Source: Pseudooceanicola marinus
GTDB taxonomy: Bacteria > Pseudomonadota > Alphaproteobacteria > Rhodobacterales > Rhodobacteraceae
Assembly: GCF_002786295.1 (NCBI RefSeq)
Contig: NZ_PGTC01000010.1
Coordinates: 496,001 to 560,000, forward strand
Direction: 5' to 3'
DNA length: 64,000 bases
Shown piece after piece: positions 1 to 64,000 of the stretch. The stretch's first letter is position 1, and each line of letters starts with the position of its first letter. A model generated the notes under the pieces. It did no database searches and had not been told where the DNA came from. It was given only the letters and a program-made list of their open reading frames with translations. The position numbers and the translations under genes are program-made.

Positions 1-836
1 GCGGCGTTTTCCTCATTCACCGCCATGGCGTAGCAGCTGATCCAGTCGTTCACCACGTGGGGCGGCGCCAGGTTGCGGCCCGCTTCTTCCTTCAGCGCCT
101 CGTGGATGGCGCGGGCGCGGCGGCGCACGGCGAGGCCACCGGGCAGCAGACCGTCGCTGTCGAGGCCGCGGTCGATGCAATCCGACATCACCTTCCAGAT
201 CTGGCCAACGCCCGTGCTGACGTCCGGGCGGCCGCGCGCGGCCTCGTTTGCGGCCTTCATCTGGGCGATGGTCAGCCCAGAGGCGCGGGCCATCTCCAGC
301 ATCTCTGCGGCGGAATGGAAGGGGTAGGGGATCGGCGCGCCCGGCGCCTTGTCCTCGCCCGCCGCCAGTTCGGCCTCGGTCAGGACAAAGCCGCCGCCCA
401 CGGAATAGTAGACCTCCGACAGGATCACGTCGCCCTGGCCATCCAGGGCCATCAGTTTCATTCCGTTGGGGTGGCCCGGCAGTGCCTCGTCATAGTCGAA
501 GAGCATGTCGCGCGCCGGCTCGAAGGCCATCGGCGGCAGGCCGTCGGGCGTGACCTCGCCGGTCTCGGCGATCCGGGTCAGCGCCGTCTCGGCCTTCTCG
601 TTGTCGTAGGTGACCGGTTCGAACCCCGCCAGGCCGAGGATCGTCGCCCGGTCCGTCGCATGCCCCTTGCCGGTGAAGGCCAGCGAGCCGTGCAGCGAGG
701 CGCGCAGGCCCTTCGCCTCGAAGGGCGCTTCGCGCAGCCGGTCGAGGAAACGCGCGGCGGCCACCATCGGCCCCATGGTATGGGACGAAGACGGGCCGAT
801 GCCGATCTTGAAGATCTCGAAGACGGAAAGGAACAT
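1..836 (-). CDS. sdaA: L-serine ammonia-lyase, single chain (3' end cut by window)
   Basis: Iron-sulfur L-serine dehydratase, converting L-serine to pyruvate and ammonia in the cytoplasm. The translation starts MFLSVFEIFKIGIGPSSSHT; the GPSSSHTMGP motif is the family signature of the N-terminal (beta) domain. About 278 residues are visible and they run into the alpha domain (VVNDWISCYAMAVNEENAA at the edge, including one Cys in the region that supplies Fe-S ligands). The family is usually about 460 residues, so roughly 40% lies outside the window to the left. The start at 836 is chosen because the family motif begins right after it. It is divergent from xseA across a 167-base gap. Identification is firm; only the missing C-terminus is unverified. 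Confidence 0.93.
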   Translation of the reverse strand, partial: MFLSVFEIFKIGIGPSSSHTMGPMVAAARFLDRLREAPFEAKGLRASLHGSLAFTGKGHATDRATILGLAGFEPVTYDNEKAETALTRIAETGEVTPDGLPPMAFEPARDMLFDYDEALPGHPNGMKLMALDGQGDVILSEVYYSVGGGFVLTEAELAAGEDKAPGAPIPYPFHSAAEMLEMARASGLTIAQMKAANEAARGRPDVSTGVGQIWKVMSDCIDRGLDSDGLLPGGLAVRRRARAIHEALKEEAGRNLAPPHVVNDWISCYAMAVNEENA

Positions 837-1003
837 GAGGCACCCCTGTTTATACCGTGACCCTAGCGCAGGCAGGGCGGGCGACAATGCCGAAAGCGAC
901 AGGGGCGGCCCCGGCTGCGGCGTGGCACCGCCCGGGCCACCGGTCCGGGTCTTTTGTCTGCCGACCGGCGCCGCTAGGATGGCGCCAAAGCAAGGGCAGG
1001 CGC

Positions 1004-2641
1004 ATGGACCTTTTCGAAGACGACACCCCCGACAATGGCCCGGGAAATTCACCGGAATTCACCGTCTCGGAAATTTCCGGCGCGGTGAAACGCGTGATCG
1101 AGGGCGAGTTCGCCCATGTGCGCATCCGGGGCGAGATCGGGCGCGTCAGCACGCCGCGCTCGGGCCATGTCTACATGGACCTGAAGGACGACCGCGCGGT
1201 CATCTCCGGCGTGATCTGGAAAGGGGTCGCCAGCCGACTGGAGACCCGCCCCGAGGAGGGGCTGGAGGTCGTGGCGACGGGCCGGCTGACGACCTTCCCG
1301 GGCCAGTCGAAATACCAGTTGGTGATCGAGGATCTGGCGCCGGCGGGCATGGGCGCGCTGATGGCCATGCTGGAAAAGCGCAAGCAGGCGTTGGCCGCCG
1401 AGGGGCTGTTCGCCCAAGAGCGCAAGAAACCGCTGCCCTTCCTGCCGGAGGTGATCGGCGTGGTCACCTCGCCCTCGGGCGCTGTCATCCGCGACATCCT
1501 GCACCGGCTGCGCGACCGCTTTCCCCGCAAGGTACTGATCTGGCCCGTGGCGGTGCAGGGCAAGGCCTGTGCGCCGGAGGTGACCCGCGCCATCGAGGGC
1601 TTCAACCGGATGACCCCGGGGGGCGCCATGCCGCGTCCGGATCTGCTGATCGTCGCGCGCGGCGGCGGCAGCCTGGAGGATCTTTGGGGGTTCAACGAGG
1701 AAAGCGTGGCGCGGGCGGCCGCCGCCAGCCAGATCCCGCTGATTTCCGCCGTGGGGCATGAAACCGACACGACGCTGATCGATTTCGTGTCCGACCGGCG
1801 GGCGCCCACGCCCACGGCGGCGGCGGAACTGGCGGTGCCGGTTCGGGGTGAACTGCTGGCCTGGGTGGCCGATCAGGGCGCCCGGCTGACCCGCGCCCAG
1901 ACCAGCGCGGTGGAAACCCGCGCCCGCTGGCTGCGCGACCTGTCGCGGGCCCTGCCGCGGGTGGAAACGCTGGTCGAAGGGCCGGCGCAGCGGCTGGATC
2001 ACCTGGGCGACCGCCTGCCACGCGCCCTGACCGGGCTGGCGCAGCGCCGCCGGGTGGAGCTGTCGGAAAAGGGCGGGCTGCGGCCCACGCTGCTGCGGGG
2101 GCGGATCAGCGAGGAGCGGCGGCGGCTGGATCAGCTCTCGGCGCGGCTGGCCCCGGCGCTGTCGCGGTCCGTGGCGGTGAAATCCGAACGCCTCGCCGCG
2201 CGGGGCCGGATCGAGCCCAGCCGACTGGCGCGCCAGGCGGCGCAGGGGAGAACGGAGCTGACGGCGCTGATGGGCCGTTTCGACCGTGGCGCCCGCGGTC
2301 AGATCGAGGCGCAGCGCCAGCGTCTGACCGCGCTGGATCGCCTACGCGAAACGCTGGGGTACAAGGCAACCCTGCGGCGTGGCTATACGGTGGTGCGCGA
2401 CGAGGCGGGCCAGGTGCTGCGCGACAGCATGGCGGCAGGCTCGGCCGCAGGGCTGGAGATCGAGTTTGCCGATGGCCGCCTGTCGGTCGGGGTCGGGGCC
2501 GGGGCGCGCGCCCCTGTGCCCGAGGCCGCCGCGACATCCGCGTCGAAACCCGCCCCGAAAGCGGCGCCGCGCAAGGCGCCGAAATCGGACGGTGGCGGGT
2601 CTGGCGGTGGCACGCCGCCGGAACAGGGCTCTCTTTTCTAG
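1004..2641 (+). CDS. xseA: Exodeoxyribonuclease VII large subunit
   Basis: Large, catalytic subunit of exonuclease VII, which degrades single-stranded DNA together with XseB. The 545-residue protein has an N-terminal OB-fold (about residues 12-105, starting EFTVSEISGAVKRVIEG), then the Exonuc_VII_L core with VIGVVTSPSGAVIRDIL, DLLIVARGGGSLEDLWGFN and SAVGHETDTTLIDFVSDRRA. A long coiled-coil-prone Arg/Leu-rich stretch follows, and a low-complexity Ala/Lys/Pro/Gly tail after about residue 500. The ATG at 1004 (MDLFEDDTPD) is preferred over upstream in-frame starts because the OB-fold begins just after it and the extension is not family-like. The acidic N-terminus and the tail are variable in the family. 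No xseB is visible nearby. Confidence 0.95.
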   Translation: MDLFEDDTPDNGPGNSPEFTVSEISGAVKRVIEGEFAHVRIRGEIGRVSTPRSGHVYMDLKDDRAVISGVIWKGVASRLETRPEEGLEVVATGRLTTFPGQSKYQLVIEDLAPAGMGALMAMLEKRKQALAAEGLFAQERKKPLPFLPEVIGVVTSPSGAVIRDILHRLRDRFPRKVLIWPVAVQGKACAPEVTRAIEGFNRMTPGGAMPRPDLLIVARGGGSLEDLWGFNEESVARAAAASQIPLISAVGHETDTTLIDFVSDRRAPTPTAAAELAVPVRGELLAWVADQGARLTRAQTSAVETRARWLRDLSRALPRVETLVEGPAQRLDHLGDRLPRALTGLAQRRRVELSEKGGLRPTLLRGRISEERRRLDQLSARLAPALSRSVAVKSERLAARGRIEPSRLARQAAQGRTELTALMGRFDRGARGQIEAQRQRLTALDRLRETLGYKATLRRGYTVVRDEAGQVLRDSMAAGSAAGLEIEFADGRLSVGVGAGARAPVPEAAATSASKPAPKAAPRKAPKSDGGGSGGGTPPEQGSLF

Positions 2642-2698
2642 GATCCCGAGTCTAATACCCCGGGCGGGCGCGCCGCAGACCGGGACGCCGGCGGTGCC

Positions 2699-3127
2699 TC
2701 AGACCCCGATCTCTGGGCCGGGGCAGGCCAGGGGCTCTTCGCTGCTCTGCATTTCGTAAAGCTCGGTCTGGCTGCCCGGCGCCTGGAAGGTCGCGGTCAG
2801 CCCGCCGCCAGAGCCGGCCGCAAAGCTCCAGCATTGCGGCTCGGGTGTCTGCTCGTAGGTGAAACAGATCAGCCCGTCCTCCTCGTACCATTGCCCCTCC
2901 TGGCAGTCGCCGTCGAGGAAGGACCAGCGCACGCGGCGGTTCGACAGGTATTCCTCCGCGCCGTAGGGCGCCCCTTGCGAGCCGTAGGTGAAGGTGCGCC
3001 CCCGGGTGTATGCGTCGAATTCCGCCGCCGACATCGAAGGCGCAGGGGCCTGTTGTGTGAGGGCCTGCTGCGCGGTGGCGGGCAGGGCGGTGGCGGTGAG
3101 CAGCGCAAGGGTGAAAAGCGGTTTCAT
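2699..3127 (-). CDS. Small secreted hypothetical protein
   Basis: A 142-residue protein with a clear Sec signal peptide (MKPLFTLALLTATALPATAQ, cleavage near ATA-QQ). The mature part is acidic and aromatic-rich (RTFTYGSQGAPYGAEEYLSNRRVRWSFLD region) with four cysteines (DGDCQEG, LICFTY, PQCWSF, LACPGP) that could form disulfides in the periplasm. The pattern of an xFTYGSxGxPYGxExYxxxRRVxWxF start followed by a Cys/Trp-rich sheet recurs in uncharacterised roseobacter periplasmic proteins, but I do not know a function. The gene lies 37 bases downstream of alkB on the same strand, so the two may share a transcript. The start at 3127 gives an uninterrupted signal peptide. Confidence 0.8.
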   Translation of the reverse strand: MKPLFTLALLTATALPATAQQALTQQAPAPSMSAAEFDAYTRGRTFTYGSQGAPYGAEEYLSNRRVRWSFLDGDCQEGQWYEEDGLICFTYEQTPEPQCWSFAAGSGGGLTATFQAPGSQTELYEMQSSEEPLACPGPEIGV

Positions 3128-3164
3128 GCGGGCACTGTGACAGGTCGCGGGCAGGGCGCAAACG

Positions 3165-4250
3165 TCAAATCGCGTCATATGGCGGCGACGGGCGGGCGCT
3201 TGCCATTCCGCTGCCTGCCTGCGATCGCGCCCTGTGCAGGGCATCGACACGTGGGTCCATGACGTGCCGCCACCAACGCGGTACCAGGGCCACCGTCGCC
3301 ATGACCGGCAGGGAGCGTGGCAAGATCGGCATCGCGTCCCGGTCCAGTTGCAGCCCGGGGTAGATGCGGCCCGGGTGCATGTGATGGTCGGAATGGCGTG
3401 GCGCGTTCAGCATCATCGCCTGGGTGGCTGCATGGGGTGTGTTCCATGAATGACCCATGCCGACAGGTTCCAGCCGGCCATCCGGGCGTTCGCCCCGTTC
3501 CAGCCCGTAGTGCTGCACGTAATCGGATAGTAGGATCTGGATCTGCGCCAGGATGCAAATCCCGAGGTAAATCGCCGCGCCGCGCGCCCCGCCGAAGGCG
3601 CAGGCCAGCAGCAGGCACAGCAGGGCCACCGCGACGTAGCCGATGTAGGGGTGATGCCACCAGGCGCGCCCCGCGCGGCGCAGGTCCCGTGTCTCGGCGC
3701 GGAACCCTTCGCGGAAACTGCCGCGCCAGGCACGCCGCAGGTAGCGCCAGAACCCTTCGCCCCGCCGGGCTGTATTGGGATCGCGCCGGGAGCCGACCCA
3801 GACATGATGCACCTTCGGATGGGCGCTGGCGTGGTGGCCGAACAGCATCGTGGAATAGACCAACCGCCCGAGCCGCCGCAGGCCGCGTTTGGGGCGGTGG
3901 ATCAGCTCATGCGCATTGGGATGGCTGACCTGGCCGAAATAGACGGCGAAGGCCAGCGCGGCGGGTCCCACTTCGGCCCAGCCTTCGACCCCGCCGGGTC
4001 CCCCGAGGACCCGCAGCGCGATCAGCACCAGCCACAGGTGCGCCAGCCCGAGCGTCAGCGACAGGCCGACCCCGGCGTCGAAGGCGCGGTCCGTGGGTGC
4101 GTTCTGCCAGTTCTTCGGCAAGAGTGCGTCCAGCAGGGCGGTGAGGCCGGTCAGCCAGGCCAGGGCGATCCAGCCCCATGGTCCGCCGACCAGCGCGGCC
4201 AGGACCAGCAGGGGCAGAGGACAGAGCGTGGCGATCAGGAAAGCAGCCAT
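3165..4250 (-). CDS. alkB: Alkane 1-monooxygenase-like membrane di-iron hydroxylase
   Basis: Integral-membrane non-heme di-iron hydroxylase that would insert oxygen at the terminal carbon of alkanes or related chains, using rubredoxin or another ferredoxin. The 361 residues carry the AlkB histidine boxes in order: NAHELIH, HHASAHPKVHH, and NAPRHSDHHMHP, plus the SDYVQHYGLERGE segment characteristic of AlkB rather than of fatty-acid desaturases. At least four hydrophobic segments are visible, two in the first 55 residues. The open frame continues far upstream over the ftsY promoter; the ATG at 4250 (MAAFLIATLCPL) is chosen because it opens the first membrane helix. No rubredoxin gene is adjacent. 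Substrate is unknown: AlkB homologues also act on ethers, lipids and xylene-like compounds. Confidence 0.88.
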   Translation of the reverse strand: MAAFLIATLCPLPLLVLAALVGGPWGWIALAWLTGLTALLDALLPKNWQNAPTDRAFDAGVGLSLTLGLAHLWLVLIALRVLGGPGGVEGWAEVGPAALAFAVYFGQVSHPNAHELIHRPKRGLRRLGRLVYSTMLFGHHASAHPKVHHVWVGSRRDPNTARRGEGFWRYLRRAWRGSFREGFRAETRDLRRAGRAWWHHPYIGYVAVALLCLLLACAFGGARGAAIYLGICILAQIQILLSDYVQHYGLERGERPDGRLEPVGMGHSWNTPHAATQAMMLNAPRHSDHHMHPGRIYPGLQLDRDAMPILPRSLPVMATVALVPRWWRHVMDPRVDALHRARSQAGSGMASARPSPPYDAI

Positions 4251-4458
4251 GAGGCACCCCGGGGGAGAGGAAGAATGCGCGCCGCCGGCCTCGCCGGGGC
4301 GTCCTTGCCTAACATAGCGCGCAATGGGTTGGGAATCGGGCGCAAACGCATCGCTTTCCCGGCATTTCGCCCAGTTTCGACCACGCGCCGCGTCCCACGC
4401 CCCCTTCCATCGTCCCCGCTTTGGCATTACCTCCGTAACGGTAACGACCGGAGGCCCC

Positions 4459-5721
4459 ATGGCGCTGTTTTCCAAACTGAAGGACCGTCTGTTCAAATCC
4501 TCGTCCCGGCTGGAGGCGGGTCTGGATGCGATCGTGGAGGAAGGGGCCGAGGCGCCCGAGCAGCCCGAGACGCCGGAGCCAGCCCCGCGCCCGGAGCCAA
4601 AGCCTGAGCCCAGCCCGGAACCGGAGCCGGAGCCCGTACCGGCCCCCGCGCCGCAGCCTGACCCGACGCCTGCGCCCACGCCGCAGCCGGAGATCCCGCC
4701 CGCGACCCCGCCCGAGGATCCCGCGCCCACGCCCGACAGCGACCCGGGCGTGCCGCCGACCCCTGGCCCCGACCTGCCCAGTCCCGGCCCGGATGAAGTA
4801 CCGCCCCCCGCGCCGGACCTGGCGTCGGTGACGCCAAAGGGTGGGCTTGTCTCGCGCCTCTTCGGGCGGGGCCAGGCCGCCGTGCCGCGCCGGGTGCTGG
4901 ACGACGAGATGCTGGAAAGCCTCGAAGAGCTGCTGATCGCCTCGGACATGGGGGTGGATACCGCACTGCGGGTGACGGCCAACATGGCCGAGGGGCGCAT
5001 GGGCCAAAAGCTCTCGGTCGAGGAGATCAAGCGCCTGCTGGCCGAGGAGGTCACCCGGGTGATGGAGCCGGTGGCGCGCCCGCTGCCGATCTACCCGAAG
5101 AAGCCGCAGGTGGTGCTGGTGGTGGGCGTCAACGGGTCGGGCAAGACCACGACCATCGGCAAGCTGGCCTCGCAGTTCCGCGATGCGGGCAAGTCGGTGG
5201 TGATCGCCGCCGGCGACACCTTCCGCGCGGCGGCCGTCGAACAGCTGGAGGTCTGGGGCCAGCGCGCCGGCGTGCCGGTGCTGAAGGCGGAAACCGGCTC
5301 CGACCCGGCATCGCTGGCGTTTGATGCCATGACCAAGGCCGAGGCTGAAGGCGCGGATCTGCTGATGATCGACACCGCCGGGCGTCTGCAGAACCGCGCC
5401 GACCTGATGGAAGAGCTGGCCAAGATCGTCCGGGTGATCCGCAAGAAGGACTCTTCGGCGCCGCACAACACCCTGCTGGTGCTGGATGCCACCACCGGCC
5501 AGAACGCCCTGAGCCAGGTCGAGACCTTCCAGAAGCTGGCCGATGTGTCGGGCCTGGTGATGACGAAGCTGGACGGGACCGCCAAGGGCGGTGTGCTGGT
5601 GGCGCTGGCCGACAAGTTCGGCCTGCCGATCCATGCCATCGGCGTGGGGGAGCAGATCGACGATCTGGCGCCCTTCGATCCGGCCGATTTCGCCCGCGCC
5701 CTGACCGGGCTGGACAGCTGA
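4459..5721 (+). CDS. ftsY: Signal recognition particle receptor FtsY
   Basis: SRP receptor GTPase that docks ribosome-nascent chain complexes at the membrane for SecYEG or YidC insertion. The 420-residue protein has an acidic, Pro/Glu-dominated N-terminal region (about residues 30-120, with repeated PEP/PAP units), then the NG domain with [16 protein letters not shown] (G1, near residue 224), [30 protein letters not shown] and [10 protein letters not shown]. The start at 4459 ([16 protein letters not shown]) matches the amphipathic membrane-binding N-terminus of the family; an in-frame upstream extension reads through promoter sequence. The Pro/Glu block replaces the acidic A domain. Downstream lie unrelated membrane-protein genes. 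Confidence 0.96.
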
Positions 5722-5778
5722 GGCGCGCCGGCCCCTGTCACCGACCGCATCCCCTTCGGCGGGCCGGGCACCGGCCCG

Positions 5779-6246
5779 TCACTCCAGTACGCGCTTCAGC
5801 AGCCACAGCACGGTGACGGCCATGACCGATGTCAGCGCCGCCAGCGCCAGGTTGCCCATACCCGCCGAGAGGCCGACCGCGCCCGCCAGCCACAGCCCCG
5901 CCCCCGTGGTGATGCCGCGTACCTTGTCGTCGGCGGTGAAGATCGCGCCGCCCGCCAGGAAGGCGACCCCGGCGGTGACTGCTTCGATCACGCGGATCGG
6001 ATCCTTGCGCACCGAGGAATCGTCGGTCAGCGGGTCCATCAGGATGCCCAGCATGATGAGGGTGAAGAGACAGGCAGCCAGCGACACCAGGATATGGGTG
6101 CGCAACCCGGCTGATTTCTCCTGCCGCTCGCGCTCCCACCCGATGATCCCGCCAAGCAGCAGGGCGCCGAACAGGCGCAACAGGATCTCGGGCCAGCTGA
6201 GGCCGGCGACGGGCGGGGCAAAGTGGCTGCTGAGTAGGTCTTCCAT
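5779..6246 (-). CDS. MgtC/SapB family membrane protein
   Basis: A 155-residue integral-membrane protein with four to five hydrophobic helices and the MgtC signature: ILLRLFGALLLGGIIGWERE near the N-terminus, followed by GLRTHILVSLAACLFTL and RVIEAVTAGVAFLAGGAIF. MgtC homologues modulate F-ATPase activity and survival under low magnesium or phosphate limitation. The start is uncertain: ATG 6246 (MEDLLSSHF) is preferred because it lies close to the first conserved block, while ATG 6282 would add 12 residues. It is convergent with ftsY (57-base gap) and divergent from the DMT transporter gene. Proteins of this short size lack the C-terminal soluble domain of Salmonella MgtC, so a role in virulence should not be assumed. 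Confidence 0.88.
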   Translation of the reverse strand: MEDLLSSHFAPPVAGLSWPEILLRLFGALLLGGIIGWERERQEKSAGLRTHILVSLAACLFTLIMLGILMDPLTDDSSVRKDPIRVIEAVTAGVAFLAGGAIFTADDKVRGITTGAGLWLAGAVGLSAGMGNLALAALTSVMAVTVLWLLKRVLE

Positions 6247-6303
6247 CACCGGGCCAACGCCCTCCACCCGTCCAGAGTTCATTTCCCGAAAGGCCCCGCG
6301 CGC

Positions 6304-7209
6304 ATGAGCGACTGGTTCACCGCCATCGAGGGCACGGAGGCCGGCCATCAGGCCGCGCTGATCCTGGCGCTGTCCGCGGCCCTGCTGCATGCGCTATTCG
6401 GGTCCCTGCAGAAGGGGCGTCTGGCTCCCTGGACCTCGCGCGGCATCATGGATGTCTTCATGGTGGCCCTGGCCGTGCCGGCGGTGCTGTGGCTGGTGCC
6501 GGCACCGCAGGGCGCGCTGCAATGGGCGCTGGTGCTGGGGGCGATCCCCATTCACATGGCCTACAAGGTCGGCATGGCCATGGCCTACAGCCGGGGCGCC
6601 TACACGGTGGTCTATCCGGTGGTGCGCGGCACCGGCCCGGTATTCACCGTGCTGGGCGCCTGGGTGGTCTTCGGCGAGGTGTTCCAGCCGCTGCAGTGGC
6701 TGGGCGTCGGCCTCCTGATGGCGGGGATCCTGGGCCTGGCGCTTTACAACCTGCGTCACATCGTGGTGGCGCGGGAGACGCTGGTGGCGGCGCTGATCCT
6801 GGCGGTGGTCACCGGCGCGCTTGTCGCGCTTTATACCACCTACGACGCCTATGCGATCCGTGCGCTGCCCGATCCCTTCACCTTCCTCGCCTGGTTCTTC
6901 CTCGTCACGAACCTGGACTTCCCCCTTGTCCTGGCCTGGCGCTGGCGCCATCTGGACATCAGACCCGCGCCGCGTGACTGGCTGCGCGGCGGGTTCCTCG
7001 GCGCGCTGGTGGCCTATGGCTCCTTCGGGTCGGTCATGCTGGCGACGCGGCTGGACAAGGTGGGCGAGGCGGCGGTGCTGCGCGAAACCTCCACCGTCTT
7101 TGCCGCGCTGATCGGCTGGCTGGTGCTGAAGGAAACGGTGGGGCCGCGCCGTATCGCCCTGATGGCATTGATCGCCGTGGGCGCCGTGGTAGTAGAAGTA
7201 GCCGGATGA
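6304..7209 (+). CDS. EamA/DMT-superfamily transporter
   Basis: A 301-residue inner-membrane protein with about ten predicted hydrophobic segments arranged as two EamA repeats (roughly residues 20-145 and 155-300). The conserved AMAYSRGAYTVVYPVVRGTGP and VGEAAVLRETSTVFAALIGWLVLKE segments resemble the helix 3-4 and helix 8-9 regions of drug/metabolite exporters. The family exports amino acids, nucleosides or small metabolites; the substrate cannot be inferred here. The gene ends with an ATGA overlap region leading into yciB, so the two are probably co-transcribed. A weak purine-rich stretch precedes the ATG. Confidence 0.85.
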   Translation: MSDWFTAIEGTEAGHQAALILALSAALLHALFGSLQKGRLAPWTSRGIMDVFMVALAVPAVLWLVPAPQGALQWALVLGAIPIHMAYKVGMAMAYSRGAYTVVYPVVRGTGPVFTVLGAWVVFGEVFQPLQWLGVGLLMAGILGLALYNLRHIVVARETLVAALILAVVTGALVALYTTYDAYAIRALPDPFTFLAWFFLVTNLDFPLVLAWRWRHLDIRPAPRDWLRGGFLGALVAYGSFGSVMLATRLDKVGEAAVLRETSTVFAALIGWLVLKETVGPRRIALMALIAVGAVVVEVAG

Positions 7210-7223
7210 TGAAGGAGCGCCCC

Positions 7224-7838
7224 GTGGCCGAGCCCAAGAAGATTTCACCTGCCCTGAAACTTGGCCTGGAGCTGGGGCCGATCCTGGTCTTCTTCGCCGC
7301 GTATCTTCTGCTGAAGGACAACATCTACACCATCGGTGGACGCGACTACGAAGGGTTCATCCTGGTCACCGCCGGGTTCATCCCGCTGATGCTGGCCTCG
7401 ACCTTTGCCCTGTGGCGGCTGACCGGCAAGCTGTCGAAGATGCAGGTGATGACGGCGGTGCTGATCGTGATCTTCGGCGGGCTGTCGGTCTGGCTGAACG
7501 ATGACCGCTTCTTCAAGATGAAGCCAACGCTGATCTACCTGCTGTTCGGCGGCGCCCTGGGCCTGGGCCTTCTGCGCGGCGAAAGCTGGTTGCAGATCGT
7601 GATGGAAGAGGCGGTGCCGCTGACCCACGAAGGCTGGATGATCCTGACCCGGCGGCTGTGCTATTTCTTCCTGGCGCTGGCGGTGCTGAACGAGGTGATC
7701 TGGCGCACGCAAAGCACCGACACCTGGGTCTATTTCAAGACCTTCGGCCTGTCGGCGGCGGTGTTCCTGTTCTTCATCACGCAGGGAAAGGTGTTCCAGG
7801 ACCACGGCATCGAAGAGGCTGAGGGCGACGAGAGCTGA
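7224..7838 (+). CDS. yciB: Inner-membrane septation protein A (YciB/IspZ)
   Basis: Polytopic inner-membrane protein of about 204 residues, linked to cell-envelope maintenance and septation in proteobacteria. After VAEPKKISPALKLGLELGPI come five or six hydrophobic helices with the family-typical TAVLIVIFGGLSVWLNDDRFFKMKPT segment and LTRRLCYFFLALAVLNEVIWRTQSTDTWV. Two starts compete: ATG 7206, which overlaps the preceding stop, and GTG 7224. I chose the GTG because an AAGGAG sits at 7212-7217 with ideal spacing to it, and because YciB proteins start just before the first helix. The C-terminus is acidic (GIEEAEGDES). Family membership is secure; the exact start is not. Confidence 0.9.
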   Translation: MAEPKKISPALKLGLELGPILVFFAAYLLLKDNIYTIGGRDYEGFILVTAGFIPLMLASTFALWRLTGKLSKMQVMTAVLIVIFGGLSVWLNDDRFFKMKPTLIYLLFGGALGLGLLRGESWLQIVMEEAVPLTHEGWMILTRRLCYFFLALAVLNEVIWRTQSTDTWVYFKTFGLSAAVFLFFITQGKVFQDHGIEEAEGDES

Positions 7839-7883
7839 CGGGCCCGCATGCTGCGCTTTCCCGGCCCGGCTCCGGTCTGGGCA

Positions 7884-7901
7884 CTGTCATTTCCCTGTCA
7901 T
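7884..7901 (+). promoter_or_regulatory. Pho box (PhoB-binding site)
   Basis: Two perfect 7-base repeats CTGTCAT separated by TTCC, matching the classical Pho-box half-site arrangement. It lies 48 bases upstream of the phosphatase start at 7949, which is where a PhoB activator site replacing a -35 element would be expected. A further inverted pair (CCTGTC at 7922-7927 and GACAGG at 7935-7940) overlaps the ribosome-binding site. Confidence 0.85.
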
Positions 7902-7948
7902 CGGCCGGCATTAGGGCTGCGCCTGTCTGTTCATGACAGGAGGGCGCC

Positions 7949-9754
7949 ATGCCTTTCTCCCCCCGCCATCGCGCTGGCGCGGGCGCATTGGCCATGGCTC
8001 TTGCCCTGCTGATCCTGCCCCCGGCGCCCTCAGCCGCGCAGAGCCCCGAGATGACCCACCTGTTGACTGACCCCTACCTGCAACTGCCGACCGAGACGGG
8101 GGTGCGGGTGGTCTGGCTGACGGAATTCGAGGGCCGCGATCACCAGGTGGTGCTGGCGGATGGCACCCGCGTCGCGGCACGGACGCTCAAGCTGTCTCGC
8201 ATGGCCGAGGATGCCGACAGTCATATCGGCCCGCAGTCGGGCGACGGCAGCCTTTACCCCCGCACCACCCCGCGCGACATCTGGCGGCATGAGGCGCAGG
8301 TCGAGGGGCTGACGCCCGGCCAGCGGACGGGCTACCACGTCGAAAGCACGGACGGGGCGGGCAGGAGGCTGACCAGCGAAAGCTACACCCTCGCGGCCCT
8401 GCCGCGACCGGGTCAGCCGTTACGCATCCTTCTGACCTCGGACCACCAGCAGAAGCCGATGACACCGGCCAACATGCAGCAGGTGGAGGCGATGTTCGGC
8501 CCCCTCGACGCGGTCTTCTTCGCCGGCGACCTGCAGAACGTGCCGGATCGCGCCTCGGGCTGGTTCGACGACACGCGCGGCGCCGCCTTCTTCCCGGCCA
8601 TGCAGGGGCGGGCGGACATGGTGTTGCGCAGCGCCGGGGAGGCCAGTGAAGCGCGCTACCGCGGGGGCCGCATCTTGCAGCATGCGCCGCTTTTCCCGGT
8701 CATCGGCAATCATGAGGTCATGGGCCGCTACGACCCCCGGGCGCCACTGGTGCGGCAGTTCAACGATCCGCACCCGCGCGCCGTGGCCGAGGCGAGCTAT
8801 GAGGCCCGCGCGGAGCTGTTGAACCCCTCGGGCGATCCCGGCGTCCGGGACAGCTGGATCCGGGACAATGCCTTAAACACCCTCAGCTACGAAGAGCTCT
8901 TCACCCTGCCCGATGACAGCCCGGGGGGCGAGACCTACTACGCCCTGCGGTTCGGCGATATCTTCCTGATCGGGCTGTACGGCACGCGCATCTGGCGCAG
9001 CCCGTCGATGGCAGCGGACCGTCGCGGCAAGTACCGCGAAGCCGATCAAAACCTGGACAGCCCCGACCAGTGGGGCTGGGGGGAGTTCATCTTCGAGGAC
9101 ATGGCGGCAGGCTCCCGCCAGCACGACTGGCTGAAGACGGTGCTGGCAAGCGAGGCCTTCCGCACGGCGCCGGTGAAAGTGGCGATGATGCACACCCCGT
9201 CGCATGGGGTCGGCGACAACTCGATCCCGGTCTTCGCCGATCCGGTGCCGGTGCTGGACCGGGATGAGGCGGGGCGGCTGATCGGGGTGCGCTACGAGTA
9301 CCCGCTGGGCGAGGATATCTACATCCGCGACGTCGAACCGCTGCTGGAGGCGGCGGGGGTGCAGCTGCTGCACAATGGCCATTCGCACCTGTGGAACCGC
9401 TTCGTCACGGCGGGCGGGCTGAACGTGCTGGAAACCTCGAACGTGGGCAATTCCTATGGCTGCTACCTGCCCGGGCAGACCCGCCGCACCAACGGCCCCG
9501 AGGATCCGCGCTTCGATGCGGCAAACTACCCGGTGTGGGGCGATCCGCACGGGCTGTCCCCCGTGCCCCCGACCGAGTTCTCGCCGCAGGCGGCAGAGGA
9601 CGGCACGCCGCTGCCCTGCCTCGCCTCCGATGGGCTGTCGGCCTTCTCCATCCTCGAAACGGATGAGAGGGGCGCCCGGGTCAGTTCCTATGTCTTCGAT
9701 TCGACACGGCCCGACGCGGCCCCGCGCCTCTTCGACCGGTTCCCGCTGCGATGA
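7949..9754 (+). CDS. Secreted purple-acid-phosphatase-like metallophosphoesterase
   Basis: A 601-residue exported phosphoesterase. A signal peptide (about residues 1-31, ending PAPSAAQS) leads to a fibronectin-III-like N-terminal domain (DPYLQLPTETGVRVVWLTEFEG) typical of purple acid phosphatases. The calcineurin-like domain follows with LLTSDHQQK, FFAGDLQNV, PVIGNHEVMG, AMMHTPSHG and LLHNGHSHLW, which correspond to the metal-binding D-x-H, GDxx, GNHE, H and GHxH motifs. Spacing of the blocks is longer than in compact phosphodiesterases, with a roughly 130-residue insert between GNHE and the next His. An upstream Pho box predicts induction by phosphate starvation, so the likely job is releasing phosphate from organic esters in the periplasm. 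The exact substrate is unknown. Confidence 0.88.
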   Translation: MPFSPRHRAGAGALAMALALLILPPAPSAAQSPEMTHLLTDPYLQLPTETGVRVVWLTEFEGRDHQVVLADGTRVAARTLKLSRMAEDADSHIGPQSGDGSLYPRTTPRDIWRHEAQVEGLTPGQRTGYHVESTDGAGRRLTSESYTLAALPRPGQPLRILLTSDHQQKPMTPANMQQVEAMFGPLDAVFFAGDLQNVPDRASGWFDDTRGAAFFPAMQGRADMVLRSAGEASEARYRGGRILQHAPLFPVIGNHEVMGRYDPRAPLVRQFNDPHPRAVAEASYEARAELLNPSGDPGVRDSWIRDNALNTLSYEELFTLPDDSPGGETYYALRFGDIFLIGLYGTRIWRSPSMAADRRGKYREADQNLDSPDQWGWGEFIFEDMAAGSRQHDWLKTVLASEAFRTAPVKVAMMHTPSHGVGDNSIPVFADPVPVLDRDEAGRLIGVRYEYPLGEDIYIRDVEPLLEAAGVQLLHNGHSHLWNRFVTAGGLNVLETSNVGNSYGCYLPGQTRRTNGPEDPRFDAANYPVWGDPHGLSPVPPTEFSPQAAEDGTPLPCLASDGLSAFSILETDERGARVSSYVFDSTRPDAAPRLFDRFPLR

Positions 9755-9962
9755 GGGGCCGGAGACCCATTCTCAGCCATTAGTTGATGGTCTCTACTGA
9801 CTCTGCTCTCGGTGGTGGTTCCGTCATGTGTCTCACGCATGGCGGATCTGCGTGCCGCCGCGACCCACTGGCGGTCGGTGCACATTTGTATTCAATTGCA
9901 ATCGTTCCAGCGCGGGCCTGTCCCGCCGCCAGGTCGAACCAGCCGAGGAGGATGCGTCGCTG

Positions 9963-11474
9963 ATGGCCAACCGAATTTCCAACGAGACCCTGCGCGCCCG
10001 GATGATGAGCGCCGAGGACGCCGCCAGCCTGATCGCCCCGGGCGATACCATCGGGATGAGCGGCTTCACCGGCTCGGGCTACCCCAAGGAGGTGCCCCAG
10101 GCCCTGGCCGCAAGGATCGAGGCAAAGCATGCCGAAGGCACGCCCTTCAAGGTGAAGATCTGGTCAGGCGCCTCCACGGGGCCGGAGCTGGACGGGGCCC
10201 TGGCCAAGGCCGACGGAATCGAGTTCCGGCTGCCCTACAACTCGGACCCGGTCGCCCGCGAGAAGATCAACAACGGCGAGATGAACTACTTCGACATGCA
10301 CCTCAGCCAGGTCGCCCCGATGGCCTGGGAAGGCTTCATGGGCAAGATGGACGTGGCCGTGGTCGAGATCTCGGGCATCACGCCCGAGGGGGAACTGATC
10401 CCGTCCTCGTCGGTGGGCAATAACAAGACCTGGCTGGAGCTGGCCGACAAGATCATCCTGGAGGTCAACGACTGGCAGTCCGAGCATCTGAACGGGATGC
10501 ACGACATCTATTATGGCACGGCCCTGCCGCCGAACCGGGTGCCGATCCCGCTGGTGAAATCCGACGACCGCATCGGCCAGCCGCATTTCCGCGTTGACCT
10601 GTCGAAGGTGGCCGCCGTGGTGCGCACCGATGCGCCCGACCGCAACGCGCCCTTCAGCCCGCCTGACCAGACCTCGCTGACCATCGCCAGCCATATCATC
10701 GAGTTCCTGGAATGGGAGGCCAAGCGCGCCGGCCTGCCGAAATCGCTGCTGCCGATCCAGTCAGGCGTGGGCAATGTGCCCAATGCCGTGATGGCCGGGC
10801 TGATCGAGGCGCCGTTCGAGAACATGACCGCCTTCACCGAAGTCATCCAGGACGGCATGCTGGACATGATCGAGGCGGGCACCCTGCGCATGGCCTCGGC
10901 CACGGCATTCTCGCTGAGCCCGGAAAAGGCGCAGTATTTCAACGACAACGCCGAGCGGTTCAAGGACCGGCTGCTGCTGCGGCCGCAGGACATCTCGAAC
11001 AACCCCGAACTGGTGCGGCGCCTGGGCTGCATCGCCATGAACGGGTTGATCGAGGCCGACATCTTCGGGGCCGTGAACTCCACCCACATCATGGGCTCAC
11101 GCATCCAGAACGGCATCGGCGGCTCGGGCGATTTTGCCCGCAACGGCTATGTCTCGATCTTCGTCACGCCCTCGACCGCCAAGGGCGGGGCAATTTCGGC
11201 CATCGTGCCGCGCGTGGCCCATGTGGACCACATCAGCCAGGACGTGCAGGTGATCGTGACCGAACAGGGTCTCGCCGATCTGCGCGGCCTGGCGCCGCGC
11301 CAGCGCGCCGAGCTGATCATCGAACATTGCGCCCACCCCGATTACCGCCCCATGCTGCGCGACTATTACACCCGCGCCCTGCAGGACAGCTACGGCAAGC
11401 ATGCGCCGACTCTGCTGAACGAGGCGCTGTCGTGGCACCAGCGGTTCGTCGAAACCGGCACGATGAAGCTCTAA
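9963..11474 (+). CDS. Acetyl-CoA hydrolase/succinyl-CoA:acetate CoA-transferase family protein
   Basis: A 503-residue class I CoA-transferase of the Cat1/AarC/Ach1 type, which moves CoA between succinyl-CoA (or another acyl-CoA) and acetate. Conserved blocks seen are GDTIGMSGFTGSGYPKEVP near residue 25, VVEISGITPEGELIPSSSVGN, PIQSGVGNVPNAVMAGL, GIGGSGDFARNGYVSIFVTPS, and TEQGLADLRGLAPRQRAELI near the C-terminus. The ATG at 9963 has a GAGGAGG ribosome-binding site 10 bases upstream; longer in-frame starts lie in promoter DNA. The gene is monocistronic and ends before a strong hairpin at 11497. It could serve acetate overflow or propionate/acetate salvage. Which acyl donor is used cannot be told from sequence. 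Confidence 0.9.
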   Translation: MANRISNETLRARMMSAEDAASLIAPGDTIGMSGFTGSGYPKEVPQALAARIEAKHAEGTPFKVKIWSGASTGPELDGALAKADGIEFRLPYNSDPVAREKINNGEMNYFDMHLSQVAPMAWEGFMGKMDVAVVEISGITPEGELIPSSSVGNNKTWLELADKIILEVNDWQSEHLNGMHDIYYGTALPPNRVPIPLVKSDDRIGQPHFRVDLSKVAAVVRTDAPDRNAPFSPPDQTSLTIASHIIEFLEWEAKRAGLPKSLLPIQSGVGNVPNAVMAGLIEAPFENMTAFTEVIQDGMLDMIEAGTLRMASATAFSLSPEKAQYFNDNAERFKDRLLLRPQDISNNPELVRRLGCIAMNGLIEADIFGAVNSTHIMGSRIQNGIGGSGDFARNGYVSIFVTPSTAKGGAISAIVPRVAHVDHISQDVQVIVTEQGLADLRGLAPRQRAELIIEHCAHPDYRPMLRDYYTRALQDSYGKHAPTLLNEALSWHQRFVETGTMKL

Positions 11475-11496
11475 GCCGTTCACAGGCATAAGAAAA

Positions 11497-11524
11497 AGGC
11501 GCGCGTCCCGAGAGACGCGCGCCT
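11497..11524 (-). terminator. Rho-independent terminator
   Basis: Perfect 11-bp stem (AGGCGCGCGTC with GACGCGCGCCT, six-base loop). On the minus strand it is followed by a run of five T's, so it ends the flavin monooxygenase transcript; the convergent CoA-transferase transcript may also stop here. Confidence 0.88.
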
Positions 11525-11562
11525 GACTGAGAAACCGCTAAGGGAAAGCGGTAACGCCTTCC

Positions 11563-12582
11563 TTAACGCCAGCCGAGAGCGGGCGCCACGTCTTTCAGGA
11601 TGCTTTCGATCACATGGGCGTTGTAATCGACGCCTAGTGAGTTCGGCACAGTCAGCAGCAGGGTATCGGCCTCGGCGATCGCCTCGTCCTTTTCCAGCTG
11701 TTTGATCAGCTTGTCCGGCTCATCCGCGTAGCTGCGGCCGAAGATCGAGCGTTGCTGTTCGATGTAGCCGACGCTGTCATCTTCCTTGCCGCCCCGCCCG
11801 AAATAGGCCCGGTCCATGTCGTTGGTCAGGGCAAAGATCGACCGGCTGACCGAGACGCGCGGGGTTCGCTTGTGGCCCGCAGCCTTCCAGGCCTCGCGGT
11901 AGGCGCGGATCTGCTGCGCCTGCTGCACGTGGAAGGGCTCACCCGTCTCGTCGTCCTTCAGGGTGGAACTTTGCAGGTTCATGCCCAGCATGGCGGCCCA
12001 TTCGGCGGTCTTCACGCTGCCCGAGCCCCACCAGATGCGATCCTTCAGCCCTTCGGAGAAGGGTTCCAGCCGCAGCTTGCCTGGCGGGTTGGGGAACATC
12101 GGGCGCGGGTTCGGCTCGGCAAAGCCCTGGCCTTCCAGCATCTGCAGGAAGACCTGGGCGTGGCGGCGGCCCATGTCTGCGTCGGTTTCATCCTCGCCGG
12201 GGTTGTAGCCGAAATAACGCCAGCCCTCGATCACCTGTTCCGGGCTGCCCCGCGACAGGCCGAGTTGCAGGCGACCTTCGGAAATCAGGTCGGCGGCACC
12301 GGCATCCTCGGCCATGTAGAGCGGATTTTCATAGCGCATGTCGATGACGCCGGTGCCGATCTCGATCTTCGAGGTCTTGGCGCCGACCGCGGCCAGCAGG
12401 GGGAAGGGGCTGGCGTGCTGGCGGGCAAAGTGGTGCACGCGGAAATAGGCGCCGTCGGCGCCCAGTTCCTCGGCCGCGACCGACAGGTCGATGGCCTGCA
12501 GCAGGGCGTCACCGGCGGTCCGGGTGGCCGAGCCGCGCTGCGCGGACCAGTGGCCGAAGGACAGAAAGCCGATCTTCTTCAT
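11563..12582 (-). CDS. LLM-class flavin-dependent oxidoreductase
   Basis: A 339-residue luciferase-like monooxygenase (TIM barrel, FMN-dependent). It begins MKKIGFLSFGHWSAQRGSAT and shows DLSVAAEELGADGAYFRVHH, IEIGTGVIDMRYENPLYMAEDAGAADLISEGRLQLGLSRGSPEQ and DRIWWGSGSVKTAEWAAMLGMNL, which correspond to the barrel strands lining the flavin site. The start at 12582 has a GAGGAGA 7-8 bases upstream. Members oxidise diverse substrates, and no flavin reductase is adjacent, so the substrate is unknown. It follows a GST gene on the same strand with two GC hairpins between them, suggesting separate transcription. Confidence 0.88.
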   Translation of the reverse strand: MKKIGFLSFGHWSAQRGSATRTAGDALLQAIDLSVAAEELGADGAYFRVHHFARQHASPFPLLAAVGAKTSKIEIGTGVIDMRYENPLYMAEDAGAADLISEGRLQLGLSRGSPEQVIEGWRYFGYNPGEDETDADMGRRHAQVFLQMLEGQGFAEPNPRPMFPNPPGKLRLEPFSEGLKDRIWWGSGSVKTAEWAAMLGMNLQSSTLKDDETGEPFHVQQAQQIRAYREAWKAAGHKRTPRVSVSRSIFALTNDMDRAYFGRGGKEDDSVGYIEQQRSIFGRSYADEPDKLIKQLEKDEAIAEADTLLLTVPNSLGVDYNAHVIESILKDVAPALGWR

Positions 12583-12661
12583 CTCGTGTCTCCTCGGGAT
12601 CGGGCAGCGCGACAGGGGCCGCGCCCGCCCGTCCTGTTTGAGAGACAGCTAGTCATTCCGA

Positions 12662-12717
12662 CCCCGCCGGGGCAAGCGGCGGGGCTGTGTGTGCGGGCGC
12701 AATGGCTGTGCGCCCGC
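12662..12717 (-). other. Two tandem GC hairpins, terminator-like
   Basis: Downstream of the GST gene on its strand. The first is a perfect 9-bp stem (12693-12701 with 12709-12717, 7-base loop); the second is a 7-bp stem (12662-12668 with 12678-12684). Neither has a T run, so they may slow or end transcription without being classical terminators. Confidence 0.5.
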
Positions 12718-12729
12718 GTCGCCGGCGGC

Positions 12730-13425
12730 TCACTTCTGGCCGAAGAGCACCTTCTGCGCGTCTTTCGACTGCGTCACCGCGCGTTTGTCGGACGCCAGGG
12801 CCTTGCCCTTCTGCACCGCCTCGCGCGCGCCGACCTGATCGAGCCAGCGCGACAGGTTGGGCTTGTCGCTGATGTCCTGCTGCTGGCCTTCCCACAGGAT
12901 CGCCCAGGGCCAGATCGCCATGTCGGCGATGGAATAGAAGTCGCCGGCAACATATTCGGTCTTGGCCAGCTGCCGATCCAGAACGCCATGCAGGCGGTTC
13001 ACCTCGTTGCGGTAGCGGTCCTGAGCATAGGGTAGTTCATGGCCCATCTGGGGGGCATATTTCAGGAAGTGGTGCGCCTGACCGGCCATCGGCCCCAGGC
13101 CGCCCATCTGCCACATCAGCCACTGGTCCACGGCGATCCGGTCGTGTTCGGTCGGGCCGCAGAACTGGCCCGTCTTGCGCGCCAGGTACTGCAGGATGGC
13201 GCCGCTTTCGAAGATCGAGATAGGCTCCCCCTCCGGCCCGTCGGGGTCGATGATCGCGGGCATGCGGTTGTTGGGAGAGATCTTCAGGAAGTCAGGCTCG
13301 AACTGCTGGCCGGCGCTGATGTCCACGAGGTTCAGGTTGTAGGGCAGGCCCATTTCCTCCAGCGCGATGGAAATCTTCCATCCGTTGGGCGTGGGCCAGT
13401 AGTAAAGCTCGATTGGCGTGGTCAT
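12730..13425 (-). CDS. Nu-class glutathione S-transferase (YfcG/YghU-like)
   Basis: A 231-residue GST-fold protein. The N-terminal thioredoxin-like domain (ELYYWPTPNGWKISIALEEM) has the TPN motif near residue 11 that in Nu-class enzymes such as YfcG replaces the catalytic Tyr/Ser/Cys, followed by SPNNRMPAIIDPDG and SIFESGAILQYLARKTG, the glutathione-binding stretch. The helical C-terminal domain follows (WLMWQMGGLGPMAGQAHHF, FYSIADMAIWPWAILWEGQ). Nu-class enzymes act mainly as disulfide-bond or peroxide reductases with glutathione. The start at 13425 has an AGGAGG eight bases upstream. The alpha/beta hydrolase gene ends 23 bases before it on the same strand, so the two may be co-expressed. 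Confidence 0.92.
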   Translation of the reverse strand: MTTPIELYYWPTPNGWKISIALEEMGLPYNLNLVDISAGQQFEPDFLKISPNNRMPAIIDPDGPEGEPISIFESGAILQYLARKTGQFCGPTEHDRIAVDQWLMWQMGGLGPMAGQAHHFLKYAPQMGHELPYAQDRYRNEVNRLHGVLDRQLAKTEYVAGDFYSIADMAIWPWAILWEGQQQDISDKPNLSRWLDQVGAREAVQKGKALASDKRAVTQSKDAQKVLFGQK

Positions 13426-13448
13426 GACATCCTCCTGTTCGCGAGGGG

Positions 13449-14375
13449 TCATGATGACGCATTGGCGCCCCATGGCAAGGGCAGGGACCAGCCGGCCCGG
13501 GCAGGCCGGGCGGGTTTGCCGATGGCCTGCGTCACTTCGGCGTGAAGCGCGGCGCCCTGCGGGCCGGTCAGCGCGCGGTAAAGCGGAAAGGCGCCCTCGC
13601 GCAGGTAGGTTGACCAGTGGCAGATCCGGCGGTCCGGCGCGGCCAGGGGGAAGCCAAGGGCGCAGAGGCCGGCCAGGTGCCGACTGTCGTCGAGCCGCAG
13701 TTCCGGCAGGTCGGGGGCGCCCGCGCGTCCCAGCACCGCGTCGTTCCAGCGCCGCCCGAGGACGAGGCCACCCAGCATCAGGTCGAAGACGCCGTTTTCC
13801 CCGCTGGTCACGTGCAGAAGGCGCGCCCGCCGCCCGGCCGGGCTGGTCAGCGCGGCCTCCAGGTGGCTGGCGTGATCGGCAGCAGCCAGCAACAGGACGC
13901 GGTCGAGGACAGGGCTGTCCAGCGCCGCCAGGGCCGACAGCAGCACCCGCGCGCCCAGCGAATGGCCCAGGGCGTGAATCGGGCGATGCGGGGCCAGGCG
14001 CCGCAGCTCCGCCAGCACTTGGGCCAGGTCCCGGCCGGCCGCCTCGGCCCGGGCATAGGCCTGCCAGATCGTGCCGCGTGCAGGCCAGCCGAAGGCCAGG
14101 CCCAGGCGTCCGTCCTCGCCGATGCCCAGCCCCCGGGGCCAGCTGACGGCCTTGCGGCAGGCATGGCTGCGGTGATCGGAAAGAATGTGGCGATGGGGGC
14201 AATGGTGCGGGTCGCCGGGCAGAAAGCGGTAGCCGTGCACCATCACGATGATCGGGCCGGCGGACCCCTGAGCGGTACGCGGGCTGAGCGCCTGGCGCAG
14301 CGCCGGCCCGGCGGGCGCGCCGCCGTTGTGGGTCACCGGCCCCTGCGGGCTCGTGTTTATCCGGATCAAGCTCAT
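13449..14375 (-). CDS. Alpha/beta hydrolase (esterase/lipase-like)
   Basis: A protein of about 308 residues with the alpha/beta-hydrolase signatures: an oxyanion region VMVHGYRFLPGD near residue 45 and the nucleophile elbow ALGHSLGARVLLSAL near residue 138 (catalytic Ser in GHSLG). A candidate acid lies in the SGENGVFDLM or LDDSRHL region and a terminal His in ICHWSTYL, by position. There is no signal peptide, so it should be cytoplasmic. Starts at 14375 (MSLIRINTS) and 14396 (MSRGLVAMS) are both possible; I took the shorter. It is divergent from metZ. Substrate is unknown. Confidence 0.78.
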   Translation of the reverse strand: MSLIRINTSPQGPVTHNGGAPAGPALRQALSPRTAQGSAGPIIVMVHGYRFLPGDPHHCPHRHILSDHRSHACRKAVSWPRGLGIGEDGRLGLAFGWPARGTIWQAYARAEAAGRDLAQVLAELRRLAPHRPIHALGHSLGARVLLSALAALDSPVLDRVLLLAAADHASHLEAALTSPAGRRARLLHVTSGENGVFDLMLGGLVLGRRWNDAVLGRAGAPDLPELRLDDSRHLAGLCALGFPLAAPDRRICHWSTYLREGAFPLYRALTGPQGAALHAEVTQAIGKPARPARAGWSLPLPWGANASS

Positions 14376-14508
14376 CGCAACGAGCCCTCTGCTCATCTCT
14401 GCCTCATGGCTAACCCAAAGAAGCAAAGGAGCCGTGAAATCTCCGTAACAGCGCCGTGACGGGCCGTGCCTGTCTTGACCCCGCGTCGGGCGGCGCGTAT
14501 GCGGGCGA

Positions 14509-14562
14509 CGTGGCGCTTTGTTACCGGATTGCGGGCCACGTTAAACATTCCGCTAAAGAGGT
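14509..14562 (+). ncRNA. SAM-II (SAM-alpha) riboswitch aptamer
   Basis: H-type pseudoknot aptamer that binds S-adenosylmethionine. P1 is CGTGGC (14509-14514) paired with GCCACG (14535-14540). The invariant 3' strand GCCACGTTAAACA followed by CGCTAAAGAGG is present, as is the loop ATTGC. The pseudoknot helix forms from CGGA (14525-14528) with TCCG (14549-14552). It sits 83 bases upstream of metZ, the classical alphaproteobacterial target gene, and is followed by an intrinsic terminator. Confidence 0.92.
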
Positions 14563-14572
14563 CGAGGATAGG

Positions 14573-14608
14573 AGACCCCTTTCGCTTGACCGCGTCTGGG
14601 GTTTTTTT
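14573..14608 (+). terminator. Riboswitch-linked transcription terminator
   Basis: Hairpin with CCCC (14576-14579) paired with GGGG (14598-14601), extended by A/G-T pairs on the outside and CGC/GCG inside, directly followed by seven T's (14602-14608). It lies 11 bases after the SAM-II aptamer and 37 bases before the metZ start, so it is probably the expression platform or an attenuator. Confidence 0.8.
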
Positions 14609-14644
14609 ATTGGCCGTTTCCCCCGCGGCCCGGAGGTTGGAAAG

Positions 14645-15826
14645 ATGACGCAAGACTACAAACCGCGCACCAAGCTGGTCCATGGCGGCACCCGCCGATC
14701 GCAGTACAACGAAGTTTCCGAAGCGATCTTCATGACGCAAGGTTTCGTCTACGACACCGCCGAACAGGCTGAGGCCCGGTTCGAGGAAACGGGTCCGGAC
14801 GAATTCATCTATGCCCGCTACGGCAACCCGACAGTGGCGATGTTCGAGGACCGGATCGCGCAACTGGAAGGGGCCGAGGCGGCCTTTGCCACCGCGTCTG
14901 GCATGGCCGCGGTGAACAATGCCCTGCTGTCGCAGGTGAAGGCGGGCGATCATGTCGTGGCCTCCCGCGCGCTCTTCGGGTCCTGCCTGTTCATCCTGGA
15001 AAAGGTGCTGGTGCCCTTCGGGGTCGAGCTGACCCAGGTCGACGGCACCGACCTGGAGGCCTGGAAGGCCGCGATCCGCGAGGAGACCAAGCTGGTCTTC
15101 TTCGAAACCACCTCGAACCCGACGCTGGAGGTCGTGGATATCAAGGCGGTGTCGGAGATGGCCCATGCCGTCGGCGCGCTGGTCGTCTGTGACAACGTCT
15201 TTGCCACCCCGGTCTATTCCCGCGCGATCGAACTGGGCGCCGACGTGGTGGTCTATTCCGCGACCAAGCATATCGACGGCCAGGGCCGCGCCCTGGGCGG
15301 TGTCGTCCTGGGCAGCGAGGACTTCATCAACGGGCCCTTCTTCAACTATTCCAAGCATACCGGCGCCGCGATCTCTCCGTTCAACGCCTGGCTGATGCTG
15401 AAGGGGCTGGAGACGATCGACCTGCGCGTGCGGGCCCAGACCGAAAGCTCTGAAAAGATTGCCGAGGCCTTCCACCAGCACCCCAAGCTGTCGCGCATGA
15501 TTTACCCGGGGCATCGGTCGCACCCGCAGTACGACCTGGTGCAGCGCCAGACCGGCAAGGGTGGCACCGTCATCGCCATCGACCTGGCCGGCGGGCAGGA
15601 GGCGGCGTTCCGCTTCCTCAACGCGGTCAACGTCGGCGTCATCTCCAACAACCTCGGCGATGCGAAGTCGATCCTGACCCACCCGGCGACCACCACCCAT
15701 TCCTCGCTGACCGAAGAGGCGCGGCAGAAACTGGGCATCACCCGGGGCCTGGTGCGGATCTCGGTCGGGCTGGAAGATGCCGAGGACCTGGTGACCGACT
15801 GGCTGGCGGCCCTCGAACTGGCCTGA
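14645..15826 (+). CDS. metZ: O-succinylhomoserine sulfhydrylase
   Basis: PLP enzyme of the Cys/Met-metabolism family that makes homocysteine from O-succinylhomoserine and sulfide, the direct sulfhydrylation route to methionine. The 393 residues show FIYARYGNPTVAMFEDRIA, EGAEAAFATASGMAAVNNALL, VVCDNVFATP and the Schiff-base lysine in VVYSATKHIDGQGR, followed by the C-terminal SLGDAKS-like NNLGDAKSILTHPATTTHSS segment. The ATG at 14645 has a GGAGG upstream and follows the riboswitch/terminator; the longer in-frame reading would start inside the aptamer. Expression should fall when SAM is plentiful. A strong terminator follows. Confidence 0.95.
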   Translation: MTQDYKPRTKLVHGGTRRSQYNEVSEAIFMTQGFVYDTAEQAEARFEETGPDEFIYARYGNPTVAMFEDRIAQLEGAEAAFATASGMAAVNNALLSQVKAGDHVVASRALFGSCLFILEKVLVPFGVELTQVDGTDLEAWKAAIREETKLVFFETTSNPTLEVVDIKAVSEMAHAVGALVVCDNVFATPVYSRAIELGADVVVYSATKHIDGQGRALGGVVLGSEDFINGPFFNYSKHTGAAISPFNAWLMLKGLETIDLRVRAQTESSEKIAEAFHQHPKLSRMIYPGHRSHPQYDLVQRQTGKGGTVIAIDLAGGQEAAFRFLNAVNVGVISNNLGDAKSILTHPATTTHSSLTEEARQKLGITRGLVRISVGLEDAEDLVTDWLAALELA

Positions 15827-15865
15827 GCTCGCCGACCCCCGCTCGCAGGGCAGGCACAGAGACAG

Positions 15866-15900
15866 ACGGCGGTCCGGCCCCCCGGAGCGCCGTTTTCTTT
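15866..15900 (+). terminator. Terminator of metZ
   Basis: Hairpin with outer stem ACGGCG/CGCCGT (15866-15871 with 15888-15893) and inner stem TCCGG/CCGGA, followed by a T-rich tail TTTTCTTT. Confidence 0.85.
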
Positions 15901-16042
15901 CCGGCAGAGATTTAGTGATCCGTTAGCTTTATGGCTGCGTATCTAAGGCGAGAATGGAAATTCCTGCCGAAGACGCTTATGTATACACCAGCTTGCCTGG
16001 GAGCGTCCTGTCTGGGGCGATGAAGAAGGGGGAGGGCGGAGC

Positions 16043-17131
16043 ATGAATATCCACCCGAACGATCTGAAACCGGAAACCGAAGAGGCCAAAGCCGCCCTCG
16101 CGCTGTTGCGCGACTGGGTCGCCAAGGCCTCGGATGCCGAGATCAACGCGCTGGATCCGGCCGTGGCCCAGCTGTTGCCGGGGCAGGGGGGGTATCCCGT
16201 GCTGTCGCGCGACTATCCGCAGGATTTCGCCGTGGATGCGGCCTATCGCGCCACGCTGCCTGACCTGCAGAACGGCCCGGCCTCGCTGATCCGTGGCGCC
16301 CACGCGCCGATCCAGCACGTGGGCATCTCCAACTTCCGCCTGCCGATCCGCTTCCACACCCGCGACGGCGGCGATCAGACCCTGGAAAGCTCGGTCACCG
16401 GCACCGTCAGCCTGGAGGCCGACAAGAAGGGCATCAACATGTCCCGGATCATGCGCAGCTTCTACGGCCATGCCGAGAAGTGCTTCTCCTTCGGGGTGAT
16501 CGAGGCGGCGCTGGATGACTACAAATCGGATCTCGACAGTCTCGACGCCCGGATCATGATGCGGTTTTCCTACCCGGTGAAGCGTGAAAGCCTGCGCTCC
16601 GGCCTGGCGGGCTACCAGTATTACGACATCGCGCTGGAGGTCGTGGACGAAGGCGGGCAGCGCAACCGCTACATCCACCTCGATTACGTCTATTCCTCCA
16701 CCTGCCCCTGCTCGCTGGAGCTGTCGGAACACGCGCGCCGTGCCCGCGGCCAACTGGCCACGCCGCATTCGCAGCGGTCGGTGGCACGGATCTCGGTGCA
16801 GGTGCTGCCCGGCGACTGCCTGTGGTTCGAGGACCTGATCGACATGGCCCGCGTCGCCGTGCCGACCGAGACTCAGGTGATGGTCAAACGCGAGGACGAA
16901 CAGGCCTTTGCCGAGTTGAACGCCGCCAACCCGATCTTCGTCGAGGACGCGGCGCGGCTGTTCTGCGAAGAACTGCAAGGGGATGCGCGCATCGGCGATT
17001 TTCGCGTGGCGGCCAGCCACCAGGAAAGCCTGCATTCACATGACGCGGTGTCGATCCTGACCGAGGGGCCGACCTTCGCCGCCTCCAGCCTTGATCCGCG
17101 TTTCCTCGCCACGCTGCATCACGCTGGCTGA
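16043..17131 (+). CDS. folE2: GTP cyclohydrolase FolE2 (type IB)
   Basis: Converts GTP to 7,8-dihydroneopterin triphosphate, the first step of folate (and queuosine) synthesis; the FolE2 fold uses metals other than zinc and often replaces or backs up FolE. The 362 residues contain IQHVGISNFRLPIRF, TGTVSLEADKKGINMSRIMRSF, the Cys ligand in SSTCPCSLELSEHARR, ARISVQVLPG and FRVAASHQESLHSHDAV. Start ATG 16043 is preceded by a GGGGGAGGG-type ribosome-binding site. The folB and folP genes of the same pathway lie 40 kb away in this window. The roughly 210-base upstream gap has no recognised Zur site, although zinc regulation is common for this family. Confidence 0.95.
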   Translation: MNIHPNDLKPETEEAKAALALLRDWVAKASDAEINALDPAVAQLLPGQGGYPVLSRDYPQDFAVDAAYRATLPDLQNGPASLIRGAHAPIQHVGISNFRLPIRFHTRDGGDQTLESSVTGTVSLEADKKGINMSRIMRSFYGHAEKCFSFGVIEAALDDYKSDLDSLDARIMMRFSYPVKRESLRSGLAGYQYYDIALEVVDEGGQRNRYIHLDYVYSSTCPCSLELSEHARRARGQLATPHSQRSVARISVQVLPGDCLWFEDLIDMARVAVPTETQVMVKREDEQAFAELNAANPIFVEDAARLFCEELQGDARIGDFRVAASHQESLHSHDAVSILTEGPTFAASSLDPRFLATLHHAG

Positions 17132-17150
17132 TCGCGCGCCTCTTGCCGGA

Positions 17151-17167
17151 CGCCCATTTGATGGGCG
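17151..17167 (+). other. Hairpin after folE2
   Basis: Perfect 7-bp stem CGCCCAT/ATGGGCG with a 3-base loop, 20 bases after the folE2 stop. There is no T run, so it is only terminator-like. Confidence 0.45.
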
Positions 17168-17271
17168 CCTTGCCGCCGAAAGTGGCAGGGCCGGGGGCGT
17201 GATCGCGATTGCCCTTTCGTCCGCCGCGCGGCTTGCTACTCTCCAAGGGATTGGAGGGACACGCCATCAAC

Positions 17272-18093
17272 ATGGAGCTGCAGGAGATGCGCCCGAAGGC
17301 GCAGCGCCAGCCCCGCGCCCGCGGGGTGCTGCGGCTGTCCGCCCGCCCCGGTGCGCGCATCGGGCGGCTGCATCAGTCCGGATCGCTCAAGGCTCTGTTC
17401 CCCGCCTCCCGTCATGACACGCTCAACGCCGTTTTCCTGAACACCTCCGGCGGGGTGACGGGCGGCGATCGGTTCCACGTCGAGGCGGAGGCGGAGGCGG
17501 GTGCCTCGCTGATGCTGACCTCCCAGGCGGCTGAACGGTTCTACCGCGCGCAACCCGATGAAACCGGTGCGATGGACATCGCCCTGACCGTCGGTGCCGG
17601 CGCGCGACTGGACTGGCTGCCGCAGGAAACGATCCTGTTCGATGGCGCCCGGGTGCGGCGCAGCTTCCGCGTCGACCTGGCCGAAGATGCCCGTTTCCTG
17701 GCGGTGGAGCCGCTGGTGTCGGGCCGTTTGGCCATGGGCGAGTTTGTACATTCCGGATTTCAATCGGATATATGGCGGGTGTATCGCGCAGGTAAATTGA
17801 CTTTTGCCGACAATTTTCGCCTGATCGGTGACATCGACGCGCAGCTGGCGCAGCCGGGGGTCGCAGCGGGCAATCGGGCCATGGCGGCCCTGCTGTTCGC
17901 CGCCCCGGGGGCGGAAACGCTGCTGCCGGCGCTGCGCGACCTTCTGGGTCCGCTGGGGGGCGCAAGTTGTGTCGCCAAGGACCTTCTCTTTGCACGGATC
18001 CTGGCCGAAGATGGGTATGAGCTGCGACGCCGACTCATCCCGGCCATCACGCGGCTTTCGGGCCAGGACATTCCCAAGACGTGGACGCTTTGA
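17272..18093 (+). CDS. ureD: Urease accessory protein UreD
   Basis: Chaperone that binds apo-urease and, with UreF and UreG, delivers nickel. The roughly 273-residue protein has the family blocks LNTSGGVTGGDRF, LTSQAAERFYRA, LDWLPQETILFDGARVRRSF and GRLAMGEF. It is the first gene of the urease locus and ends three bases before ureA. ATG 17272 is used; ATG 17287 would also be possible, and the GGAGGG at 17252 is a little distant from either. The central part (nt 17745-17815) is noticeably less GC-rich than its surroundings. Identification is secure. Confidence 0.93.
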   Translation: MELQEMRPKAQRQPRARGVLRLSARPGARIGRLHQSGSLKALFPASRHDTLNAVFLNTSGGVTGGDRFHVEAEAEAGASLMLTSQAAERFYRAQPDETGAMDIALTVGAGARLDWLPQETILFDGARVRRSFRVDLAEDARFLAVEPLVSGRLAMGEFVHSGFQSDIWRVYRAGKLTFADNFRLIGDIDAQLAQPGVAAGNRAMAALLFAAPGAETLLPALRDLLGPLGGASCVAKDLLFARILAEDGYELRRRLIPAITRLSGQDIPKTWTL

Positions 18094-18096
18094 CAC

Positions 18097-18399
18097 ATGC
18101 AGCTAACTCCCCGTGAGAAAGACAAACTTCTGGTGGCCATGGCGGCCGAGGTGGCGCGCAAGCGGCTGGCCCGCGGCGTCAAGCTGAACCACCCCGAGGC
18201 GATTGCCCTGATCACCGACGCGGTGGTCGAGGGGGCGCGCGACGGGCGCAGCGTGGCCGAGATGATGGAGGCCGGCGCCCAGGTCATCACTGCCGAGCAA
18301 TGCATGGAGGGCGTCGCCTCGATGATCCACGAGGTCCAGGTCGAGGCCACCTTCCCGGATGGCACCAAGCTGGTGACCGTCCACAACCCGATCCGCTAG
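18097..18399 (+). CDS. ureA: Urease gamma subunit
   Basis: Structural gamma subunit of urease (urea to ammonia and carbamate). All 100 residues match the family length, from [20 protein letters not shown] through [42 protein letters not shown] and the C-terminal [14 protein letters not shown]. It begins three bases after ureD, so is translationally linked to it. A 36-residue ORF separates it from ureB. Confidence 0.97.
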
Positions 18400-18457
18400 G
18401 GCCGATCCGTTAAGGCCGAACCGCAAAGGCACAACCTTAAGAAAGGAGCGCAAGCAA

Positions 18458-18568
18458 ATGAGCTTTCTGGAGAAACTCCTGGCGCTACTGGGCCCGAAAC
18501 AGCAACCGGCCCCGATCCCCGTGCGCGTAGAGAAGCCGAAGCGCGCGCCCTGGGAGGGACGTCGATGA
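18458..18568 (+). CDS. 36-residue ORF between ureA and ureB
   Basis: A candidate small gene encoding [20 protein letters not shown] and then a basic tail ([16 protein letters not shown], pI high). It has a good ribosome-binding site (AAAGGAG at 18442-18448, about nine bases upstream), and its TGA overlaps the ureB ATG (ATGA), the standard sign of translational coupling. The N-terminal ten residues form a short hydrophobic amphipathic helix and the rest is Pro/Lys/Arg-rich. No function is recognised; it may simply couple ureA to ureB translation or be a small urease-associated peptide. Short Pro-rich ORFs can arise by chance, hence moderate confidence. Confidence 0.6.
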
Positions 18569-18870
18569 TCCCCGGTGAACTGCTGCCCGCAGAGGGCAGC
18601 CTGACGCTGAACGACGGGATCCAGTCGGTGGCGCTGATGGTGGCCAATACCGGGGATCGCCCGGTGCAGGTCGGGAGCCACTACCATTTCGCCGAGGCCA
18701 ACCCGGCGCTGGATTTCGACCGCGCCGCGGCCCATGGGCTGCGTCTGGATATCGCGGCCGGCACCGCCGTGCGGTTCGAGCCGGGCCAGCGTCGTGAGGT
18801 GCAGCTGATCCCCATCGGGGGCGGTCGCAGAATCTACGGATTCAATCAACAGGTCATGGGCGCGCTCTGA
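18565..18870 (+). CDS. ureB: Urease beta subunit
   Basis: Structural beta subunit of urease, 101 residues. Family blocks are [63 protein letters not shown] and the C-terminal [14 protein letters not shown]. The ATG overlaps the stop of the 36-residue ORF upstream. It is not fused to ureA, unlike in Helicobacter. Confidence 0.97.
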
Positions 18871-18959
18871 CGCGACCCGGGGCCACGAGGGGACGGGCAG
18901 ATCGGCGGGGGCGTCCCGCCGGAACGTGACGTGGACGCAACGCGAAAGGGATAGACCTA

Positions 18960-19628
18960 ATGATGGACGCGACGCAGATCATGATCCGCCAGGCCAGTTT
19001 CGTGCAGGGACTGTTTGTCGGCTCCGCGCGGATGGCCGAATGGCAGATGCGCTTTTCCCAGGCGATGCTGAGGGCGATGCTGGATGACCCGCTGCCCGAT
19101 GTTTCGCCCCATCCGGCCCCCGAGGGCGCCGAGGCGGTCCCGGCGCTGACGCCGAAACCGGCACCGCGGCGCAAGCCCGCCGCCCGCAAGGCGCCGGCAA
19201 AGCGGGCCTCGACCGCGAAGACGGCCACACCCGCAGCCGCGGACACCCCTGCGGCAAAGCCGGCCGCCCAGACGACTGCCGGTAGCGACGCGAAACCGGC
19301 CGCCCGCAAGGCCGCGCCCAAGCCGGCCGCGAAACCCGCATCGACACCGGCCACCCGGGCCCAGACCGCGGCGGACGCCGCCGCCAAGGGCGCAGCCTCC
19401 GGGACGGAAGCCAAGGCAGCGCCCGCGACGACGCCGAAACCGGAGGCGAAAGCCGAGGCCGCGAAGACTGGTGCATCCAAGACCGAGGCCAAGGCCGCGA
19501 GCGCCTCGCAACCGGCGCCCAAGGCGGAGGGCAAACCGGAGGCCGAGGCGAGGGCGCGCCGCCCGCGTCAGCCCTCGGCGCCGCCTTCGATGCCCGACAG
19601 CCCTGCCAACAAGAGCGACGACAGCTAA
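18960..19628 (+). CDS. Ala/Lys/Pro-rich protein inside the urease locus
   Basis: A 222-residue protein in two parts. Residues 1-45 (MMDATQIMIRQASFVQGLFV onward) form a possible amphipathic helix with RMAEWQMRFSQAMLRAML, faintly like the start of phasin proteins. Residues from about 60 to the end are low-complexity Ala/Lys/Pro/Thr repeats (KPAA, AKPA, KAAP units), like the tails of histone-H1-like or phasin-related proteins. It lies 89 bases after ureB and 33 before ureC, same strand, so it is probably co-transcribed. A role in granule or nucleoid binding, or in urease assembly, is only conjecture; I do not recognise a described function. Confidence 0.75.
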   Translation: MMDATQIMIRQASFVQGLFVGSARMAEWQMRFSQAMLRAMLDDPLPDVSPHPAPEGAEAVPALTPKPAPRRKPAARKAPAKRASTAKTATPAAADTPAAKPAAQTTAGSDAKPAARKAAPKPAAKPASTPATRAQTAADAAAKGAASGTEAKAAPATTPKPEAKAEAAKTGASKTEAKAASASQPAPKAEGKPEAEARARRPRQPSAPPSMPDSPANKSDDS

Positions 19629-19661
19629 GTCGCGTCGAAAGATCCTTCAGGAGCCACCCGA

Positions 19662-21412
<1,751 letters not shown>

Positions 21413-21413
<1 letters not shown>

Positions 21414-22042
21414 TGCGCCCCGCTGCCGCATTCTGCCTGTCCCTACCGGCTGTGCTGCTGGCCGGGGCGGCGCTGGCCCGTTGCCCGACGTCGGACGACA
21501 TTTCGGCGGGCATCGTCTATTCCAACACGGTCGCGGGGCAGGAGAGCATCAATGTCGCCTTCGGCACCACGGCCTATCTCGCCTCCTATTACGAGCTGGG
21601 CGACCAGGGGCTGACCAAGCAGTTCCTGATGCTGAAGGGGGTCTATCCGCAGACCCTGACGGCGATCACCGCCGCCGAAGTGCTGACGATCTCCTACCAC
21701 TACCCCGTGGGGCAGGCGGAGTTCCCGGAGCCGCGCGAAGGCGTGTCCTGGCAGGTCGAGGCGGTCGTGGCCCAGGGGGCCGACAGCCTGACCGAAACCC
21801 AGAGCTACACCTTCGGCCGCGAGGAGGAGCGCGAGATCGGCGACTGCACCTTCGGCGTCATCCCCTATGACATCGAGACCCGCAGCGAGGCCTATGGCGC
21901 CCAGGTGCTGGGGATGTTCTACGTGCCGGTTCTTGGCGTGGCCTTTCCCGACGTCAGGCGCGATCTGCCCGAGTCGGGAGAGGTGGCGTTCAGCGAGAGC
22001 ATGACCACATACCCAGCGCTTCTGGCGCAATGGGGCAACTGA
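21413..22042 (+). CDS. Secreted hypothetical protein coupled to ureC
   Basis: A 209-residue protein with a signal peptide (MRPAAAFCLSLPAVLLAGAA, cleavage near ALA-RC). The mature part begins CPTSDDISAGIVYSNTV and has the look of an all-beta periplasmic protein with two cysteines (RCPTSD, GDCTFG). The start codon overlaps the ureC stop (TGATG), so translation is coupled. I do not recognise a family. Its place inside the urease locus suggests an envelope partner or a passenger gene. It is followed by about 280 bases with a palindrome and the DUF1127 gene. Confidence 0.75.
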
Positions 22043-22062
22043 GGGGCGATCCTTGACAAGTC

Positions 22063-22074
22063 TTGTGATCACAA
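22063..22074. promoter_or_regulatory. Perfect 12-bp palindrome TTGTGATCACAA
   Basis: Located between the secreted-protein gene and the DUF1127 gene, five bases after a TTGACA hexamer (22053-22058). It resembles a dimeric regulator operator but I cannot name the factor. Confidence 0.45.
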
Positions 22075-22326
22075 AGTTCGTCGGGGTGGGGAAATCGCCT
22101 TGTGTGGCAGGGCTTTCCCCGGATCTGGCCACGCTGCAATGCGGCGCCTTTCTGGAAAGAGTTATGCGTTTGGCGCAAGTGGGGTCTGCAAGCCCCTTTA
22201 AATCAAGGCTTTCTGCGTTGCGGCAAGCGCATGGCGGTAATGAGGGATTGAAAATGGTAAGGGCGCAAGAGCTGACCTATTGTGAGTGTCAATCAACGGA
22301 CGAACCAGACATTCACGAGGTCCCCC

Positions 22327-22551
22327 ATGGCAACCGTTTCCAGCCACGTTTCCGCTCCCGCCGGCATTTTCGCAAAGCTGTCGGCCTTCTTCCACTCCGT
22401 CTCCGTGGCCCTGGTGGCCTACATGGAACGCCGCACCCGTGCCGATCAGATCGCTGCGCTGCAAGCCAAGTCCGACGAGGAACTGGCCAAGATGGGCGTC
22501 AACCGCGACAATATCCCGGCCTACGTCTTCCGCGATCTGTTCTACGTCTGA
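22327..22551 (+). CDS. DUF1127 domain small protein
   Basis: A 74-residue basic protein. The C-terminal half (ALVAYMERRTRADQIAALQAKSDEELAKMG, residues about 33-62) is the DUF1127 motif, with RxxxxQxxALxxxSDEELxxxGxxRxxIP; in other alphaproteobacteria such Arg-rich proteins affect phosphate, arginine or RNA metabolism. The end AYVFRDLFYV is typical. It has a GAGG ribosome-binding site and a leader of about 280 bases, so it probably has its own promoter and is not a urease gene proper, though it splits ureC from ureE. The function here is unknown. Confidence 0.85.
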   Translation: MATVSSHVSAPAGIFAKLSAFFHSVSVALVAYMERRTRADQIAALQAKSDEELAKMGVNRDNIPAYVFRDLFYV

Positions 22552-22638
22552 TCGCCGTTTGGCCGATGCGGGGCGCCGCCGCGCGCCGCTCGGGCCATCC
22601 GGCTGTCAGGGAATGGTTCCCGGTAGCGGAGGTGCGTC

Positions 22639-23418
22639 ATGCCTGATCGTGCCCCAGTCAAGAGAGCCCTGACAGCCCTCAGATCCGCCGAAATGGACGC
22701 GCCCCGTTTCGACGACCTTGTGACGCTCGACTACGAAGAGCGTTTCTTCCGGCGCAAGGGCCTTGTGACCGACGGCGGGGAGCGCATCCTCGCCGATCTG
22801 GCCCAGACCCTGTCGCTGGACGACGGCGACGCGCTGCAGCTTGAGGATGGCCGACTGATCGGCATCCGGGCCGCCCCCGAACCCCTGCTGAAAGTCACCG
22901 GAGAGGCGCTGCCCCGTCTGGCGTGGCACATCGGCAACCGTCATACCCCCTGCGAGATCACCGCCTCGGCCCTGTTCATCCGCCAAGACAAGGTCATTGC
23001 CGAGATGCTGCGCCACCTCGGCGCCACCGTGGAAACCGTCATGGCGCCCTTCCTGCCGGAGGGCGGGGCCTATGGTCACGGGCGCACCCATGCCCATGAA
23101 CATGGCGCCACCCTGCACGACGGGGCACACGGACATTCCCATGCCCACGATCACGACCATGGGCATTCGCAAGACCATGGCCACGCGCATCCGCACGATC
23201 ACGGACATGTTCACCACCATTCCTCCCACGATGATCCGGATGTGCAGTCCGAGGATGAGACGACGCGCGGCGCACGTACGGCACGCAAGCGCCACGGGCA
23301 CACGCACCACCATTCCTCGCACGACGACTTCGGCGCCCTGACCGAGGACGTGGATGGCGACGGCGGCCCCCGCGCACCGGGCCACGGCCCCCTGGGTGAT
23401 CATGACCGCGACCACTGA
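22639..23418 (+). CDS. ureE: Urease accessory protein UreE (His-rich)
   Basis: Nickel metallochaperone. Residues about 20-150 carry the UreE N- and C-terminal domains (TLDYEERFFRRKGLVTDGG, LEDGRLIGIRAAPEPLLKV, WHIGNRHTPCEI with the conserved metal-binding His, MLRHLGATVETVMAPFLPEGGAYGHG). An unusually long His/Asp-rich tail of about 110 residues follows, with alternating HGH, HDH and HHHSSHDD units that would store many nickel ions. The family without such a tail is about 150-160 residues; here it is 259. The ureF start lies 17 bases inside its 3' end. Start ATG 22639 has a GGAGG upstream. Confidence 0.92.
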   Translation: MPDRAPVKRALTALRSAEMDAPRFDDLVTLDYEERFFRRKGLVTDGGERILADLAQTLSLDDGDALQLEDGRLIGIRAAPEPLLKVTGEALPRLAWHIGNRHTPCEITASALFIRQDKVIAEMLRHLGATVETVMAPFLPEGGAYGHGRTHAHEHGATLHDGAHGHSHAHDHDHGHSQDHGHAHPHDHGHVHHHSSHDDPDVQSEDETTRGARTARKRHGHTHHHSSHDDFGALTEDVDGDGGPRAPGHGPLGDHDRDH

Positions 23419-24052
23419 TCCGGCGCTGATCCTCCACCGCTGGCTGTCCCCCGCCTACCCGGTGGGGGCCTTTGCCTATTCCCACGGGATCGAGGCGGCG
23501 GTGGCCGAAGGCTGGCTGACCAATGCAGACCAGACCGGTGCCTGGCTGCGCGACGTGGCCTTGAAGGGCGCCGGGCAGAATGACGCGATCCTGCTGGCCG
23601 CCGCCTGGCGCGCCGAGACGCCCGAAAGGTTGGCGGAAATTGCCGCGCTGGCCTCCGCCCTGGCCCCCTCGGCCAACCGCCGGCTGGAAACCGAAGCCCA
23701 GGGCGCGGCCTTTGCCCGCACGACGGCCGCGGTGCACGGGATCGCCCTTTATCCGGCGCCCTATCCGGTGGTGCTGGGCCGGGCCGCGCGGCTCATGAAC
23801 CTGCCGCTGGAGATGACCCTGCGCCTCTTCCTGCTGGCCTTCCTGTCGAACCTCACCTCCGCCGCGATCCGCCTGGTGCCCCTGGGCCAGACCGACGGTC
23901 AGCGCATACTTTCGGCGCTGGAGCCGCTGTGCGCCGAGCTTGCCGCCACGGCTGCGCCAAGCGATCTCGACGCCCTTGGCTCTTGTGCTGTAATGTCCGA
24001 CATTGCGGCGATGCGGCAGGAGGTGCTGACCACGCGCCTTTTCCGTTCCTGA
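23402..24052 (+). CDS. ureF: Urease accessory protein UreF
   Basis: Helical GTPase-regulating chaperone of the UreD-UreF-UreG complex. The 216 residues contain [21 protein letters not shown] (the family N-terminal signature), [38 protein letters not shown] and [20 protein letters not shown]. The start at 23402 lies inside the His-rich end of ureE (17-base overlap), implying coupled translation. Start alternatives upstream would read through the ureE tail in another frame and lack family similarity. Confidence 0.94.
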
Positions 24053-24089
24053 CCGACCACGCCACCACGACCTGACACGAGGTATCCCG

Positions 24090-24716
24090 ATGACCAGCTC
24101 CCCTCACGGCCCCCTGCGGATCGGCCTCGGCGGCCCGGTGGGCGCCGGCAAGACCTCCCTCACGGCCGCGCTCTGCCGTCGCCTGCGCGATGACCTGTCC
24201 ATCGCCGTGGTCACCAACGACATTTACACCCAGGAAGACGCCGAGGCGCTGGTGCGGATGCAGGCGCTGTCCTCGGACCGCATTCGCGGGGTGGAAACGG
24301 GCGGCTGCCCCCATACGGCGATCCGCGAGGATGCCTCGATCAACCTGGCCGCCATCGACGACCTGATGGCGCGCTTCCCGGATCTCGACGCGGTTTTCGT
24401 CGAATCGGGCGGCGACAACCTGTCGGCCACCTTCTCGCCGGAGCTGGCGGATGTGACGATCTATGTGATCGACGTGGCCGCGGGCGAGGAAATCCCCCGC
24501 AAGGGCGGCCCCGCCGTCACCCGCTCCGACATCCTGGTCATCAACAAGACCGACCTGGCCCCCTACGTGGGCGCGGACCTGTCGGTGATGGAACGCGACG
24601 CCAAGGCACAGCGCGGCGCGCGGCCCTTTGTCTTCACCAATCTCAAGACGGGGGAGGGGCTGGACCAGGTCCTGACCCTTCTGGAAGAGATCGGCGGCCT
24701 CGCCGTGCCCGCCTGA
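24090..24716 (+). CDS. ureG: Urease accessory GTPase UreG
   Basis: SIMIBI-class GTPase that powers nickel insertion. Motifs are the P-loop [11 protein letters not shown] near residue 15, [13 protein letters not shown], the CPH metal-binding motif in [34 protein letters not shown] and the NKTD specificity motif near residue 152. Length (208) is normal. trkH starts five bases after its stop. Confidence 0.97.
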
Positions 24717-24720
24717 TCCG

Positions 24721-26208
24721 ATGGCCAACCTGGATGTGCCCCGCGGTCAGAGCCTGACCCTGATCGACTTCCGCCCCATTGGCTACGTGATCGGCCTGCT
24801 GGTGGCGGTGCTGGGGCTGACCATGCTGGTGCCGCTGGCGATGGACATCGCCGATGGCAACGGCCACTGGCCGGTGTTCTTCGAGAGCTTCCTCATCACC
24901 TTCACCGTGGGCAGTCTGACCTCGCTCGCCTGCCAGAACGGCGCGCGCGAGGGGCTGACCCTGCAGCAGACTTTCATCCTGACGACCGGTCTCTGGGCGA
25001 TGCTGCCGCTCTTCGGAGCGCTCCCCTTCATCATGGGGGCGACACAGGCCGATTTCACCGACGCCTATTTCGAGGCGATGTCGGGAATGACCACGACCGG
25101 CTCCACGGTGTTCTCCGGCTTGCAGGATCTGCCGCGAGGGCTGAACCTGTGGCGCGGCATCCTGCAATGGCTGGGCGGCATCGGGATCATCGTCGTGGCC
25201 ATGGTGTTCCTGCCGGAACTGCGGGTGGGCGGTATGCAGATGTTCCGCTCTGAGGCCTTCGAGACGATGGGGAAGATCCTGCCCAAGGCCTCGGCCATCG
25301 CGGGACAGATCTCGGTGATCTACGTCGGCCTGACCGTGGCCTGCATGCTGACCTACCTGATTTTGGGCATGGATCCCTACAATGCGACGGTTCATGCGCT
25401 GACCACCATGTCGACCGGGGGCTTTTCCACCTCCGACGCCAGCTTCGGTGTCTTCCAGGGACCGATGGAATATGCCGCCTCCTTCTACATGATCGCCGCG
25501 GCACTGCCCTTCGTGCGCTACGTGCAGATGCTGAACGGCAACCGCATCGCGCTGTTCCGGGACACCCAGGTGCATGGCTTCATCGGCACCATTGCCGTGC
25601 TGGTGGTCGTCTCGGCCATCGTGCTGCTGCATATCTTCCCGCATCACTGGGAACAGGCGGTGCGCGAAAGCCTGTTCAACATCGTCTCGATCATGTCCGG
25701 TACCGGCTATGCCTCGGTCGATTACATGCAGTGGGGCGCCTTCCTCATCACCATGTTCTTCTTCATCGGCCTGATCGGGGGCTGCGCGGGGTCCACCGCC
25801 TGTTCGGTGAAGATCTTCCGCTACCAAATCCTGCTGATTTCCATCAAGGCGCAGATCAAGCGGATCCACTCGCCGCACGGGGTCTTCTCGCTGCGCTATG
25901 ACGGCAACAAGCTGGACGAGGACGTGCTGGCCTCGGTCATGTCCTTCTTCGTCTTCTTCACCGTCTCGGTGGGCGTCTTCTCGGTGGCACTGGCGCTGAC
26001 CGGGCTCGACTTCATCACCTCCCTGTCGGGCGCGGCCACGGCGCTGGCCAATATCGGGCCGGGCCTCGGCGACATCATCGGCCCTGCGGGCAACTTCGGC
26101 CCGCTGAACGACACAGCGAAATGGGTGCTGATCATCGGCATGCTCTGCGGCCGGCTGGAGCTGATGGTGGTCTATGCCATGCTGACCGTGCGGTTCTGGC
26201 GCGGCTGA
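24721..26208 (+). CDS. trkH: TrkH-family potassium uptake protein
   Basis: Translocating subunit of the Trk potassium transporter. The 495-residue membrane protein has four MPM repeats; selectivity-filter loops are recognisable at MSGMTTTGSTVFSG, LTTMSTGGFSTSDASFG, VSIMSGTGYASVDY and TALANIGPGLGDIIGPAGN. It begins immediately after ureG. No trkA is visible here. Coupling to the urease locus may be accidental, or potassium uptake may be co-regulated with ammonium production. It is followed by a bidirectional terminator. Confidence 0.92.
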   Translation: MANLDVPRGQSLTLIDFRPIGYVIGLLVAVLGLTMLVPLAMDIADGNGHWPVFFESFLITFTVGSLTSLACQNGAREGLTLQQTFILTTGLWAMLPLFGALPFIMGATQADFTDAYFEAMSGMTTTGSTVFSGLQDLPRGLNLWRGILQWLGGIGIIVVAMVFLPELRVGGMQMFRSEAFETMGKILPKASAIAGQISVIYVGLTVACMLTYLILGMDPYNATVHALTTMSTGGFSTSDASFGVFQGPMEYAASFYMIAAALPFVRYVQMLNGNRIALFRDTQVHGFIGTIAVLVVVSAIVLLHIFPHHWEQAVRESLFNIVSIMSGTGYASVDYMQWGAFLITMFFFIGLIGGCAGSTACSVKIFRYQILLISIKAQIKRIHSPHGVFSLRYDGNKLDEDVLASVMSFFVFFTVSVGVFSVALALTGLDFITSLSGAATALANIGPGLGDIIGPAGNFGPLNDTAKWVLIIGMLCGRLELMVVYAMLTVRFWRG

Positions 26209-26367
26209 TACCTGCATGGGCGGCGCTAGCGCCGTCCGGCTGGCCGTCCGTTCGTCGCGTTTCCCTTGCCTGACCCGGCGATCCTCATGGTGCGGCACCA
26301 GAAAGCGGCTGCGGCGGAGGTGGTCTATCCGCAGAATGTGGCGGGAGGCGGCTGGGCCGAGAAAGAG

Positions 26368-26394
26368 AAAAGGCGCCCGGGTGGGGCGCCTTTT
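26368..26394. terminator. Bidirectional terminator after trkH
   Basis: 11-bp stem with AAAAGGCGCCC (26368-26378) and GGGCGCCTTTT (26384-26394), a 5-base loop and T/A runs on both sides. It lies in a 317-base region without genes (26209-26525) that otherwise holds only the two repeat features listed next. Confidence 0.88.
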
Positions 26395-26421
26395 GCATTT
26401 GGTCCGTCTGTGGGGGCCGGA

Positions 26422-26465
26422 CTGGGCTCTGCCCGGGCGCCGTTCAGCCAGCTGGGCTCTGCCCG
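26422..26465 (+). repeat. Direct repeat, 14 bases, itself hairpin-forming
   Basis: CTGGGCTCTGCCCG occurs at 26422-26435 and 26452-26465; each copy can fold GGGC/GCCC. The second copy touches the larger palindromic element next to it. Confidence 0.75.
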
Positions 26466-26529
26466 TGACGTCCTCAAACGCTCCCCCGGAGCGTTTGTCG
26501 GCCCCGTCGGGGGCCGAACCGGACGTCAC
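26465..26529. repeat. Three-way-junction palindromic element
   Basis: Outer arms GTGACGTCC (26465-26473) and GGACGTCAC (26521-26529) pair perfectly and enclose two hairpins: AAACGCTCC/GGAGCGTTT (26476-26484 with 26488-26496) and CGGCCCC/GGGGCCG (26499-26505 with 26110+390, i.e. 26510-26516). The distal arm overlaps the stop codon of the downstream minus-strand gene. It looks like a REP-type or structured 3'-end element. Confidence 0.75.
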
Positions 26530-28286
26530 TCCCAACACTGCACCAGAACTGTCAGTTCTTCGGCCTGACGGGTCAGGGCGGCGGGGGTCAGGGACTCGCC
26601 GGCGTTGGAGGTGCGGGGGCTCAGGCCGGCCTGCGTCAGCATGTCGGACACGGTCATGGCGTCGATCGCGAAGGAGACGCCCTCGGGCAGGCGACGGGCG
26701 CCATCCTCGGGGTCGGCCAGCAGGCCGATCAGCGCGCCGGAGCGGTCGAAAACCGGGCCGCCGGCGTCACCGGGCAGGGCCGCCAGGTCAAGGCGCAACA
26801 GGCCCTCTTCGCCGGCCAGGCCGCGCACATCCGCCAGGCTGCCCCAGGTGACACTGGGCGCGCCCAGAAGGCCCTCGTAGCTGTAGCCGGCCACGGCCAC
26901 TTCGCTGGCGATGCGGGGGCTGAGGCTGGCCAGGCTGGCCACGCCCATGGGCGCCTGGGCGGTCGTCGGGCGCAGCAGGGCCAGCCCGGTGGCGGCGTCG
27001 CTGGCGGCCAGTTCCGCAGGGGTGCCGTCCTCGCGCCCCGTGCCCAGGGTCACGCGGCCGCAGCCGTCCACGGCCGACATCAGCGTCAGCACGGCACCAT
27101 CTGCACCCACGTAGACGCCCGAACGGCCCTTCAGCGGCTTGCGGATCTCCAGGCCCGAAACCAGGTCGACGCTCTGCTCGGTGTCCGCGCCCGCATCATG
27201 GGGCAGCACACCGGGCGTCCGCTCGAAGCTGGCGCGCATCGTCTCCAGCAGGCGGCTGCGGCGTTCCTCATCGCCCGCGGGCCAGACCAGGATGAAGCCC
27301 TTGATCGCGCCATCCTCCAGCGCGGCTTCGGCATAGGTGGCGCGGGTGGCGTTCCGGCCCTCGATCGTGAAGCTGCGCGCGGCGCGTTCGCGCGGGCCGT
27401 CCTCGGGCAGGATCTCCAGCGTCTGCAGGATGTCGTAGAGGCCGAACAGCGTATCCTGATCGCCGTCCTGGCTGATCAGGATCAGCTGGGCGTCCAGATC
27501 GCCGGAGGCGGTGTAGAAGGCAAAGGGCGCCTGGTAGCGGTCGAAGCTGACGGCGCCGAGGGGCATCTGCATCCGGATGCCGGCGCGGGTGTCGGCCTGG
27601 GTCTGCAGGCCCAGACCGTCCAGAACCGCATTGTACTGACCCAGAAGCTCGGCCCGCTGGGCGGTGGTCAGGATGCCGGTCGCCTCGTGCCCGTTGTTCT
27701 GCTGCCAGGCGGCCATGGCGCCGCGGGTGCCGCGGCCGAAGGCGCCGTCGATAGCGCCGTTGTAGACGCCGGCCCATTCCAGCGCGATCTGCAGCTGGTC
27801 ACGTTCGGCCCGGTTCAGCAGGGCCTCGCTGCGCCGCGCCTCGGCGGGGCTTTCGTCGGGCAGTGCGGGCATCGCCGGTTGCGTCTCGGCCTGCGCCTCG
27901 GGGGCGGCCTCGGGCTGGGCCTGCGGTGCGCTGGCGCCGCCGGCGGGCGGGTAGATCCGACCGGCGAACCAGCTGGGGAAGGCGATGTAGCTGTCGCGCG
28001 GGATGCGCCCCTCGGCGCGCAGCACGCGCAGGACTTCGCCGGCGTCGGTGCGGCTGTAGGGGCCAAGCGCCACGGCGAAATAGCCGTTGCCCAGCGAGAA
28101 GCCGTTCACGTCCGACAGGAAATCTTCGTAGTAGGTGATGGCGCGCAGGGCCTCGGACTCACTGGGTTGAGCCTCGATCTGCACGTAAACTTGGCCGCCG
28201 GCGGTCTGCGCCCGGACGGGCAGGGGCGCCAGGGCCCCCAGGGAAAGGAACAACGCGGCCACCACCGCGAACAGGGAACGGATCAT
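26526..28286 (-). CDS. Peptidoglycan-binding protein with degenerate trypsin-like domain
   Basis: A 586-residue exported protein: signal peptide (residues 1-27, ending PVRAQT), an SPOR-like segment (QVYVQIEAQPSESEALRAITYYEDFLSDVNGF, about 30-110), an Ala/Pro/Gln linker, a PG_binding_1 domain (IALEWAGVYNGAIDGAFGRGTRGAMAAWQQ, about 168-225), a middle domain, and a trypsin-like fold at about 375-565. In the last domain the family's catalytic residues look lost: the TNAHVV-type His site reads TLMSAVDGC (near 400), the DLALL Asp site reads TGLALLRP, and GDSGGP reads GDAGGP (near 508). It may be a non-catalytic envelope scaffold or substrate binder. It is divergent from glyQ. The 3' end overlaps a palindromic element. 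Confidence 0.85.
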   Translation of the reverse strand: MIRSLFAVVAALFLSLGALAPLPVRAQTAGGQVYVQIEAQPSESEALRAITYYEDFLSDVNGFSLGNGYFAVALGPYSRTDAGEVLRVLRAEGRIPRDSYIAFPSWFAGRIYPPAGGASAPQAQPEAAPEAQAETQPAMPALPDESPAEARRSEALLNRAERDQLQIALEWAGVYNGAIDGAFGRGTRGAMAAWQQNNGHEATGILTTAQRAELLGQYNAVLDGLGLQTQADTRAGIRMQMPLGAVSFDRYQAPFAFYTASGDLDAQLILISQDGDQDTLFGLYDILQTLEILPEDGPRERAARSFTIEGRNATRATYAEAALEDGAIKGFILVWPAGDEERRSRLLETMRASFERTPGVLPHDAGADTEQSVDLVSGLEIRKPLKGRSGVYVGADGAVLTLMSAVDGCGRVTLGTGREDGTPAELAASDAATGLALLRPTTAQAPMGVASLASLSPRIASEVAVAGYSYEGLLGAPSVTWGSLADVRGLAGEEGLLRLDLAALPGDAGGPVFDRSGALIGLLADPEDGARRLPEGVSFAIDAMTVSDMLTQAGLSPRTSNAGESLTPAALTRQAEELTVLVQCWE

Positions 28287-28552
28287 AAAAAGGGCCTCTT
28301 GGCGAACTGTCTTTGCCCCTTCTAGCCGTCTGAACCCCCGGAAATGCAAGCGTTTTGACGTATTCGGACAAACCGGGCGCACGTACGGCGTCCCCCGTGC
28401 AACAGCGCGGGAGGCACATGCAACCGGAAGAGGACTTGCCCGGGGCCGCCGGTCGGTGCGGGTCTGGGCCATTGACCCTTCGCACGCCCGCCCGTAATCA
28501 GGCCCCTGACCCCGGCCGGCCCCGGTCTGTGCGCTACGTGAAAGGGATGGAC

Positions 28553-29497
<945 letters not shown>

Positions 29498-29504
29498 TCG
29501 CGTC

Positions 29505-30032
29505 ATGATGGGCCGCATCCTCATCGTCGCGCTGTTGATCACTGCCGTGGTGGCCGGTGGCGCGATCTACTACCTGCAGGAATACGCCTATTACGAGGAA
29601 GTGCCGGCCAGCGGCACCGAGGACGTGCGGCTGACCACCCGAGAAGGTGAGGTCGTCGCGCTGCCCCATACCGGGTTCGAGGGCATCGACGCCGACAGCT
29701 CCCCGATCCGCTACCGCGCCTGTTTCACGGTCGACGCAGCTCAGGACCTGTCGGGTTATGAGCCCTATGAGGCGGCCGAACCTCTGGTCGGTCCGCGCTG
29801 GTTCGACTGCTACGACGCCGACGCCATCGGTGCGGCCCTGGAAGAGGGCAGTGCCCGGGCGCTGCTGTCGGTGGAGAATATCTCCTACGGCATCGACCGC
29901 GTGGTGGCGATCGCGGACGACGGGCGCGGCTGGGTCTGGCACCAGATCAATCGCTGCGGCGCCGAGGTCTTCGACGGCCATCCCGCTCCCGACGGCTGCC
30001 CGCCTGTGCCCGAGGGCGTCGCGCGCCAGTAG
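29505..30032 (+). CDS. Membrane-anchored hypothetical protein between glyQ and glyS
   Basis: A 175-residue protein with one N-terminal hydrophobic helix (MMGRILIVALLITAVVAGGA, residues 1-26) and an acidic periplasmic domain (EVPASGTEDVRLTTREGE, SSPIRYRACFTV, PRWFDCYDADAIGAALEEG, NRCGAEVFDGHPAPDGCPP). Four cysteines are present in the exported part. Starts at 29505 and 29508 are equivalent. It lies seven bases after glyQ, so is co-transcribed with it. It resembles a protein often found beside glyQ in roseobacters (I believe a DUF6446-type family, not verified); function unknown. A terminator follows. Confidence 0.8.
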   Translation: MMGRILIVALLITAVVAGGAIYYLQEYAYYEEVPASGTEDVRLTTREGEVVALPHTGFEGIDADSSPIRYRACFTVDAAQDLSGYEPYEAAEPLVGPRWFDCYDADAIGAALEEGSARALLSVENISYGIDRVVAIADDGRGWVWHQINRCGAEVFDGHPAPDGCPPVPEGVARQ

Positions 30033-30078
30033 GCGCGCCCGTCACGCGGCGTCACGGCCCCTCCGAATACATGACGAC

Positions 30079-30102
30079 AGGCCGCGCCCCGCGCGGCCTT
30101 TT
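30079..30102 (+). terminator. Terminator after the glyQ transcript
   Basis: AGGCCGCGC paired with GCGCGGCCT (3-base loop) followed by TTTT, separating glyQ and its partner from the downstream genes including glyS. Confidence 0.85.
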
Positions 30103-30220
30103 GCGTTCCGGCCCCCTCGTGGCTCTGGCGGCGCCTGTTGCCCTGATCCGGGGTGCGGAAGGAACCCCGGCCGCTCGCTTCGCATTGGCCTAGTGACACA
30201 ACACCGTGAGGAGCCGACCC

Positions 30221-31084
30221 ATGTCCCAATCCCGTGCCCCCGCCTGGGTCGTCCCCCTGATGCGCTTCGGCTACGGCGCTCGCGGCATCACCTACATCCT
30301 GCTCGGAGGCCTCGTCCTCTCAGCCGCCCTGACCGGCGGGCAGGCGGGCAGTACCTCCACCGCGCTGGCCCAGTTGAAGGGACAGCCCTTCGGTGACTTG
30401 ATGCTGGGCGCGATGGCCCTGGGCCTGCTGGCTTATGCTCTGTGGCGCCTGATCTGCGCCGGGATGGACCTGGAACGGCGCGGCACGGATGCCGAAGGGA
30501 TCGTCGCCCGGCTGGGACAGGCTATTTCGGGCGCCATCGCCGCCGGTCTTGCGGTGACCGCTGCACGCCTCGCCCTCGGCTCTGCCAGCGGCAGCGGCGG
30601 GCAGGGGACCACGACGCTGGCCTCCTGGCTGCTGCAACAGCCCATGGGCAAGTGGCTGGTTATCGCCGTGGGCGTCGTGACCATCGGCGCCGGCGGCTAC
30701 TATGCCATCAAGGCGCTGAAGGAGAAGTACAAGGATCACATGCGCGCCACCGCCACCAGTGAAAAGCTGGACCCGGTGGTGAAGGCCGGGCTGATCGCCC
30801 ATGGCGTGGTGATCGCGCTGATCGGCGGCTTCCTGGCCTATGCCGGCTGGACCTCTGACGCGTCGGAGGCGCAGGGTATGACCCAGGCCTTCGAGACGGT
30901 CCGCGCCCAACCCTTCGGGCAGGTCCTGCTGGGGGTGCTGGCTCTGGGGCTTCTGGGCTTCGCCGTCTACTGCTTCGTCGAGGCGCGCTATCGCATCGTG
31001 CCGGCGCGGGCGGGCGATGACGTCACCACCCTGGCGCACCGGGCCAAGCGCGAAGGCCGGCGCGCGGCGGCCCGTCTGGGCTAG
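30221..31084 (+). CDS. DUF1206 membrane protein
   Basis: A 287-residue membrane protein with three tandem DUF1206 repeats, each of two hydrophobic helices: about residues 12-85 (MRFGYGARGITYILLGGLVL, QPFGDLMLGAMALGLLAYALWRL), 97-180 and 190-270 (GLIAHGVVIALIGGFL, QPFGQVLLGVLALGLLGFAVYCFVEARYR). The repeating RxGYxARGxxYxxxGxxL and G-rich patterns define the family. Function is unknown. ATG 30221 has GAGGAG at a good distance. The tail is basic (HRAKREGRRAAARLG). It lies 122 bases before glyS. Confidence 0.85.
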   Translation: MSQSRAPAWVVPLMRFGYGARGITYILLGGLVLSAALTGGQAGSTSTALAQLKGQPFGDLMLGAMALGLLAYALWRLICAGMDLERRGTDAEGIVARLGQAISGAIAAGLAVTAARLALGSASGSGGQGTTTLASWLLQQPMGKWLVIAVGVVTIGAGGYYAIKALKEKYKDHMRATATSEKLDPVVKAGLIAHGVVIALIGGFLAYAGWTSDASEAQGMTQAFETVRAQPFGQVLLGVLALGLLGFAVYCFVEARYRIVPARAGDDVTTLAHRAKREGRRAAARLG

Positions 31085-31101
31085 CCGGCAGGCAGTCTGC
31101 G

Positions 31102-31122
31102 GGGCGGGGAATTTCCCCGCCC
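31102..31122 (+). other. Perfect 21-base palindrome after the DUF1206 gene
   Basis: Arms GGGCGGGGAA and TTCCCCGCCC flank a single T. It is terminator-like but has no T run after it. Confidence 0.5.
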
Positions 31123-31206
31123 TCTCTGGACGCTCCCGGCCCCCTTCGCTATTCCCTGCGGCAACGCGCCCTTCGCGGCGCCCCACGCTGCCTGGATGGA
31201 ACCGAC

Positions 31207-33273
31207 ATGCCCGATCTGCTGATCGAACTCTTTTCCGAGGAAATTCCCGCGCGCATGCAGGCGCGGGCCGCGGAAGACCTGAAGAAACGCATGACCGACG
31301 CGCTGGTCGAGGCCGGGCTGACCTATGCCGGTGCCGCCGCCTTCCACACGCCGCGCCGCCTGTGTCTGACGGTGCACGGCCTGCTGGCCGAAAGCCCGCT
31401 GGTGCGCGAGGAACGCAAGGGCCCCCGCGTCGACGCCCCGGAAAAGGCGATCGAGGGCTTTCTGCGCGGTGCGGGCCTGACCCGCGACCAGCTGGAGGAA
31501 CGCGAGGAGAAGAAGGGGAAGGTCTTCTTCGCCGTGATCGAGAAGCCGGGCCGCCCGGCCGCCGAGATCGTGGCGGAAGAGTTGGAGAAGATCATCCGCA
31601 ATTTCCCCTGGCCGAAATCCATGCGCTGGGGGGCGGGGTCCCTGCGCTGGGTCCGCCCGTTGCATTCCATCCTGTGCATCCTCACCGATGAGGAGGGCGC
31701 GCGCGTCGTGCCGATGGACATCGACGGCATCGTCGCTGGCGACACCACCGAGGGTCACCGTTTCATGGCGCCGGGCCGGTTCAAGGTGCGCAGCTTCGAG
31801 GACTATGACGCCCAGCTGAAACGCCGCTTCGTCGTGCTGGACGCCGCCGAGCGCGCCGATGCCATCTGGCAGGAGGCCACCAATCAGGCCTTCGCCGCCG
31901 GGCTTGAGGTGGTCGAGGACAAGGGCCTGCTGGCCGAGGTCGCGGGCCTCGTCGAATGGCCCGTCGTCCTGATGGGCGAGATCGGCGCCGACTTCCTGCA
32001 CCTGCCGCCGGAAGTCCTGCAGACCTCGATGAAAGAACATCAGAAGTTCTTCTCGGTGAAGAACCCCAAGACGGGCCGCATCGAGCGGTTCGTCACCGTT
32101 GCTAACCGCGAGACGGCGGACAATGGCGCCACGATTCTGGCGGGCAACCAGAAGGTCCTCTCGGCGCGTCTGTCGGATGCGAAATTCTTCTGGGACAATG
32201 ACCTGCGGATCGCCAAGGACGCCAAGATGCAGCCCTGGCGCGACCACCTGGCCCATGTGACCTTCCACGCCAAGCTGGGCAGCCAGGCCGAGCGGATCGA
32301 GCGGATCGCCGCCCTGGCCGCGCAGCTGGCCCCCGCGCTCTCCGCCGACGCGGGACTGGCCGAAGAGGCCGCGCGCATCGCCAAGGCCGATCTGTCGTCC
32401 GAAATGGTCTACGAATTCCCCGAGTTGCAGGGCCTGATGGGCCGTTACTACGCGGAGGCCGCAGGCTTCGCCCCCGAAATCGCGGCTGCCTGCGAGGAAC
32501 ATTACTCGCCCTTGGGCCCGACCGACGATGTGCCGACGGCGCCGGTCTCCGCCACCGTGGCGCTGGCTGACAAGCTGGACACGCTGACGGGCTTCTGGGC
32601 TATCGATGAGAAGCCCACGGGCTCGAAGGATCCCTTCGCCCTGCGCCGTGCCGCGCTTGGCGTGATCCGGATCCTGATGCAGCATGGCACGAAGCTGGCG
32701 ATGACGCCGGTCTTCACCAGTTGCCACGACCTGTCCGCTGACACCGCCGCCGATCTCCTTTCCTTCTTCCATGACCGGCTGAAGGTCCACCTGCGCGACG
32801 AAGGCATCCGCCACGACGTGATCGACGCCTGCCTCGCGATGGAGGGCAACGACGATCTGGTGGCCCTTGTGGCCCGCGCCCGCGCGCTGCAGGCCGTGCT
32901 GTCGACCGAGGACGGGGAAAACCTCGTTCAGGGCTTCAAGCGCGCCAACAACATCCTGACCAAGGAAGAGGAAAAGGACGGCGTGGCCTATGAGTTCGGC
33001 GCCGATCCGAAGTTCGCCGAAGCCGCCGAGGAAACCGCGCTCTTCAACGCGCTGGAAGCGGCCAAGCCCAAGCTGGACGCGGCCAATGCAGCCGAGGATT
33101 ACGCCGCCGCGATGGAAACCCTCGCCACGCTGCGCGCGCCCATCGACGCCTTCTTCGAGGCGGTGCAGGTCAACACCGACAACGCCGTGGTGCGCCGCAA
33201 CCGCCTGAACCTCTTGTCGACCATCCGCTCCACCGTGCTGAAGGTCGCCGACCTGACCCGCATCGAGGCCTGA
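31207..33273 (+). CDS. glyS: Glycine--tRNA ligase beta subunit
   Basis: tRNA-recognising subunit of glycyl-tRNA synthetase, 688 residues. It starts MPDLLIELFSEEIPARMQAR, the family N-terminus, and shows FPKSMRWG-like NFPWPKSMRWGAGSLRWVRP, FLHLPPEVLQTSMKEHQKFF, the HD-like region around KLGSQAERIERIAALA, and a C-terminal anticodon-binding domain (FFEAVQVNTDNAVVRRNRLNLLSTI). Length matches the family. It is separated from glyQ by 1.7 kb and a terminator, so the two subunits are probably expressed from different transcripts. Confidence 0.96.
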   Translation: MPDLLIELFSEEIPARMQARAAEDLKKRMTDALVEAGLTYAGAAAFHTPRRLCLTVHGLLAESPLVREERKGPRVDAPEKAIEGFLRGAGLTRDQLEEREEKKGKVFFAVIEKPGRPAAEIVAEELEKIIRNFPWPKSMRWGAGSLRWVRPLHSILCILTDEEGARVVPMDIDGIVAGDTTEGHRFMAPGRFKVRSFEDYDAQLKRRFVVLDAAERADAIWQEATNQAFAAGLEVVEDKGLLAEVAGLVEWPVVLMGEIGADFLHLPPEVLQTSMKEHQKFFSVKNPKTGRIERFVTVANRETADNGATILAGNQKVLSARLSDAKFFWDNDLRIAKDAKMQPWRDHLAHVTFHAKLGSQAERIERIAALAAQLAPALSADAGLAEEAARIAKADLSSEMVYEFPELQGLMGRYYAEAAGFAPEIAAACEEHYSPLGPTDDVPTAPVSATVALADKLDTLTGFWAIDEKPTGSKDPFALRRAALGVIRILMQHGTKLAMTPVFTSCHDLSADTAADLLSFFHDRLKVHLRDEGIRHDVIDACLAMEGNDDLVALVARARALQAVLSTEDGENLVQGFKRANNILTKEEEKDGVAYEFGADPKFAEAAEETALFNALEAAKPKLDAANAAEDYAAAMETLATLRAPIDAFFEAVQVNTDNAVVRRNRLNLLSTIRSTVLKVADLTRIEA

Positions 33274-33310
33274 GCCTCGGCACAGTTTTCGCCCCCGGTG
33301 CCCGGGGGTG

Positions 33311-33340
33311 AAGCCTCCGGCGGGAGTATTTTCGGCCTGC
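33311..33340 (+). repeat. Interspersed intergenic repeat, copy A
   Basis: CCTCCGGCGGGAGTATTTTC followed by GGC, after the glyS stop. It is related to copies B and C in this window (C-rich block, GG, A/T-rich TATTTTC, CGGC). Confidence 0.6.
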
Positions 33341-33396
33341 GTATAGGAGGGGGCAGGGCGCGGGTGATCTCTTGTCCGCCCTGCAGGCCCGCCGCG

Positions 33397-33433
33397 TGCC
33401 TGTCTTCTCCTTGCCGGAAATATCCCGAGGGGG
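33397..33433 (-). repeat. Interspersed intergenic repeat, copy B (inverted)
   Basis: Read on the minus strand it has CCCCCTCGGGATATTTCC then GGCAAGGAGAAGACAGGC, which closely matches copy C and is opposite in orientation to copy A. Confidence 0.65.
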
Positions 33434-33527
33434 CGGGGTCCGCGCGGGTCCTTGCTGCATCCGCGAAACCGCTTGCCCCGAATCCCGCCACCGTTATGCT
33501 TCGGCCACCTTGACGGGGGAGACAGCG

Positions 33528-36092
33528 GTGAAAGACACCGATCCGCATATCACGCGCATCACCGAAACCGCGCCGGTGGCCACCAACACCCACGGCGGCC
33601 GGGCTAAGTGCCTGCAGCGCCTGGTGCGCCTGTCGCTGCCCGTGCCGCTGACCGTCGCGCTGTCCTTCCGGGCCGTCAACGACATCGCCGAGGGACGCCT
33701 GCCGTCCATGGCCGATCTGCTGGAGCCCTTCGGCGAACACCCCCTGCTGTGCGTGCGCCCCTCGTCGGAGGATCCCGACTGGGGCGGGCCGTCGGCGGTG
33801 CTGAACATCGGCATGAACGACGCGACCCACGCCCGCCTGTCCGCACAGATCGGGGAAGAGGCGGCGACGGCGCTCTACAAGAGCTTCGTGCGGACCTATT
33901 CGGTGCATGTCGAACGGCTGGACCCGGACATGTTCGAGGATCTGCCCCCTTCCGGCCCCGAGGCGCTGGCCTTGTCCTTGCGCGCGTACCGCGAGGAAAC
34001 CGAAGAGGAATTTCCCCAGGACCCGGCCGTGCAGCTGGCCGCGGTGCTGAAGAGCATGGCGCGCGCCTGGCGCGGCACCACTGCGCGGCTCCTGCGCCAG
34101 GCCAAGGGGGCGCCGGCAGATGCGGGACTGGGCCTGGTGGTGCAGGAGATGGCGCTTGGCCTCGGCAAGGACGGAGAGTGTGGCTCGGGCGTGATGCAGC
34201 TGGTCTCCTCGACCTCCGGCAAGCCGCGCATCACCGGGCGCTACCTCAGCCAGTCGCAGCACCGCGAGGCGCTGCGCGAGGGCTCCCGCGCGCTGTACCT
34301 GGCGCGGGACGAACGCGGGCCGTCGCTTCAGGAACTGGCGCCCGAGGCCTATGACCGGCTGGTCGAATACTGCCAGCTGATGCGCTTCCGCCTGCGCGAG
34401 GAGATGCAGGCCGAGTTCACCATCGAGAACGGCAATGTCCATGTCCTCGACGCGCTGCGGGTCAGCCGCAGCCCGCGCGCGGCGCTGCGCATCGCCGTGG
34501 CGCTGGCCCAGGACGGGGTGATCCCGCGCGACGAGGCGCTGTGCCGGGTCGAAAGCCGGGCGCTGAACGAGATGCTGCACCACCAGATCGACCCCGAGGC
34601 GCCGCGCGATGTGCTGGCCACGGGGATCGCGGCCTCTCCCGGCGCGGCCACGGGAAAGCTGGTTTTTTCGGCCGCCGCCGCCCAGGCGGGCAAGGCGCGC
34701 GGCGAGGCGACGGTTCTGGTGCGCCGCGAGACCGGGCCAGAGGACATTCGCGGCATGCATGCCGCCGTTGCCGTGGTGACGGAGCGGGGCGGCATGACGT
34801 CCCACGCGGCGGTCATCGGGCGGGGTCTGGGCCTGCCCAGCGTGGTGGGCTGCTCGGAGCTGTCCTTCGACGTGAAGAAGGAGCGGCTGCGCGCCCGCGA
34901 CGGGCGGATGCTGAAGGCCGGGGATATCGTGACGGTCGATGGGTCCTCGGGGGACATCCTGGCCGGCGCCGCACCGCTGATCGAGGCGGCCCATGACGAG
35001 GCCTTCCAGGCGATGATGGCCTGGGCCTGGGAATATTGCGACATCGGCATCCGCGCCAATGCCGACACCCCCGCCGACGCCGAGGTGGCGCGCCGCTTCG
35101 ACGCCCAGGGCATCGGCCTGTGCCGGACCGAGCATATGTTCTTCGACGCGGGCCGCCTGACGGTGATGCGCGAGATGATCTTTGCCGATGTCGCCGCCGA
35201 TCGGCGCGCGGTGCTGGACCGGCTGCTGCCGATGCAGCGGGCCGATTTCATCGAGTTGTTCCGCATCATGCAGGGCAAGCCGGTGTGCATCCGCCTCTTC
35301 GATCCGCCCCTGCATGAATTCCTGCCCTCCGACCGGGCCGGGTTGCGCGAGCTGGCCGAGGCGCTGTCGCTGCCGCTGTCCGACGTCACCCGCCGGGTCG
35401 AGGCGCTGTCGGAATACAACCCCATGCTGGGCATGCGCGGCGTGCGCCTGGGGATCACCATGCCCGAGATCTACGAGATGCAGGCCCGTGCCATCTTCGA
35501 GGCCACGGTGGAGGCCTCGCGCGAGGGCGATCCGGTGGTGGCGGAGATCATGATCCCGTTGGTCAGCGCCAAGCGCGAGGTGGAGATGGTGAAGACCCGG
35601 GTCGACGCCGTCGCGGCAGCGGTACGCAACGAGACGGGCCGGGATTTCACCTATCGCCTGGGTGTCATGGTCGAGACCCCGCGCGCGGCCCTGAAGGCGG
35701 GCGACATCGCGCCCCACGCGGCCTTCCTGTCCTTCGGGACCAACGACCTGACCCAGATGACCTACGGGCTGTCGCGCGACGACGCCGGAAAGTTCATGTC
35801 CGACTATGTCAAGCAGGGCGTCTTCCCGGAGGATCCTTTTCATACGCTCGACACCGATGGGGTGGGCGAATTGCTCATGATCGGGGCAGAACGGGGGCGC
35901 GCGGCGCGACCCGACCTGATCCTGTCGATCTGCGGCGAACACGGGGGCAACGCCGAATCAATCGCCTTCTGCCGCAGCGCGGGCTTCGATTACGTGTCCT
36001 GCTCCCCCTTCCGGGTGCCCGTGGCGCGGCTGGCGGCGGCGCAGGCGCGCATTCGTCCCACCCTGCCGCCGCGAGCTTTCAAAACCTCCTGA
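33528..36092 (+). CDS. Pyruvate phosphate dikinase-like PEP-utilising enzyme
   Basis: An 854-residue relative of pyruvate,phosphate dikinase (PPDK; pyruvate + ATP + Pi to PEP). The phosphohistidine domain has the signature ERGGMTSHAAVIGRGLGLPSVVG (His near residue 426) and the C-terminal PEP-binding barrel has RTEHMFF, FLSFGTNDLTQMTYG and the catalytic Cys in LSICGEHGG (near 802). The N-terminal ATP-grasp half is degenerate: the GGKGANLAEM block reads GGRAKCLQRL and the GEFL...QGEDVVAG stretch reads GRYLSQSQHREALREG. A GTG start at 33528 with GGGGGAGA upstream is chosen; no in-frame ATG near the domain start exists. It may be a true but diverged PPDK or use another phosphoryl donor. Confidence 0.85.
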   Translation: MKDTDPHITRITETAPVATNTHGGRAKCLQRLVRLSLPVPLTVALSFRAVNDIAEGRLPSMADLLEPFGEHPLLCVRPSSEDPDWGGPSAVLNIGMNDATHARLSAQIGEEAATALYKSFVRTYSVHVERLDPDMFEDLPPSGPEALALSLRAYREETEEEFPQDPAVQLAAVLKSMARAWRGTTARLLRQAKGAPADAGLGLVVQEMALGLGKDGECGSGVMQLVSSTSGKPRITGRYLSQSQHREALREGSRALYLARDERGPSLQELAPEAYDRLVEYCQLMRFRLREEMQAEFTIENGNVHVLDALRVSRSPRAALRIAVALAQDGVIPRDEALCRVESRALNEMLHHQIDPEAPRDVLATGIAASPGAATGKLVFSAAAAQAGKARGEATVLVRRETGPEDIRGMHAAVAVVTERGGMTSHAAVIGRGLGLPSVVGCSELSFDVKKERLRARDGRMLKAGDIVTVDGSSGDILAGAAPLIEAAHDEAFQAMMAWAWEYCDIGIRANADTPADAEVARRFDAQGIGLCRTEHMFFDAGRLTVMREMIFADVAADRRAVLDRLLPMQRADFIELFRIMQGKPVCIRLFDPPLHEFLPSDRAGLRELAEALSLPLSDVTRRVEALSEYNPMLGMRGVRLGITMPEIYEMQARAIFEATVEASREGDPVVAEIMIPLVSAKREVEMVKTRVDAVAAAVRNETGRDFTYRLGVMVETPRAALKAGDIAPHAAFLSFGTNDLTQMTYGLSRDDAGKFMSDYVKQGVFPEDPFHTLDTDGVGELLMIGAERGRAARPDLILSICGEHGGNAESIAFCRSAGFDYVSCSPFRVPVARLAAAQARIRPTLPPRAFKTS

Positions 36093-36249
36093 ACTCAGAC
36101 GCTTACCCCCTGTCCGATGCGACGGGAGGTGTTGACGGGCCGCTCACCTTTCGGTGGGTGCCGGGCCGCGGGGTGGACGGTTTCACAAGTTTTCGTTAGG
36201 GAACCGCTCTTGGTGCGCCCCATTAGGCGTGCAGCGACGAGGTTCGACG

Positions 36250-36891
36250 ATGCGAATTCTGACTTTCCTGAGCGTGGCAGCCACTGCGGTGGCTCTGGTG
36301 TCCGGTGCGCCCGCGCGCGCGGACAATCCTTTGTCCGAGGCCATGAAGACCGAAGCTCAGGGGCTGAATTCCGTTCCCGGCACTCGCCTGACCGCCCTGT
36401 TGAAACGCCCCCGTGTGGCCGCCGAGACCGGCGTGGAATACTCCCGCGAGTGGCTGGCCCGCCAGCCCTCCGGCAAGGGCGGCGCCGAGTTTCAGTGCCT
36501 GGCCGAGGCGCTTTACTTCGAGGCGCGGGGCGAAAGCGTGAAGGGTCAGTTCGCCGTGGCCGAGGTGATCCTGAACCGGGTCGAAAGCGCGACCTTCCCC
36601 AACACCGTCTGCGGCGTGGTCCACCAGGGCACGGGCCGCAAGTTCGCCTGCCAGTTCACCTATACCTGTGACGGCCGCGAGGAAGTGATCCACGAACCCG
36701 CCGCCTACGCCCAGGTGGCCAAGGTGGCCTCGATCATGCTGAAGGATGAGGACGCCCGTGGCCTGACCGACGGCGCCACCTTCTACCACACGCTTCATGT
36801 CGCCCCGCGCTGGTCGCGGAAGTTCGACCGCACTGCGACCATCGGCGTGCATCACTTCTACCGCATGCCGACCCGGCTGACGCAGAACTGA
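36250..36891 (+). CDS. SleB-like cell wall hydrolase
   Basis: A 213-residue exported hydrolase with a signal peptide (MRILTFLSVAATAVALVSGA, cleavage near ARA-DN) and a Hydrolase_2 (SleB/CwlJ) domain over about residues 80-205: CLAEALYFEARGESVKGQFAVAEVILNRV, followed by FPNTVCGVVHQ, CQFTYTCDG, and GATFYHTLHVAPRWS. The Glu in ALYFEARGE is the expected catalytic acid. These enzymes act on peptidoglycan (lytic transglycosylase-type). It is a separate gene after the PPDK-like enzyme. Substrate and timing are unknown. Confidence 0.88.
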   Translation: MRILTFLSVAATAVALVSGAPARADNPLSEAMKTEAQGLNSVPGTRLTALLKRPRVAAETGVEYSREWLARQPSGKGGAEFQCLAEALYFEARGESVKGQFAVAEVILNRVESATFPNTVCGVVHQGTGRKFACQFTYTCDGREEVIHEPAAYAQVAKVASIMLKDEDARGLTDGATFYHTLHVAPRWSRKFDRTATIGVHHFYRMPTRLTQN

Positions 36892-36894
36892 TCC

Positions 36895-36910
36895 GTCTCG
36901 GCGACGAGAC
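36895..36910 (+). other. Small GNRA-loop hairpin after the SleB-like gene
   Basis: GTCTCG paired with CGAGAC closing a GCGA tetraloop, four bases after the stop, with a TTTTT run 13 bases further on. A weak terminator candidate. Confidence 0.45.
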
Positions 36911-36972
36911 CTGGCAAACTACCTTTTTCTCGGGCAGGTGGCGCTGCCCCCGCCTTGTGCTGACGCGCAATT

Positions 36973-37012
36973 CCCCCCGGATACTTTCGGCAAAGAGAAG
37001 ACCGGGCCCAGG
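36973..37012 (+). repeat. Interspersed intergenic repeat, copy C
   Basis: CCCCCCGGATACTTTCGGC followed by AAAGAGAAGACCGGGCC; it shares the C-rich block, GGATA-TTT, CGGCAA-GAGAAGAC order with copy B. It lies in the roughly 290-base gap before the ureidoglycolate lyase-like gene, which otherwise holds AT-richer promoter-like sequence (37050-37100). Confidence 0.65.
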
Positions 37013-37182
37013 GCGCGGTGGAACGACCCGCGGGCGGGACTTCTGTGCGATTATAGACCGTTTGAGATTTATTGGTCCGAAACTCCGATTAAATTCTGGA
37101 CCCTGACCAGCGTTCGCGCGACACTTCGTCCCGTGCGGGGCGGTCCTGCGGCTGCCCTGACGGACCTCGAAGTGGAAAGACC

Positions 37183-37716
37183 GTGCCGCAAACGCCCCCC
37201 GATACTGCTCCCCGAACGCCTGCCACCTGCATCGCGCAGCCCCTGACGCCAGAGGCTTTCGCGCCCCATGGCGATGTCGCCCGTCCGGGCATGGGCGCGG
37301 TCAAGATGATCCGTGAGGGCCAGGTGCGCCTGAGCAAGACCGAAGCGACCTTCCCCCATGACGTGGCTGCGCCAGCGGCGGCGCTGGATTTCTACGAGGT
37401 CGAGCCCAGTGAGGCGCCCCTGCGGGCCACCATGGTCGAACGGCATCCCTTCTCCACCCAGATGTTCTGCCCCATGGAGTCGGGCCGCTGGCTTGTCGCC
37501 GTCTGGCCCGACGGGCCCGAGGGCGCGCCGCAGGCCTTCGTGGCCGGTTCCGGTGACGTGGTGACCTATCGCCCCGGTCTGTGGCATCATGGCATCGTCG
37601 CGCTGGATCGTCCGGCCACCTTCGCCTCGCTGATGTGGAAGACGGCGGACGGGCAGGGCGACACCGAGTTCCTGGAGCTGCCCGCCCCGGTTCTGATCGA
37701 CTGGCCTGACGCATGA
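37183..37716 (+). CDS. allA: Ureidoglycolate lyase-like protein
   Basis: A 177-residue cupin-fold enzyme of the Ureidogly_lyase family, which cleaves ureidoglycolate to glyoxylate and urea in purine (allantoin) breakdown. Recognisable blocks are QPLTPEAFAPHGDV, RHPFSTQMFCPMESGRWLVAVWP, GDVVTYRPGLWHHGIVALDRPATFASLMW (the metal-binding histidines). It starts with GTG 37183 with GGAAAG upstream, and its TGA overlaps the HyuA-like start (ATGA). Urea so released could feed the urease encoded 15 kb away. A homologue with a changed substrate is possible, as family members also occur in other ureido pathways. Confidence 0.82.
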   Translation: MPQTPPDTAPRTPATCIAQPLTPEAFAPHGDVARPGMGAVKMIREGQVRLSKTEATFPHDVAAPAAALDFYEVEPSEAPLRATMVERHPFSTQMFCPMESGRWLVAVWPDGPEGAPQAFVAGSGDVVTYRPGLWHHGIVALDRPATFASLMWKTADGQGDTEFLELPAPVLIDWPDA

Positions 37717-39524
37717 GCGGGACACATCTGGCCGTGGATTTCGGCGCCCGTTTTGCCGATTTCGTCGCTTGGGACGAGGGCAGCCTTCGGATCTGCAAGG
37801 TGCCCAACAGGGGCGACGTGACCCAGGTGACCCGTGCCGGGCTGGCCGAGCTGGGCCTGACCGGGGCGGAGCTGGACAGCCTCCGCTTCGTCAGCACTGC
37901 CCCGCTGAACGCCCTGCTGGATCGCGCCCCGGGGGAGGTTGCCCTGCTGACCACCCGCGGCTTTGCCGATACCCTGCGGCTGGGGAGGCAGAACCGCGTC
38001 GCGCTCTACGATCCGGTCGCGGCTTCTCCCGCACCGGCCTTCCTGGTGCCGGAGGCCCGGATTCACGAGATCGGCGGGCGTCTCGATGCCAGCGGGGCCG
38101 AGGTGGAGGCCCTGTCGCAGACCGACATGGAACGGGCCATCGACGCCCTGCGGCGCGAGGGCGTGAAGGCGGTGGCGGTCTGCTTCCTCTTTTCCCATCT
38201 GAACCCCGCGCATGAGAAGCAGGCGGCCGAGGCCCTGCGCGCGGCCCTGCCCGAGGTGGCGATCAGCCTGTCCTACGTCATCGACCCGGCGCCGCGCGAA
38301 TACGACCGCACGGTATCGGCGGCGCTGGATGCCTGGATCGCGGCGCGTGCGGGCGACACCCTGGCGCAGCTGCGCGGGGCCCTGCCGGAAGGGTTCGCGG
38401 GCCAGATCCTGCTGGGTGAGGGACGCGGCGTGCTGGTGCCCGAAGAGGTCTTCGACCGGCAGCGTGCCGTCCTGCTGACCGGCGCCCCGGCGGCAGCGGG
38501 CCGGGCCGGTGCCCGCGCATCTGTTGGGCCGGAGGCGCCGGAGGATACCCTGGTCCTCGACATCGGCTCGCAGAGCGCCGACATCGCCCTGGTGCAGGGT
38601 GGCGAGCCGGTCAGCGTTGATTTCTCCCGCTTCGCCGGGGTCGACCTGCGCGCCACCATGGTCGACATGGCCAGTGTCGCTTTGGGCGGTGCCCGCGGGG
38701 TGCGGCAGGACGGGGTAGAGCTGACCTTCGACGGAAGCGCGCCCGAGGCACCGTGCTTGGACGATGCGCTGGCGGTGTTGGGGCGTCTGCCCGATCCGGG
38801 CGACGCGGCGCGCGCGTGCATCTCGGGCTTTGTCCCCGGGAAGGCGGTGGAGGAGACCGCGCGGCAGATCGTCCGGGCCGCCGCAAAGACCGCTGCGCTC
38901 GCCCTGATCCGCTACGCCACCCGGCGCAACGTGGATCCGGCCCGCGCTGGTCTTTGCGTCATGGGCGGCACCGGCCCCCTGCTGGCGGCCGAGATCGCCG
39001 CGGAGATGGACGCGACCTCCGTCTCGATCCCCCGCGCGCCAGCTGTGGCTGGCGCCATGGGCCTGGCCCAGGCGCCCCGCCGGCGGGAGGCCATCCGTCG
39101 CGCCGACAGCGCCCTTGCCGATCTCGGCGATGCGACACTAACCGGACTGCTGGAGGCGCTTGAGGCCGAGGTGACAGGCGAGGGTACGCCGGTCTGGACC
39201 CTGACCCTGGCCGCGCGGGCGCCCATGCACCCGCTGCAACTGACCACGCGGACCCGCCCGGCCTCGGTCGCGGCGATCCGCGAAGACCTGGCGCGCGCCT
39301 ATGACACCCAGTTCGGGGTGGCCCCGCCGGGACCGGGGCACCTCTTTTCCATCCGGCTGTCGCACGACACGATCACCGCGATGCCGGTGATGCCCGGCGC
39401 CGGCGCGCCGACACCTGACGCCGCCCGCCTTGTCACCACCGAGGCCGGGGCGATCTATCTGCCCGAGGGCTGGGACATCACGCAGGACGGCGCCGCCTAC
39501 CGCCTGACGAGGAGCGCGCCATGA
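37713..39524 (+). CDS. Hydantoinase/oxoprolinase A-type subunit
   Basis: A 603-residue homologue of HyuA / oxoprolinase N-terminal half, the ATP-dependent partner of HyuB in opening hydantoin-, oxoproline- or acetone-type substrates. Blocks seen: HLAVDFGARFADFVAWDEG at the N-terminus, LLTTRGFADTLRLGRQNR, SLSYVIDPAPREYDRTVSAALDAW, VLDIGSQSADIALVQGGEP and CVMGGTGPLLAAEIAAEM. The two phosphate-binding loops normally read xDxGGTxTDxV and DMGGTSTD; here they are GARFAD and IGSQSAD, so nucleotide binding may be altered. It is shorter than the usual 680-700. It overlaps both neighbours by four bases (ATGA). Confidence 0.82.
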   Translation: MSGTHLAVDFGARFADFVAWDEGSLRICKVPNRGDVTQVTRAGLAELGLTGAELDSLRFVSTAPLNALLDRAPGEVALLTTRGFADTLRLGRQNRVALYDPVAASPAPAFLVPEARIHEIGGRLDASGAEVEALSQTDMERAIDALRREGVKAVAVCFLFSHLNPAHEKQAAEALRAALPEVAISLSYVIDPAPREYDRTVSAALDAWIAARAGDTLAQLRGALPEGFAGQILLGEGRGVLVPEEVFDRQRAVLLTGAPAAAGRAGARASVGPEAPEDTLVLDIGSQSADIALVQGGEPVSVDFSRFAGVDLRATMVDMASVALGGARGVRQDGVELTFDGSAPEAPCLDDALAVLGRLPDPGDAARACISGFVPGKAVEETARQIVRAAAKTAALALIRYATRRNVDPARAGLCVMGGTGPLLAAEIAAEMDATSVSIPRAPAVAGAMGLAQAPRRREAIRRADSALADLGDATLTGLLEALEAEVTGEGTPVWTLTLAARAPMHPLQLTTRTRPASVAAIREDLARAYDTQFGVAPPGPGHLFSIRLSHDTITAMPVMPGAGAPTPDAARLVTTEAGAIYLPEGWDITQDGAAYRLTRSAP

Positions 39525-41083
39525 GCGATACGCTGAAGATCCTGCAGCTGCGCCTCGACGGGCTGGCCGAAACCATGCAGCAGACCCTGCTGCGCTGTGC
39601 CGTCTCGCCGGTGGTGCGCGAAGGGGCCGATGCCTCCTGCGCGCTGTTTTCGCCGCGGGGCGAGGTGTTGGCCCTGGCCGAGGCGATCCCGCTTCTTCTG
39701 GGGGCGCTGCCCGGGTCGGTGCGCGCGATCCTCGATGCCTATCCGGCGGAGACGATGCAGCCCGGTGACATCTTCGTCACCAATGATCCCTTCTCCGGCG
39801 GGACGCATCTGCCTGACATCGCCGTGGTGCAGCCGGTCTTCGCCGAGGCGCGCCTGGTCGCCCTGTCGGCCAGCCTGCTGCATCATCAGGACATCGGCAG
39901 CACCCGCGCGGGATCGGTGCCGCCCGATGCCACGGAGATCTTCCACGAGGGCCTGCGCCTGCCGCCCCTTCAGGCAGGGCACGCGGGGCAGTTCGACCCG
40001 GCGTTCGAGCGGCTGATCCGCGCCGCGTCGCGCGTACCCGACGTGGTGGTGGGCGATCTGGAAACCCAGCTGGCCGCCGGGTTCCGCGCGGCCGAGGGCG
40101 TGCGCCGCCTGGCGGGAGAGGCGGGGGCGGAGAGCTTCCTGGCGGCCTGCGACGCGATGTTGGACCGGGCCGAGGCCGCGACCCTGGCCCGCCTGTCGGA
40201 CCTGCCCGCCGGGCCCTTTGCGGGTGAGGATGAGCTGGACCCGGTCGCCGGGCTTGGCCCCTGCGCGGCGCGGGTCTCCCTGCGTTTCGAAGCGGGGCGG
40301 ATGATCGCGGATTTCCATGGCTCCTCGCCGCAGGTGGCCGCACCAGTGAACTGCGTCCGCTCGGGGCCGCTGTCGGCCACTTTCTACGGGCTGCTGACCC
40401 TGCTGGACGAGGGCGCCCTGCGCAACGGTGGCGTGCTGCGTTGTCTCGACCTGCGCCTGCCCGAGGCCAGCGTGGTCAACGCCGCGCCCCCGGCGGCGGT
40501 GAACGCGCGGATGAACATGGTGCGCTGCATCACCTCGGCCCTGTTGCAGGCCCTGGCCCAGGCGGACGGCGCGGGCATGCCCGCAGCCAATTCCGGCATG
40601 TCCTATGTCATTGCCTTTTCCGGCACGGATGACGCCGGCCAGCGGTTCCTGTCGACCGAGATCGTCGCCGGCGGCGCCGGCGGCGGCCCGCGTGCCGATG
40701 GCTGCCCGGCGATCTCGACGGACGTGGGCAACGCCATGAACATCTCCGCCGAGGCGCTGGAGTCGCTGGTGCCGATGCGCCTGCTGTCTGCCGAAATCCG
40801 GCGCGGGTCGGGCGGGCCGGGGCAGTTCCGCGGCGGTGATGGGGCAAAACGCGTCTACGAGGCGCTGGCCGATGGCATCGCCGCCTCGATCCGGGGCGAA
40901 CGGTTTTCCCGCGTGGCGCAGGGCGCCCATGGGGGCGGCGCGCCGAAAGGCTCGGCTGTGACGGTGCTGCGGGTGGATGGCGGGCGCGAGGAATTGACCG
41001 CGCGGTCGGCCATCACGCTGAACCGGGGCGACCGGGTGGTGATCGAAAGCTCCGGCGGGGCTGGATACGGCACCCCGGCCTAG
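39521..41083 (+). CDS. Hydantoinase B/oxoprolinase subunit
   Basis: A 520-residue HyuB-type subunit, which supplies the amide-opening site of ATP-dependent hydantoinases. Family blocks: LKILQLRLDGLAETMQQTLLRCAVSPVVREGADASCALF, ILDAYPAETMQPGDIFVTNDPFSGGTHLPDIAVVQPVF, HHQDIGSTRAGSVPPDATEIFHEGLRLPP, NMVRCITSALLQALAQA, and the C-terminal GGPGQFRGGDGAKRVYEA with GGAGYGTP. Motifs look intact, unlike its HyuA partner. It is coupled to the A subunit by ATGA overlap. Substrate remains open: hydantoins, N-methylhydantoin or a ureide are all compatible with its neighbour. Confidence 0.88.
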   Translation: MSDTLKILQLRLDGLAETMQQTLLRCAVSPVVREGADASCALFSPRGEVLALAEAIPLLLGALPGSVRAILDAYPAETMQPGDIFVTNDPFSGGTHLPDIAVVQPVFAEARLVALSASLLHHQDIGSTRAGSVPPDATEIFHEGLRLPPLQAGHAGQFDPAFERLIRAASRVPDVVVGDLETQLAAGFRAAEGVRRLAGEAGAESFLAACDAMLDRAEAATLARLSDLPAGPFAGEDELDPVAGLGPCAARVSLRFEAGRMIADFHGSSPQVAAPVNCVRSGPLSATFYGLLTLLDEGALRNGGVLRCLDLRLPEASVVNAAPPAAVNARMNMVRCITSALLQALAQADGAGMPAANSGMSYVIAFSGTDDAGQRFLSTEIVAGGAGGGPRADGCPAISTDVGNAMNISAEALESLVPMRLLSAEIRRGSGGPGQFRGGDGAKRVYEALADGIAASIRGERFSRVAQGAHGGGAPKGSAVTVLRVDGGREELTARSAITLNRGDRVVIESSGGAGYGTPA

Positions 41084-41107
41084 GGGCTGCGGACGCGCCT
41101 GAAAGAC

Positions 41108-41141
41108 AAAGCGGCGGTCGGGATGTCCCGGCCGCCGCTTT
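41108..41141. terminator. Bidirectional terminator between hyuB-like gene and tctA
   Basis: AAAGCGGCGG at the left and CCGCCGCTTT at the right pair, with an inner CGGG/CCCG stem. It lies between two convergent genes and can serve both. Confidence 0.85.
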
Positions 41142-41165
41142 CGTTTCGCCCTCTGAACGCAGGTG

Positions 41166-42692
41166 TCAGTCGTCGTCCTCGTTCATCTCCACCGGTGCGC
41201 GGCGCAGCAGGCGCTGGCGCAGGCCGGGCAGGAAGACAGAGCCAAGGAAGATCAGGCTGAGGCCCATGAAGACCGCGCTGATCGGGCTGGTGAAGAAGAC
41301 GCTGGCATCGCCCCGCGACAGCAGCATGGCGCGGCGGAAGTTCTCCTCCAGCAAGGGCCCGAGGATGAAGCCCAGCAGGACCGGCGTGGCCGGGAAGCCG
41401 AAACGCCGCATCAGATAGCCCAGCACGCCGAAGCCCAGCACGACGAAGATGTCGAAGACATTGTTGTCGGCGGAAAAGACACCGACGCAGATGAAAACCA
41501 GGATGCCGGGGTAAAGCAGGTTGTAGGGCACCGACAGCAGCTTCACCCACAGCCCGATCAGCGGGATGTTCAGCACCAGCAGCATCAGGTTGCCGACCCA
41601 GAAGCTCATGATCAGGCCCCAGAACATCTGTGGTTCGGAATTGATCAGGTTCGGCCCCGGGGTGATCCCGTGCAGGATCATCGCCCCCATCAGGACGGCG
41701 ACGATGGCGTCGCCCGGAATGCCCAGCGACAGCATGGGGATGAAGGCCGACTGGACGGAGGCGTTGTTGGCCGCCTCGGGGGCGGAGATGCCTTCCAGCG
41801 CGCCCTTGCCGAAACGGTCGGGTGTCTTCGAGATGCGCTTCTCGGTGGCATAGGCCATCAGCGAGGCGATACCCGGTCCCGTGCCCGGCAGGGCCCCCAC
41901 GAAGGAGCCGATGGCCGAGCCGCGCAGCGTCGGTCGCACGATCTGCCGCCATTCGCCGCGTTCGGGCATCATGTCCTTCATGCGGATGCGCCCGACCTTC
42001 TGGATCACGCCCTGCGGCTGGCGGATGTTCGAGATGATCTCGGCCACGCCAAAGAGCCCCATGGCGACGGCGACGATCGAGAACCCGTCGGCCAGTTCAA
42101 ACAGCCCGAAGGTGAAGCGGAACTGCCCGGTATTCACATCCGTGCCCACCATGCCCAAGAGCAGGCCGAAGACCACCATCGACAGAGCCTTCATCGGCGA
42201 GCCGATGGTCAGGGTGGAGGCCGCGACGAGACCCAGCAGCATGACGGAGAAGTAATCCTCGGCCCCGAACTCCAGCGCGAATTCGGCGATGGCGGGGGCG
42301 AAGCCCATGACCAGCACGATGGCGATGGAGGAGCCGACGAAGCTGTTGATCGCGGTGACGAAGATCGCCAGCGGCGCCTTGCCCTGCTGTGCCAGCGGAT
42401 AGCCGTCGAGGCAGGTGATGGCGGCCGTGGCCGTGCCCGGCAGGTTCAGCAGGATCGAGGCGGTGGAGCCGCCGTATTGCGCTCCGTAGAAGATGCCCGC
42501 CAGCATGATCAGCGCGTCGGTCGGGTCTAGGTAGTAGGTCAGCGGCAGCGCCAGCGAGATCGCGGCCAGCGCCCCGATGCCCGGCAGCACGCCCACGAAG
42601 GTGCCGATGGTGACCCCGATGAAGCAATACATCAGCGCGTGCCAGGTCAGCGCCGTGGCCAGGCCGGTTTCAAATCCCTGCAGGATATTCAT
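41166..42692 (-). CDS. tctA: Tripartite tricarboxylate transporter large permease
   Basis: A 508-residue TctA-type permease with about 12 hydrophobic segments. The family motifs are YCFIGVTIGTFVGVLPGIGALAAIS, FYGAQYGGSTASILLNLPGT, FVGALPGTGPGIASLMAY and ISAPEAANNASVQSAFIPMLSLGIPGD, with NGS-type Gly-rich loops. It pairs with TctB and the binding protein TctC. The ATG at 42692 overlaps the tctB stop by one base. The C-terminus is acidic (NEDDD). Substrate for TTT systems is a carboxylate, and cannot be read from the permease. Confidence 0.93.
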   Translation of the reverse strand: MNILQGFETGLATALTWHALMYCFIGVTIGTFVGVLPGIGALAAISLALPLTYYLDPTDALIMLAGIFYGAQYGGSTASILLNLPGTATAAITCLDGYPLAQQGKAPLAIFVTAINSFVGSSIAIVLVMGFAPAIAEFALEFGAEDYFSVMLLGLVAASTLTIGSPMKALSMVVFGLLLGMVGTDVNTGQFRFTFGLFELADGFSIVAVAMGLFGVAEIISNIRQPQGVIQKVGRIRMKDMMPERGEWRQIVRPTLRGSAIGSFVGALPGTGPGIASLMAYATEKRISKTPDRFGKGALEGISAPEAANNASVQSAFIPMLSLGIPGDAIVAVLMGAMILHGITPGPNLINSEPQMFWGLIMSFWVGNLMLLVLNIPLIGLWVKLLSVPYNLLYPGILVFICVGVFSADNNVFDIFVVLGFGVLGYLMRRFGFPATPVLLGFILGPLLEENFRRAMLLSRGDASVFFTSPISAVFMGLSLIFLGSVFLPGLRQRLLRRAPVEMNEDDD

Positions 42693-43168
42693 CACGCGCC
42701 TCCGAAGGCTGAAAGGGGCAGGCCCAGGCCCCAGATGAAGACCGCCGTACCCAGCCCGGCGATGAAGAGCGCGGCCAGCGCCAGCCGGCGCCAGTCCCGT
42801 CCGCCCTCGAAGACGGCGCAGATGGCGAAAAGCAGCAGCGTGGCGGGGATGAACCCGATGCGCTCGACGCTCAGGCCGAAGGCCAGGATGCTGACCACGG
42901 TGCCGATCAGCGCGCCCCAGTGGAATGGCTCCTCGGGGGTGTCGGCGGGGGCGGCGCGGGCCGTGGCGCGCGCCTCGATCAGCACGCCCAGGCCCATCAC
43001 CATCAGCAGCACCGAAAGGCCCAGCGGGAAAAACCCGGGGCCGGGCCGCAGGACCGACCCCAGCGGATAGTTGAGGGCACCGGCGGCGACGGCGGCGCCG
43101 GTCAGGATCACCACGACCCCCGGGAGGTAGGGGCCGGGACGGAATGAGAATGCGGGGGAACTGGCCAC
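42692..43168 (-). CDS. tctB: Tripartite tricarboxylate transporter small permease
   Basis: A 158-residue TctB protein with four hydrophobic segments: LPGVVVILTGAAVAAGALNY, LRPGPGFFPLGLSVLLMVMGLGVLI, FHWGALIGTVVSILAFGLSVE and RLALAALFIAGLGTAVFIWGLGL. The starts LRPGPGFFP is the typical periplasmic-side block of TctB. It starts with GTG at 43168 preceded by GGAG. It overlaps tctA. A perfect 12-bp stem-loop separates it from tctC. Confidence 0.88.
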   Translation of the reverse strand: MASSPAFSFRPGPYLPGVVVILTGAAVAAGALNYPLGSVLRPGPGFFPLGLSVLLMVMGLGVLIEARATARAAPADTPEEPFHWGALIGTVVSILAFGLSVERIGFIPATLLLFAICAVFEGGRDWRRLALAALFIAGLGTAVFIWGLGLPLSAFGGA

Positions 43169-43199
43169 GAGATGGCTCCGAAGCTGTCGGTGGGACGCG

Positions 43200-43229
43200 G
43201 ATCGCCGGCGGAACGGGCCGCCGGCGATC
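43200..43229 (-). other. Intercistronic stem-loop between tctC and tctB
   Basis: Perfect 12-bp stem (43200-43211 with 43218-43229) and 6-base loop, no T run. It would sit at the 3' end of the tctC mRNA segment and may protect it or cut readthrough into tctB/tctA. Confidence 0.7.
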
Positions 43230-43254
43230 GGGTTTCAGCCAGGATAGGCGTCGC

Positions 43255-44232
43255 TTATTGCTTCAGGCCAGCGGCATCGACGACCTCGGTCCATTTCTCG
43301 ACCTCGGAGGCGATGAAGGCCTTGGACTCCGCCGGCGGCATGCCCTCGACCAGGAAGCCGCGCTCGCGGAACATGGCCTGCATCTCTTCGCTCTCCAGCG
43401 CGGTGGAGACGGCACCGTACAGCGTGTCCAGCGCTTCGGTCGGTGTGCCGGCGGGGGCAAACAGGCCCTGCCAGGAGAAGGCGGCGTAGTCCGGCAGGCC
43501 GGCCTCGGCGATGGTCGGCACGCCTTCCAGCAGGAAATGTTCCTGGGTGCCGGTGACGCCCAGGGCGGTCAGCCGGCCGTTGGCGATGTATTCCGAGGTC
43601 ACCAGGATATCGCCGAACATGGCGTCGATGCGCCCGCCCAGCAGGTCCTGCAGGGCGGCGGCGCTGCCCTTGTAGGGGACGTGGACCAGGCTGGTGCCGG
43701 ATTCCAGCGCGAAGAGCTCGCCAGCCATGTGCATCGAGGTGCCGACGCCCGGGGTGCCGTGGGTGAAGGTGTCGGGGTTTTCCTTGGCGAAATCGAGCAC
43801 GTCCTGGACGCTTTCGAAATCACTGTCGGAGTTGACCACCAGCGCCAGCGGCGAGGAGATGACAATGCTGACCGGGTCGAAGTTCTCGGTCGGCGAATAG
43901 GGCAGGTCGTCGCGCAGCGCGGCGGAGATCGCATTGGACCCGGTGACGCCCATCAGAAGGGTGTAGCCATCGGGATCGGACTGGGCGACGTAGTTGGCGC
44001 CCACGGTGCCGCCGGCCCCGCCCCGGTTTTCCACCACGACCGGCTGGTCGAGCTGGGCGGAGAGGCTTTCCCCCAGCTGGCGCGCCAGCAGGTCGGTGGA
44101 GCCGCCGGGCGGGAAGGGCACGACGATGGTGATCGGGCCTTCGGGGTAGGTCTGGGCGGCCAGCGGGCCGGCGAGGGCGGTCATCAGGGCCGCAGCTGCG
44201 GCGCCCGTGGTCAGGAAAGTACGCTTGAACAT
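43255..44232 (-). CDS. tctC: Tripartite tricarboxylate transporter substrate-binding protein
   Basis: A 325-residue exported binding protein. Signal peptide MFKRTFLTTGAAAAALMTAL (cleavage near LAAQ) is followed by the Bug/TctC signature YPEGPITIVVPFPPGGSTDLLARQLGESLSAQL, then VENRGGAGGTVGANYVAQSDPDGYTLLM, HVPYKGSAAALQDLLGGRIDAMF and EKWTEVVDAAGLK at the end. Periplasmic capture of a carboxylate for TctAB. Bug proteins bind varied acids, and the neighbouring DadA-like oxidase suggests an amino acid or amino-acid-like substrate, which is only an inference. Confidence 0.93.
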   Translation of the reverse strand: MFKRTFLTTGAAAAALMTALAGPLAAQTYPEGPITIVVPFPPGGSTDLLARQLGESLSAQLDQPVVVENRGGAGGTVGANYVAQSDPDGYTLLMGVTGSNAISAALRDDLPYSPTENFDPVSIVISSPLALVVNSDSDFESVQDVLDFAKENPDTFTHGTPGVGTSMHMAGELFALESGTSLVHVPYKGSAAALQDLLGGRIDAMFGDILVTSEYIANGRLTALGVTGTQEHFLLEGVPTIAEAGLPDYAAFSWQGLFAPAGTPTEALDTLYGAVSTALESEEMQAMFRERGFLVEGMPPAESKAFIASEVEKWTEVVDAAGLKQ

Positions 44233-44262
44233 TGTCTTTATCCTCTACTCTGTTGGGGAACT

Positions 44263-44279
44263 GGTCCGTTGTTCGGACC
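44263..44279 (-). other. Hairpin upstream of tctC
   Basis: GGTCCG/CGGACC with a 5-base loop in the 93-base gap between the DadA-like gene and tctC. Confidence 0.45.
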
Positions 44280-44325
44280 TGTTCTGGTTCTGGTTTATTC
44301 TTCTGTCGTGCCGCGGGGCGGCGGG

Positions 44326-45579
44326 TCAGCCGCCCAGCAAGGTTCGGAACCGGTCGGGGCGGAAGGGGGTCAGGTCGATCTCCGGCGCGCGGCCCGAGAT
44401 CAGGTTGGCCAGCTCGCGGCCCGTGGTGGCGCCGCCGCACATGCCCACGTGCCCGTGGCCGAAGCCCAGCCAGGCGTTCTCGACCCGGGCAGGGGCACCG
44501 ATGACGGGCATGCTGTCGGGCATGCAGGGGCGATGGCCCATCCATTCGGTGTATTTCTCGGTGCGCATCTTCGGGAACATGGTGCCGCCGACCTTCAGAA
44601 GGGACCGGGCGCGGTCGTAGTTGGGCGGCGGGGTCAGCCCGGCCAGTTCGACCGTGCCCGCCAGGCGCAGGCCCATGGCCATGGGGTTCACCATGATGTT
44701 CTGTTCCACCGCCATCACGTTGCGGTTCAGCGCGACGCCCGGGTTCTCAACCGTGACGTGGTAGCCGCGCTGGCTTTCCAGCGGCACCCGCGTGCCCAGC
44801 TGGCGGGCCAGACGGGCGGACCAGGCGCCGGCGGCCACGACGACCCCGTCGACCGGCAACGCCTCTCCGGTGGCAAGTCGGATCGCCTCGACCTGGCTGT
44901 CCTTCATGTCGAACCCCCAGGCTTCATGCCGCACATGCTCTGCGCCGTCCTTGATCGCCTGGGCGTAGATCGCCTTCACCAGCGCCGACGGATCGGGGGT
45001 GGAGCCATTCTCGGGCGCGTACTGGCCGAAGCCGAAGCTGCCGCGCAGGTCGGGCTCCAGCTCGAACAGGGCATCGCCCTCCAGCTCCTGCATTTCGATG
45101 CCCAGGCCGCGGCGCAGGTTGGCGCCCCATGCCCATTTTTTAGCCATTTCGCGGGAGGAGTAGACGTAGAGACAGCCGTTTCGACGGACCATCGACATGG
45201 CGCCGGCCCGTTGCAGCAGCGGCGTGTAGGCGTCGAAGACCGGCGCCAGCAGCCCGCGCATGGCGCCCGCGATCCGGGTCACCTCGGCCTCCGACGAATG
45301 CCGCAGGAAGCGCATCAGCCAGGGCAGGACCGTGGGCAGATACTGGGTGCGGATGACCAGCGGCCCGTCAGGATCCAGCAGCCATTTCGGCACTTTCTTC
45401 CACATTCCGGGCATCGCAACGGGCAGAACGGCAGTCGGAGAGATCGAGCCAGCATTGCCGAAGGAACAGGCCTCACCCGCCTCGCGCGGGTCGACGAAGA
45501 CCACCTCGTGCCCGTCCCGCTGCAGCCAGCCGGCGGTCGAAACCCCCACGATTCCCGTTCCGATAATTCCGATGCGCAT
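44326..45579 (-). CDS. FAD-dependent amino acid dehydrogenase (DadA-like)
   Basis: A 417-residue FAD oxidoreductase resembling the small-subunit family of D-amino-acid dehydrogenases (DadA). It opens with the Rossmann dinucleotide motif MRIGIIGTGIVGVSTAGWLQRDGHEVVFVD, followed by the family block GEACSFGNAGSISPTAVLPVAMPGM, YAPENGSTPDPSALVKAIYAQA, VDGVVVAAGAWSARLARQLG and the C-terminal GHGHVGMCGGATTGRELANLISG. It would oxidise an amino acid and pass electrons to the quinone pool. The start at 45579 has AGGGG upstream and is just inside the divergent promoter region with a LysR gene. It is likely co-transcribed with tctCBA. Confidence 0.88.
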   Translation of the reverse strand: MRIGIIGTGIVGVSTAGWLQRDGHEVVFVDPREAGEACSFGNAGSISPTAVLPVAMPGMWKKVPKWLLDPDGPLVIRTQYLPTVLPWLMRFLRHSSEAEVTRIAGAMRGLLAPVFDAYTPLLQRAGAMSMVRRNGCLYVYSSREMAKKWAWGANLRRGLGIEMQELEGDALFELEPDLRGSFGFGQYAPENGSTPDPSALVKAIYAQAIKDGAEHVRHEAWGFDMKDSQVEAIRLATGEALPVDGVVVAAGAWSARLARQLGTRVPLESQRGYHVTVENPGVALNRNVMAVEQNIMVNPMAMGLRLAGTVELAGLTPPPNYDRARSLLKVGGTMFPKMRTEKYTEWMGHRPCMPDSMPVIGAPARVENAWLGFGHGHVGMCGGATTGRELANLISGRAPEIDLTPFRPDRFRTLLGG

Positions 45580-45623
45580 CTGGTTGGCAGCCCCTGGTCG
45601 TCCGTGTTCAGGGGATTGTTGAA

Positions 45624-45637
45624 TGTGAGATGTCACA
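45624..45637. promoter_or_regulatory. Inverted repeat in the DadA/LysR divergent region
   Basis: TGTGA and TCACA separated by GATG, 41 bases from the LysR start and 45 from the DadA start. A T-N11-A type LysR operator or related site is a good guess. Confidence 0.5.
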
Positions 45638-45677
45638 ATACAAACAAAATGAATTTGCCAATCCATCAGGAAACCTT

Positions 45678-46583
45678 ATGTCGCTGTCCCTCCGCCAGCT
45701 TCGCGCCTTCCTCGCCGTGGCCGAGGCCGAAAGCTTCACCGCCGCTGCCGAACAGCTGAACCTGACGCAATCAGCGGTCAGCATGCTGGTGCGTCAGCTG
45801 GAGGCGGACCTGAAGATCCCGCTCTTCACCCGGTCGGGGCGCGGGGCGGAGCTGACCGAGTTCGGCGCCAGCATCCGGCCCACGGCGTCAAGGGTTCTGT
45901 CGGATGTGGGCAATATCGCGGATGCGGCGGCGGACCTGCGCTCGCTGCAGCGCGGGCACCTGCGGCTGGCGATCCCGCAGGTTCTGGGGTGCTGCTGGCT
46001 GCCCGAGGTTCTGGGCGCCTTCCGAGAGGCCTTCCCGGATGTCGAGGTCAGCGTCTACGAGGCCGCCGGCGACGGGGTGACCGAACTGGTCGAACAGGGC
46101 GACGTGGAGATCGGCATCGGCCCCGAGCGGCCCCTGGGCGGCGGCGTGGTGGGGGACGTGCTGTGGCATGTGCCGATGCAACTGGTGGTGCCTGCGGGCA
46201 CGGATCTGCCGTCGGATCGGGCGCCCTCGGCCCGCGATCTGCGGCGCATGCTGTGGATCAACTATTCCGATGAATTCAGCGGCATGATCAACCGAACCCT
46301 TCTGGGTGCGCCGGACACGCCGCGCCCGCAGGACATGCGCGTGCTGGGGTTGATGAGCGCCATGGCGATGATCGGGCGAGGCACCTACGTCACCGTGGCG
46401 CCTGCCTATGCGGGTCTGTTCGCCGGGGTCTTCGGGGTGCGCTTCCTGCCGCTGGAAGGCCCGGCCAGCCTGCGCCGGTTCCTCTATTACGTGCGTGCCC
46501 GGCACGACCTGTCGCCGGCGGCGGAGATGTTCCTGGACATGGCCCGCCGCGCCGGGCCGCAGGGCGCGCAGCGCGAGGGCTAA
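45678..46583 (+). CDS. LysR-family transcriptional regulator
   Basis: A 301-residue LysR-type regulator. The N-terminal winged helix is clear: MSLSLRQLRAFLAVAEAESF, AAEQLNLTQSAVSMLVRQLEADLKIPLFTRSGRGAELTEFG (about residues 1-65); the effector domain starts at about residue 90 (GHLRLAIPQVLGCCWLPEVLGAF). It is divergent from the DadA-tctCBA operon, which it presumably controls, with an inverted repeat between them. Start 45678 is preferred to an upstream in-frame ATG because the winged helix begins right there. Confidence 0.92.
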   Translation: MSLSLRQLRAFLAVAEAESFTAAAEQLNLTQSAVSMLVRQLEADLKIPLFTRSGRGAELTEFGASIRPTASRVLSDVGNIADAAADLRSLQRGHLRLAIPQVLGCCWLPEVLGAFREAFPDVEVSVYEAAGDGVTELVEQGDVEIGIGPERPLGGGVVGDVLWHVPMQLVVPAGTDLPSDRAPSARDLRRMLWINYSDEFSGMINRTLLGAPDTPRPQDMRVLGLMSAMAMIGRGTYVTVAPAYAGLFAGVFGVRFLPLEGPASLRRFLYYVRARHDLSPAAEMFLDMARRAGPQGAQREG

Positions 46584-46597
46584 AAGGGCAGGTGGCC

Positions 46598-47362
46598 CTA
46601 GCGCAGGGCCTTCGCGATCTCGCCTGCGTGGCGGTGCAGGATCTCGGTCAGGCGGGGGTAGTCGGTGGCGGGGATCTCGCTCATCGGTTCGGAGAAGCCC
46701 AGGGCGGCCTCGGCCGCGCCCATGGCGCCCACGGGCACCGCGATGCCGACGGCGCCCGCCTCGAACTCGCCCTCGACCACTGCCGCGCCGCGCGTGCGGA
46801 TGTCGGCCACCGCCTCGGCGATGCGATCACGGTCGGTCAGGGTCTCGGAAGTGAACCGCTCCAGTTCCGCGGTGGCGATCATCTCCCGCGCCCAGGCGTC
46901 TTCGCCCCAGGCCAGCAGCATCCGCCCGATGGCCGTCGGCAGAAGGGGCAGGCGGCTGCCCACGGTGAAGCCGAAGGTGAAACGCGCGTTCTGCTGTGCC
47001 GATTGCGCCACGTAGACCGCCGAGGCCCCGTCGCGCATCGCCAGGCTGACACTGTAGCCCAGTTCGCGGGCACAGAGTTCCATCAGCGGCTGCACCTGCC
47101 GGCCGAACTGATTGCCGCGCAGGAAGCCTGAACCCAGCACCAGCACCCGCGGCGTCAGGGAATAGCGGTTCTCCTCCTTGCGCACGTAGCCCAGATGGAC
47201 CAACGTCAGGACCAGACGGCGCACCGCTGCCCGTTCGATCCCGGTAAGCCGGGCAATATCGGCCAGGGACAGCTGGCTGTGTGCCTCGTCGAAGGCCCGC
47301 AGCACGGTCATGCCCTTCATGAAGGTTAGCGAGATGTCCTTGGTTGGAATATCCGACTGCAC
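46598..47362 (-). CDS. IclR-family transcriptional regulator
   Basis: A 254-residue IclR regulator. The N-terminal winged helix (LTFMKGMTVLRAFDEAHSQLSLADIARLTGIERAAVRRLVLTL, about residues 12-55) and the C-terminal ligand-binding domain (LRGNQFGRQVQPLMELCARELGYSVSLAMRDGASAVYVA onward; VGSRLPLLPTAIGRMLLA) are both complete. A GTG start at 47362 with a GGTGAG-type ribosome-binding site is used. It is divergent from the TRAP operon, which it probably governs in response to a carboxylic or aromatic ligand. It converges with the LysR gene only 14 bases away. Confidence 0.9.
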   Translation of the reverse strand: MQSDIPTKDISLTFMKGMTVLRAFDEAHSQLSLADIARLTGIERAAVRRLVLTLVHLGYVRKEENRYSLTPRVLVLGSGFLRGNQFGRQVQPLMELCARELGYSVSLAMRDGASAVYVAQSAQQNARFTFGFTVGSRLPLLPTAIGRMLLAWGEDAWAREMIATAELERFTSETLTDRDRIAEAVADIRTRGAAVVEGEFEAGAVGIAVPVGAMGAAEAALGFSEPMSEIPATDYPRLTEILHRHAGEIAKALR

Positions 47363-47459
47363 GTTCTCTCACCCTGTCCTTCGGCGCCCATTCGGCGGGC
47401 ATAAAACTTCGTCCCACCGTATTGCCCACGGAAACCGGCCCCCGCAAGCTCTGTCTGTC

Positions 47460-47498
47460 TTGACAAGGCAATGGTATATCCACCATGTGGTATATTAT
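47460..47498 (+). promoter_or_regulatory. Promoter/operator region of the TRAP operon
   Basis: A TTGACA (47460-47465) is followed by ATGGT-N6-ACCAT (47471-47475 and 47482-47486), an overlapping CCAC/GTGG pair and a repeated GGTATAT (47473-47479, 47489-47495). The composition is much more AT-rich than the surroundings. It lies between the IclR gene and dctP; a symmetric regulator site is likely, but the exact promoter is not defined. Confidence 0.55.
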
Positions 47499-47586
47499 CG
47501 AACAATCGGAATATGAACGATAGAGTCGAACGATAGACTGGCGCTCCCCAAAGCCAGCGATCAGCCAACACGGAGACCAGAATTCC

Positions 47587-48597
47587 ATGATGAAGACACT
47601 TGCCGTTTCCGGCGCCCTTGCCCTCGCCATTACCGCCGGCGCCCAGGCGGAAACCCTGCGCTACGCGCATTTCATGTCCGCCAACAGCTGGCAGAACCAG
47701 GTCATCTTCGAAGACTGGGCCGCCGCCGTCGAAGAGGCCGCCGGTGAAGACCTGGACGTCGAGGTCTACCCGGCCCAGACTCTGGGCAAGGCGCCCGCGG
47801 GCTACGACAACGCCATGATGGGCATCGCCGACATCGCCTGGACCGTGCAGGGCTACACCGCCGGTCGCTTCCCGCTGAGCCAGATCATGGAGCTGCCGGG
47901 TCTGTTCGACACCGGCGCCGTCGGTTCCTGCGCCTTCCAGAAGCTCTATGACAGCGGCGCGCTGGACGCGGAATATGACGAGACCCATGTCCTTTTCGTG
48001 CACACCCATGATCCGGGCCACCTGCACACCGCCGACAAGCCGGTCGAGAACCTGGACGACATGCGCGGCCTGAAGCTGCGCCGACCGACCCAGGTCGTCG
48101 GCACCCTGCTGGAAAACCTTGGCGCGGAACCCGTGGGCATGCCCGCGCCCAACACCTACGAGGCGCTGCAGCGCGGCGCCATCGACGGCTACATGCTGCC
48201 CTGGGAAAGCGTCGAGAGCTTCCGCCTGGATGAGCTGTCGGGCTACCACACCGAGTTCGGCTTCTACGCCCTGGCCTTCGTCGCCACGATGAACAAGGCC
48301 AAGTACGAGGGCCTGTCGCCCGAGGCCAAGGCCGCCATCGACGCCAACTCCGGTATGGAGTGGGCCGTGACCGCAGGCCGTGGCTACGACGAGGCCGGCG
48401 CCAAGGTCCTGGAAGGGCTGCGCGAAACCTCGACCGTGATCGAACTGTCCGAGGAAGAGCGCGCCAAGTGGAGCGAAGCCGCCCAGGCCGCCTCCGACGC
48501 CTATATCGCCGAGCTGGACGGCATGGGCCTGCCGGGCACCGAGACCTATGCCGCCGTGCAGGGCTACGTCAGCGAGTGCGAAGCCGAGCTGAACTGA
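47587..48597 (+). CDS. dctP: TRAP transporter substrate-binding protein
   Basis: Periplasmic binding protein of a tripartite ATP-independent transporter, 336 residues. Signal peptide of about 21 residues (MMKTLAVSGALALAITAGAQ) precedes ETLRYAHFMSANSWQNQVIFEDWAAAVEEAAGEDLDVEVYPAQTLGKAPAGYDNAMMGIADIAW; the conserved DctP region R-x(7)-G-x(4)-N is visible as MRGLKLRRPTQVVGTLLENLGAEPVGMP, with the arginine that binds a carboxylate. Downstream lies a strong palindrome before dctQ. Ligand presumably an organic acid or amine-containing acid. Confidence 0.92.
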   Translation: MMKTLAVSGALALAITAGAQAETLRYAHFMSANSWQNQVIFEDWAAAVEEAAGEDLDVEVYPAQTLGKAPAGYDNAMMGIADIAWTVQGYTAGRFPLSQIMELPGLFDTGAVGSCAFQKLYDSGALDAEYDETHVLFVHTHDPGHLHTADKPVENLDDMRGLKLRRPTQVVGTLLENLGAEPVGMPAPNTYEALQRGAIDGYMLPWESVESFRLDELSGYHTEFGFYALAFVATMNKAKYEGLSPEAKAAIDANSGMEWAVTAGRGYDEAGAKVLEGLRETSTVIELSEEERAKWSEAAQAASDAYIAELDGMGLPGTETYAAVQGYVSECEAELN

Positions 48598-48620
48598 GCC
48601 GCCCCGACGTGACCTTTCGG

Positions 48621-48642
48621 CGGGCCGCCCCGGGGCGGCCCG
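48621..48642 (+). other. Perfect 22-base palindrome between dctP and dctQ
   Basis: CGGGCCGCCCC paired with GGGGCGGCCCG. A strong intercistronic stem with no T run, located where it could set the higher amount of binding protein over permease. Confidence 0.7.
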
Positions 48643-48676
48643 TCTGCGCTCAGACCGAAAATCGACGGAACAGCCA

Positions 48677-49192
48677 ATGGTAATAGCGACGGTCCGGCGG
48701 GTTGCCCGCGTGATGGAGGGAGGCAGCCTGATCCTGGGCGCGATCTGCCTCTTCTACATGGTCTGCGTGGTGGGGGTGAACGTGCTGGCACGGATCATCT
48801 TCGACGCCACCGATACGGCTGTGAACCTGATGATCCCCGGCGCTATCGAACAGGTCTCCTACCTGCTGGGCATCGTGGCCCTGGCGGGGCTGACCGCCTC
48901 GATGGCCCATGGCATGATCGCCGTGGACTTCCTCGTCGCCCGCCTGCCCAGCCTGGGCCAGGCGCTGGTGGCGCGGTTCTGGTTCATCGGCATGGTGGCC
49001 CTGGCGCTGGTGCTGACCTGGCTCTTCTACGAGGACATGCTGGCGACCTATGCCCGCGGCGAGGACACCCAGGACCTGCGCCTGCCGATGTTCCTGATCT
49101 ACGGCCTTTATGCGGCGCAAAGCCTGGCCCTGGCCATCGTCGCCCTGCGCGAGGTGCTGACCAGCCATGGCGACCACGGGGAGATGACCTGA
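48677..49192 (+). CDS. dctQ: TRAP transporter small permease
   Basis: A 171-residue membrane protein with four hydrophobic helices, matching the DctQ family: EGGSLILGAICLFYMVCVVGVNVLARIIF, GAIEQVSYLLGIVALAGLTASMAHGMIAVDFLVARLP, RFWFIGMVALALVLTWLFYED and LRLPMFLIYGLYAAQSLALAIVAL. The M-A-H-G-M-I-A-V-D stretch is the family core. The dctM start overlaps its last base. Membrane partner of DctP and DctM. Confidence 0.9.
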   Translation: MVIATVRRVARVMEGGSLILGAICLFYMVCVVGVNVLARIIFDATDTAVNLMIPGAIEQVSYLLGIVALAGLTASMAHGMIAVDFLVARLPSLGQALVARFWFIGMVALALVLTWLFYEDMLATYARGEDTQDLRLPMFLIYGLYAAQSLALAIVALREVLTSHGDHGEMT

Positions 49193-50511
49193 TGACACCC
49201 CTGATGATCGGCTACGCCTGCATCGGCGCCATGTTCGTGATCCTGATCCTCGGCGCGCCCATCGGGCTGGCGATGATCACCGTGGGCTTCGTCGGCTTTT
49301 CCGCCATCATCGGCATGACGCCGGCGCTGGCGGTGCTGAAGACGGCGACCTTCGAGACCATCACCAACTATTCCTTCACCCTGATCCCGCTGTTCCTGCT
49401 GATGGGCAACCTGATCTCGCGCTCGGGCGTGGCCGCCGACCTGTTCCGCGGCGCGCTGCTGCTGACGCGCGGCTGGTCCGGCGGGCTGGCGGCGGCGGGC
49501 ATGACCGCCAGCGCCGTCTTTTCCACCGTGTCGGGCTCGTCCCTGGCCACCGCCTCGACCATGACCCGCGTCGCCTACCCGGAGATGAAGGCGCACGGCT
49601 ACGATCCGCGCCTGGCCACCGGGTCGCTGGCCGCAGGGGGGACGCTGGGCATCCTGATCCCGCCCTCGATCGCGCTGATGCTTTATGCCCTGATCACCGA
49701 GCAATCGGTGGGCACGATGTTCCTGGCGGGCATTCTGCCCGGCATCCTGGCCTTTGTGCTCTACATCGTCACCATCCTGATCATGTCGCGGATCTGGTCC
49801 CCGGACCCGGAAATTGCCGCGCAGGCCATTGCGTCGGAGGCCGAGGCCGCGGGCCCCGCCCGCCGGTTCGAGACGCTGCGCCTCTTCGCGCCGGCGATCA
49901 TCCTCTTCGGGTTGGTGATGGGCGGGCTCTACGGCAACTTCTTCACCCCCACCGAGGCCGGCGGCGTCGGCGCCGCGCTGTCGCTGATCTTCGCCCTGTG
50001 GCGCCGGGTGCCGCGCGCCGAGCTGGTGGCGGCCTTTGTCGAGACCATCATCACCTGCGGCTCGATCTTCCTCATCCTGATCGGCGCCGAGGTCTTCGGC
50101 TTCGTCCTGTCGACTTCGCAGCTGTCGAACGAACTGGTGCGTTTCCTCGACGGAAGTGGCTTTGGCCCCTGGCAGGTGCTGATCGTGATCCTGGTCTTCT
50201 ACGTGATCCTGGGCTGCTTCATGGAAAGCCTGGCGATGATCCTGCTGACCGTGCCGATCTTCTTCCCCGTCGTCCTGGCCAACGGGTTCGACCCGATCTG
50301 GTTCGGCGTCATTGCCGTGGTCACAGTGGAGCTGGGGATGATCACGCCCCCCGTGGGCATGAACCTCTTCATGGTCAAGAGCGCCTCGCGGGACACGAAA
50401 CTGACCACGATCATGACCGGGGTCATCCCCTTCGTGGTGACCGACGTTATCCGGCTGGGCATCCTCCTGGCCTTCCCGGCGATCTCTCTGCTGCTGACCG
50501 GGCGGCTGTGA
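49192..50511 (+). CDS. dctM: TRAP transporter large permease
   Basis: A 439-residue DctM permease with about 12 helices. Signature segments: GAPIGLAMITVGFVGFSAIIG, NYSFTLIPLFLLMGNLISRSGVAADLFRGA, GMTASAVFSTVSGSSLATASTM, AAGGTLGILIPPSIALMLYALITEQSVG and TVELGMITPPVGMNLFMVKS. It carries the sodium-coupled transport function. A 12-bp GC stem follows, before the GS-like gene. Confidence 0.95.
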   Translation: MTPLMIGYACIGAMFVILILGAPIGLAMITVGFVGFSAIIGMTPALAVLKTATFETITNYSFTLIPLFLLMGNLISRSGVAADLFRGALLLTRGWSGGLAAAGMTASAVFSTVSGSSLATASTMTRVAYPEMKAHGYDPRLATGSLAAGGTLGILIPPSIALMLYALITEQSVGTMFLAGILPGILAFVLYIVTILIMSRIWSPDPEIAAQAIASEAEAAGPARRFETLRLFAPAIILFGLVMGGLYGNFFTPTEAGGVGAALSLIFALWRRVPRAELVAAFVETIITCGSIFLILIGAEVFGFVLSTSQLSNELVRFLDGSGFGPWQVLIVILVFYVILGCFMESLAMILLTVPIFFPVVLANGFDPIWFGVIAVVTVELGMITPPVGMNLFMVKSASRDTKLTTIMTGVIPFVVTDVIRLGILLAFPAISLLLTGRL

Positions 50512-50516
50512 ACCCC

Positions 50517-50550
50517 GGCGGCGCGCGCTGGCCCCTCCGCGCGCGCCGCC
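50517..50550 (+). terminator. GC stem-loop after dctM
   Basis: Perfect 12-bp stem (50517-50528 with 50539-50550) and 10-base loop, starting five bases after the stop, without a T run. It may separate the transporter genes from the GS-like gene. Confidence 0.6.
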
Positions 50551-50607
50551 CCAATTCCCCGGCCCGTCGCCCCGGCGGGTCCGCATGTCAGGCAGGAAGG
50601 CTTACGC

Positions 50608-52071
50608 ATGACATCTTCATCTCATCATGACCGGATCGCGGCGGGCCGCCTGGCCCGCGAGGGCCTGCTGGACGCGGAGGCCGTGACGGCGGCGGCCGAG
50701 CTGCTGGCCCGTGTCGAGGGCAGCGAGATGGAGACGGTGCGCGTCGTCTTCGCCGATCAGCACGGGTTGTTGCGCGGCAAGACGGTGACGGCGGCCAGCC
50801 TCGGCTCGATCTTCCGCGCCGGGCTGAACCTGCCCGGGACCCTGCTGCTGAAGGACACCTCGAACCGCACCGTCTTCCCGGTCTGGGAAGGGGCGGCTGA
50901 GGGGGTGATGAAGACCATGGCAGGGGCGGGCGACATGCTTCTGGTGCCCGATCCGGCCACCTTCCGCATCCTGCCCTGGGCGCCGCATTCCGCCTGGCTG
51001 TTCTGCGATCCCTATACCCGCACCGGCGAGGCGCTGCCCTTCGCGCCACGTCCCGTGCTGCGCCGCGCCGTGGGGGCGCTGGCCGAACGGGGCCTGTCCC
51101 TGACCGTGGGGCTGGAGGTGGAGTTTCACGTCTATACCCGTGAGGCCGCGAACCTCGGCCACCAGCAGGCCGGCATGCCCGGCCAGCCGCCGGAGACGGC
51201 GCTGCTGGACCAGGGGTATCAGTTCCTCGCGGATGCCAACTACGACCGGCTGGAGCCGATCATGGACCTGCTGCGCCGCCACGCCCAGGCCCTGGGCCTG
51301 CCGGTCCGCTCGACCGAGGTGGAGATGGGGCCGAGCCAGTTCGAGTTCACTTTCGATCCGGCCAGCGCGCTGGAGCATGCGGACAACATGATCATGTTCC
51401 GCACCATGGTGAAGGAGGTCTGCGCCCGCGAAGGGCTGCATGCCACCTTCATGTGCCGCCCGAAGAAGGAAAACGGCGCCTCCAGCGGTTGGCACCTGCA
51501 TCAGTCGCTGGTGGACGGCGAGGGGCGCAACGTGCTGATCCCCGAGGCGGAGGGCGCCCTGACGCCCGAGGCCAGCGGCTGGATCGCCGGCCTGCTGAAC
51601 CATGCCGAGGAAAGCTGCCTGCTGACCACGCCCACGGTGAACGGCTACAAGCGCTATCAGCCCTATCAGCTGGCACCGGATCGCATCGAATGGGGCTACG
51701 ACAACCGCGGCGCCATGGTGCGCGCGCTGATGGCGCCGGGCGACGGGGCCAGCCGGGTGGAAAACCGCGTGGCGGAACCGGCGGCCAACCCCTACTTCTA
51801 CTTCGCCTCGCAGATCCTGTCGGGGCTGTCGGGCCTCGACCAGGGCCTGACCGCGCCCGAGCCGGTCGAAAGCCCCTATGACAACGACGCCACCGCCCTG
51901 CCGCCCAGCCTGATCGCCGCGATCGAGGCCTTCGAGGCGGGCGACCTGTACCGCCGCGCCCTGGGGCCGGAGTTCGTGGAATACATGTCGGTGCTCAAAC
52001 GGGCCGAATGGAAACGCTACCTGTCGGTCGTGACCGAATGGGAGCACACCGAGTATTTCGGGATCTTCTGA
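50608..52071 (+). CDS. Glutamine synthetase-like ligase
   Basis: A 487-residue GS-family protein (gamma-glutamyl ligase type). Active-site blocks are seen: LTVGLEVEFHVYT (Glu), VRSTEVEMGPSQFEFTFD (Glu), GASSGWHLHQSLVDG (His), NGYKRYQPYQLAPDRIEWGYDNRGAMVR (Arg) and ASRVENRVAEPAANPYFYFA (Glu-Asn-Arg). Its N-terminal beta-grasp has FADQHGLLRGKTV. Sequence patterns fit the GS-like enzymes that gamma-glutamylate amines (PuuA, TdnQ) better than GlnA. It follows a TRAP transporter and is near a Rieske oxygenase, as in aniline-type pathways. Substrate is not known. Confidence 0.82.
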   Translation: MTSSSHHDRIAAGRLAREGLLDAEAVTAAAELLARVEGSEMETVRVVFADQHGLLRGKTVTAASLGSIFRAGLNLPGTLLLKDTSNRTVFPVWEGAAEGVMKTMAGAGDMLLVPDPATFRILPWAPHSAWLFCDPYTRTGEALPFAPRPVLRRAVGALAERGLSLTVGLEVEFHVYTREAANLGHQQAGMPGQPPETALLDQGYQFLADANYDRLEPIMDLLRRHAQALGLPVRSTEVEMGPSQFEFTFDPASALEHADNMIMFRTMVKEVCAREGLHATFMCRPKKENGASSGWHLHQSLVDGEGRNVLIPEAEGALTPEASGWIAGLLNHAEESCLLTTPTVNGYKRYQPYQLAPDRIEWGYDNRGAMVRALMAPGDGASRVENRVAEPAANPYFYFASQILSGLSGLDQGLTAPEPVESPYDNDATALPPSLIAAIEAFEAGDLYRRALGPEFVEYMSVLKRAEWKRYLSVVTEWEHTEYFGIF

Positions 52072-52073
52072 CC

Positions 52074-52412
52074 ATGCCCCACGTCGTCATCGAGTATTTC
52101 ACCGAAGACCCGCTGGACCGCACCGCCGTCCTGCAAACCGCGCTGGACACGGCCGCCGGCAGCGGCGTGATGAACCGCGCCGACATCAAGGTGCGGCTGG
52201 TCCCGTCGGAGGCGATCCTGATGGGGGACGGGCGGTCGTCCTTCCTCCATGTGACGATCTCCATGCTGACGGGCCGCACGGATGAGGCGAAGCTGGCGGT
52301 GGCCCAGGCGATGACCGGGGCGCTGCGCGATCTCTGCCCGCAGATCGGCGCGATCAGCACCGACATCCGCGACATGAACCCGGCCTGCTACAAGAAATCC
52401 CTCGCAGAGTGA
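52074..52412 (+). CDS. 5-carboxymethyl-2-hydroxymuconate delta-isomerase-like tautomerase
   Basis: A 112-residue CHMI-family protein. Pro follows the initiator Met (MPHVVIEYFTEDP), so Pro1 can be the catalytic base as in other tautomerase-superfamily enzymes. Other family blocks: RADIKVRLVPSEAILMGDGRSSFLHVTISMLTGRT and ISTDIRDMNPACYKK. In homoprotocatechuate breakdown the enzyme isomerises a muconate; here it is isolated from that pathway but follows the GS-like gene with only two bases between. It may tautomerise an intermediate of an unknown aromatic pathway. Confidence 0.85.
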   Translation: MPHVVIEYFTEDPLDRTAVLQTALDTAAGSGVMNRADIKVRLVPSEAILMGDGRSSFLHVTISMLTGRTDEAKLAVAQAMTGALRDLCPQIGAISTDIRDMNPACYKKSLAE

Positions 52413-52434
52413 TCCCGGCGCAGGGAACGTGAAA

Positions 52435-52458
52435 AAGGCGGAGCCATGGCTCCGCCTT
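52435..52458. terminator. Bidirectional terminator (perfect 24-base palindrome)
   Basis: AAGGCGGAGCC paired with GGCTCCGCCTT around a central AT; the minus-strand exit has a run of five T's, the plus-strand exit only TT. It sits between the convergent tautomerase gene and the Rieske-oxygenase operon. Confidence 0.88.
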
Positions 52459-52496
52459 CTCGCGTTTTTGCCGGTCCGGGTCAGGCGCTGTCCGGG

Positions 52497-52985
52497 TCAG
52501 GCGCTGAAGGGGCGGAACCCGGCGGCGTCGCCCATCAGGCGGGGCAAGTCGGCCAGCACCTCCGCCGCGGCGAGGGGGCGGGCAATGGGACGCGACGACA
52601 GGCCGAACCCGGTGAAATAGGCGGGCTCGCCCAGGCGGATGTCGGCGGGCAGGGCGGTGTTTGCGCGGACATCCAGCCAACGCCACTCGCCCGTGCCCAG
52701 CAGGGAGACCTCTGCGGCCTCGCCTTCGGGGCGCGTCACCGTCAGGACCATGGTGTCGATCAGACCGGCATAGCCGTCGCGCAGGTGCAGTGGCACCGGC
52801 GCATCCGGGGCAAGGCCGTCGATTTCCATCACGGGGGCATGGCACAGCAGCATCCAGGCCCAGCTGAGGTCGTGGCGCGCCATCATCTGGCGCACTGACT
52901 CCTTCAGGGTGAAATAGCCGTCCAGAATGTCGTGGAACGGCTGCGCATGATCCCCGGCGTGCCCCCCGTTTTCGGGCAGGATCAT
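52497..52985 (-). CDS. Unknown protein coupled to the split oxygenase
   Basis: A 162-residue protein starting MILPENGGHAGDHAQPFHDI. Its ATG overlaps the stop of the oxygenase alpha subunit (ATGA), so it is a strongly linked partner. Visible features: ILDGYFTLKESVRQMMARHDLSWAWMLLCHAPVMEIDGLA, an acidic stretch, and TGEWRWLDVRANTALPADIRLGEPAYFTGFG. It has only one cysteine, so no iron-sulfur cluster, and I see no signal peptide. The general length and position resemble beta subunits of Rieske oxygenases, but sequence similarity to the SnoaL-like beta fold is not evident to me. Function unknown. Confidence 0.75.
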   Translation of the reverse strand: MILPENGGHAGDHAQPFHDILDGYFTLKESVRQMMARHDLSWAWMLLCHAPVMEIDGLAPDAPVPLHLRDGYAGLIDTMVLTVTRPEGEAAEVSLLGTGEWRWLDVRANTALPADIRLGEPAYFTGFGLSSRPIARPLAAAEVLADLPRLMGDAAGFRPFSA

Positions 52986-54214
52986 ACCGTCGCGTCCCAG
53001 GGCGCAGCCTGGCGGCGCTCCATGTCGGCGGCCATGCTTGCGCCCAGCCAGTCGTCGCTGTCGGCGATGGCGTCGTTGGACAGCGGCCCCATGATCTGCG
53101 GCGTGGTCTGCATGTCCTGCATCGGCAACCGGTCCAGCTTGCCCGTCTGCACGGCCTTGATCGCCTTGCGCAGCAGAAGGCGGTACCGGATGATCGCCGC
53201 ATCGCCCCGGCCCAGGTGTTCGCGGGTCCGGTCCTGGATCGCGCCCATGCTTTCCACCGCCCATTGGTCATGCACGTTGATGTCCATGCCCATGCCCGTG
53301 TAGGTTAGCGATTTCTGCTCTTCTGGGTCGTAGTGGTAGTTGTTCGAGGCGTTCTTCAGCGGCGCGTAATCGGGCAGGCTGTGTTCCTTCAGGCGCTGCT
53401 CGCGCATCAGCTCCTTGTTCACCGGTTTGTCGAAGCTGGTGAACATCGTGAACCAGTAGCAGTTCTCGTCGTCGACGGGCACGTGCCACTGGGTGATGAT
53501 CATCTCGCGCGACATCGGGATGCAGATGGCCGAGGGGAAGATCTGGTTGGTGACCCGCACGTGGGTCAGCCCGCCCTTCATGTGGCGCAGCGAGGTGATC
53601 TTCAGGCCGAAGGGGGTCTCGTCCACCTCGATGTCCGGGCGGGGATACTCGCGCAGCACCTGGGTGATCGGCATGTCGGTATTCGCGGCCTTGTCGCGGA
53701 ACTGCTTGCCGTAGCCGTCGCTGGGGTCCTCGTCCTGCAGGAAGCGGTGCAGGAAGGAGGCATGGCTGGGGTCGATGCCGATCTCCAGCGCCTGCAGCCA
53801 GTTGCATTCCCACAGGCCCTTGAAGGCGAAGACATGGCTTTCGGGGGCGCGGAAACAGTCGAAGTTTGGGAAGGCCGGCGCCTCACCCTCGCCCATGAAG
53901 GCAAAGCAGATGCCGTTCTTCTCGACCACCGGGTAGACGGGGCCGCCCTCGACCAGGCGGATCTCCTCGCGCGCGGGGTGATGGGTGGGGGCCTCGTCGG
54001 CGCTGGCCTCGCGGGTGGCCAGGATCAGGTCTCCGGCCTCGTCCCTCATCATGACCAGGCGTTCGCCCAGCAGGTTCACGGGCAGCATGGGATCGTTGGC
54101 GCCGGCCAGCTCATCGGTCAGGGCGGCCGGCTGCCAGTACTGGCGATGCACGGCGCCGGCGGGGGTGTCCGGGCCGATGCGGGTGATCTGGTCGTTCAGC
54201 TTCTGGGTAATCAT
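52982..54214 (-). CDS. Rieske oxygenase catalytic subunit lacking the 2Fe-2S ligands
   Basis: A 410-residue oxygenase alpha-type protein of the phthalate-4,5-dioxygenase kind (typical N-terminus NDQITRIGPDTPAGAVHRQYWQPA). Catalytic iron site: ECNWLQALEIGIDPSHASFLHR (His151 and His156, after the conserved CNWLQALE) with the later acidic ligand in the QDRTREHLGRGD region. The usual Rieske segment between LGERLVMMRDEAG (about 50-60) and YPVVEKNGICFAFMGEG (94-110) is replaced by about 35 residues with no CxH or CxxH. A separate Rieske protein is encoded 66 bases upstream. Together they seem to make one oxygenase from two polypeptides. Substrate unknown. Confidence 0.85.
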   Translation of the reverse strand: MITQKLNDQITRIGPDTPAGAVHRQYWQPAALTDELAGANDPMLPVNLLGERLVMMRDEAGDLILATREASADEAPTHHPAREEIRLVEGGPVYPVVEKNGICFAFMGEGEAPAFPNFDCFRAPESHVFAFKGLWECNWLQALEIGIDPSHASFLHRFLQDEDPSDGYGKQFRDKAANTDMPITQVLREYPRPDIEVDETPFGLKITSLRHMKGGLTHVRVTNQIFPSAICIPMSREMIITQWHVPVDDENCYWFTMFTSFDKPVNKELMREQRLKEHSLPDYAPLKNASNNYHYDPEEQKSLTYTGMGMDINVHDQWAVESMGAIQDRTREHLGRGDAAIIRYRLLLRKAIKAVQTGKLDRLPMQDMQTTPQIMGPLSNDAIADSDDWLGASMAADMERRQAAPWDATV

Positions 54215-54280
54215 GTGGGGCTCCTTTGCGGGAACGCGTGGGGAAGATGTGGGGCGCGCGGCGCCAGAGGGAAGGGGGGC

Positions 54281-54679
54281 TCAGGCGTCGAAGGCGGGGG
54301 GGGTGCCCTCACCGGACCAGGCGAAGATCTCTCCGTTCCGTTCGACCACGGTGAAGCTGGGCAGCTTGATCGCCTTGTACATGGTGGAATCCACAGGCTC
54401 GGCAGGCTGTTCGGTGCATTGGCCCGACCGGTCGAAATGCCAGCCGTGGAAGGGGCAGCGGATGCCGTTGTTCTCATGCCGGCCAAAGCAGAGGTCGGCG
54501 CCACGGTGCGGGCAGTAGCGGCCGATCAGGCCCAGCTCGCCTTCCTCGTCGCGGAACAGCACCAGTTTCTGGCCGAAGGCCGTCACCGGGGTCACCGGTC
54601 GCGGGCCGGCCAGGGCGTCTGTGCTGGCGATCTTTACCCAGGTCGACGGGACGGTCTCGGGTTGGGTCGCTTGGCTCAT
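54281..54679 (-). CDS. Stand-alone Rieske [2Fe-2S] protein
   Basis: A 132-residue protein consisting only of the Rieske domain of an aromatic oxygenase alpha subunit. Ligands: Cys56-Pro-His58 in YCPHRGADLC and Cys75-Pro-Phe-His78 in RCPFHGWHFD; the surrounding GELGLIGRYCPHRGADLCFG and HFDRSGQCTEQP match full-length oxygenases. It lies upstream of the ligand-less alpha subunit and probably completes it. A start at 54679 is preferred over an upstream ATG because the Rieske fold begins soon after. It differs from small Rieske ferredoxins by the CPHRGAxL / CPFHGWxFD motif set. Confidence 0.9.
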   Translation of the reverse strand: MSQATQPETVPSTWVKIASTDALAGPRPVTPVTAFGQKLVLFRDEEGELGLIGRYCPHRGADLCFGRHENNGIRCPFHGWHFDRSGQCTEQPAEPVDSTMYKAIKLPSFTVVERNGEIFAWSGEGTPPAFDA

Positions 54680-54927
54680 GTCTCTACTATCCTCTGGGGC
54701 GCCCGGACCGGCATCTGCCGCCTCTTCGGGCATTTAATCTGGGCGATAATCGACCACTTGGGCTTTATTCAAACTTCTCATTGATTTTGGATCCGGTCAA
54801 TGCCAATGATCGAGCCAACGCAGCACGGCGACTGTCTGCCAGTGAAACGCCCCTGAAATCGCCCCATGCCGATCAAAAAGGCATCAGTGCCGGGCAGGCG
54901 GGGCGGCAAGGATGTAACGAGGATCGC

Positions 54928-56121
54928 ATGAGCGCCAAGATCGCAATTGTCGGTGGCGGGCCTTCGGGGTGCTACACCGCCCAGGCCCTTCTGAAACGCG
55001 CCCCCGATCTGGAGGTGGACGTGATAGATGCCCTGCCCGTGCCCTACGGGCTGGTGCGCTATGGCGTGGCCGCCGACCATCAGGGGACCAAGGGCGTGGC
55101 GCGGCAGTTCGCGCGCCTCTTCACCCGGCAGAAGGCGCAGTTCTTCGGCAATCTGCGGGTGGGCGAGGACGTCTCCCTCGACGAGTTGCGCGCGGCCTAT
55201 GACGCGGTCGTCCTGGCCACGGGCCTCTCGGCGGACCGCCCGTTGGGCATGCCGGGCGAGGATCTGCCGGGCGTCATCGGCGCGGGCGCTCTGACCCGCG
55301 CGCTGTACGAACATCCCGACGCCACCGACCTGCCGCATCTGGGCGCCACGCCGGTGGTCATCGGTACCGGGAACGTGGCCATCGACGTGCTGCGCCTGCT
55401 GGCCAAGACCCCGGCGGAGCTGCACGGCAGTGACCTCGGCGCCGGACCCAGCGACTGGCTGGCCGCCCAGGGGATCGAGCGGATCACCGTGATCGGCCGT
55501 TCGCCCGCGGCCGCCGCCCGTTTCTCGCCGGTTATGGTGAAGGAGCTGGGAGAGCTGTCGCGCGCCGAGATCCAGGTGCGCCACCCGGCGCCCGAGGCCG
55601 AAGACGCGCTGAACCTGGCTGCCGCGGCCTCCTCCGGCCCGCTGCCGATCGAGTTCCGCTTCGAGACCCGGCCCCTGGCGCTGGAGGCCACCGAGAGCGG
55701 GCTGCGCCTGACGGTCGAGACCCCCGAGGGCGAGGATCGGATCGACGCCAGTTCCGTCATCTCGGCCATCGGATTCACCTGCGACGGGCGGCTGGATCGC
55801 GCCGGGCTTCTGGCCGAGGCGGAGGCGGGCGCAGCCTCGCGCCTTTACGCTGCCGGCTGGTTCCGGGGCGGCCCCACGGGCGCCATCCCGCAGTGCCGCG
55901 AAGAGGGACAGGCCCTGGCCGCGCGAATCCTGGAGGAGATCTCCCCCGATCCCGCCCGCCCGGGCCGCGGGCTTTTCGCCGGTCGCGCGGGCGTTGTCGA
56001 TTTCGATCACTGGCAGCAGATCGACGCGCAGGAACTGGCCGCCGCCCCCGAGGATCGCTGCCGCCGCAAGTTCGCCCGCCGCGAAGACCTTTTGCGTCCC
56101 GCTCTTTCTCAGGACGAGTGA
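54928..56121 (+). CDS. FprA-type NADPH:ferredoxin/adrenodoxin-like reductase
   Basis: A 397-residue FAD protein of the adrenodoxin reductase/FprA family. The N-terminal FAD motif IAIVGGGPSGCYTAQALLKRAP and the typical PYGLVRYGVAADHQGTKGVARQF sequence define it; a second nucleotide motif appears at VVIGTGNVAIDVLRLLAK (NADPH). Near the end YAAGWFRGGPTGAIPQCREEGQALAARI carries the FAD ribityl-binding Asp-less motif of the family. It would pass electrons from NADPH to the following flavodoxin or to the Rieske protein. It is divergent from the Rieske gene, with a 248-base shared promoter region. ATG 54928 follows GAGG. Confidence 0.9.
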   Translation: MSAKIAIVGGGPSGCYTAQALLKRAPDLEVDVIDALPVPYGLVRYGVAADHQGTKGVARQFARLFTRQKAQFFGNLRVGEDVSLDELRAAYDAVVLATGLSADRPLGMPGEDLPGVIGAGALTRALYEHPDATDLPHLGATPVVIGTGNVAIDVLRLLAKTPAELHGSDLGAGPSDWLAAQGIERITVIGRSPAAAARFSPVMVKELGELSRAEIQVRHPAPEAEDALNLAAAASSGPLPIEFRFETRPLALEATESGLRLTVETPEGEDRIDASSVISAIGFTCDGRLDRAGLLAEAEAGAASRLYAAGWFRGGPTGAIPQCREEGQALAARILEEISPDPARPGRGLFAGRAGVVDFDHWQQIDAQELAAAPEDRCRRKFARREDLLRPALSQDE

Positions 56122-56141
56122 TTTCAGGTCCTTCCCGAGGA

Positions 56142-56180
56142 CCCCAGTCTCAAGCCCCCAAATGCAGGCCCCCAGTCTCA
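56142..56180 (+). repeat. 11-base direct repeat CCCCAGTCTCA
   Basis: Copies at 56142-56152 and 56170-56180, in the short gap between the reductase and flavodoxin genes. Likely a small tandem duplication. Confidence 0.6.
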
Positions 56181-56194
56181 GGACCCATGACCCC

Positions 56195-56638
56195 ATGAAG
56201 ATCGCCATCTACTACGGAACCGAAACCGGCAACGCCGAGATGCTGGCCGAGGATATCGCCACAGAGCTGGAGGACGCGCACGAGACCTCCGTCGCCGACC
56301 TGGCCGAGACCGCGCCCGAGGCGCTGAAGGCGGCGGAGCTGAATGTGATCGTCTGTTCCTCCTACGACGACGGCGATTTCCCCGCCTCCGCCAAGCCCTT
56401 CGTGGAAAAGCTGAATGACGAGAGTCCCGACTTGTCGGGCGTCCGCTTCGCCGTCTTCGGGCTGGGCGACAGCGAGTACGAGGCGACCTACGGTTTCGGC
56501 TCGATGAAGCTGGCGGATCTGCTGGTCGCGTGCGGCGCCACCACCCTGGGCGAACGGATTGTCCATGACGCCGCCGGTGATGACCTGCCCGAGGATCTGG
56601 CGCTGCCCTGGCTGGCCGGGATCCTCGAAACCGCCTGA
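56195..56638 (+). CDS. Flavodoxin-domain protein (MioC-like)
   Basis: A 147-residue FMN-binding flavodoxin-fold protein: MKIAIYYGTETGNAEMLAED carries the phosphate loop (TETGNAE), followed by LNVIVCSSYDDGDFPASAKPF and FAVFGLGDSEYEATYGFGSM, which form the isoalloxazine-binding loops. It resembles MioC and the N-terminal domain of sulfite/cytochrome P450 reductases. The gene is 73 bases after fprA on the same strand, so the pair could supply electrons to the nearby oxygenase. Alternative roles in methionine synthase or biotin synthase reactivation are possible. Confidence 0.85.
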   Translation: MKIAIYYGTETGNAEMLAEDIATELEDAHETSVADLAETAPEALKAAELNVIVCSSYDDGDFPASAKPFVEKLNDESPDLSGVRFAVFGLGDSEYEATYGFGSMKLADLLVACGATTLGERIVHDAAGDDLPEDLALPWLAGILETA

Positions 56639-56798
56639 CGTTGTAACCGGGGTCCTCGTGCGCCCCCTTGTTGCCCCGTCCCTCACGTTGCCCCGGCCCC
56701 ATGCCGCCCCGTGGCCGCGCGGCGCCGCTTTCGCGCGGCCCGTGCTTTGCCTTTCGGGGCAAGCTCTGACATGAAGGCGACAAATGCGAGGGGGCGTC

Positions 56799-57746
56799 AT
56801 GTCAGATCAGATCACCCAGGCCTTCGGCCATCCGCTGGAACGGTCCAAGGCCATGTCGGGCGACACGCCCGCCGACCGCATCTCCCTGCGGGACTACCTG
56901 ACCGAGGTGGAAATCGGCGCGTTCCAGCAAGAGCGGGGCCGGATGCAGCGCCTGCGTTTCAACATCGTCGTCGAGGTGCGCCAGCAGGCGGCCCCGGTCG
57001 ATGATGATGTCGACCGCATCCTGTCCTACGATACGATCACCGAGGCCATCGAGGCCGAACTGGCGGCCGAACGCCTGAACCTGCTGGAAACGCTGGCCGA
57101 ACGCATCACCGCCCGCATCCTGGCCGAATCCCAGGCGCAGCGCGTCTTCACCCGGATCGAGAAGCTCGACCGAGGCCCCGGTGCCCTGGGGGTGGAGATC
57201 ATGCGCGCCGAAGGCGACGTGGCCCCGGTGGCGGATGCCGCCGCGGGCGAGGGCACGCCGGTGCCGCTGGTCGTCTTCCTGTCGGAAGAGGCCACGCGCT
57301 CGGATCGGCTGTCCGGCTGGCTGGATCAACTGGAGGCCGACCCGCGCCCCGTCATCCTGGCCTGTGGCCCGGGCCGGTGGGATCGCCCCCTGTCGACCTC
57401 GCCCCAGGCCCAGCGACGCATCGACCTGCTGGCGATCGAACAGGCCGCCTGGGTGCTGGCCGCGCGCGACCGGCGCTGTGTCGTGGTGAACTCGCGCACG
57501 GAACTCGACTGGGCGATGAAGCATGACCAGATCAGCCTCTGGGCGCCGTCGAAGATCGTTCTGGACGCCGCCGGTGACCGGCCCGATGCCGTGGGTGACG
57601 GCACGGGCCTGGTGCTGTGGTTCGCCGAGCTGATGGGCGCCTCGGATGTGCTGTTCGTCGGCGCGCCCCAGCCGCAGCCCGGGGACGCGGGGGAGGGGCC
57701 ACGTCTGGCCGCCTGCGCCGCCAATGGCCCGCTGACCCTGACCTGA
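56799..57746 (+). CDS. folB: Dihydroneopterin aldolase with C-terminal extra domain
   Basis: A 315-residue protein. Residues about 25-145 are a FolB domain (RISLRDYLTEVEIGAFQQERGRMQRLRFNIVVEVR, ILSYDTITEAIEAELAAERLNLLETLAERI, IEKLDRGPGALGVEI), cleaving dihydroneopterin to hydroxymethyldihydropterin. Residues about 165-315 are an extra domain (LVVFLSEEATRSDRLSGWLD, PVILACGPGRWDRPL, IDLLAIEQAAWVLAARDRRCVVVN) that resembles amino-acid-kinase folds of the MfnE sort, with degenerate phosphate motifs. Its role is unknown. The usual FolB is about 120 residues. It is followed by folP after 29 bases. Start 56799 has a GAGGGGG upstream. Confidence 0.88.
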   Translation: MSDQITQAFGHPLERSKAMSGDTPADRISLRDYLTEVEIGAFQQERGRMQRLRFNIVVEVRQQAAPVDDDVDRILSYDTITEAIEAELAAERLNLLETLAERITARILAESQAQRVFTRIEKLDRGPGALGVEIMRAEGDVAPVADAAAGEGTPVPLVVFLSEEATRSDRLSGWLDQLEADPRPVILACGPGRWDRPLSTSPQAQRRIDLLAIEQAAWVLAARDRRCVVVNSRTELDWAMKHDQISLWAPSKIVLDAAGDRPDAVGDGTGLVLWFAELMGASDVLFVGAPQPQPGDAGEGPRLAACAANGPLTLT

Positions 57747-57775
57747 TCCCCGCAACCGCCGACCGGAGGTCCGCC

Positions 57776-58792
57776 ATGACCCAGCTCTACTATCGCCCGC
57801 TCGTGCAATCCGGCCCCCGTCCCGAGGGGGCGCTGCCGCTGACCGGCGGGCCGCTGTGGTTCGACCGGGTGGAGGTGCTGTCGCGCGACGGCGCGCGCTT
57901 TGCCCCGGTCACCGATCTGCCCGAGGACTGGCAGCGCCGCCTCTGTCGCCCGCGCCCGGCGCTGGCCGGGCTGTCCATGGACGTGCCGCGCGTCATGGGG
58001 ATCCTCAACGTGACGCCCGACAGCTTTTCCGACGGCGGAGCCCATGACGCGCCCGAGGCCGCCCAGGCCCATGTCCGGGCGATGATCGCGGCGGGCGCCG
58101 ACATGATCGACGTGGGCGGCGAATCCACCCGTCCCGGCGCTGCCGAGGTGGCCGTGGCCGATGAGATCGCCCGCACCGCCCCGGTGATCGAGGCCATCGC
58201 CCCGCTGGGCTGCCCGGTCTCCATCGACACCCGCAAGGCGGAGGTGGGCCGCGCGGCAGCGCAGGCGGGCGCCGCATTGATCAACGACGTTTCTGGCTTT
58301 GCCCATGACCCGGCGCTGGCGGATGTGGCCGCGACCTTCGGGCTGCCGGTCTGCGTCATGCATATGCGCGCCACGCCTGCCGACATGCATGTTGATCCTC
58401 ACTACGATAATGCCCTGCTGGAGGTCTACGACGAGCTGGCCGCGCGCATCGACGCGGTGGAGGCGGCAGGCATTCCGCGCGCGCGCATCCTCGCGGATCC
58501 CGGTATCGGGTTCGCCAAGACCGCCCAGCACAATATCGAGATCCTGAACCGGCTGTCGCTGTTCCACGGGCTGGGCTGTCCGATCCTGCTGGGGGTCTCG
58601 CGCAAGCGTTTCATCGGCACCATCGGCGGTGCGGCGCAGGCCCGCGACCGCGCGCCCGGGTCCATCGCCGTGGCGCTGGCGGGGCTGGCCCAGGGAGTGC
58701 AGATGCTGCGCGTCCACGACGTGGCCGAGACGGTGCAGGCGGTGCGCCTGTGGCAGGCGGTTCAGACCGGGCAGATCGCGTCACAAGGATAA
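57776..58792 (+). CDS. folP: Dihydropteroate synthase
   Basis: Joins hydroxymethyldihydropterin pyrophosphate with p-aminobenzoate in folate synthesis; target of sulfonamides. The 338 residues have the TIM-barrel signatures VMGILNVTPDSFSDGG, IDVGGESTRPGA, VSIDTRKAEV, ALINDVSGF, VCVMHMRATP, RILADPGIGFAKT and LLGVSRKRFIG. It has an N-terminal extension of about 70 residues (YYRPLVQSGPRPEGALPL) compared with the E. coli protein, common in this group of bacteria. ATG 57776 follows GGAGG. It shares an operon with folB. Confidence 0.96.
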   Translation: MTQLYYRPLVQSGPRPEGALPLTGGPLWFDRVEVLSRDGARFAPVTDLPEDWQRRLCRPRPALAGLSMDVPRVMGILNVTPDSFSDGGAHDAPEAAQAHVRAMIAAGADMIDVGGESTRPGAAEVAVADEIARTAPVIEAIAPLGCPVSIDTRKAEVGRAAAQAGAALINDVSGFAHDPALADVAATFGLPVCVMHMRATPADMHVDPHYDNALLEVYDELAARIDAVEAAGIPRARILADPGIGFAKTAQHNIEILNRLSLFHGLGCPILLGVSRKRFIGTIGGAAQARDRAPGSIAVALAGLAQGVQMLRVHDVAETVQAVRLWQAVQTGQIASQG

Positions 58793-59420
58793 CCCGGCTG
58801 CCGCACCGCCCAGCCCGCGACTGCGGTGCCGCAAGAAAGGTAATCGGCCCCGAGCGCGGAACGCACGGGGCCGGGACGCCGGATTGCACCGGGTAGGATT
58901 GAAAAGGTCTAGGTCATGCAATGCGCGACCGGCAAGGCCGGCCGGATGTTTTGTAGCTGCGCGGCGGGGGAGGCCACGTGGCGAGGATTTTGCCGTAGTG
59001 GTGGAAACCGACGCTCGGTACGGGACAGTCCGAGCGCCGGCCAACCGAGGTTGGCACCGGTCCTTGCGGGCGGCGCCACCACAACGTTTGCCCGGCCATA
59101 ATGGGGATAACGGCCGACAGGGGCATGTCGTCATCGACGACACCCAATGCCTACCCCGCCCGGCGGGGAAGGTGAAATCCGTATCGTTACCTAGGCAGTA
59201 TTGCCTATTCTCAAACCGGCCCTCCGGATGGCATGAGGATCACGCGCGCGCGGGACCGGGCGCATCGCGGGCAAGACGCCAGCAATGTTGCGACAGGCGC
59301 CTGTCCCGGCGCCGCCGCATATGGCCGCGCCGACGCGCCGTGGTACTCTGCGGGCGATCCGGCGGCGGCACGCGCAGGCGACGGGGCGGACGGGAACCGG
59401 AACTTGGGCGGGACGGACAC
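58793..59420. other. 628-base region without a supported gene
   Basis: Two GC hairpins follow folP: GCACCGC/GCGGTGC (58803-58809 with 58823-58829) and CGGCCCC/GGGGCCG (58845-58851 with 58867-58873). A 16-base inverted repeat lies at 59192-59207. Short open frames (58916-59101 and 59233-59424) are Arg/Gly/Ala-rich and not protein-like, although the second ends on the GTGA of the kinase gene. I see no tRNA-like fold. Confidence 0.6.
59192..59207. promoter_or_regulatory. Inverted repeat TAGGCA-GTAT-TGCCTA
   Basis: Perfect 6-bp arms in a locally AT-richer stretch 214 bases before the kinase start. A likely operator for a dimeric LuxR-type regulator, possibly the response regulator encoded downstream. 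Confidence 0.5.
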
Positions 59421-61799
59421 GTGAAGAAGACATTGGGCGCACCTCTCTTCCTGGGGCTGGCGGGGCTTCAGCTCCTCGCGGTGCTGGCCATCGTGTTTTC
59501 CTCCTACATCACCTCCGAAGGGGTGCTGATGTTCCACGCCCGCAACTTGCTGCGTAATGTCGGGCTGAACACGATGGAGCATTCGCGCGGCTTCCTCAAA
59601 CCGGCGCACGACGCGGCCGAGCTGGCGGTGCGCCTGGCGCAGAACCGCATCGTGGCCAGCGACGATCCCGACCGGCTGGAACAGCTGCTGTTCCAGCAGT
59701 TGCAACTGACCACCCAGGCCTCGGGCATGTATTTTGGCGCCGCCGACGGCAGCTTCGTCTTCGTCATGCGCGATCCGGGCACGGAACTCTTTCGGACGAA
59801 GTTCATCACCTACGACGACAGCGGCAACCGCGAAACCCGGCTGATCTGGCGCACGGAGGACTTCAATCCCGTGCGCGAGGTGAAGGATCCGACCGACACC
59901 TATGATCCGCGCAACCGGAGCTGGTTCACGGGCGCGTCCGAGACCGGCGGGATGACCTGGGCCGACCCCTACATCTTCTTTTCCTCCCGCCAGCCCGGCA
60001 TCACCCTGGCCGCGCCCGTCTTCAGCGAGGCGGACAGTGTCGGTGGCGTCATCGGCGTGGACATCGAGATCGACGAGATCTCGGACTTCCTGATGCGGCT
60101 GAAGATCGGGCGCTCGGGCCGGGCAGTGATCATCAACCGCAACGGCGACGTGATCGCGGGGCAGGCCCCCGACCTACTGAAGACCACCGCGGCCGACGGC
60201 AGTCTGCGTTTCGTCAAGATCGACGAGTTTGGCGACCCGATCGCGCGGCAGGCCTTCGCGCCGCTCTTCGCCGGGGGCACGGGGGATGTGACCGAGGAGG
60301 TCACGACGACCTTTACCCACGACGGAAGGCGTTTCGTTGCGCTGGCCATGCCTATCCTCTCGGAGGCGCTGCCCTGGACCATCGGCGTCTATGCCCCCGA
60401 GGACGACTTCATCGCCGAGATCAAGCAGAACCGCCTGATCAACATCTGGATCGCCGTGGCGGTGGCCGCCGTGACCGGGGGGATCGGCCTGGCGCTGGCC
60501 AACTCGATCCACCGCCCCGTGCGCGCCTTCGCCGTGCGGTCCGCCCTGATCAACCAGGGCGAGGTTGACCCGGACGAGCCCGCGCCGCGCACCTACCGTG
60601 AGCTGGAAGCGGTCAATGACGCGCTGATGACCCAGATCGCCGCCCGGCGCCGCGCCGAGCGCGAATACGGGCTGACCTTCGAGATGTCCTCGCGCGGGAT
60701 GGCGCAGATCGAACCGGGCACCGGGCGCTTCATCCGGGTCAACAATCGCCTGTGCGACATCACCGGCTACGACGCCGGCCAGCTGACCTCGAAGACCCTG
60801 TCGGAGCTCGTCCTGCCCTCGGATCGCAACGCGCTGCCGCGGGACGAGGCCATGGCGGAAAGCGATTTCTCCACCAACCAGGAGCTGCGCCTGCGCCGCG
60901 CCGACGGCGTGGTGATCTGGGTGCGGCTGAACGCGATCATGATCCGCGACGGGTCCGGCGCCGCGCTGCATGCGGTGATGACGCTGGAGGACGTGACCCT
61001 GGCGCATGAGAAGGAAAGCGAGATCGTCGAGCTGAACCGCGAGATGACGCTGCTGGCGCGGGACAACACCATGGGACAGCTGGCCGCCGGCCTGGCGCAT
61101 GAGCTGAACCAGCCGCTGGCGGTCATCGCGCAGAACGCGGGCACCGCGCTTTACATGCTGCAGAAACAGCCCGGTGTGGCGCCGGAGCTGGTCGAGGCGA
61201 TGTTCGAGGTCGAGGGCCAGGCCCTGCGCGCCGGCGAGATCATCAACGCCCTGCGCGGCTTGATCCACAATGATGGCAGCGCCTCGGCGCCCTTCGCGCT
61301 TGGCCCGCTTCTGGATCAGGTCCAGCGGCTGGTGCAGCACGAGGCGGGGGAGGCCGGGGTGCGCCTGATCGCGCAGGATGCCGCCGGCATCGAGGTGCGC
61401 GCGCACAGGGTGCAGATCGCCCAGGTGCTGGTGAACCTGCTGACCAACGCGATTGAGGCCTTCGCCCAGGCCGATCCCGCCACTCTGCCCCTGCCGAACG
61501 ACCGCCAGGTGCGCATCACCCTGGCGGGGGGGGCGGGCCAGCTGACCCTGGGCGTGGTCGACAACGGGCCGGGCGTCGGGCAGGGGGTGCAGCTGTTCAC
61601 CCAGTTCGAGACGACGAAACCCGACGGCCTGGGCCTGGGGCTGTCGATCTGCCGTTCCATCGTGCGGGCCAATGGCGGCAAGCTCTGGCATGAACCCGTG
61701 CCGGATGGCGGTGCGGCCTTCTACCTGACACTGCCGCTGGCCGAGGCCGCTGGCACCGACGGCGACGACGCCGAGACCACAAAGGAGAGCCCAGAATGA
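59421..61799 (+). CDS. Cache/PAS sensor histidine kinase
   Basis: A 792-residue membrane sensor kinase: helix 1 (about residues 8-28), a periplasmic double-Cache-type sensor (about 35-335, with YDPRNRSWFTGASETGGMTWADPYIFFSSRQPGITLAAPV, GGVIGVDIEIDEISDFL and DGRRFVALAMPI), helix 2 (NIWIAVAVAAVTGGIGLALAN, about 338-360), a PAS domain (EMSSRGMAQIEPGTGRFIRVNN, about 412-530), HisKA with AAGLAHELNQPLAVIAQNAGT (phospho-His near 559) and HATPase (LLTNAIEAF, VVDNGPGVG, GLGLGLSICRSIV). Start is GTG 59421; the open frame upstream crosses folP and is not protein-like. Stimulus unknown; Cache sensors bind small carboxylates or amino acids. Confidence 0.9.
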   Translation: MKKTLGAPLFLGLAGLQLLAVLAIVFSSYITSEGVLMFHARNLLRNVGLNTMEHSRGFLKPAHDAAELAVRLAQNRIVASDDPDRLEQLLFQQLQLTTQASGMYFGAADGSFVFVMRDPGTELFRTKFITYDDSGNRETRLIWRTEDFNPVREVKDPTDTYDPRNRSWFTGASETGGMTWADPYIFFSSRQPGITLAAPVFSEADSVGGVIGVDIEIDEISDFLMRLKIGRSGRAVIINRNGDVIAGQAPDLLKTTAADGSLRFVKIDEFGDPIARQAFAPLFAGGTGDVTEEVTTTFTHDGRRFVALAMPILSEALPWTIGVYAPEDDFIAEIKQNRLINIWIAVAVAAVTGGIGLALANSIHRPVRAFAVRSALINQGEVDPDEPAPRTYRELEAVNDALMTQIAARRRAEREYGLTFEMSSRGMAQIEPGTGRFIRVNNRLCDITGYDAGQLTSKTLSELVLPSDRNALPRDEAMAESDFSTNQELRLRRADGVVIWVRLNAIMIRDGSGAALHAVMTLEDVTLAHEKESEIVELNREMTLLARDNTMGQLAAGLAHELNQPLAVIAQNAGTALYMLQKQPGVAPELVEAMFEVEGQALRAGEIINALRGLIHNDGSASAPFALGPLLDQVQRLVQHEAGEAGVRLIAQDAAGIEVRAHRVQIAQVLVNLLTNAIEAFAQADPATLPLPNDRQVRITLAGGAGQLTLGVVDNGPGVGQGVQLFTQFETTKPDGLGLGLSICRSIVRANGGKLWHEPVPDGGAAFYLTLPLAEAAGTDGDDAETTKESPE

Positions 61800-62581
61800 T
61801 GCGGCGAACGCCAATCGGGGTGCCGAACCCCCGCCTGCTCTCCCCGGCCGGGACGCGCCAGCCGGGCAACGGGCACTGCACCTCTGCAAGTGGGGGCGAT
61901 GCCGCCGCCGCCGACAATGGGCGGGAGGAGGCCGATTTCACTGTCTACCTCGTGGACGATGACCCGGATGTCCGCCGGGCGCTGTCGCGGGCGATTTCGA
62001 CCCGCGGTCTGGCGGTCAGCACTTTTGACCGCGCCGAGGCCTTCCTGCAGGCTTTCGATCCCGCGCGCCCGGGCTGCCTGATCCTGGATTACGGGCTGCC
62101 CGGCATGTCGGGGCTCGACCTGCAGGCGCAGGTGGTCGATCAGGGACACCCCCTGCCGATCATCTTCATCACCGGCCATGGCGGCGTGGGCGAGGCGGTG
62201 CAGGCGATCCGCGGCGGGGCCATCGACTTTCTCGAAAAGCCCTTCCGTCAGGACCGTCTGATCGAACGGATTCAGGCCGCCCGCGGGGTCGCGGCCGAGA
62301 TGGCTGCGGCCCGAGCCCAGCAATCCGAACTGACCGCGCGCCTGCGCCGCCTGACCCCCCGCGAGGCGGAGATCGTGCGGCACATGCTCGACACGCCGGC
62401 CGAGATCTCCTCGAAGGAAGTCGGCCGGCATCTCGACATCTCGCCGCGCACCGTGGACCACCACCGCGCCCGGATCCTGGAAAAACTGGAAGTCGCCTCG
62501 GTGATCGAGATCTTCGGCCTGGTGGCGGAACTGCCCCGCGACATGGTTGGCGACTTGCTGAGCAGCCTGATCGCGGAGTGA
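61796..62581 (+). CDS. FixJ/NarL-type response regulator
   Basis: A 261-residue response regulator: an N-terminal low-complexity extension of about 45 residues, a receiver domain (VYLVDDDPDVRRALSRAIST, phospho-Asp near residue 98 in LILDYGLPGMSG, Thr/Lys blocks IIFITGHGG and FLEKPFRQD) and a LuxR-type helix-turn-helix (LTPREAEIVRHMLDTPAEISSKEVGRHLDISPRTVDHHRARILEKL, about 185-230). It overlaps the kinase gene by four bases (ATGA), so they form a pair. The class (FixJ/AgmR-like) commonly activates catabolic promoters through an upstream palindrome such as the one seen here. Confidence 0.93.
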   Translation: MMRRTPIGVPNPRLLSPAGTRQPGNGHCTSASGGDAAAADNGREEADFTVYLVDDDPDVRRALSRAISTRGLAVSTFDRAEAFLQAFDPARPGCLILDYGLPGMSGLDLQAQVVDQGHPLPIIFITGHGGVGEAVQAIRGGAIDFLEKPFRQDRLIERIQAARGVAAEMAAARAQQSELTARLRRLTPREAEIVRHMLDTPAEISSKEVGRHLDISPRTVDHHRARILEKLEVASVIEIFGLVAELPRDMVGDLLSSLIAE

Positions 62582-62642
62582 GTTGCCCGGCAGGGGCGGC
62601 CTGTCTCCCGGTGCCTCCGGCGAACGCCAGGGCACCAAAGGA

Positions 62643-62668
62643 AAAGGCCCCGCATCTGCGGGGCCTTT
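62643..62668. terminator. Bidirectional terminator between the regulator gene and ilvC
   Basis: 11-bp stem AAAGGCCCCGC/GCGGGGCCTTT with a 4-base loop; T-rich exits on both strands. Confidence 0.9.
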
Positions 62669-62698
62669 CCGTTTCGTCCGATCTGGGCAGGGCCCGGA

Positions 62699-63841
<1,143 letters not shown>

Positions 63842-63865
63842 TCAGAGTCTCCAGGTGAATAGATC

Positions 63866-64000
63866 ATGCTTGATGATGCCGACCGGCGTATCCTGCGCCA
63901 GATGCAGGCCGATCCCGGCGCTTCAAGCGCGCAGATCGCCGAGCGGGCCGGGCTGACCTCGGCCACCTGCTGGCGGCGGATCGAGAGGATGCAGGCGGCG
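63866..64000 (+). CDS. Lrp/AsnC family regulator (3' end outside window)
   Basis: First 45 residues only: MLDDADRRILRQMQADPGAS followed by AQIAERAGLTSATCWRRIERMQ, the typical N-terminal helix-turn-helix of Lrp/AsnC proteins (A-[DE]-x-[VI]-GLS-x-x-x-x-x-R-I-x-R-L pattern). The effector (RAM) domain lies beyond the window. It is divergent from ilvC by 144 bases. Confidence 0.85.
   Translation, partial: MLDDADRRILRQMQADPGASSAQIAERAGLTSATCWRRIERMQAA

Follow-up and report, generated by a model that had tools for sequence, protein, structure and literature searches.

Rieske oxygenases pass electrons between neighboring subunits, although the Rieske cluster and the catalytic iron are fused in one chain. 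Rieske-type ferredoxins serve oxygenases that have a Rieske cluster of their own, cumene dioxygenase being an example. In isophthalate dioxygenase (9ina, 9ioy) and phthalate dioxygenase (7fjl), Comamonas testosteroni KF1, the Rieske cluster resides in the same chain as the catalytic iron, in contrast to the locus described here. For isophthalate dioxygenase an alpha3 trimer has been reported, in which the distance from cluster to iron is 12.5 Å between subunits and 45 Å within one subunit, with D174 as the bridging residue and H177, H182, and D337 as iron ligands (PMC12445078). A different arrangement has been described for caffeine N7-demethylation in Pseudomonas putida CBB5. There, NdmC has no Rieske cluster, an extra cluster is situated on the reductase NdmD, and the GST-like protein NdmE is postulated to align NdmC and NdmD (PMC4408171). 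This system contradicts the statement, made in the original prediction for the locus analyzed here, that known oxygenases have both centers in one chain. No further split Rieske oxygenase was found among the titles and abstract beginnings listed from the open-licence literature.

The locus lies in the window, i.e., the whole stretch of 64,000 nucleotides of Pseudooceanicola marinus DNA that was analyzed. We consider it quite probable that it encodes a duplicated, split Rieske oxygenase, in which P0002 would feed the iron of P0001 in trans, P0003 would be a dedicated partner, and a gamma-glutamyl amide would be the substrate. The three genes and the sites discussed below are:

54281-54679, minus strand: P0002, stand-alone Rieske [2Fe-2S] protein, 132 aa (Pfam Rieske PF00355, E 1.9e-21)
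52982-54214, minus strand: P0001, catalytic alpha-type chain without Rieske ligands, 410 aa (phthalate/isophthalate-dioxygenase type)
52497-52985, minus strand: P0003, third protein, 162 aa (predicted PPC/DUF296-like fold)
54446-54514, minus strand: cluster ligands C56-x-H58 ... C75-x-x-H78 of P0002 (motif in the sequence)
53936-54010, minus strand: 25-residue stretch, P0001 residues 69-93, replacing the 54-residue cluster-binding stretch of one-chain relatives (alignment)
53747-53773, minus strand: bridging Asp D148 and iron ligands H151 and H156 of P0001 (alignment)
53267-53269, minus strand: third iron ligand D316 of P0001 (alignment)

The gene order on the minus strand is P0002, P0001, P0003. 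The original prediction had placed all three open reading frames and their lengths correctly, including the third gene, which starts within the stop codon of P0001 (ATGA) with an overlap of 4 bases. It was also right in assigning a Rieske domain to the neighboring 132-residue protein, which contains both ligand pairs and matches PF00355, and in recognizing that the alpha chain keeps the mononuclear iron motif (D148-P-S-H151-x4-H156). Its view that the ligand-bearing stretch of the alpha chain is replaced by one without ligands holds as well, but the replacement, between R68 and Y94, is 25 residues long and not about 35. A sequencing error, with the missing motif in another frame, had been named there as a possible refutation. 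Between 53700 and 54300, none of the six frames contains a CxH...CxxH motif, and the layout is common to 22 distinct alphas; therefore, a sequencing error or frameshift is rejected. The dN/dS values of the three genes, calculated against five close relatives, are low (0.035-0.43), as in working genes, which rules out pseudogenes.

For comparison, 110 loci were analyzed, 30 from genome searches and the best 80 of 136 relatives. Among these loci, the alpha chain lacks the Rieske ligands CxH...CxxH in 26, as P0001 does, and has them in the remaining 84. The 26 loci without ligands comprise 22 distinct alphas. Their hosts are Rhodobacteraceae-type bacteria, mostly marine by name. The free Rieske gene is located directly upstream of the alpha gene in all 26 split loci compared, and the two genes overlap by 4 bases for 16 of the 22 distinct split alphas. 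Homologs with Rieske ligands in the alpha chain, regarded beforehand as an argument against a split enzyme, do exist (84 of the 110 loci), but they stand apart as a set that shows neither extra gene in the available flanks and from which the split form appears to be derived.

The alpha counts given in the following are based on 22 split and 77 one-chain proteins, after omission of the window locus L001 (kept as the query), the incomplete L021, L088, and L091, and the duplicates L002, L004, L006, L008, L011, L012, L106, and L108. P0001 has the overall subunit fold of a phthalate/isophthalate dioxygenase-type Rieske oxygenase alpha and is 54-69% identical to 12 aligned one-chain relatives. Pfam matches were obtained for LigXa_C and VanA_C, while the Rieske domain was not matched. 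The interval between R68 and Y94 comprises 54 residues, including both ligand pairs, in 77/77 one-chain alphas, versus 25 residues in 21 of the 22 split alphas and 23 in the remaining one. That the replacement stretch has acquired a metal site of its own was considered and rejected, since Cys is present in only 3/22 and His in 16/22, so that neither is universal. Complementation by a second, intact alpha was likewise rejected, because the own genome contains no further match to P0001 at E 0.001. The residues D148, H151, H156, and D316 are invariant in all 22 split and all 77 one-chain alphas; counted along a pairwise alignment, they correspond to D174, H177, H182, and D337 of isophthalate dioxygenase (PMC12445078). 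The Rieske base that is left in P0001 is predicted to fold even without a cluster (ten-residue pLDDT means of 79-94 for residues 41-110), and the model is weak at residues 152-172 and 275-324 (pLDDT <50), within the catalytic part.

The two parts of the split alphas have been conserved differently. In pairs whose catalytic identity is near 80%, the leftover Rieske base is 58% identical between split alphas, and the corresponding part is 78% identical between one-chain alphas. The mean pairwise identity of the catalytic region is 0.81 among split alphas and 0.72 among the one-chain alphas, which are the more diverse set. The loss of part of an otherwise standard domain and the divergence of the leftover base would also fit a protein that has left redox catalysis and became a lyase, a hydrolase, or a regulator, with the loss of the Rieske part as a step of decay. 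Yet the high identity of the catalytic region among split alphas, the retention of all ligands, and the low dN/dS make such a change of function very improbable.

The stand-alone Rieske protein has retained what P0001 has lost. The ligand motif is kept in all 26 stand-alone proteins, and in P0002 its spacing equals that of C69/H71/C88/H91 of isophthalate dioxygenase (PMC12445078). An alternative start at 54733 would extend P0002 to 150 aa; its closest relatives share the initial M of the 132-aa form. The Pfam content is restricted to Rieske-type domains, and a fusion to a reductase is not present in the 132 aa. In the PDB, alphas are matched first (1.3e-31), and the best ferredoxin follows at 2.9e-05. 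Over the cluster tip (residues 49-100), P0002-type proteins and the nearest one-chain alphas share 85% identity, and these alphas share 91% among themselves. In contrast, the two base parts have only 50% and 41% identity to these alphas, versus 85% and 71% among the latter.

The alpha tree contained the 22 split and 77 one-chain proteins and 20 outgroup sequences, and it was calculated with a quick method and has some long outgroup branches. Here the split alphas group together as a single clade (SH-aLRT 100) that lies within the one-chain family. The stand-alone Rieske proteins are likewise a single clade (99), placed among the Rieske domains of this family and apart from the outgroup, in a tree that has few columns, was made with a quick method, and includes no ferredoxin rows. 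The forks that place the free Rieske proteins within the family are weak (68-86), and therefore the exact source of the free Rieske gene is unsure and duplication is the simplest, but not the sole history. It would comprise one duplication of a one-chain alpha gene followed by complementary loss: the front copy would have been trimmed to the Rieske domain, today's P0002, and the back copy would have lost the cluster tip, resulting in P0001.

The third gene follows the split alphas closely. A P0003-like gene is present in the flank of 18 of the 22 distinct split alphas; for the other four the flank is about 1.5 kb long, and in the respective genomes (G208, G222, G165, and G056) the gene follows downstream, at a distance of about 1.5 kb and with the same orientation. 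The P0003 profile matched in 20 split loci and in no one-chain locus. Neither a second P0002-like ORF nor a P0003 profile match was found in any of the 84 one-chain loci within the available flanks, which extend over at least 1 kb on both sides in 77/84 and at least 5 kb in 42/84. At the genome level, the alpha search covered 295 genomes, and the searches for P0003 and the free Rieske protein covered 290 genomes from this family group; all three included the nine genomes with a split alpha. The P0003 profile matched in 9/290 genomes, the same nine that hold a split alpha, and among 385 genomes of the class and 299 of the phylum it matched in none except the own genome. A free, short frame of the P0002 type was found at E 1e-30 only in the nine split genomes of the 290, when a remnant in G245 is set aside. 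This short frame was rejected as a tenth free Rieske protein, because it is the front of a one-chain alpha that runs out of frame. On the respective contig (C997, L140:1812-2351), the tail of a gene for a glutamine synthetase-like (GS-like) protein overlaps the broken alpha in another frame, and the frame is a deletion remnant or an assembly error, as judged from the sequence. The genome G192, which belongs to the same genus, has no match to the alpha or P0003 (both E 0.001) or to the free Rieske protein (E 1e-30), and thus the split unit is patchy even within the genus.

P0003 itself cannot be assigned to a known family by its sequence: no Pfam family was matched by any of 18 members at E values up to 1, and a single weak PDB match (E 0.022) was to another kind of protein. 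Among the listed entries, PPC-type structures match the predicted model of P0003 best, and the PPC-like fold is a putative one.

Two genes that may supply the electrons are encoded on the other side of the split genes and are divergent to them:

54928-56121, plus strand: P0007, FAD/NAD(P)-type reductase (Pfam Pyr_redox_2, E 2.1e-13)
56195-56638, plus strand: P0004, short flavodoxin, MioC-like (Pfam Flavodoxin_1, E 5e-27)

The best NCBIfam match of P0004 is MioC, under its cut-off. P0007 is a candidate electron source for P0002, and P0004 is a candidate electron carrier. The two genes adjoin the split genes only in the window (L001) and in L031, L032, and L034. This neighborhood could also be read in another way, namely, that P0002 is a mere Rieske-type ferredoxin for another acceptor and that P0001 is fed directly by a carrier such as the flavodoxin P0004. 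The adjoining reductase and flavodoxin genes would suit this, and P0002 is as small as the Rieske ferredoxins of three-component oxygenases, which are small free Rieske proteins as well. However, in the tree without ferredoxin rows P0002 nests among the Rieske domains of alpha subunits, and its tip has an alpha-like identity. Furthermore, its free form is confined to the nine split genomes of the 290 at E 1e-30 (apart from the G245 remnant), and P0001 has kept the bridging Asp, which is invariant. Taken together, a ferredoxin function of P0002 for another acceptor is improbable.

The sequences show which genes are present and that they are conserved and occur together, that the split arose once, and from which family the Rieske chain descends; this is good evidence for a working two-chain Rieske oxygenase with a dedicated third protein. 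How the proteins assemble, how electrons travel, what P0003 does, and which substrate is used we infer as follows. In related enzymes the Rieske cluster of one subunit already serves the iron of its neighbor, so it would have acted in trans before the split, and splitting would have been possible without a change in the electron path. The conserved tip of P0002 would meet D148, the bridging aspartate of P0001, and electrons would flow from P0002 to the iron that H151, H156, and D316 coordinate. The base of P0001 has diverged, whereas the tip of P0002 and the catalytic domain with its bridging Asp have been kept, and this points to a tip-first docking of P0002 on the catalytic domain of P0001. 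The docking on the vestigial Rieske fold that the original prediction had proposed may also apply. Most simply, P0003 would serve as a scaffold or cap and hold P0002 in place on a three-fold ring of P0001. To our knowledge, no scaffold role of this kind has been described for the PPC fold. A more specific version, which we put forward tentatively and with less than even confidence, is an obligate complex in which three alphas without a cluster form a ring and are joined by three free Rieske chains and a trimer with the PPC fold. In such a complex, the loss of the cluster tip would have created a socket into which the free chain fits, and the PPC protein, as a trimer, would have been recruited as a matching three-fold scaffold.

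P0001 keeps a folded base and P0002 has its own, and therefore the ancestral position of the Rieske domain would be unavailable unless the leftover base moves. Such a movement is the core of a variant of the favored reading, with odds that overlap with those of the latter: P0002 would displace the leftover base of P0001 and take the old Rieske position, where it would stably imitate a single subunit, and P0003 would stay outside of the assembly, e.g., as a substrate-binding or regulatory protein. The conservation of the tip suits the old geometry, and the leftover base has diverged faster. Nevertheless, we regard this variant as rather unlikely, because the leftover base is still predicted to fold, the replacement stretch is fixed at 25 residues in 21/22 split alphas, as if it kept a structural place, and the distribution of P0003 over 290 genomes coincides exactly with that of the split alpha.

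The favored reading of a split oxygenase with P0003 as a dedicated partner includes a guess about the substrate, which is based on the first of two genes that are convergent with the P0002-P0001-P0003 genes:

50608-52071, plus strand: P0006, glutamine-synthetase-like ligase, 487 aa (8wwu, E 9.4e-113)
52074-52412, plus strand: P0005, CHMI/tautomerase-like protein (Pfam CHMI, E 4.5e-07)

The closest PDB entry to P0006 is 8wwu with 380.6 bits, followed by the next one with 185 bits. 8WWU is the arylamine-glutamylating enzyme NpaA1, which acts on 1-naphthylamine as well as on other arylamines; the gamma-glutamyl product is then oxidized by a Rieske dioxygenase (PMC11335346). A GS-like gene is present in the flank of 102/110 loci, the best 80 of 136 relatives included. 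It is on the strand of the alpha gene in 82/84 one-chain loci. Of the 26 split loci, 11 have it on the strand of the alpha gene and 9 on the other strand, and 6 show none in the available flank (L006, L041, L042, L044, L047, and L050). The flank of L006 is short, and its duplicate L040 does show a GS-like gene; in the other five the absence may be real or limited by the flank. The similarity of P0006 to NpaA1 and the frequent GS-like neighbor thus suggest a gamma-glutamyl amine, and our best guess for the most likely substrate is, by analogy, the gamma-glutamyl amide of an amine, presumably an arylamine, made by P0006. The homarine pathway was considered as another source of the substrate and was abandoned, as none of the papers listed in the literature search mentioned homarine.

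P0005-like genes are found near the closest split relatives (L031-L035), and P0005 possibly belongs to the same pathway as the split oxygenase. CHMI-like genes also occur beside the one-chain alphas of L075, L076, L077, L080, and L104. By reading, ORFs that resemble a TRAP-type transporter are located directly before the GS-like gene of the window (47587-48597, 48677-49192, and 49192-50511), and this set may import the substrate. Further away, at 37713-41083, the window contains a hydantoinase/oxoprolinase A and B pair (Pfam Hydant_A_N, Hydantoinase_A, and Hydantoinase_B), which is possibly part of a catabolic island for nitrogen compounds. Elsewhere among the split loci, a CobW-like GTPase as well as an amidohydrolase-like protein were noticed upstream by reading (L036:3871-4764 and L040:3942-5486), and thus the neighborhood varies.

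The split enzyme can be used as a natural experiment, in which fused and split enzymes of one family exist and P0003 tracks the split form. It allows testing of Rieske docking, the timing of electron delivery, and perhaps swaps of Rieske chains, and it gives the unnamed P0003 family a concrete, testable role. With the history proposed above, it would also illustrate clearly how an enzyme can be duplicated and its two copies then undergo complementary loss.

Comparison with known systems reveals similarities as well as differences. The one-chain relatives beside a GS-like gene (e.g., L048 and L052) have kept CxH/CxxH in 84/84 cases, unlike P0001. The aniline and 1-naphthylamine dioxygenase systems AtdA/NpaA combine a GS-like ligase with a subsequent Rieske dioxygenase, as may be the case here, but that oxygenase has large and small subunits, unlike the split system (PMC11335346). 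A similar architecture is that of NdmCDE (PMC4408171). In both cases the catalytic chain has no Rieske cluster and the cluster is on another protein, here as judged by sequence, and in both cases a third protein accompanies the pair, NdmE as the postulated aligner of the two chains and P0003 together with the split genes. However, the cluster is on the reductase in NdmCDE and on the free chain P0002 here, the third protein is GST-like in the case of NdmE while P0003 has a PPC-like predicted fold and no Pfam match, and P0001 keeps a cluster-less Rieske base, unlike NdmC as described. In the alpha tree of split, one-chain, and outgroup proteins, to which NdmC does not belong, the nearest relatives of P0001 are one-chain alphas, and therefore the split looks independent of that in NdmCDE. 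The original prediction of a new architecture is thus upheld in part: sequence evidence places the cluster and the catalytic iron on two chains within a conserved three-gene unit, but NdmCDE precedes it. The locus would represent the second split of the reported type after NdmCDE, with one-chain relatives that are up to 69% identical to P0001.
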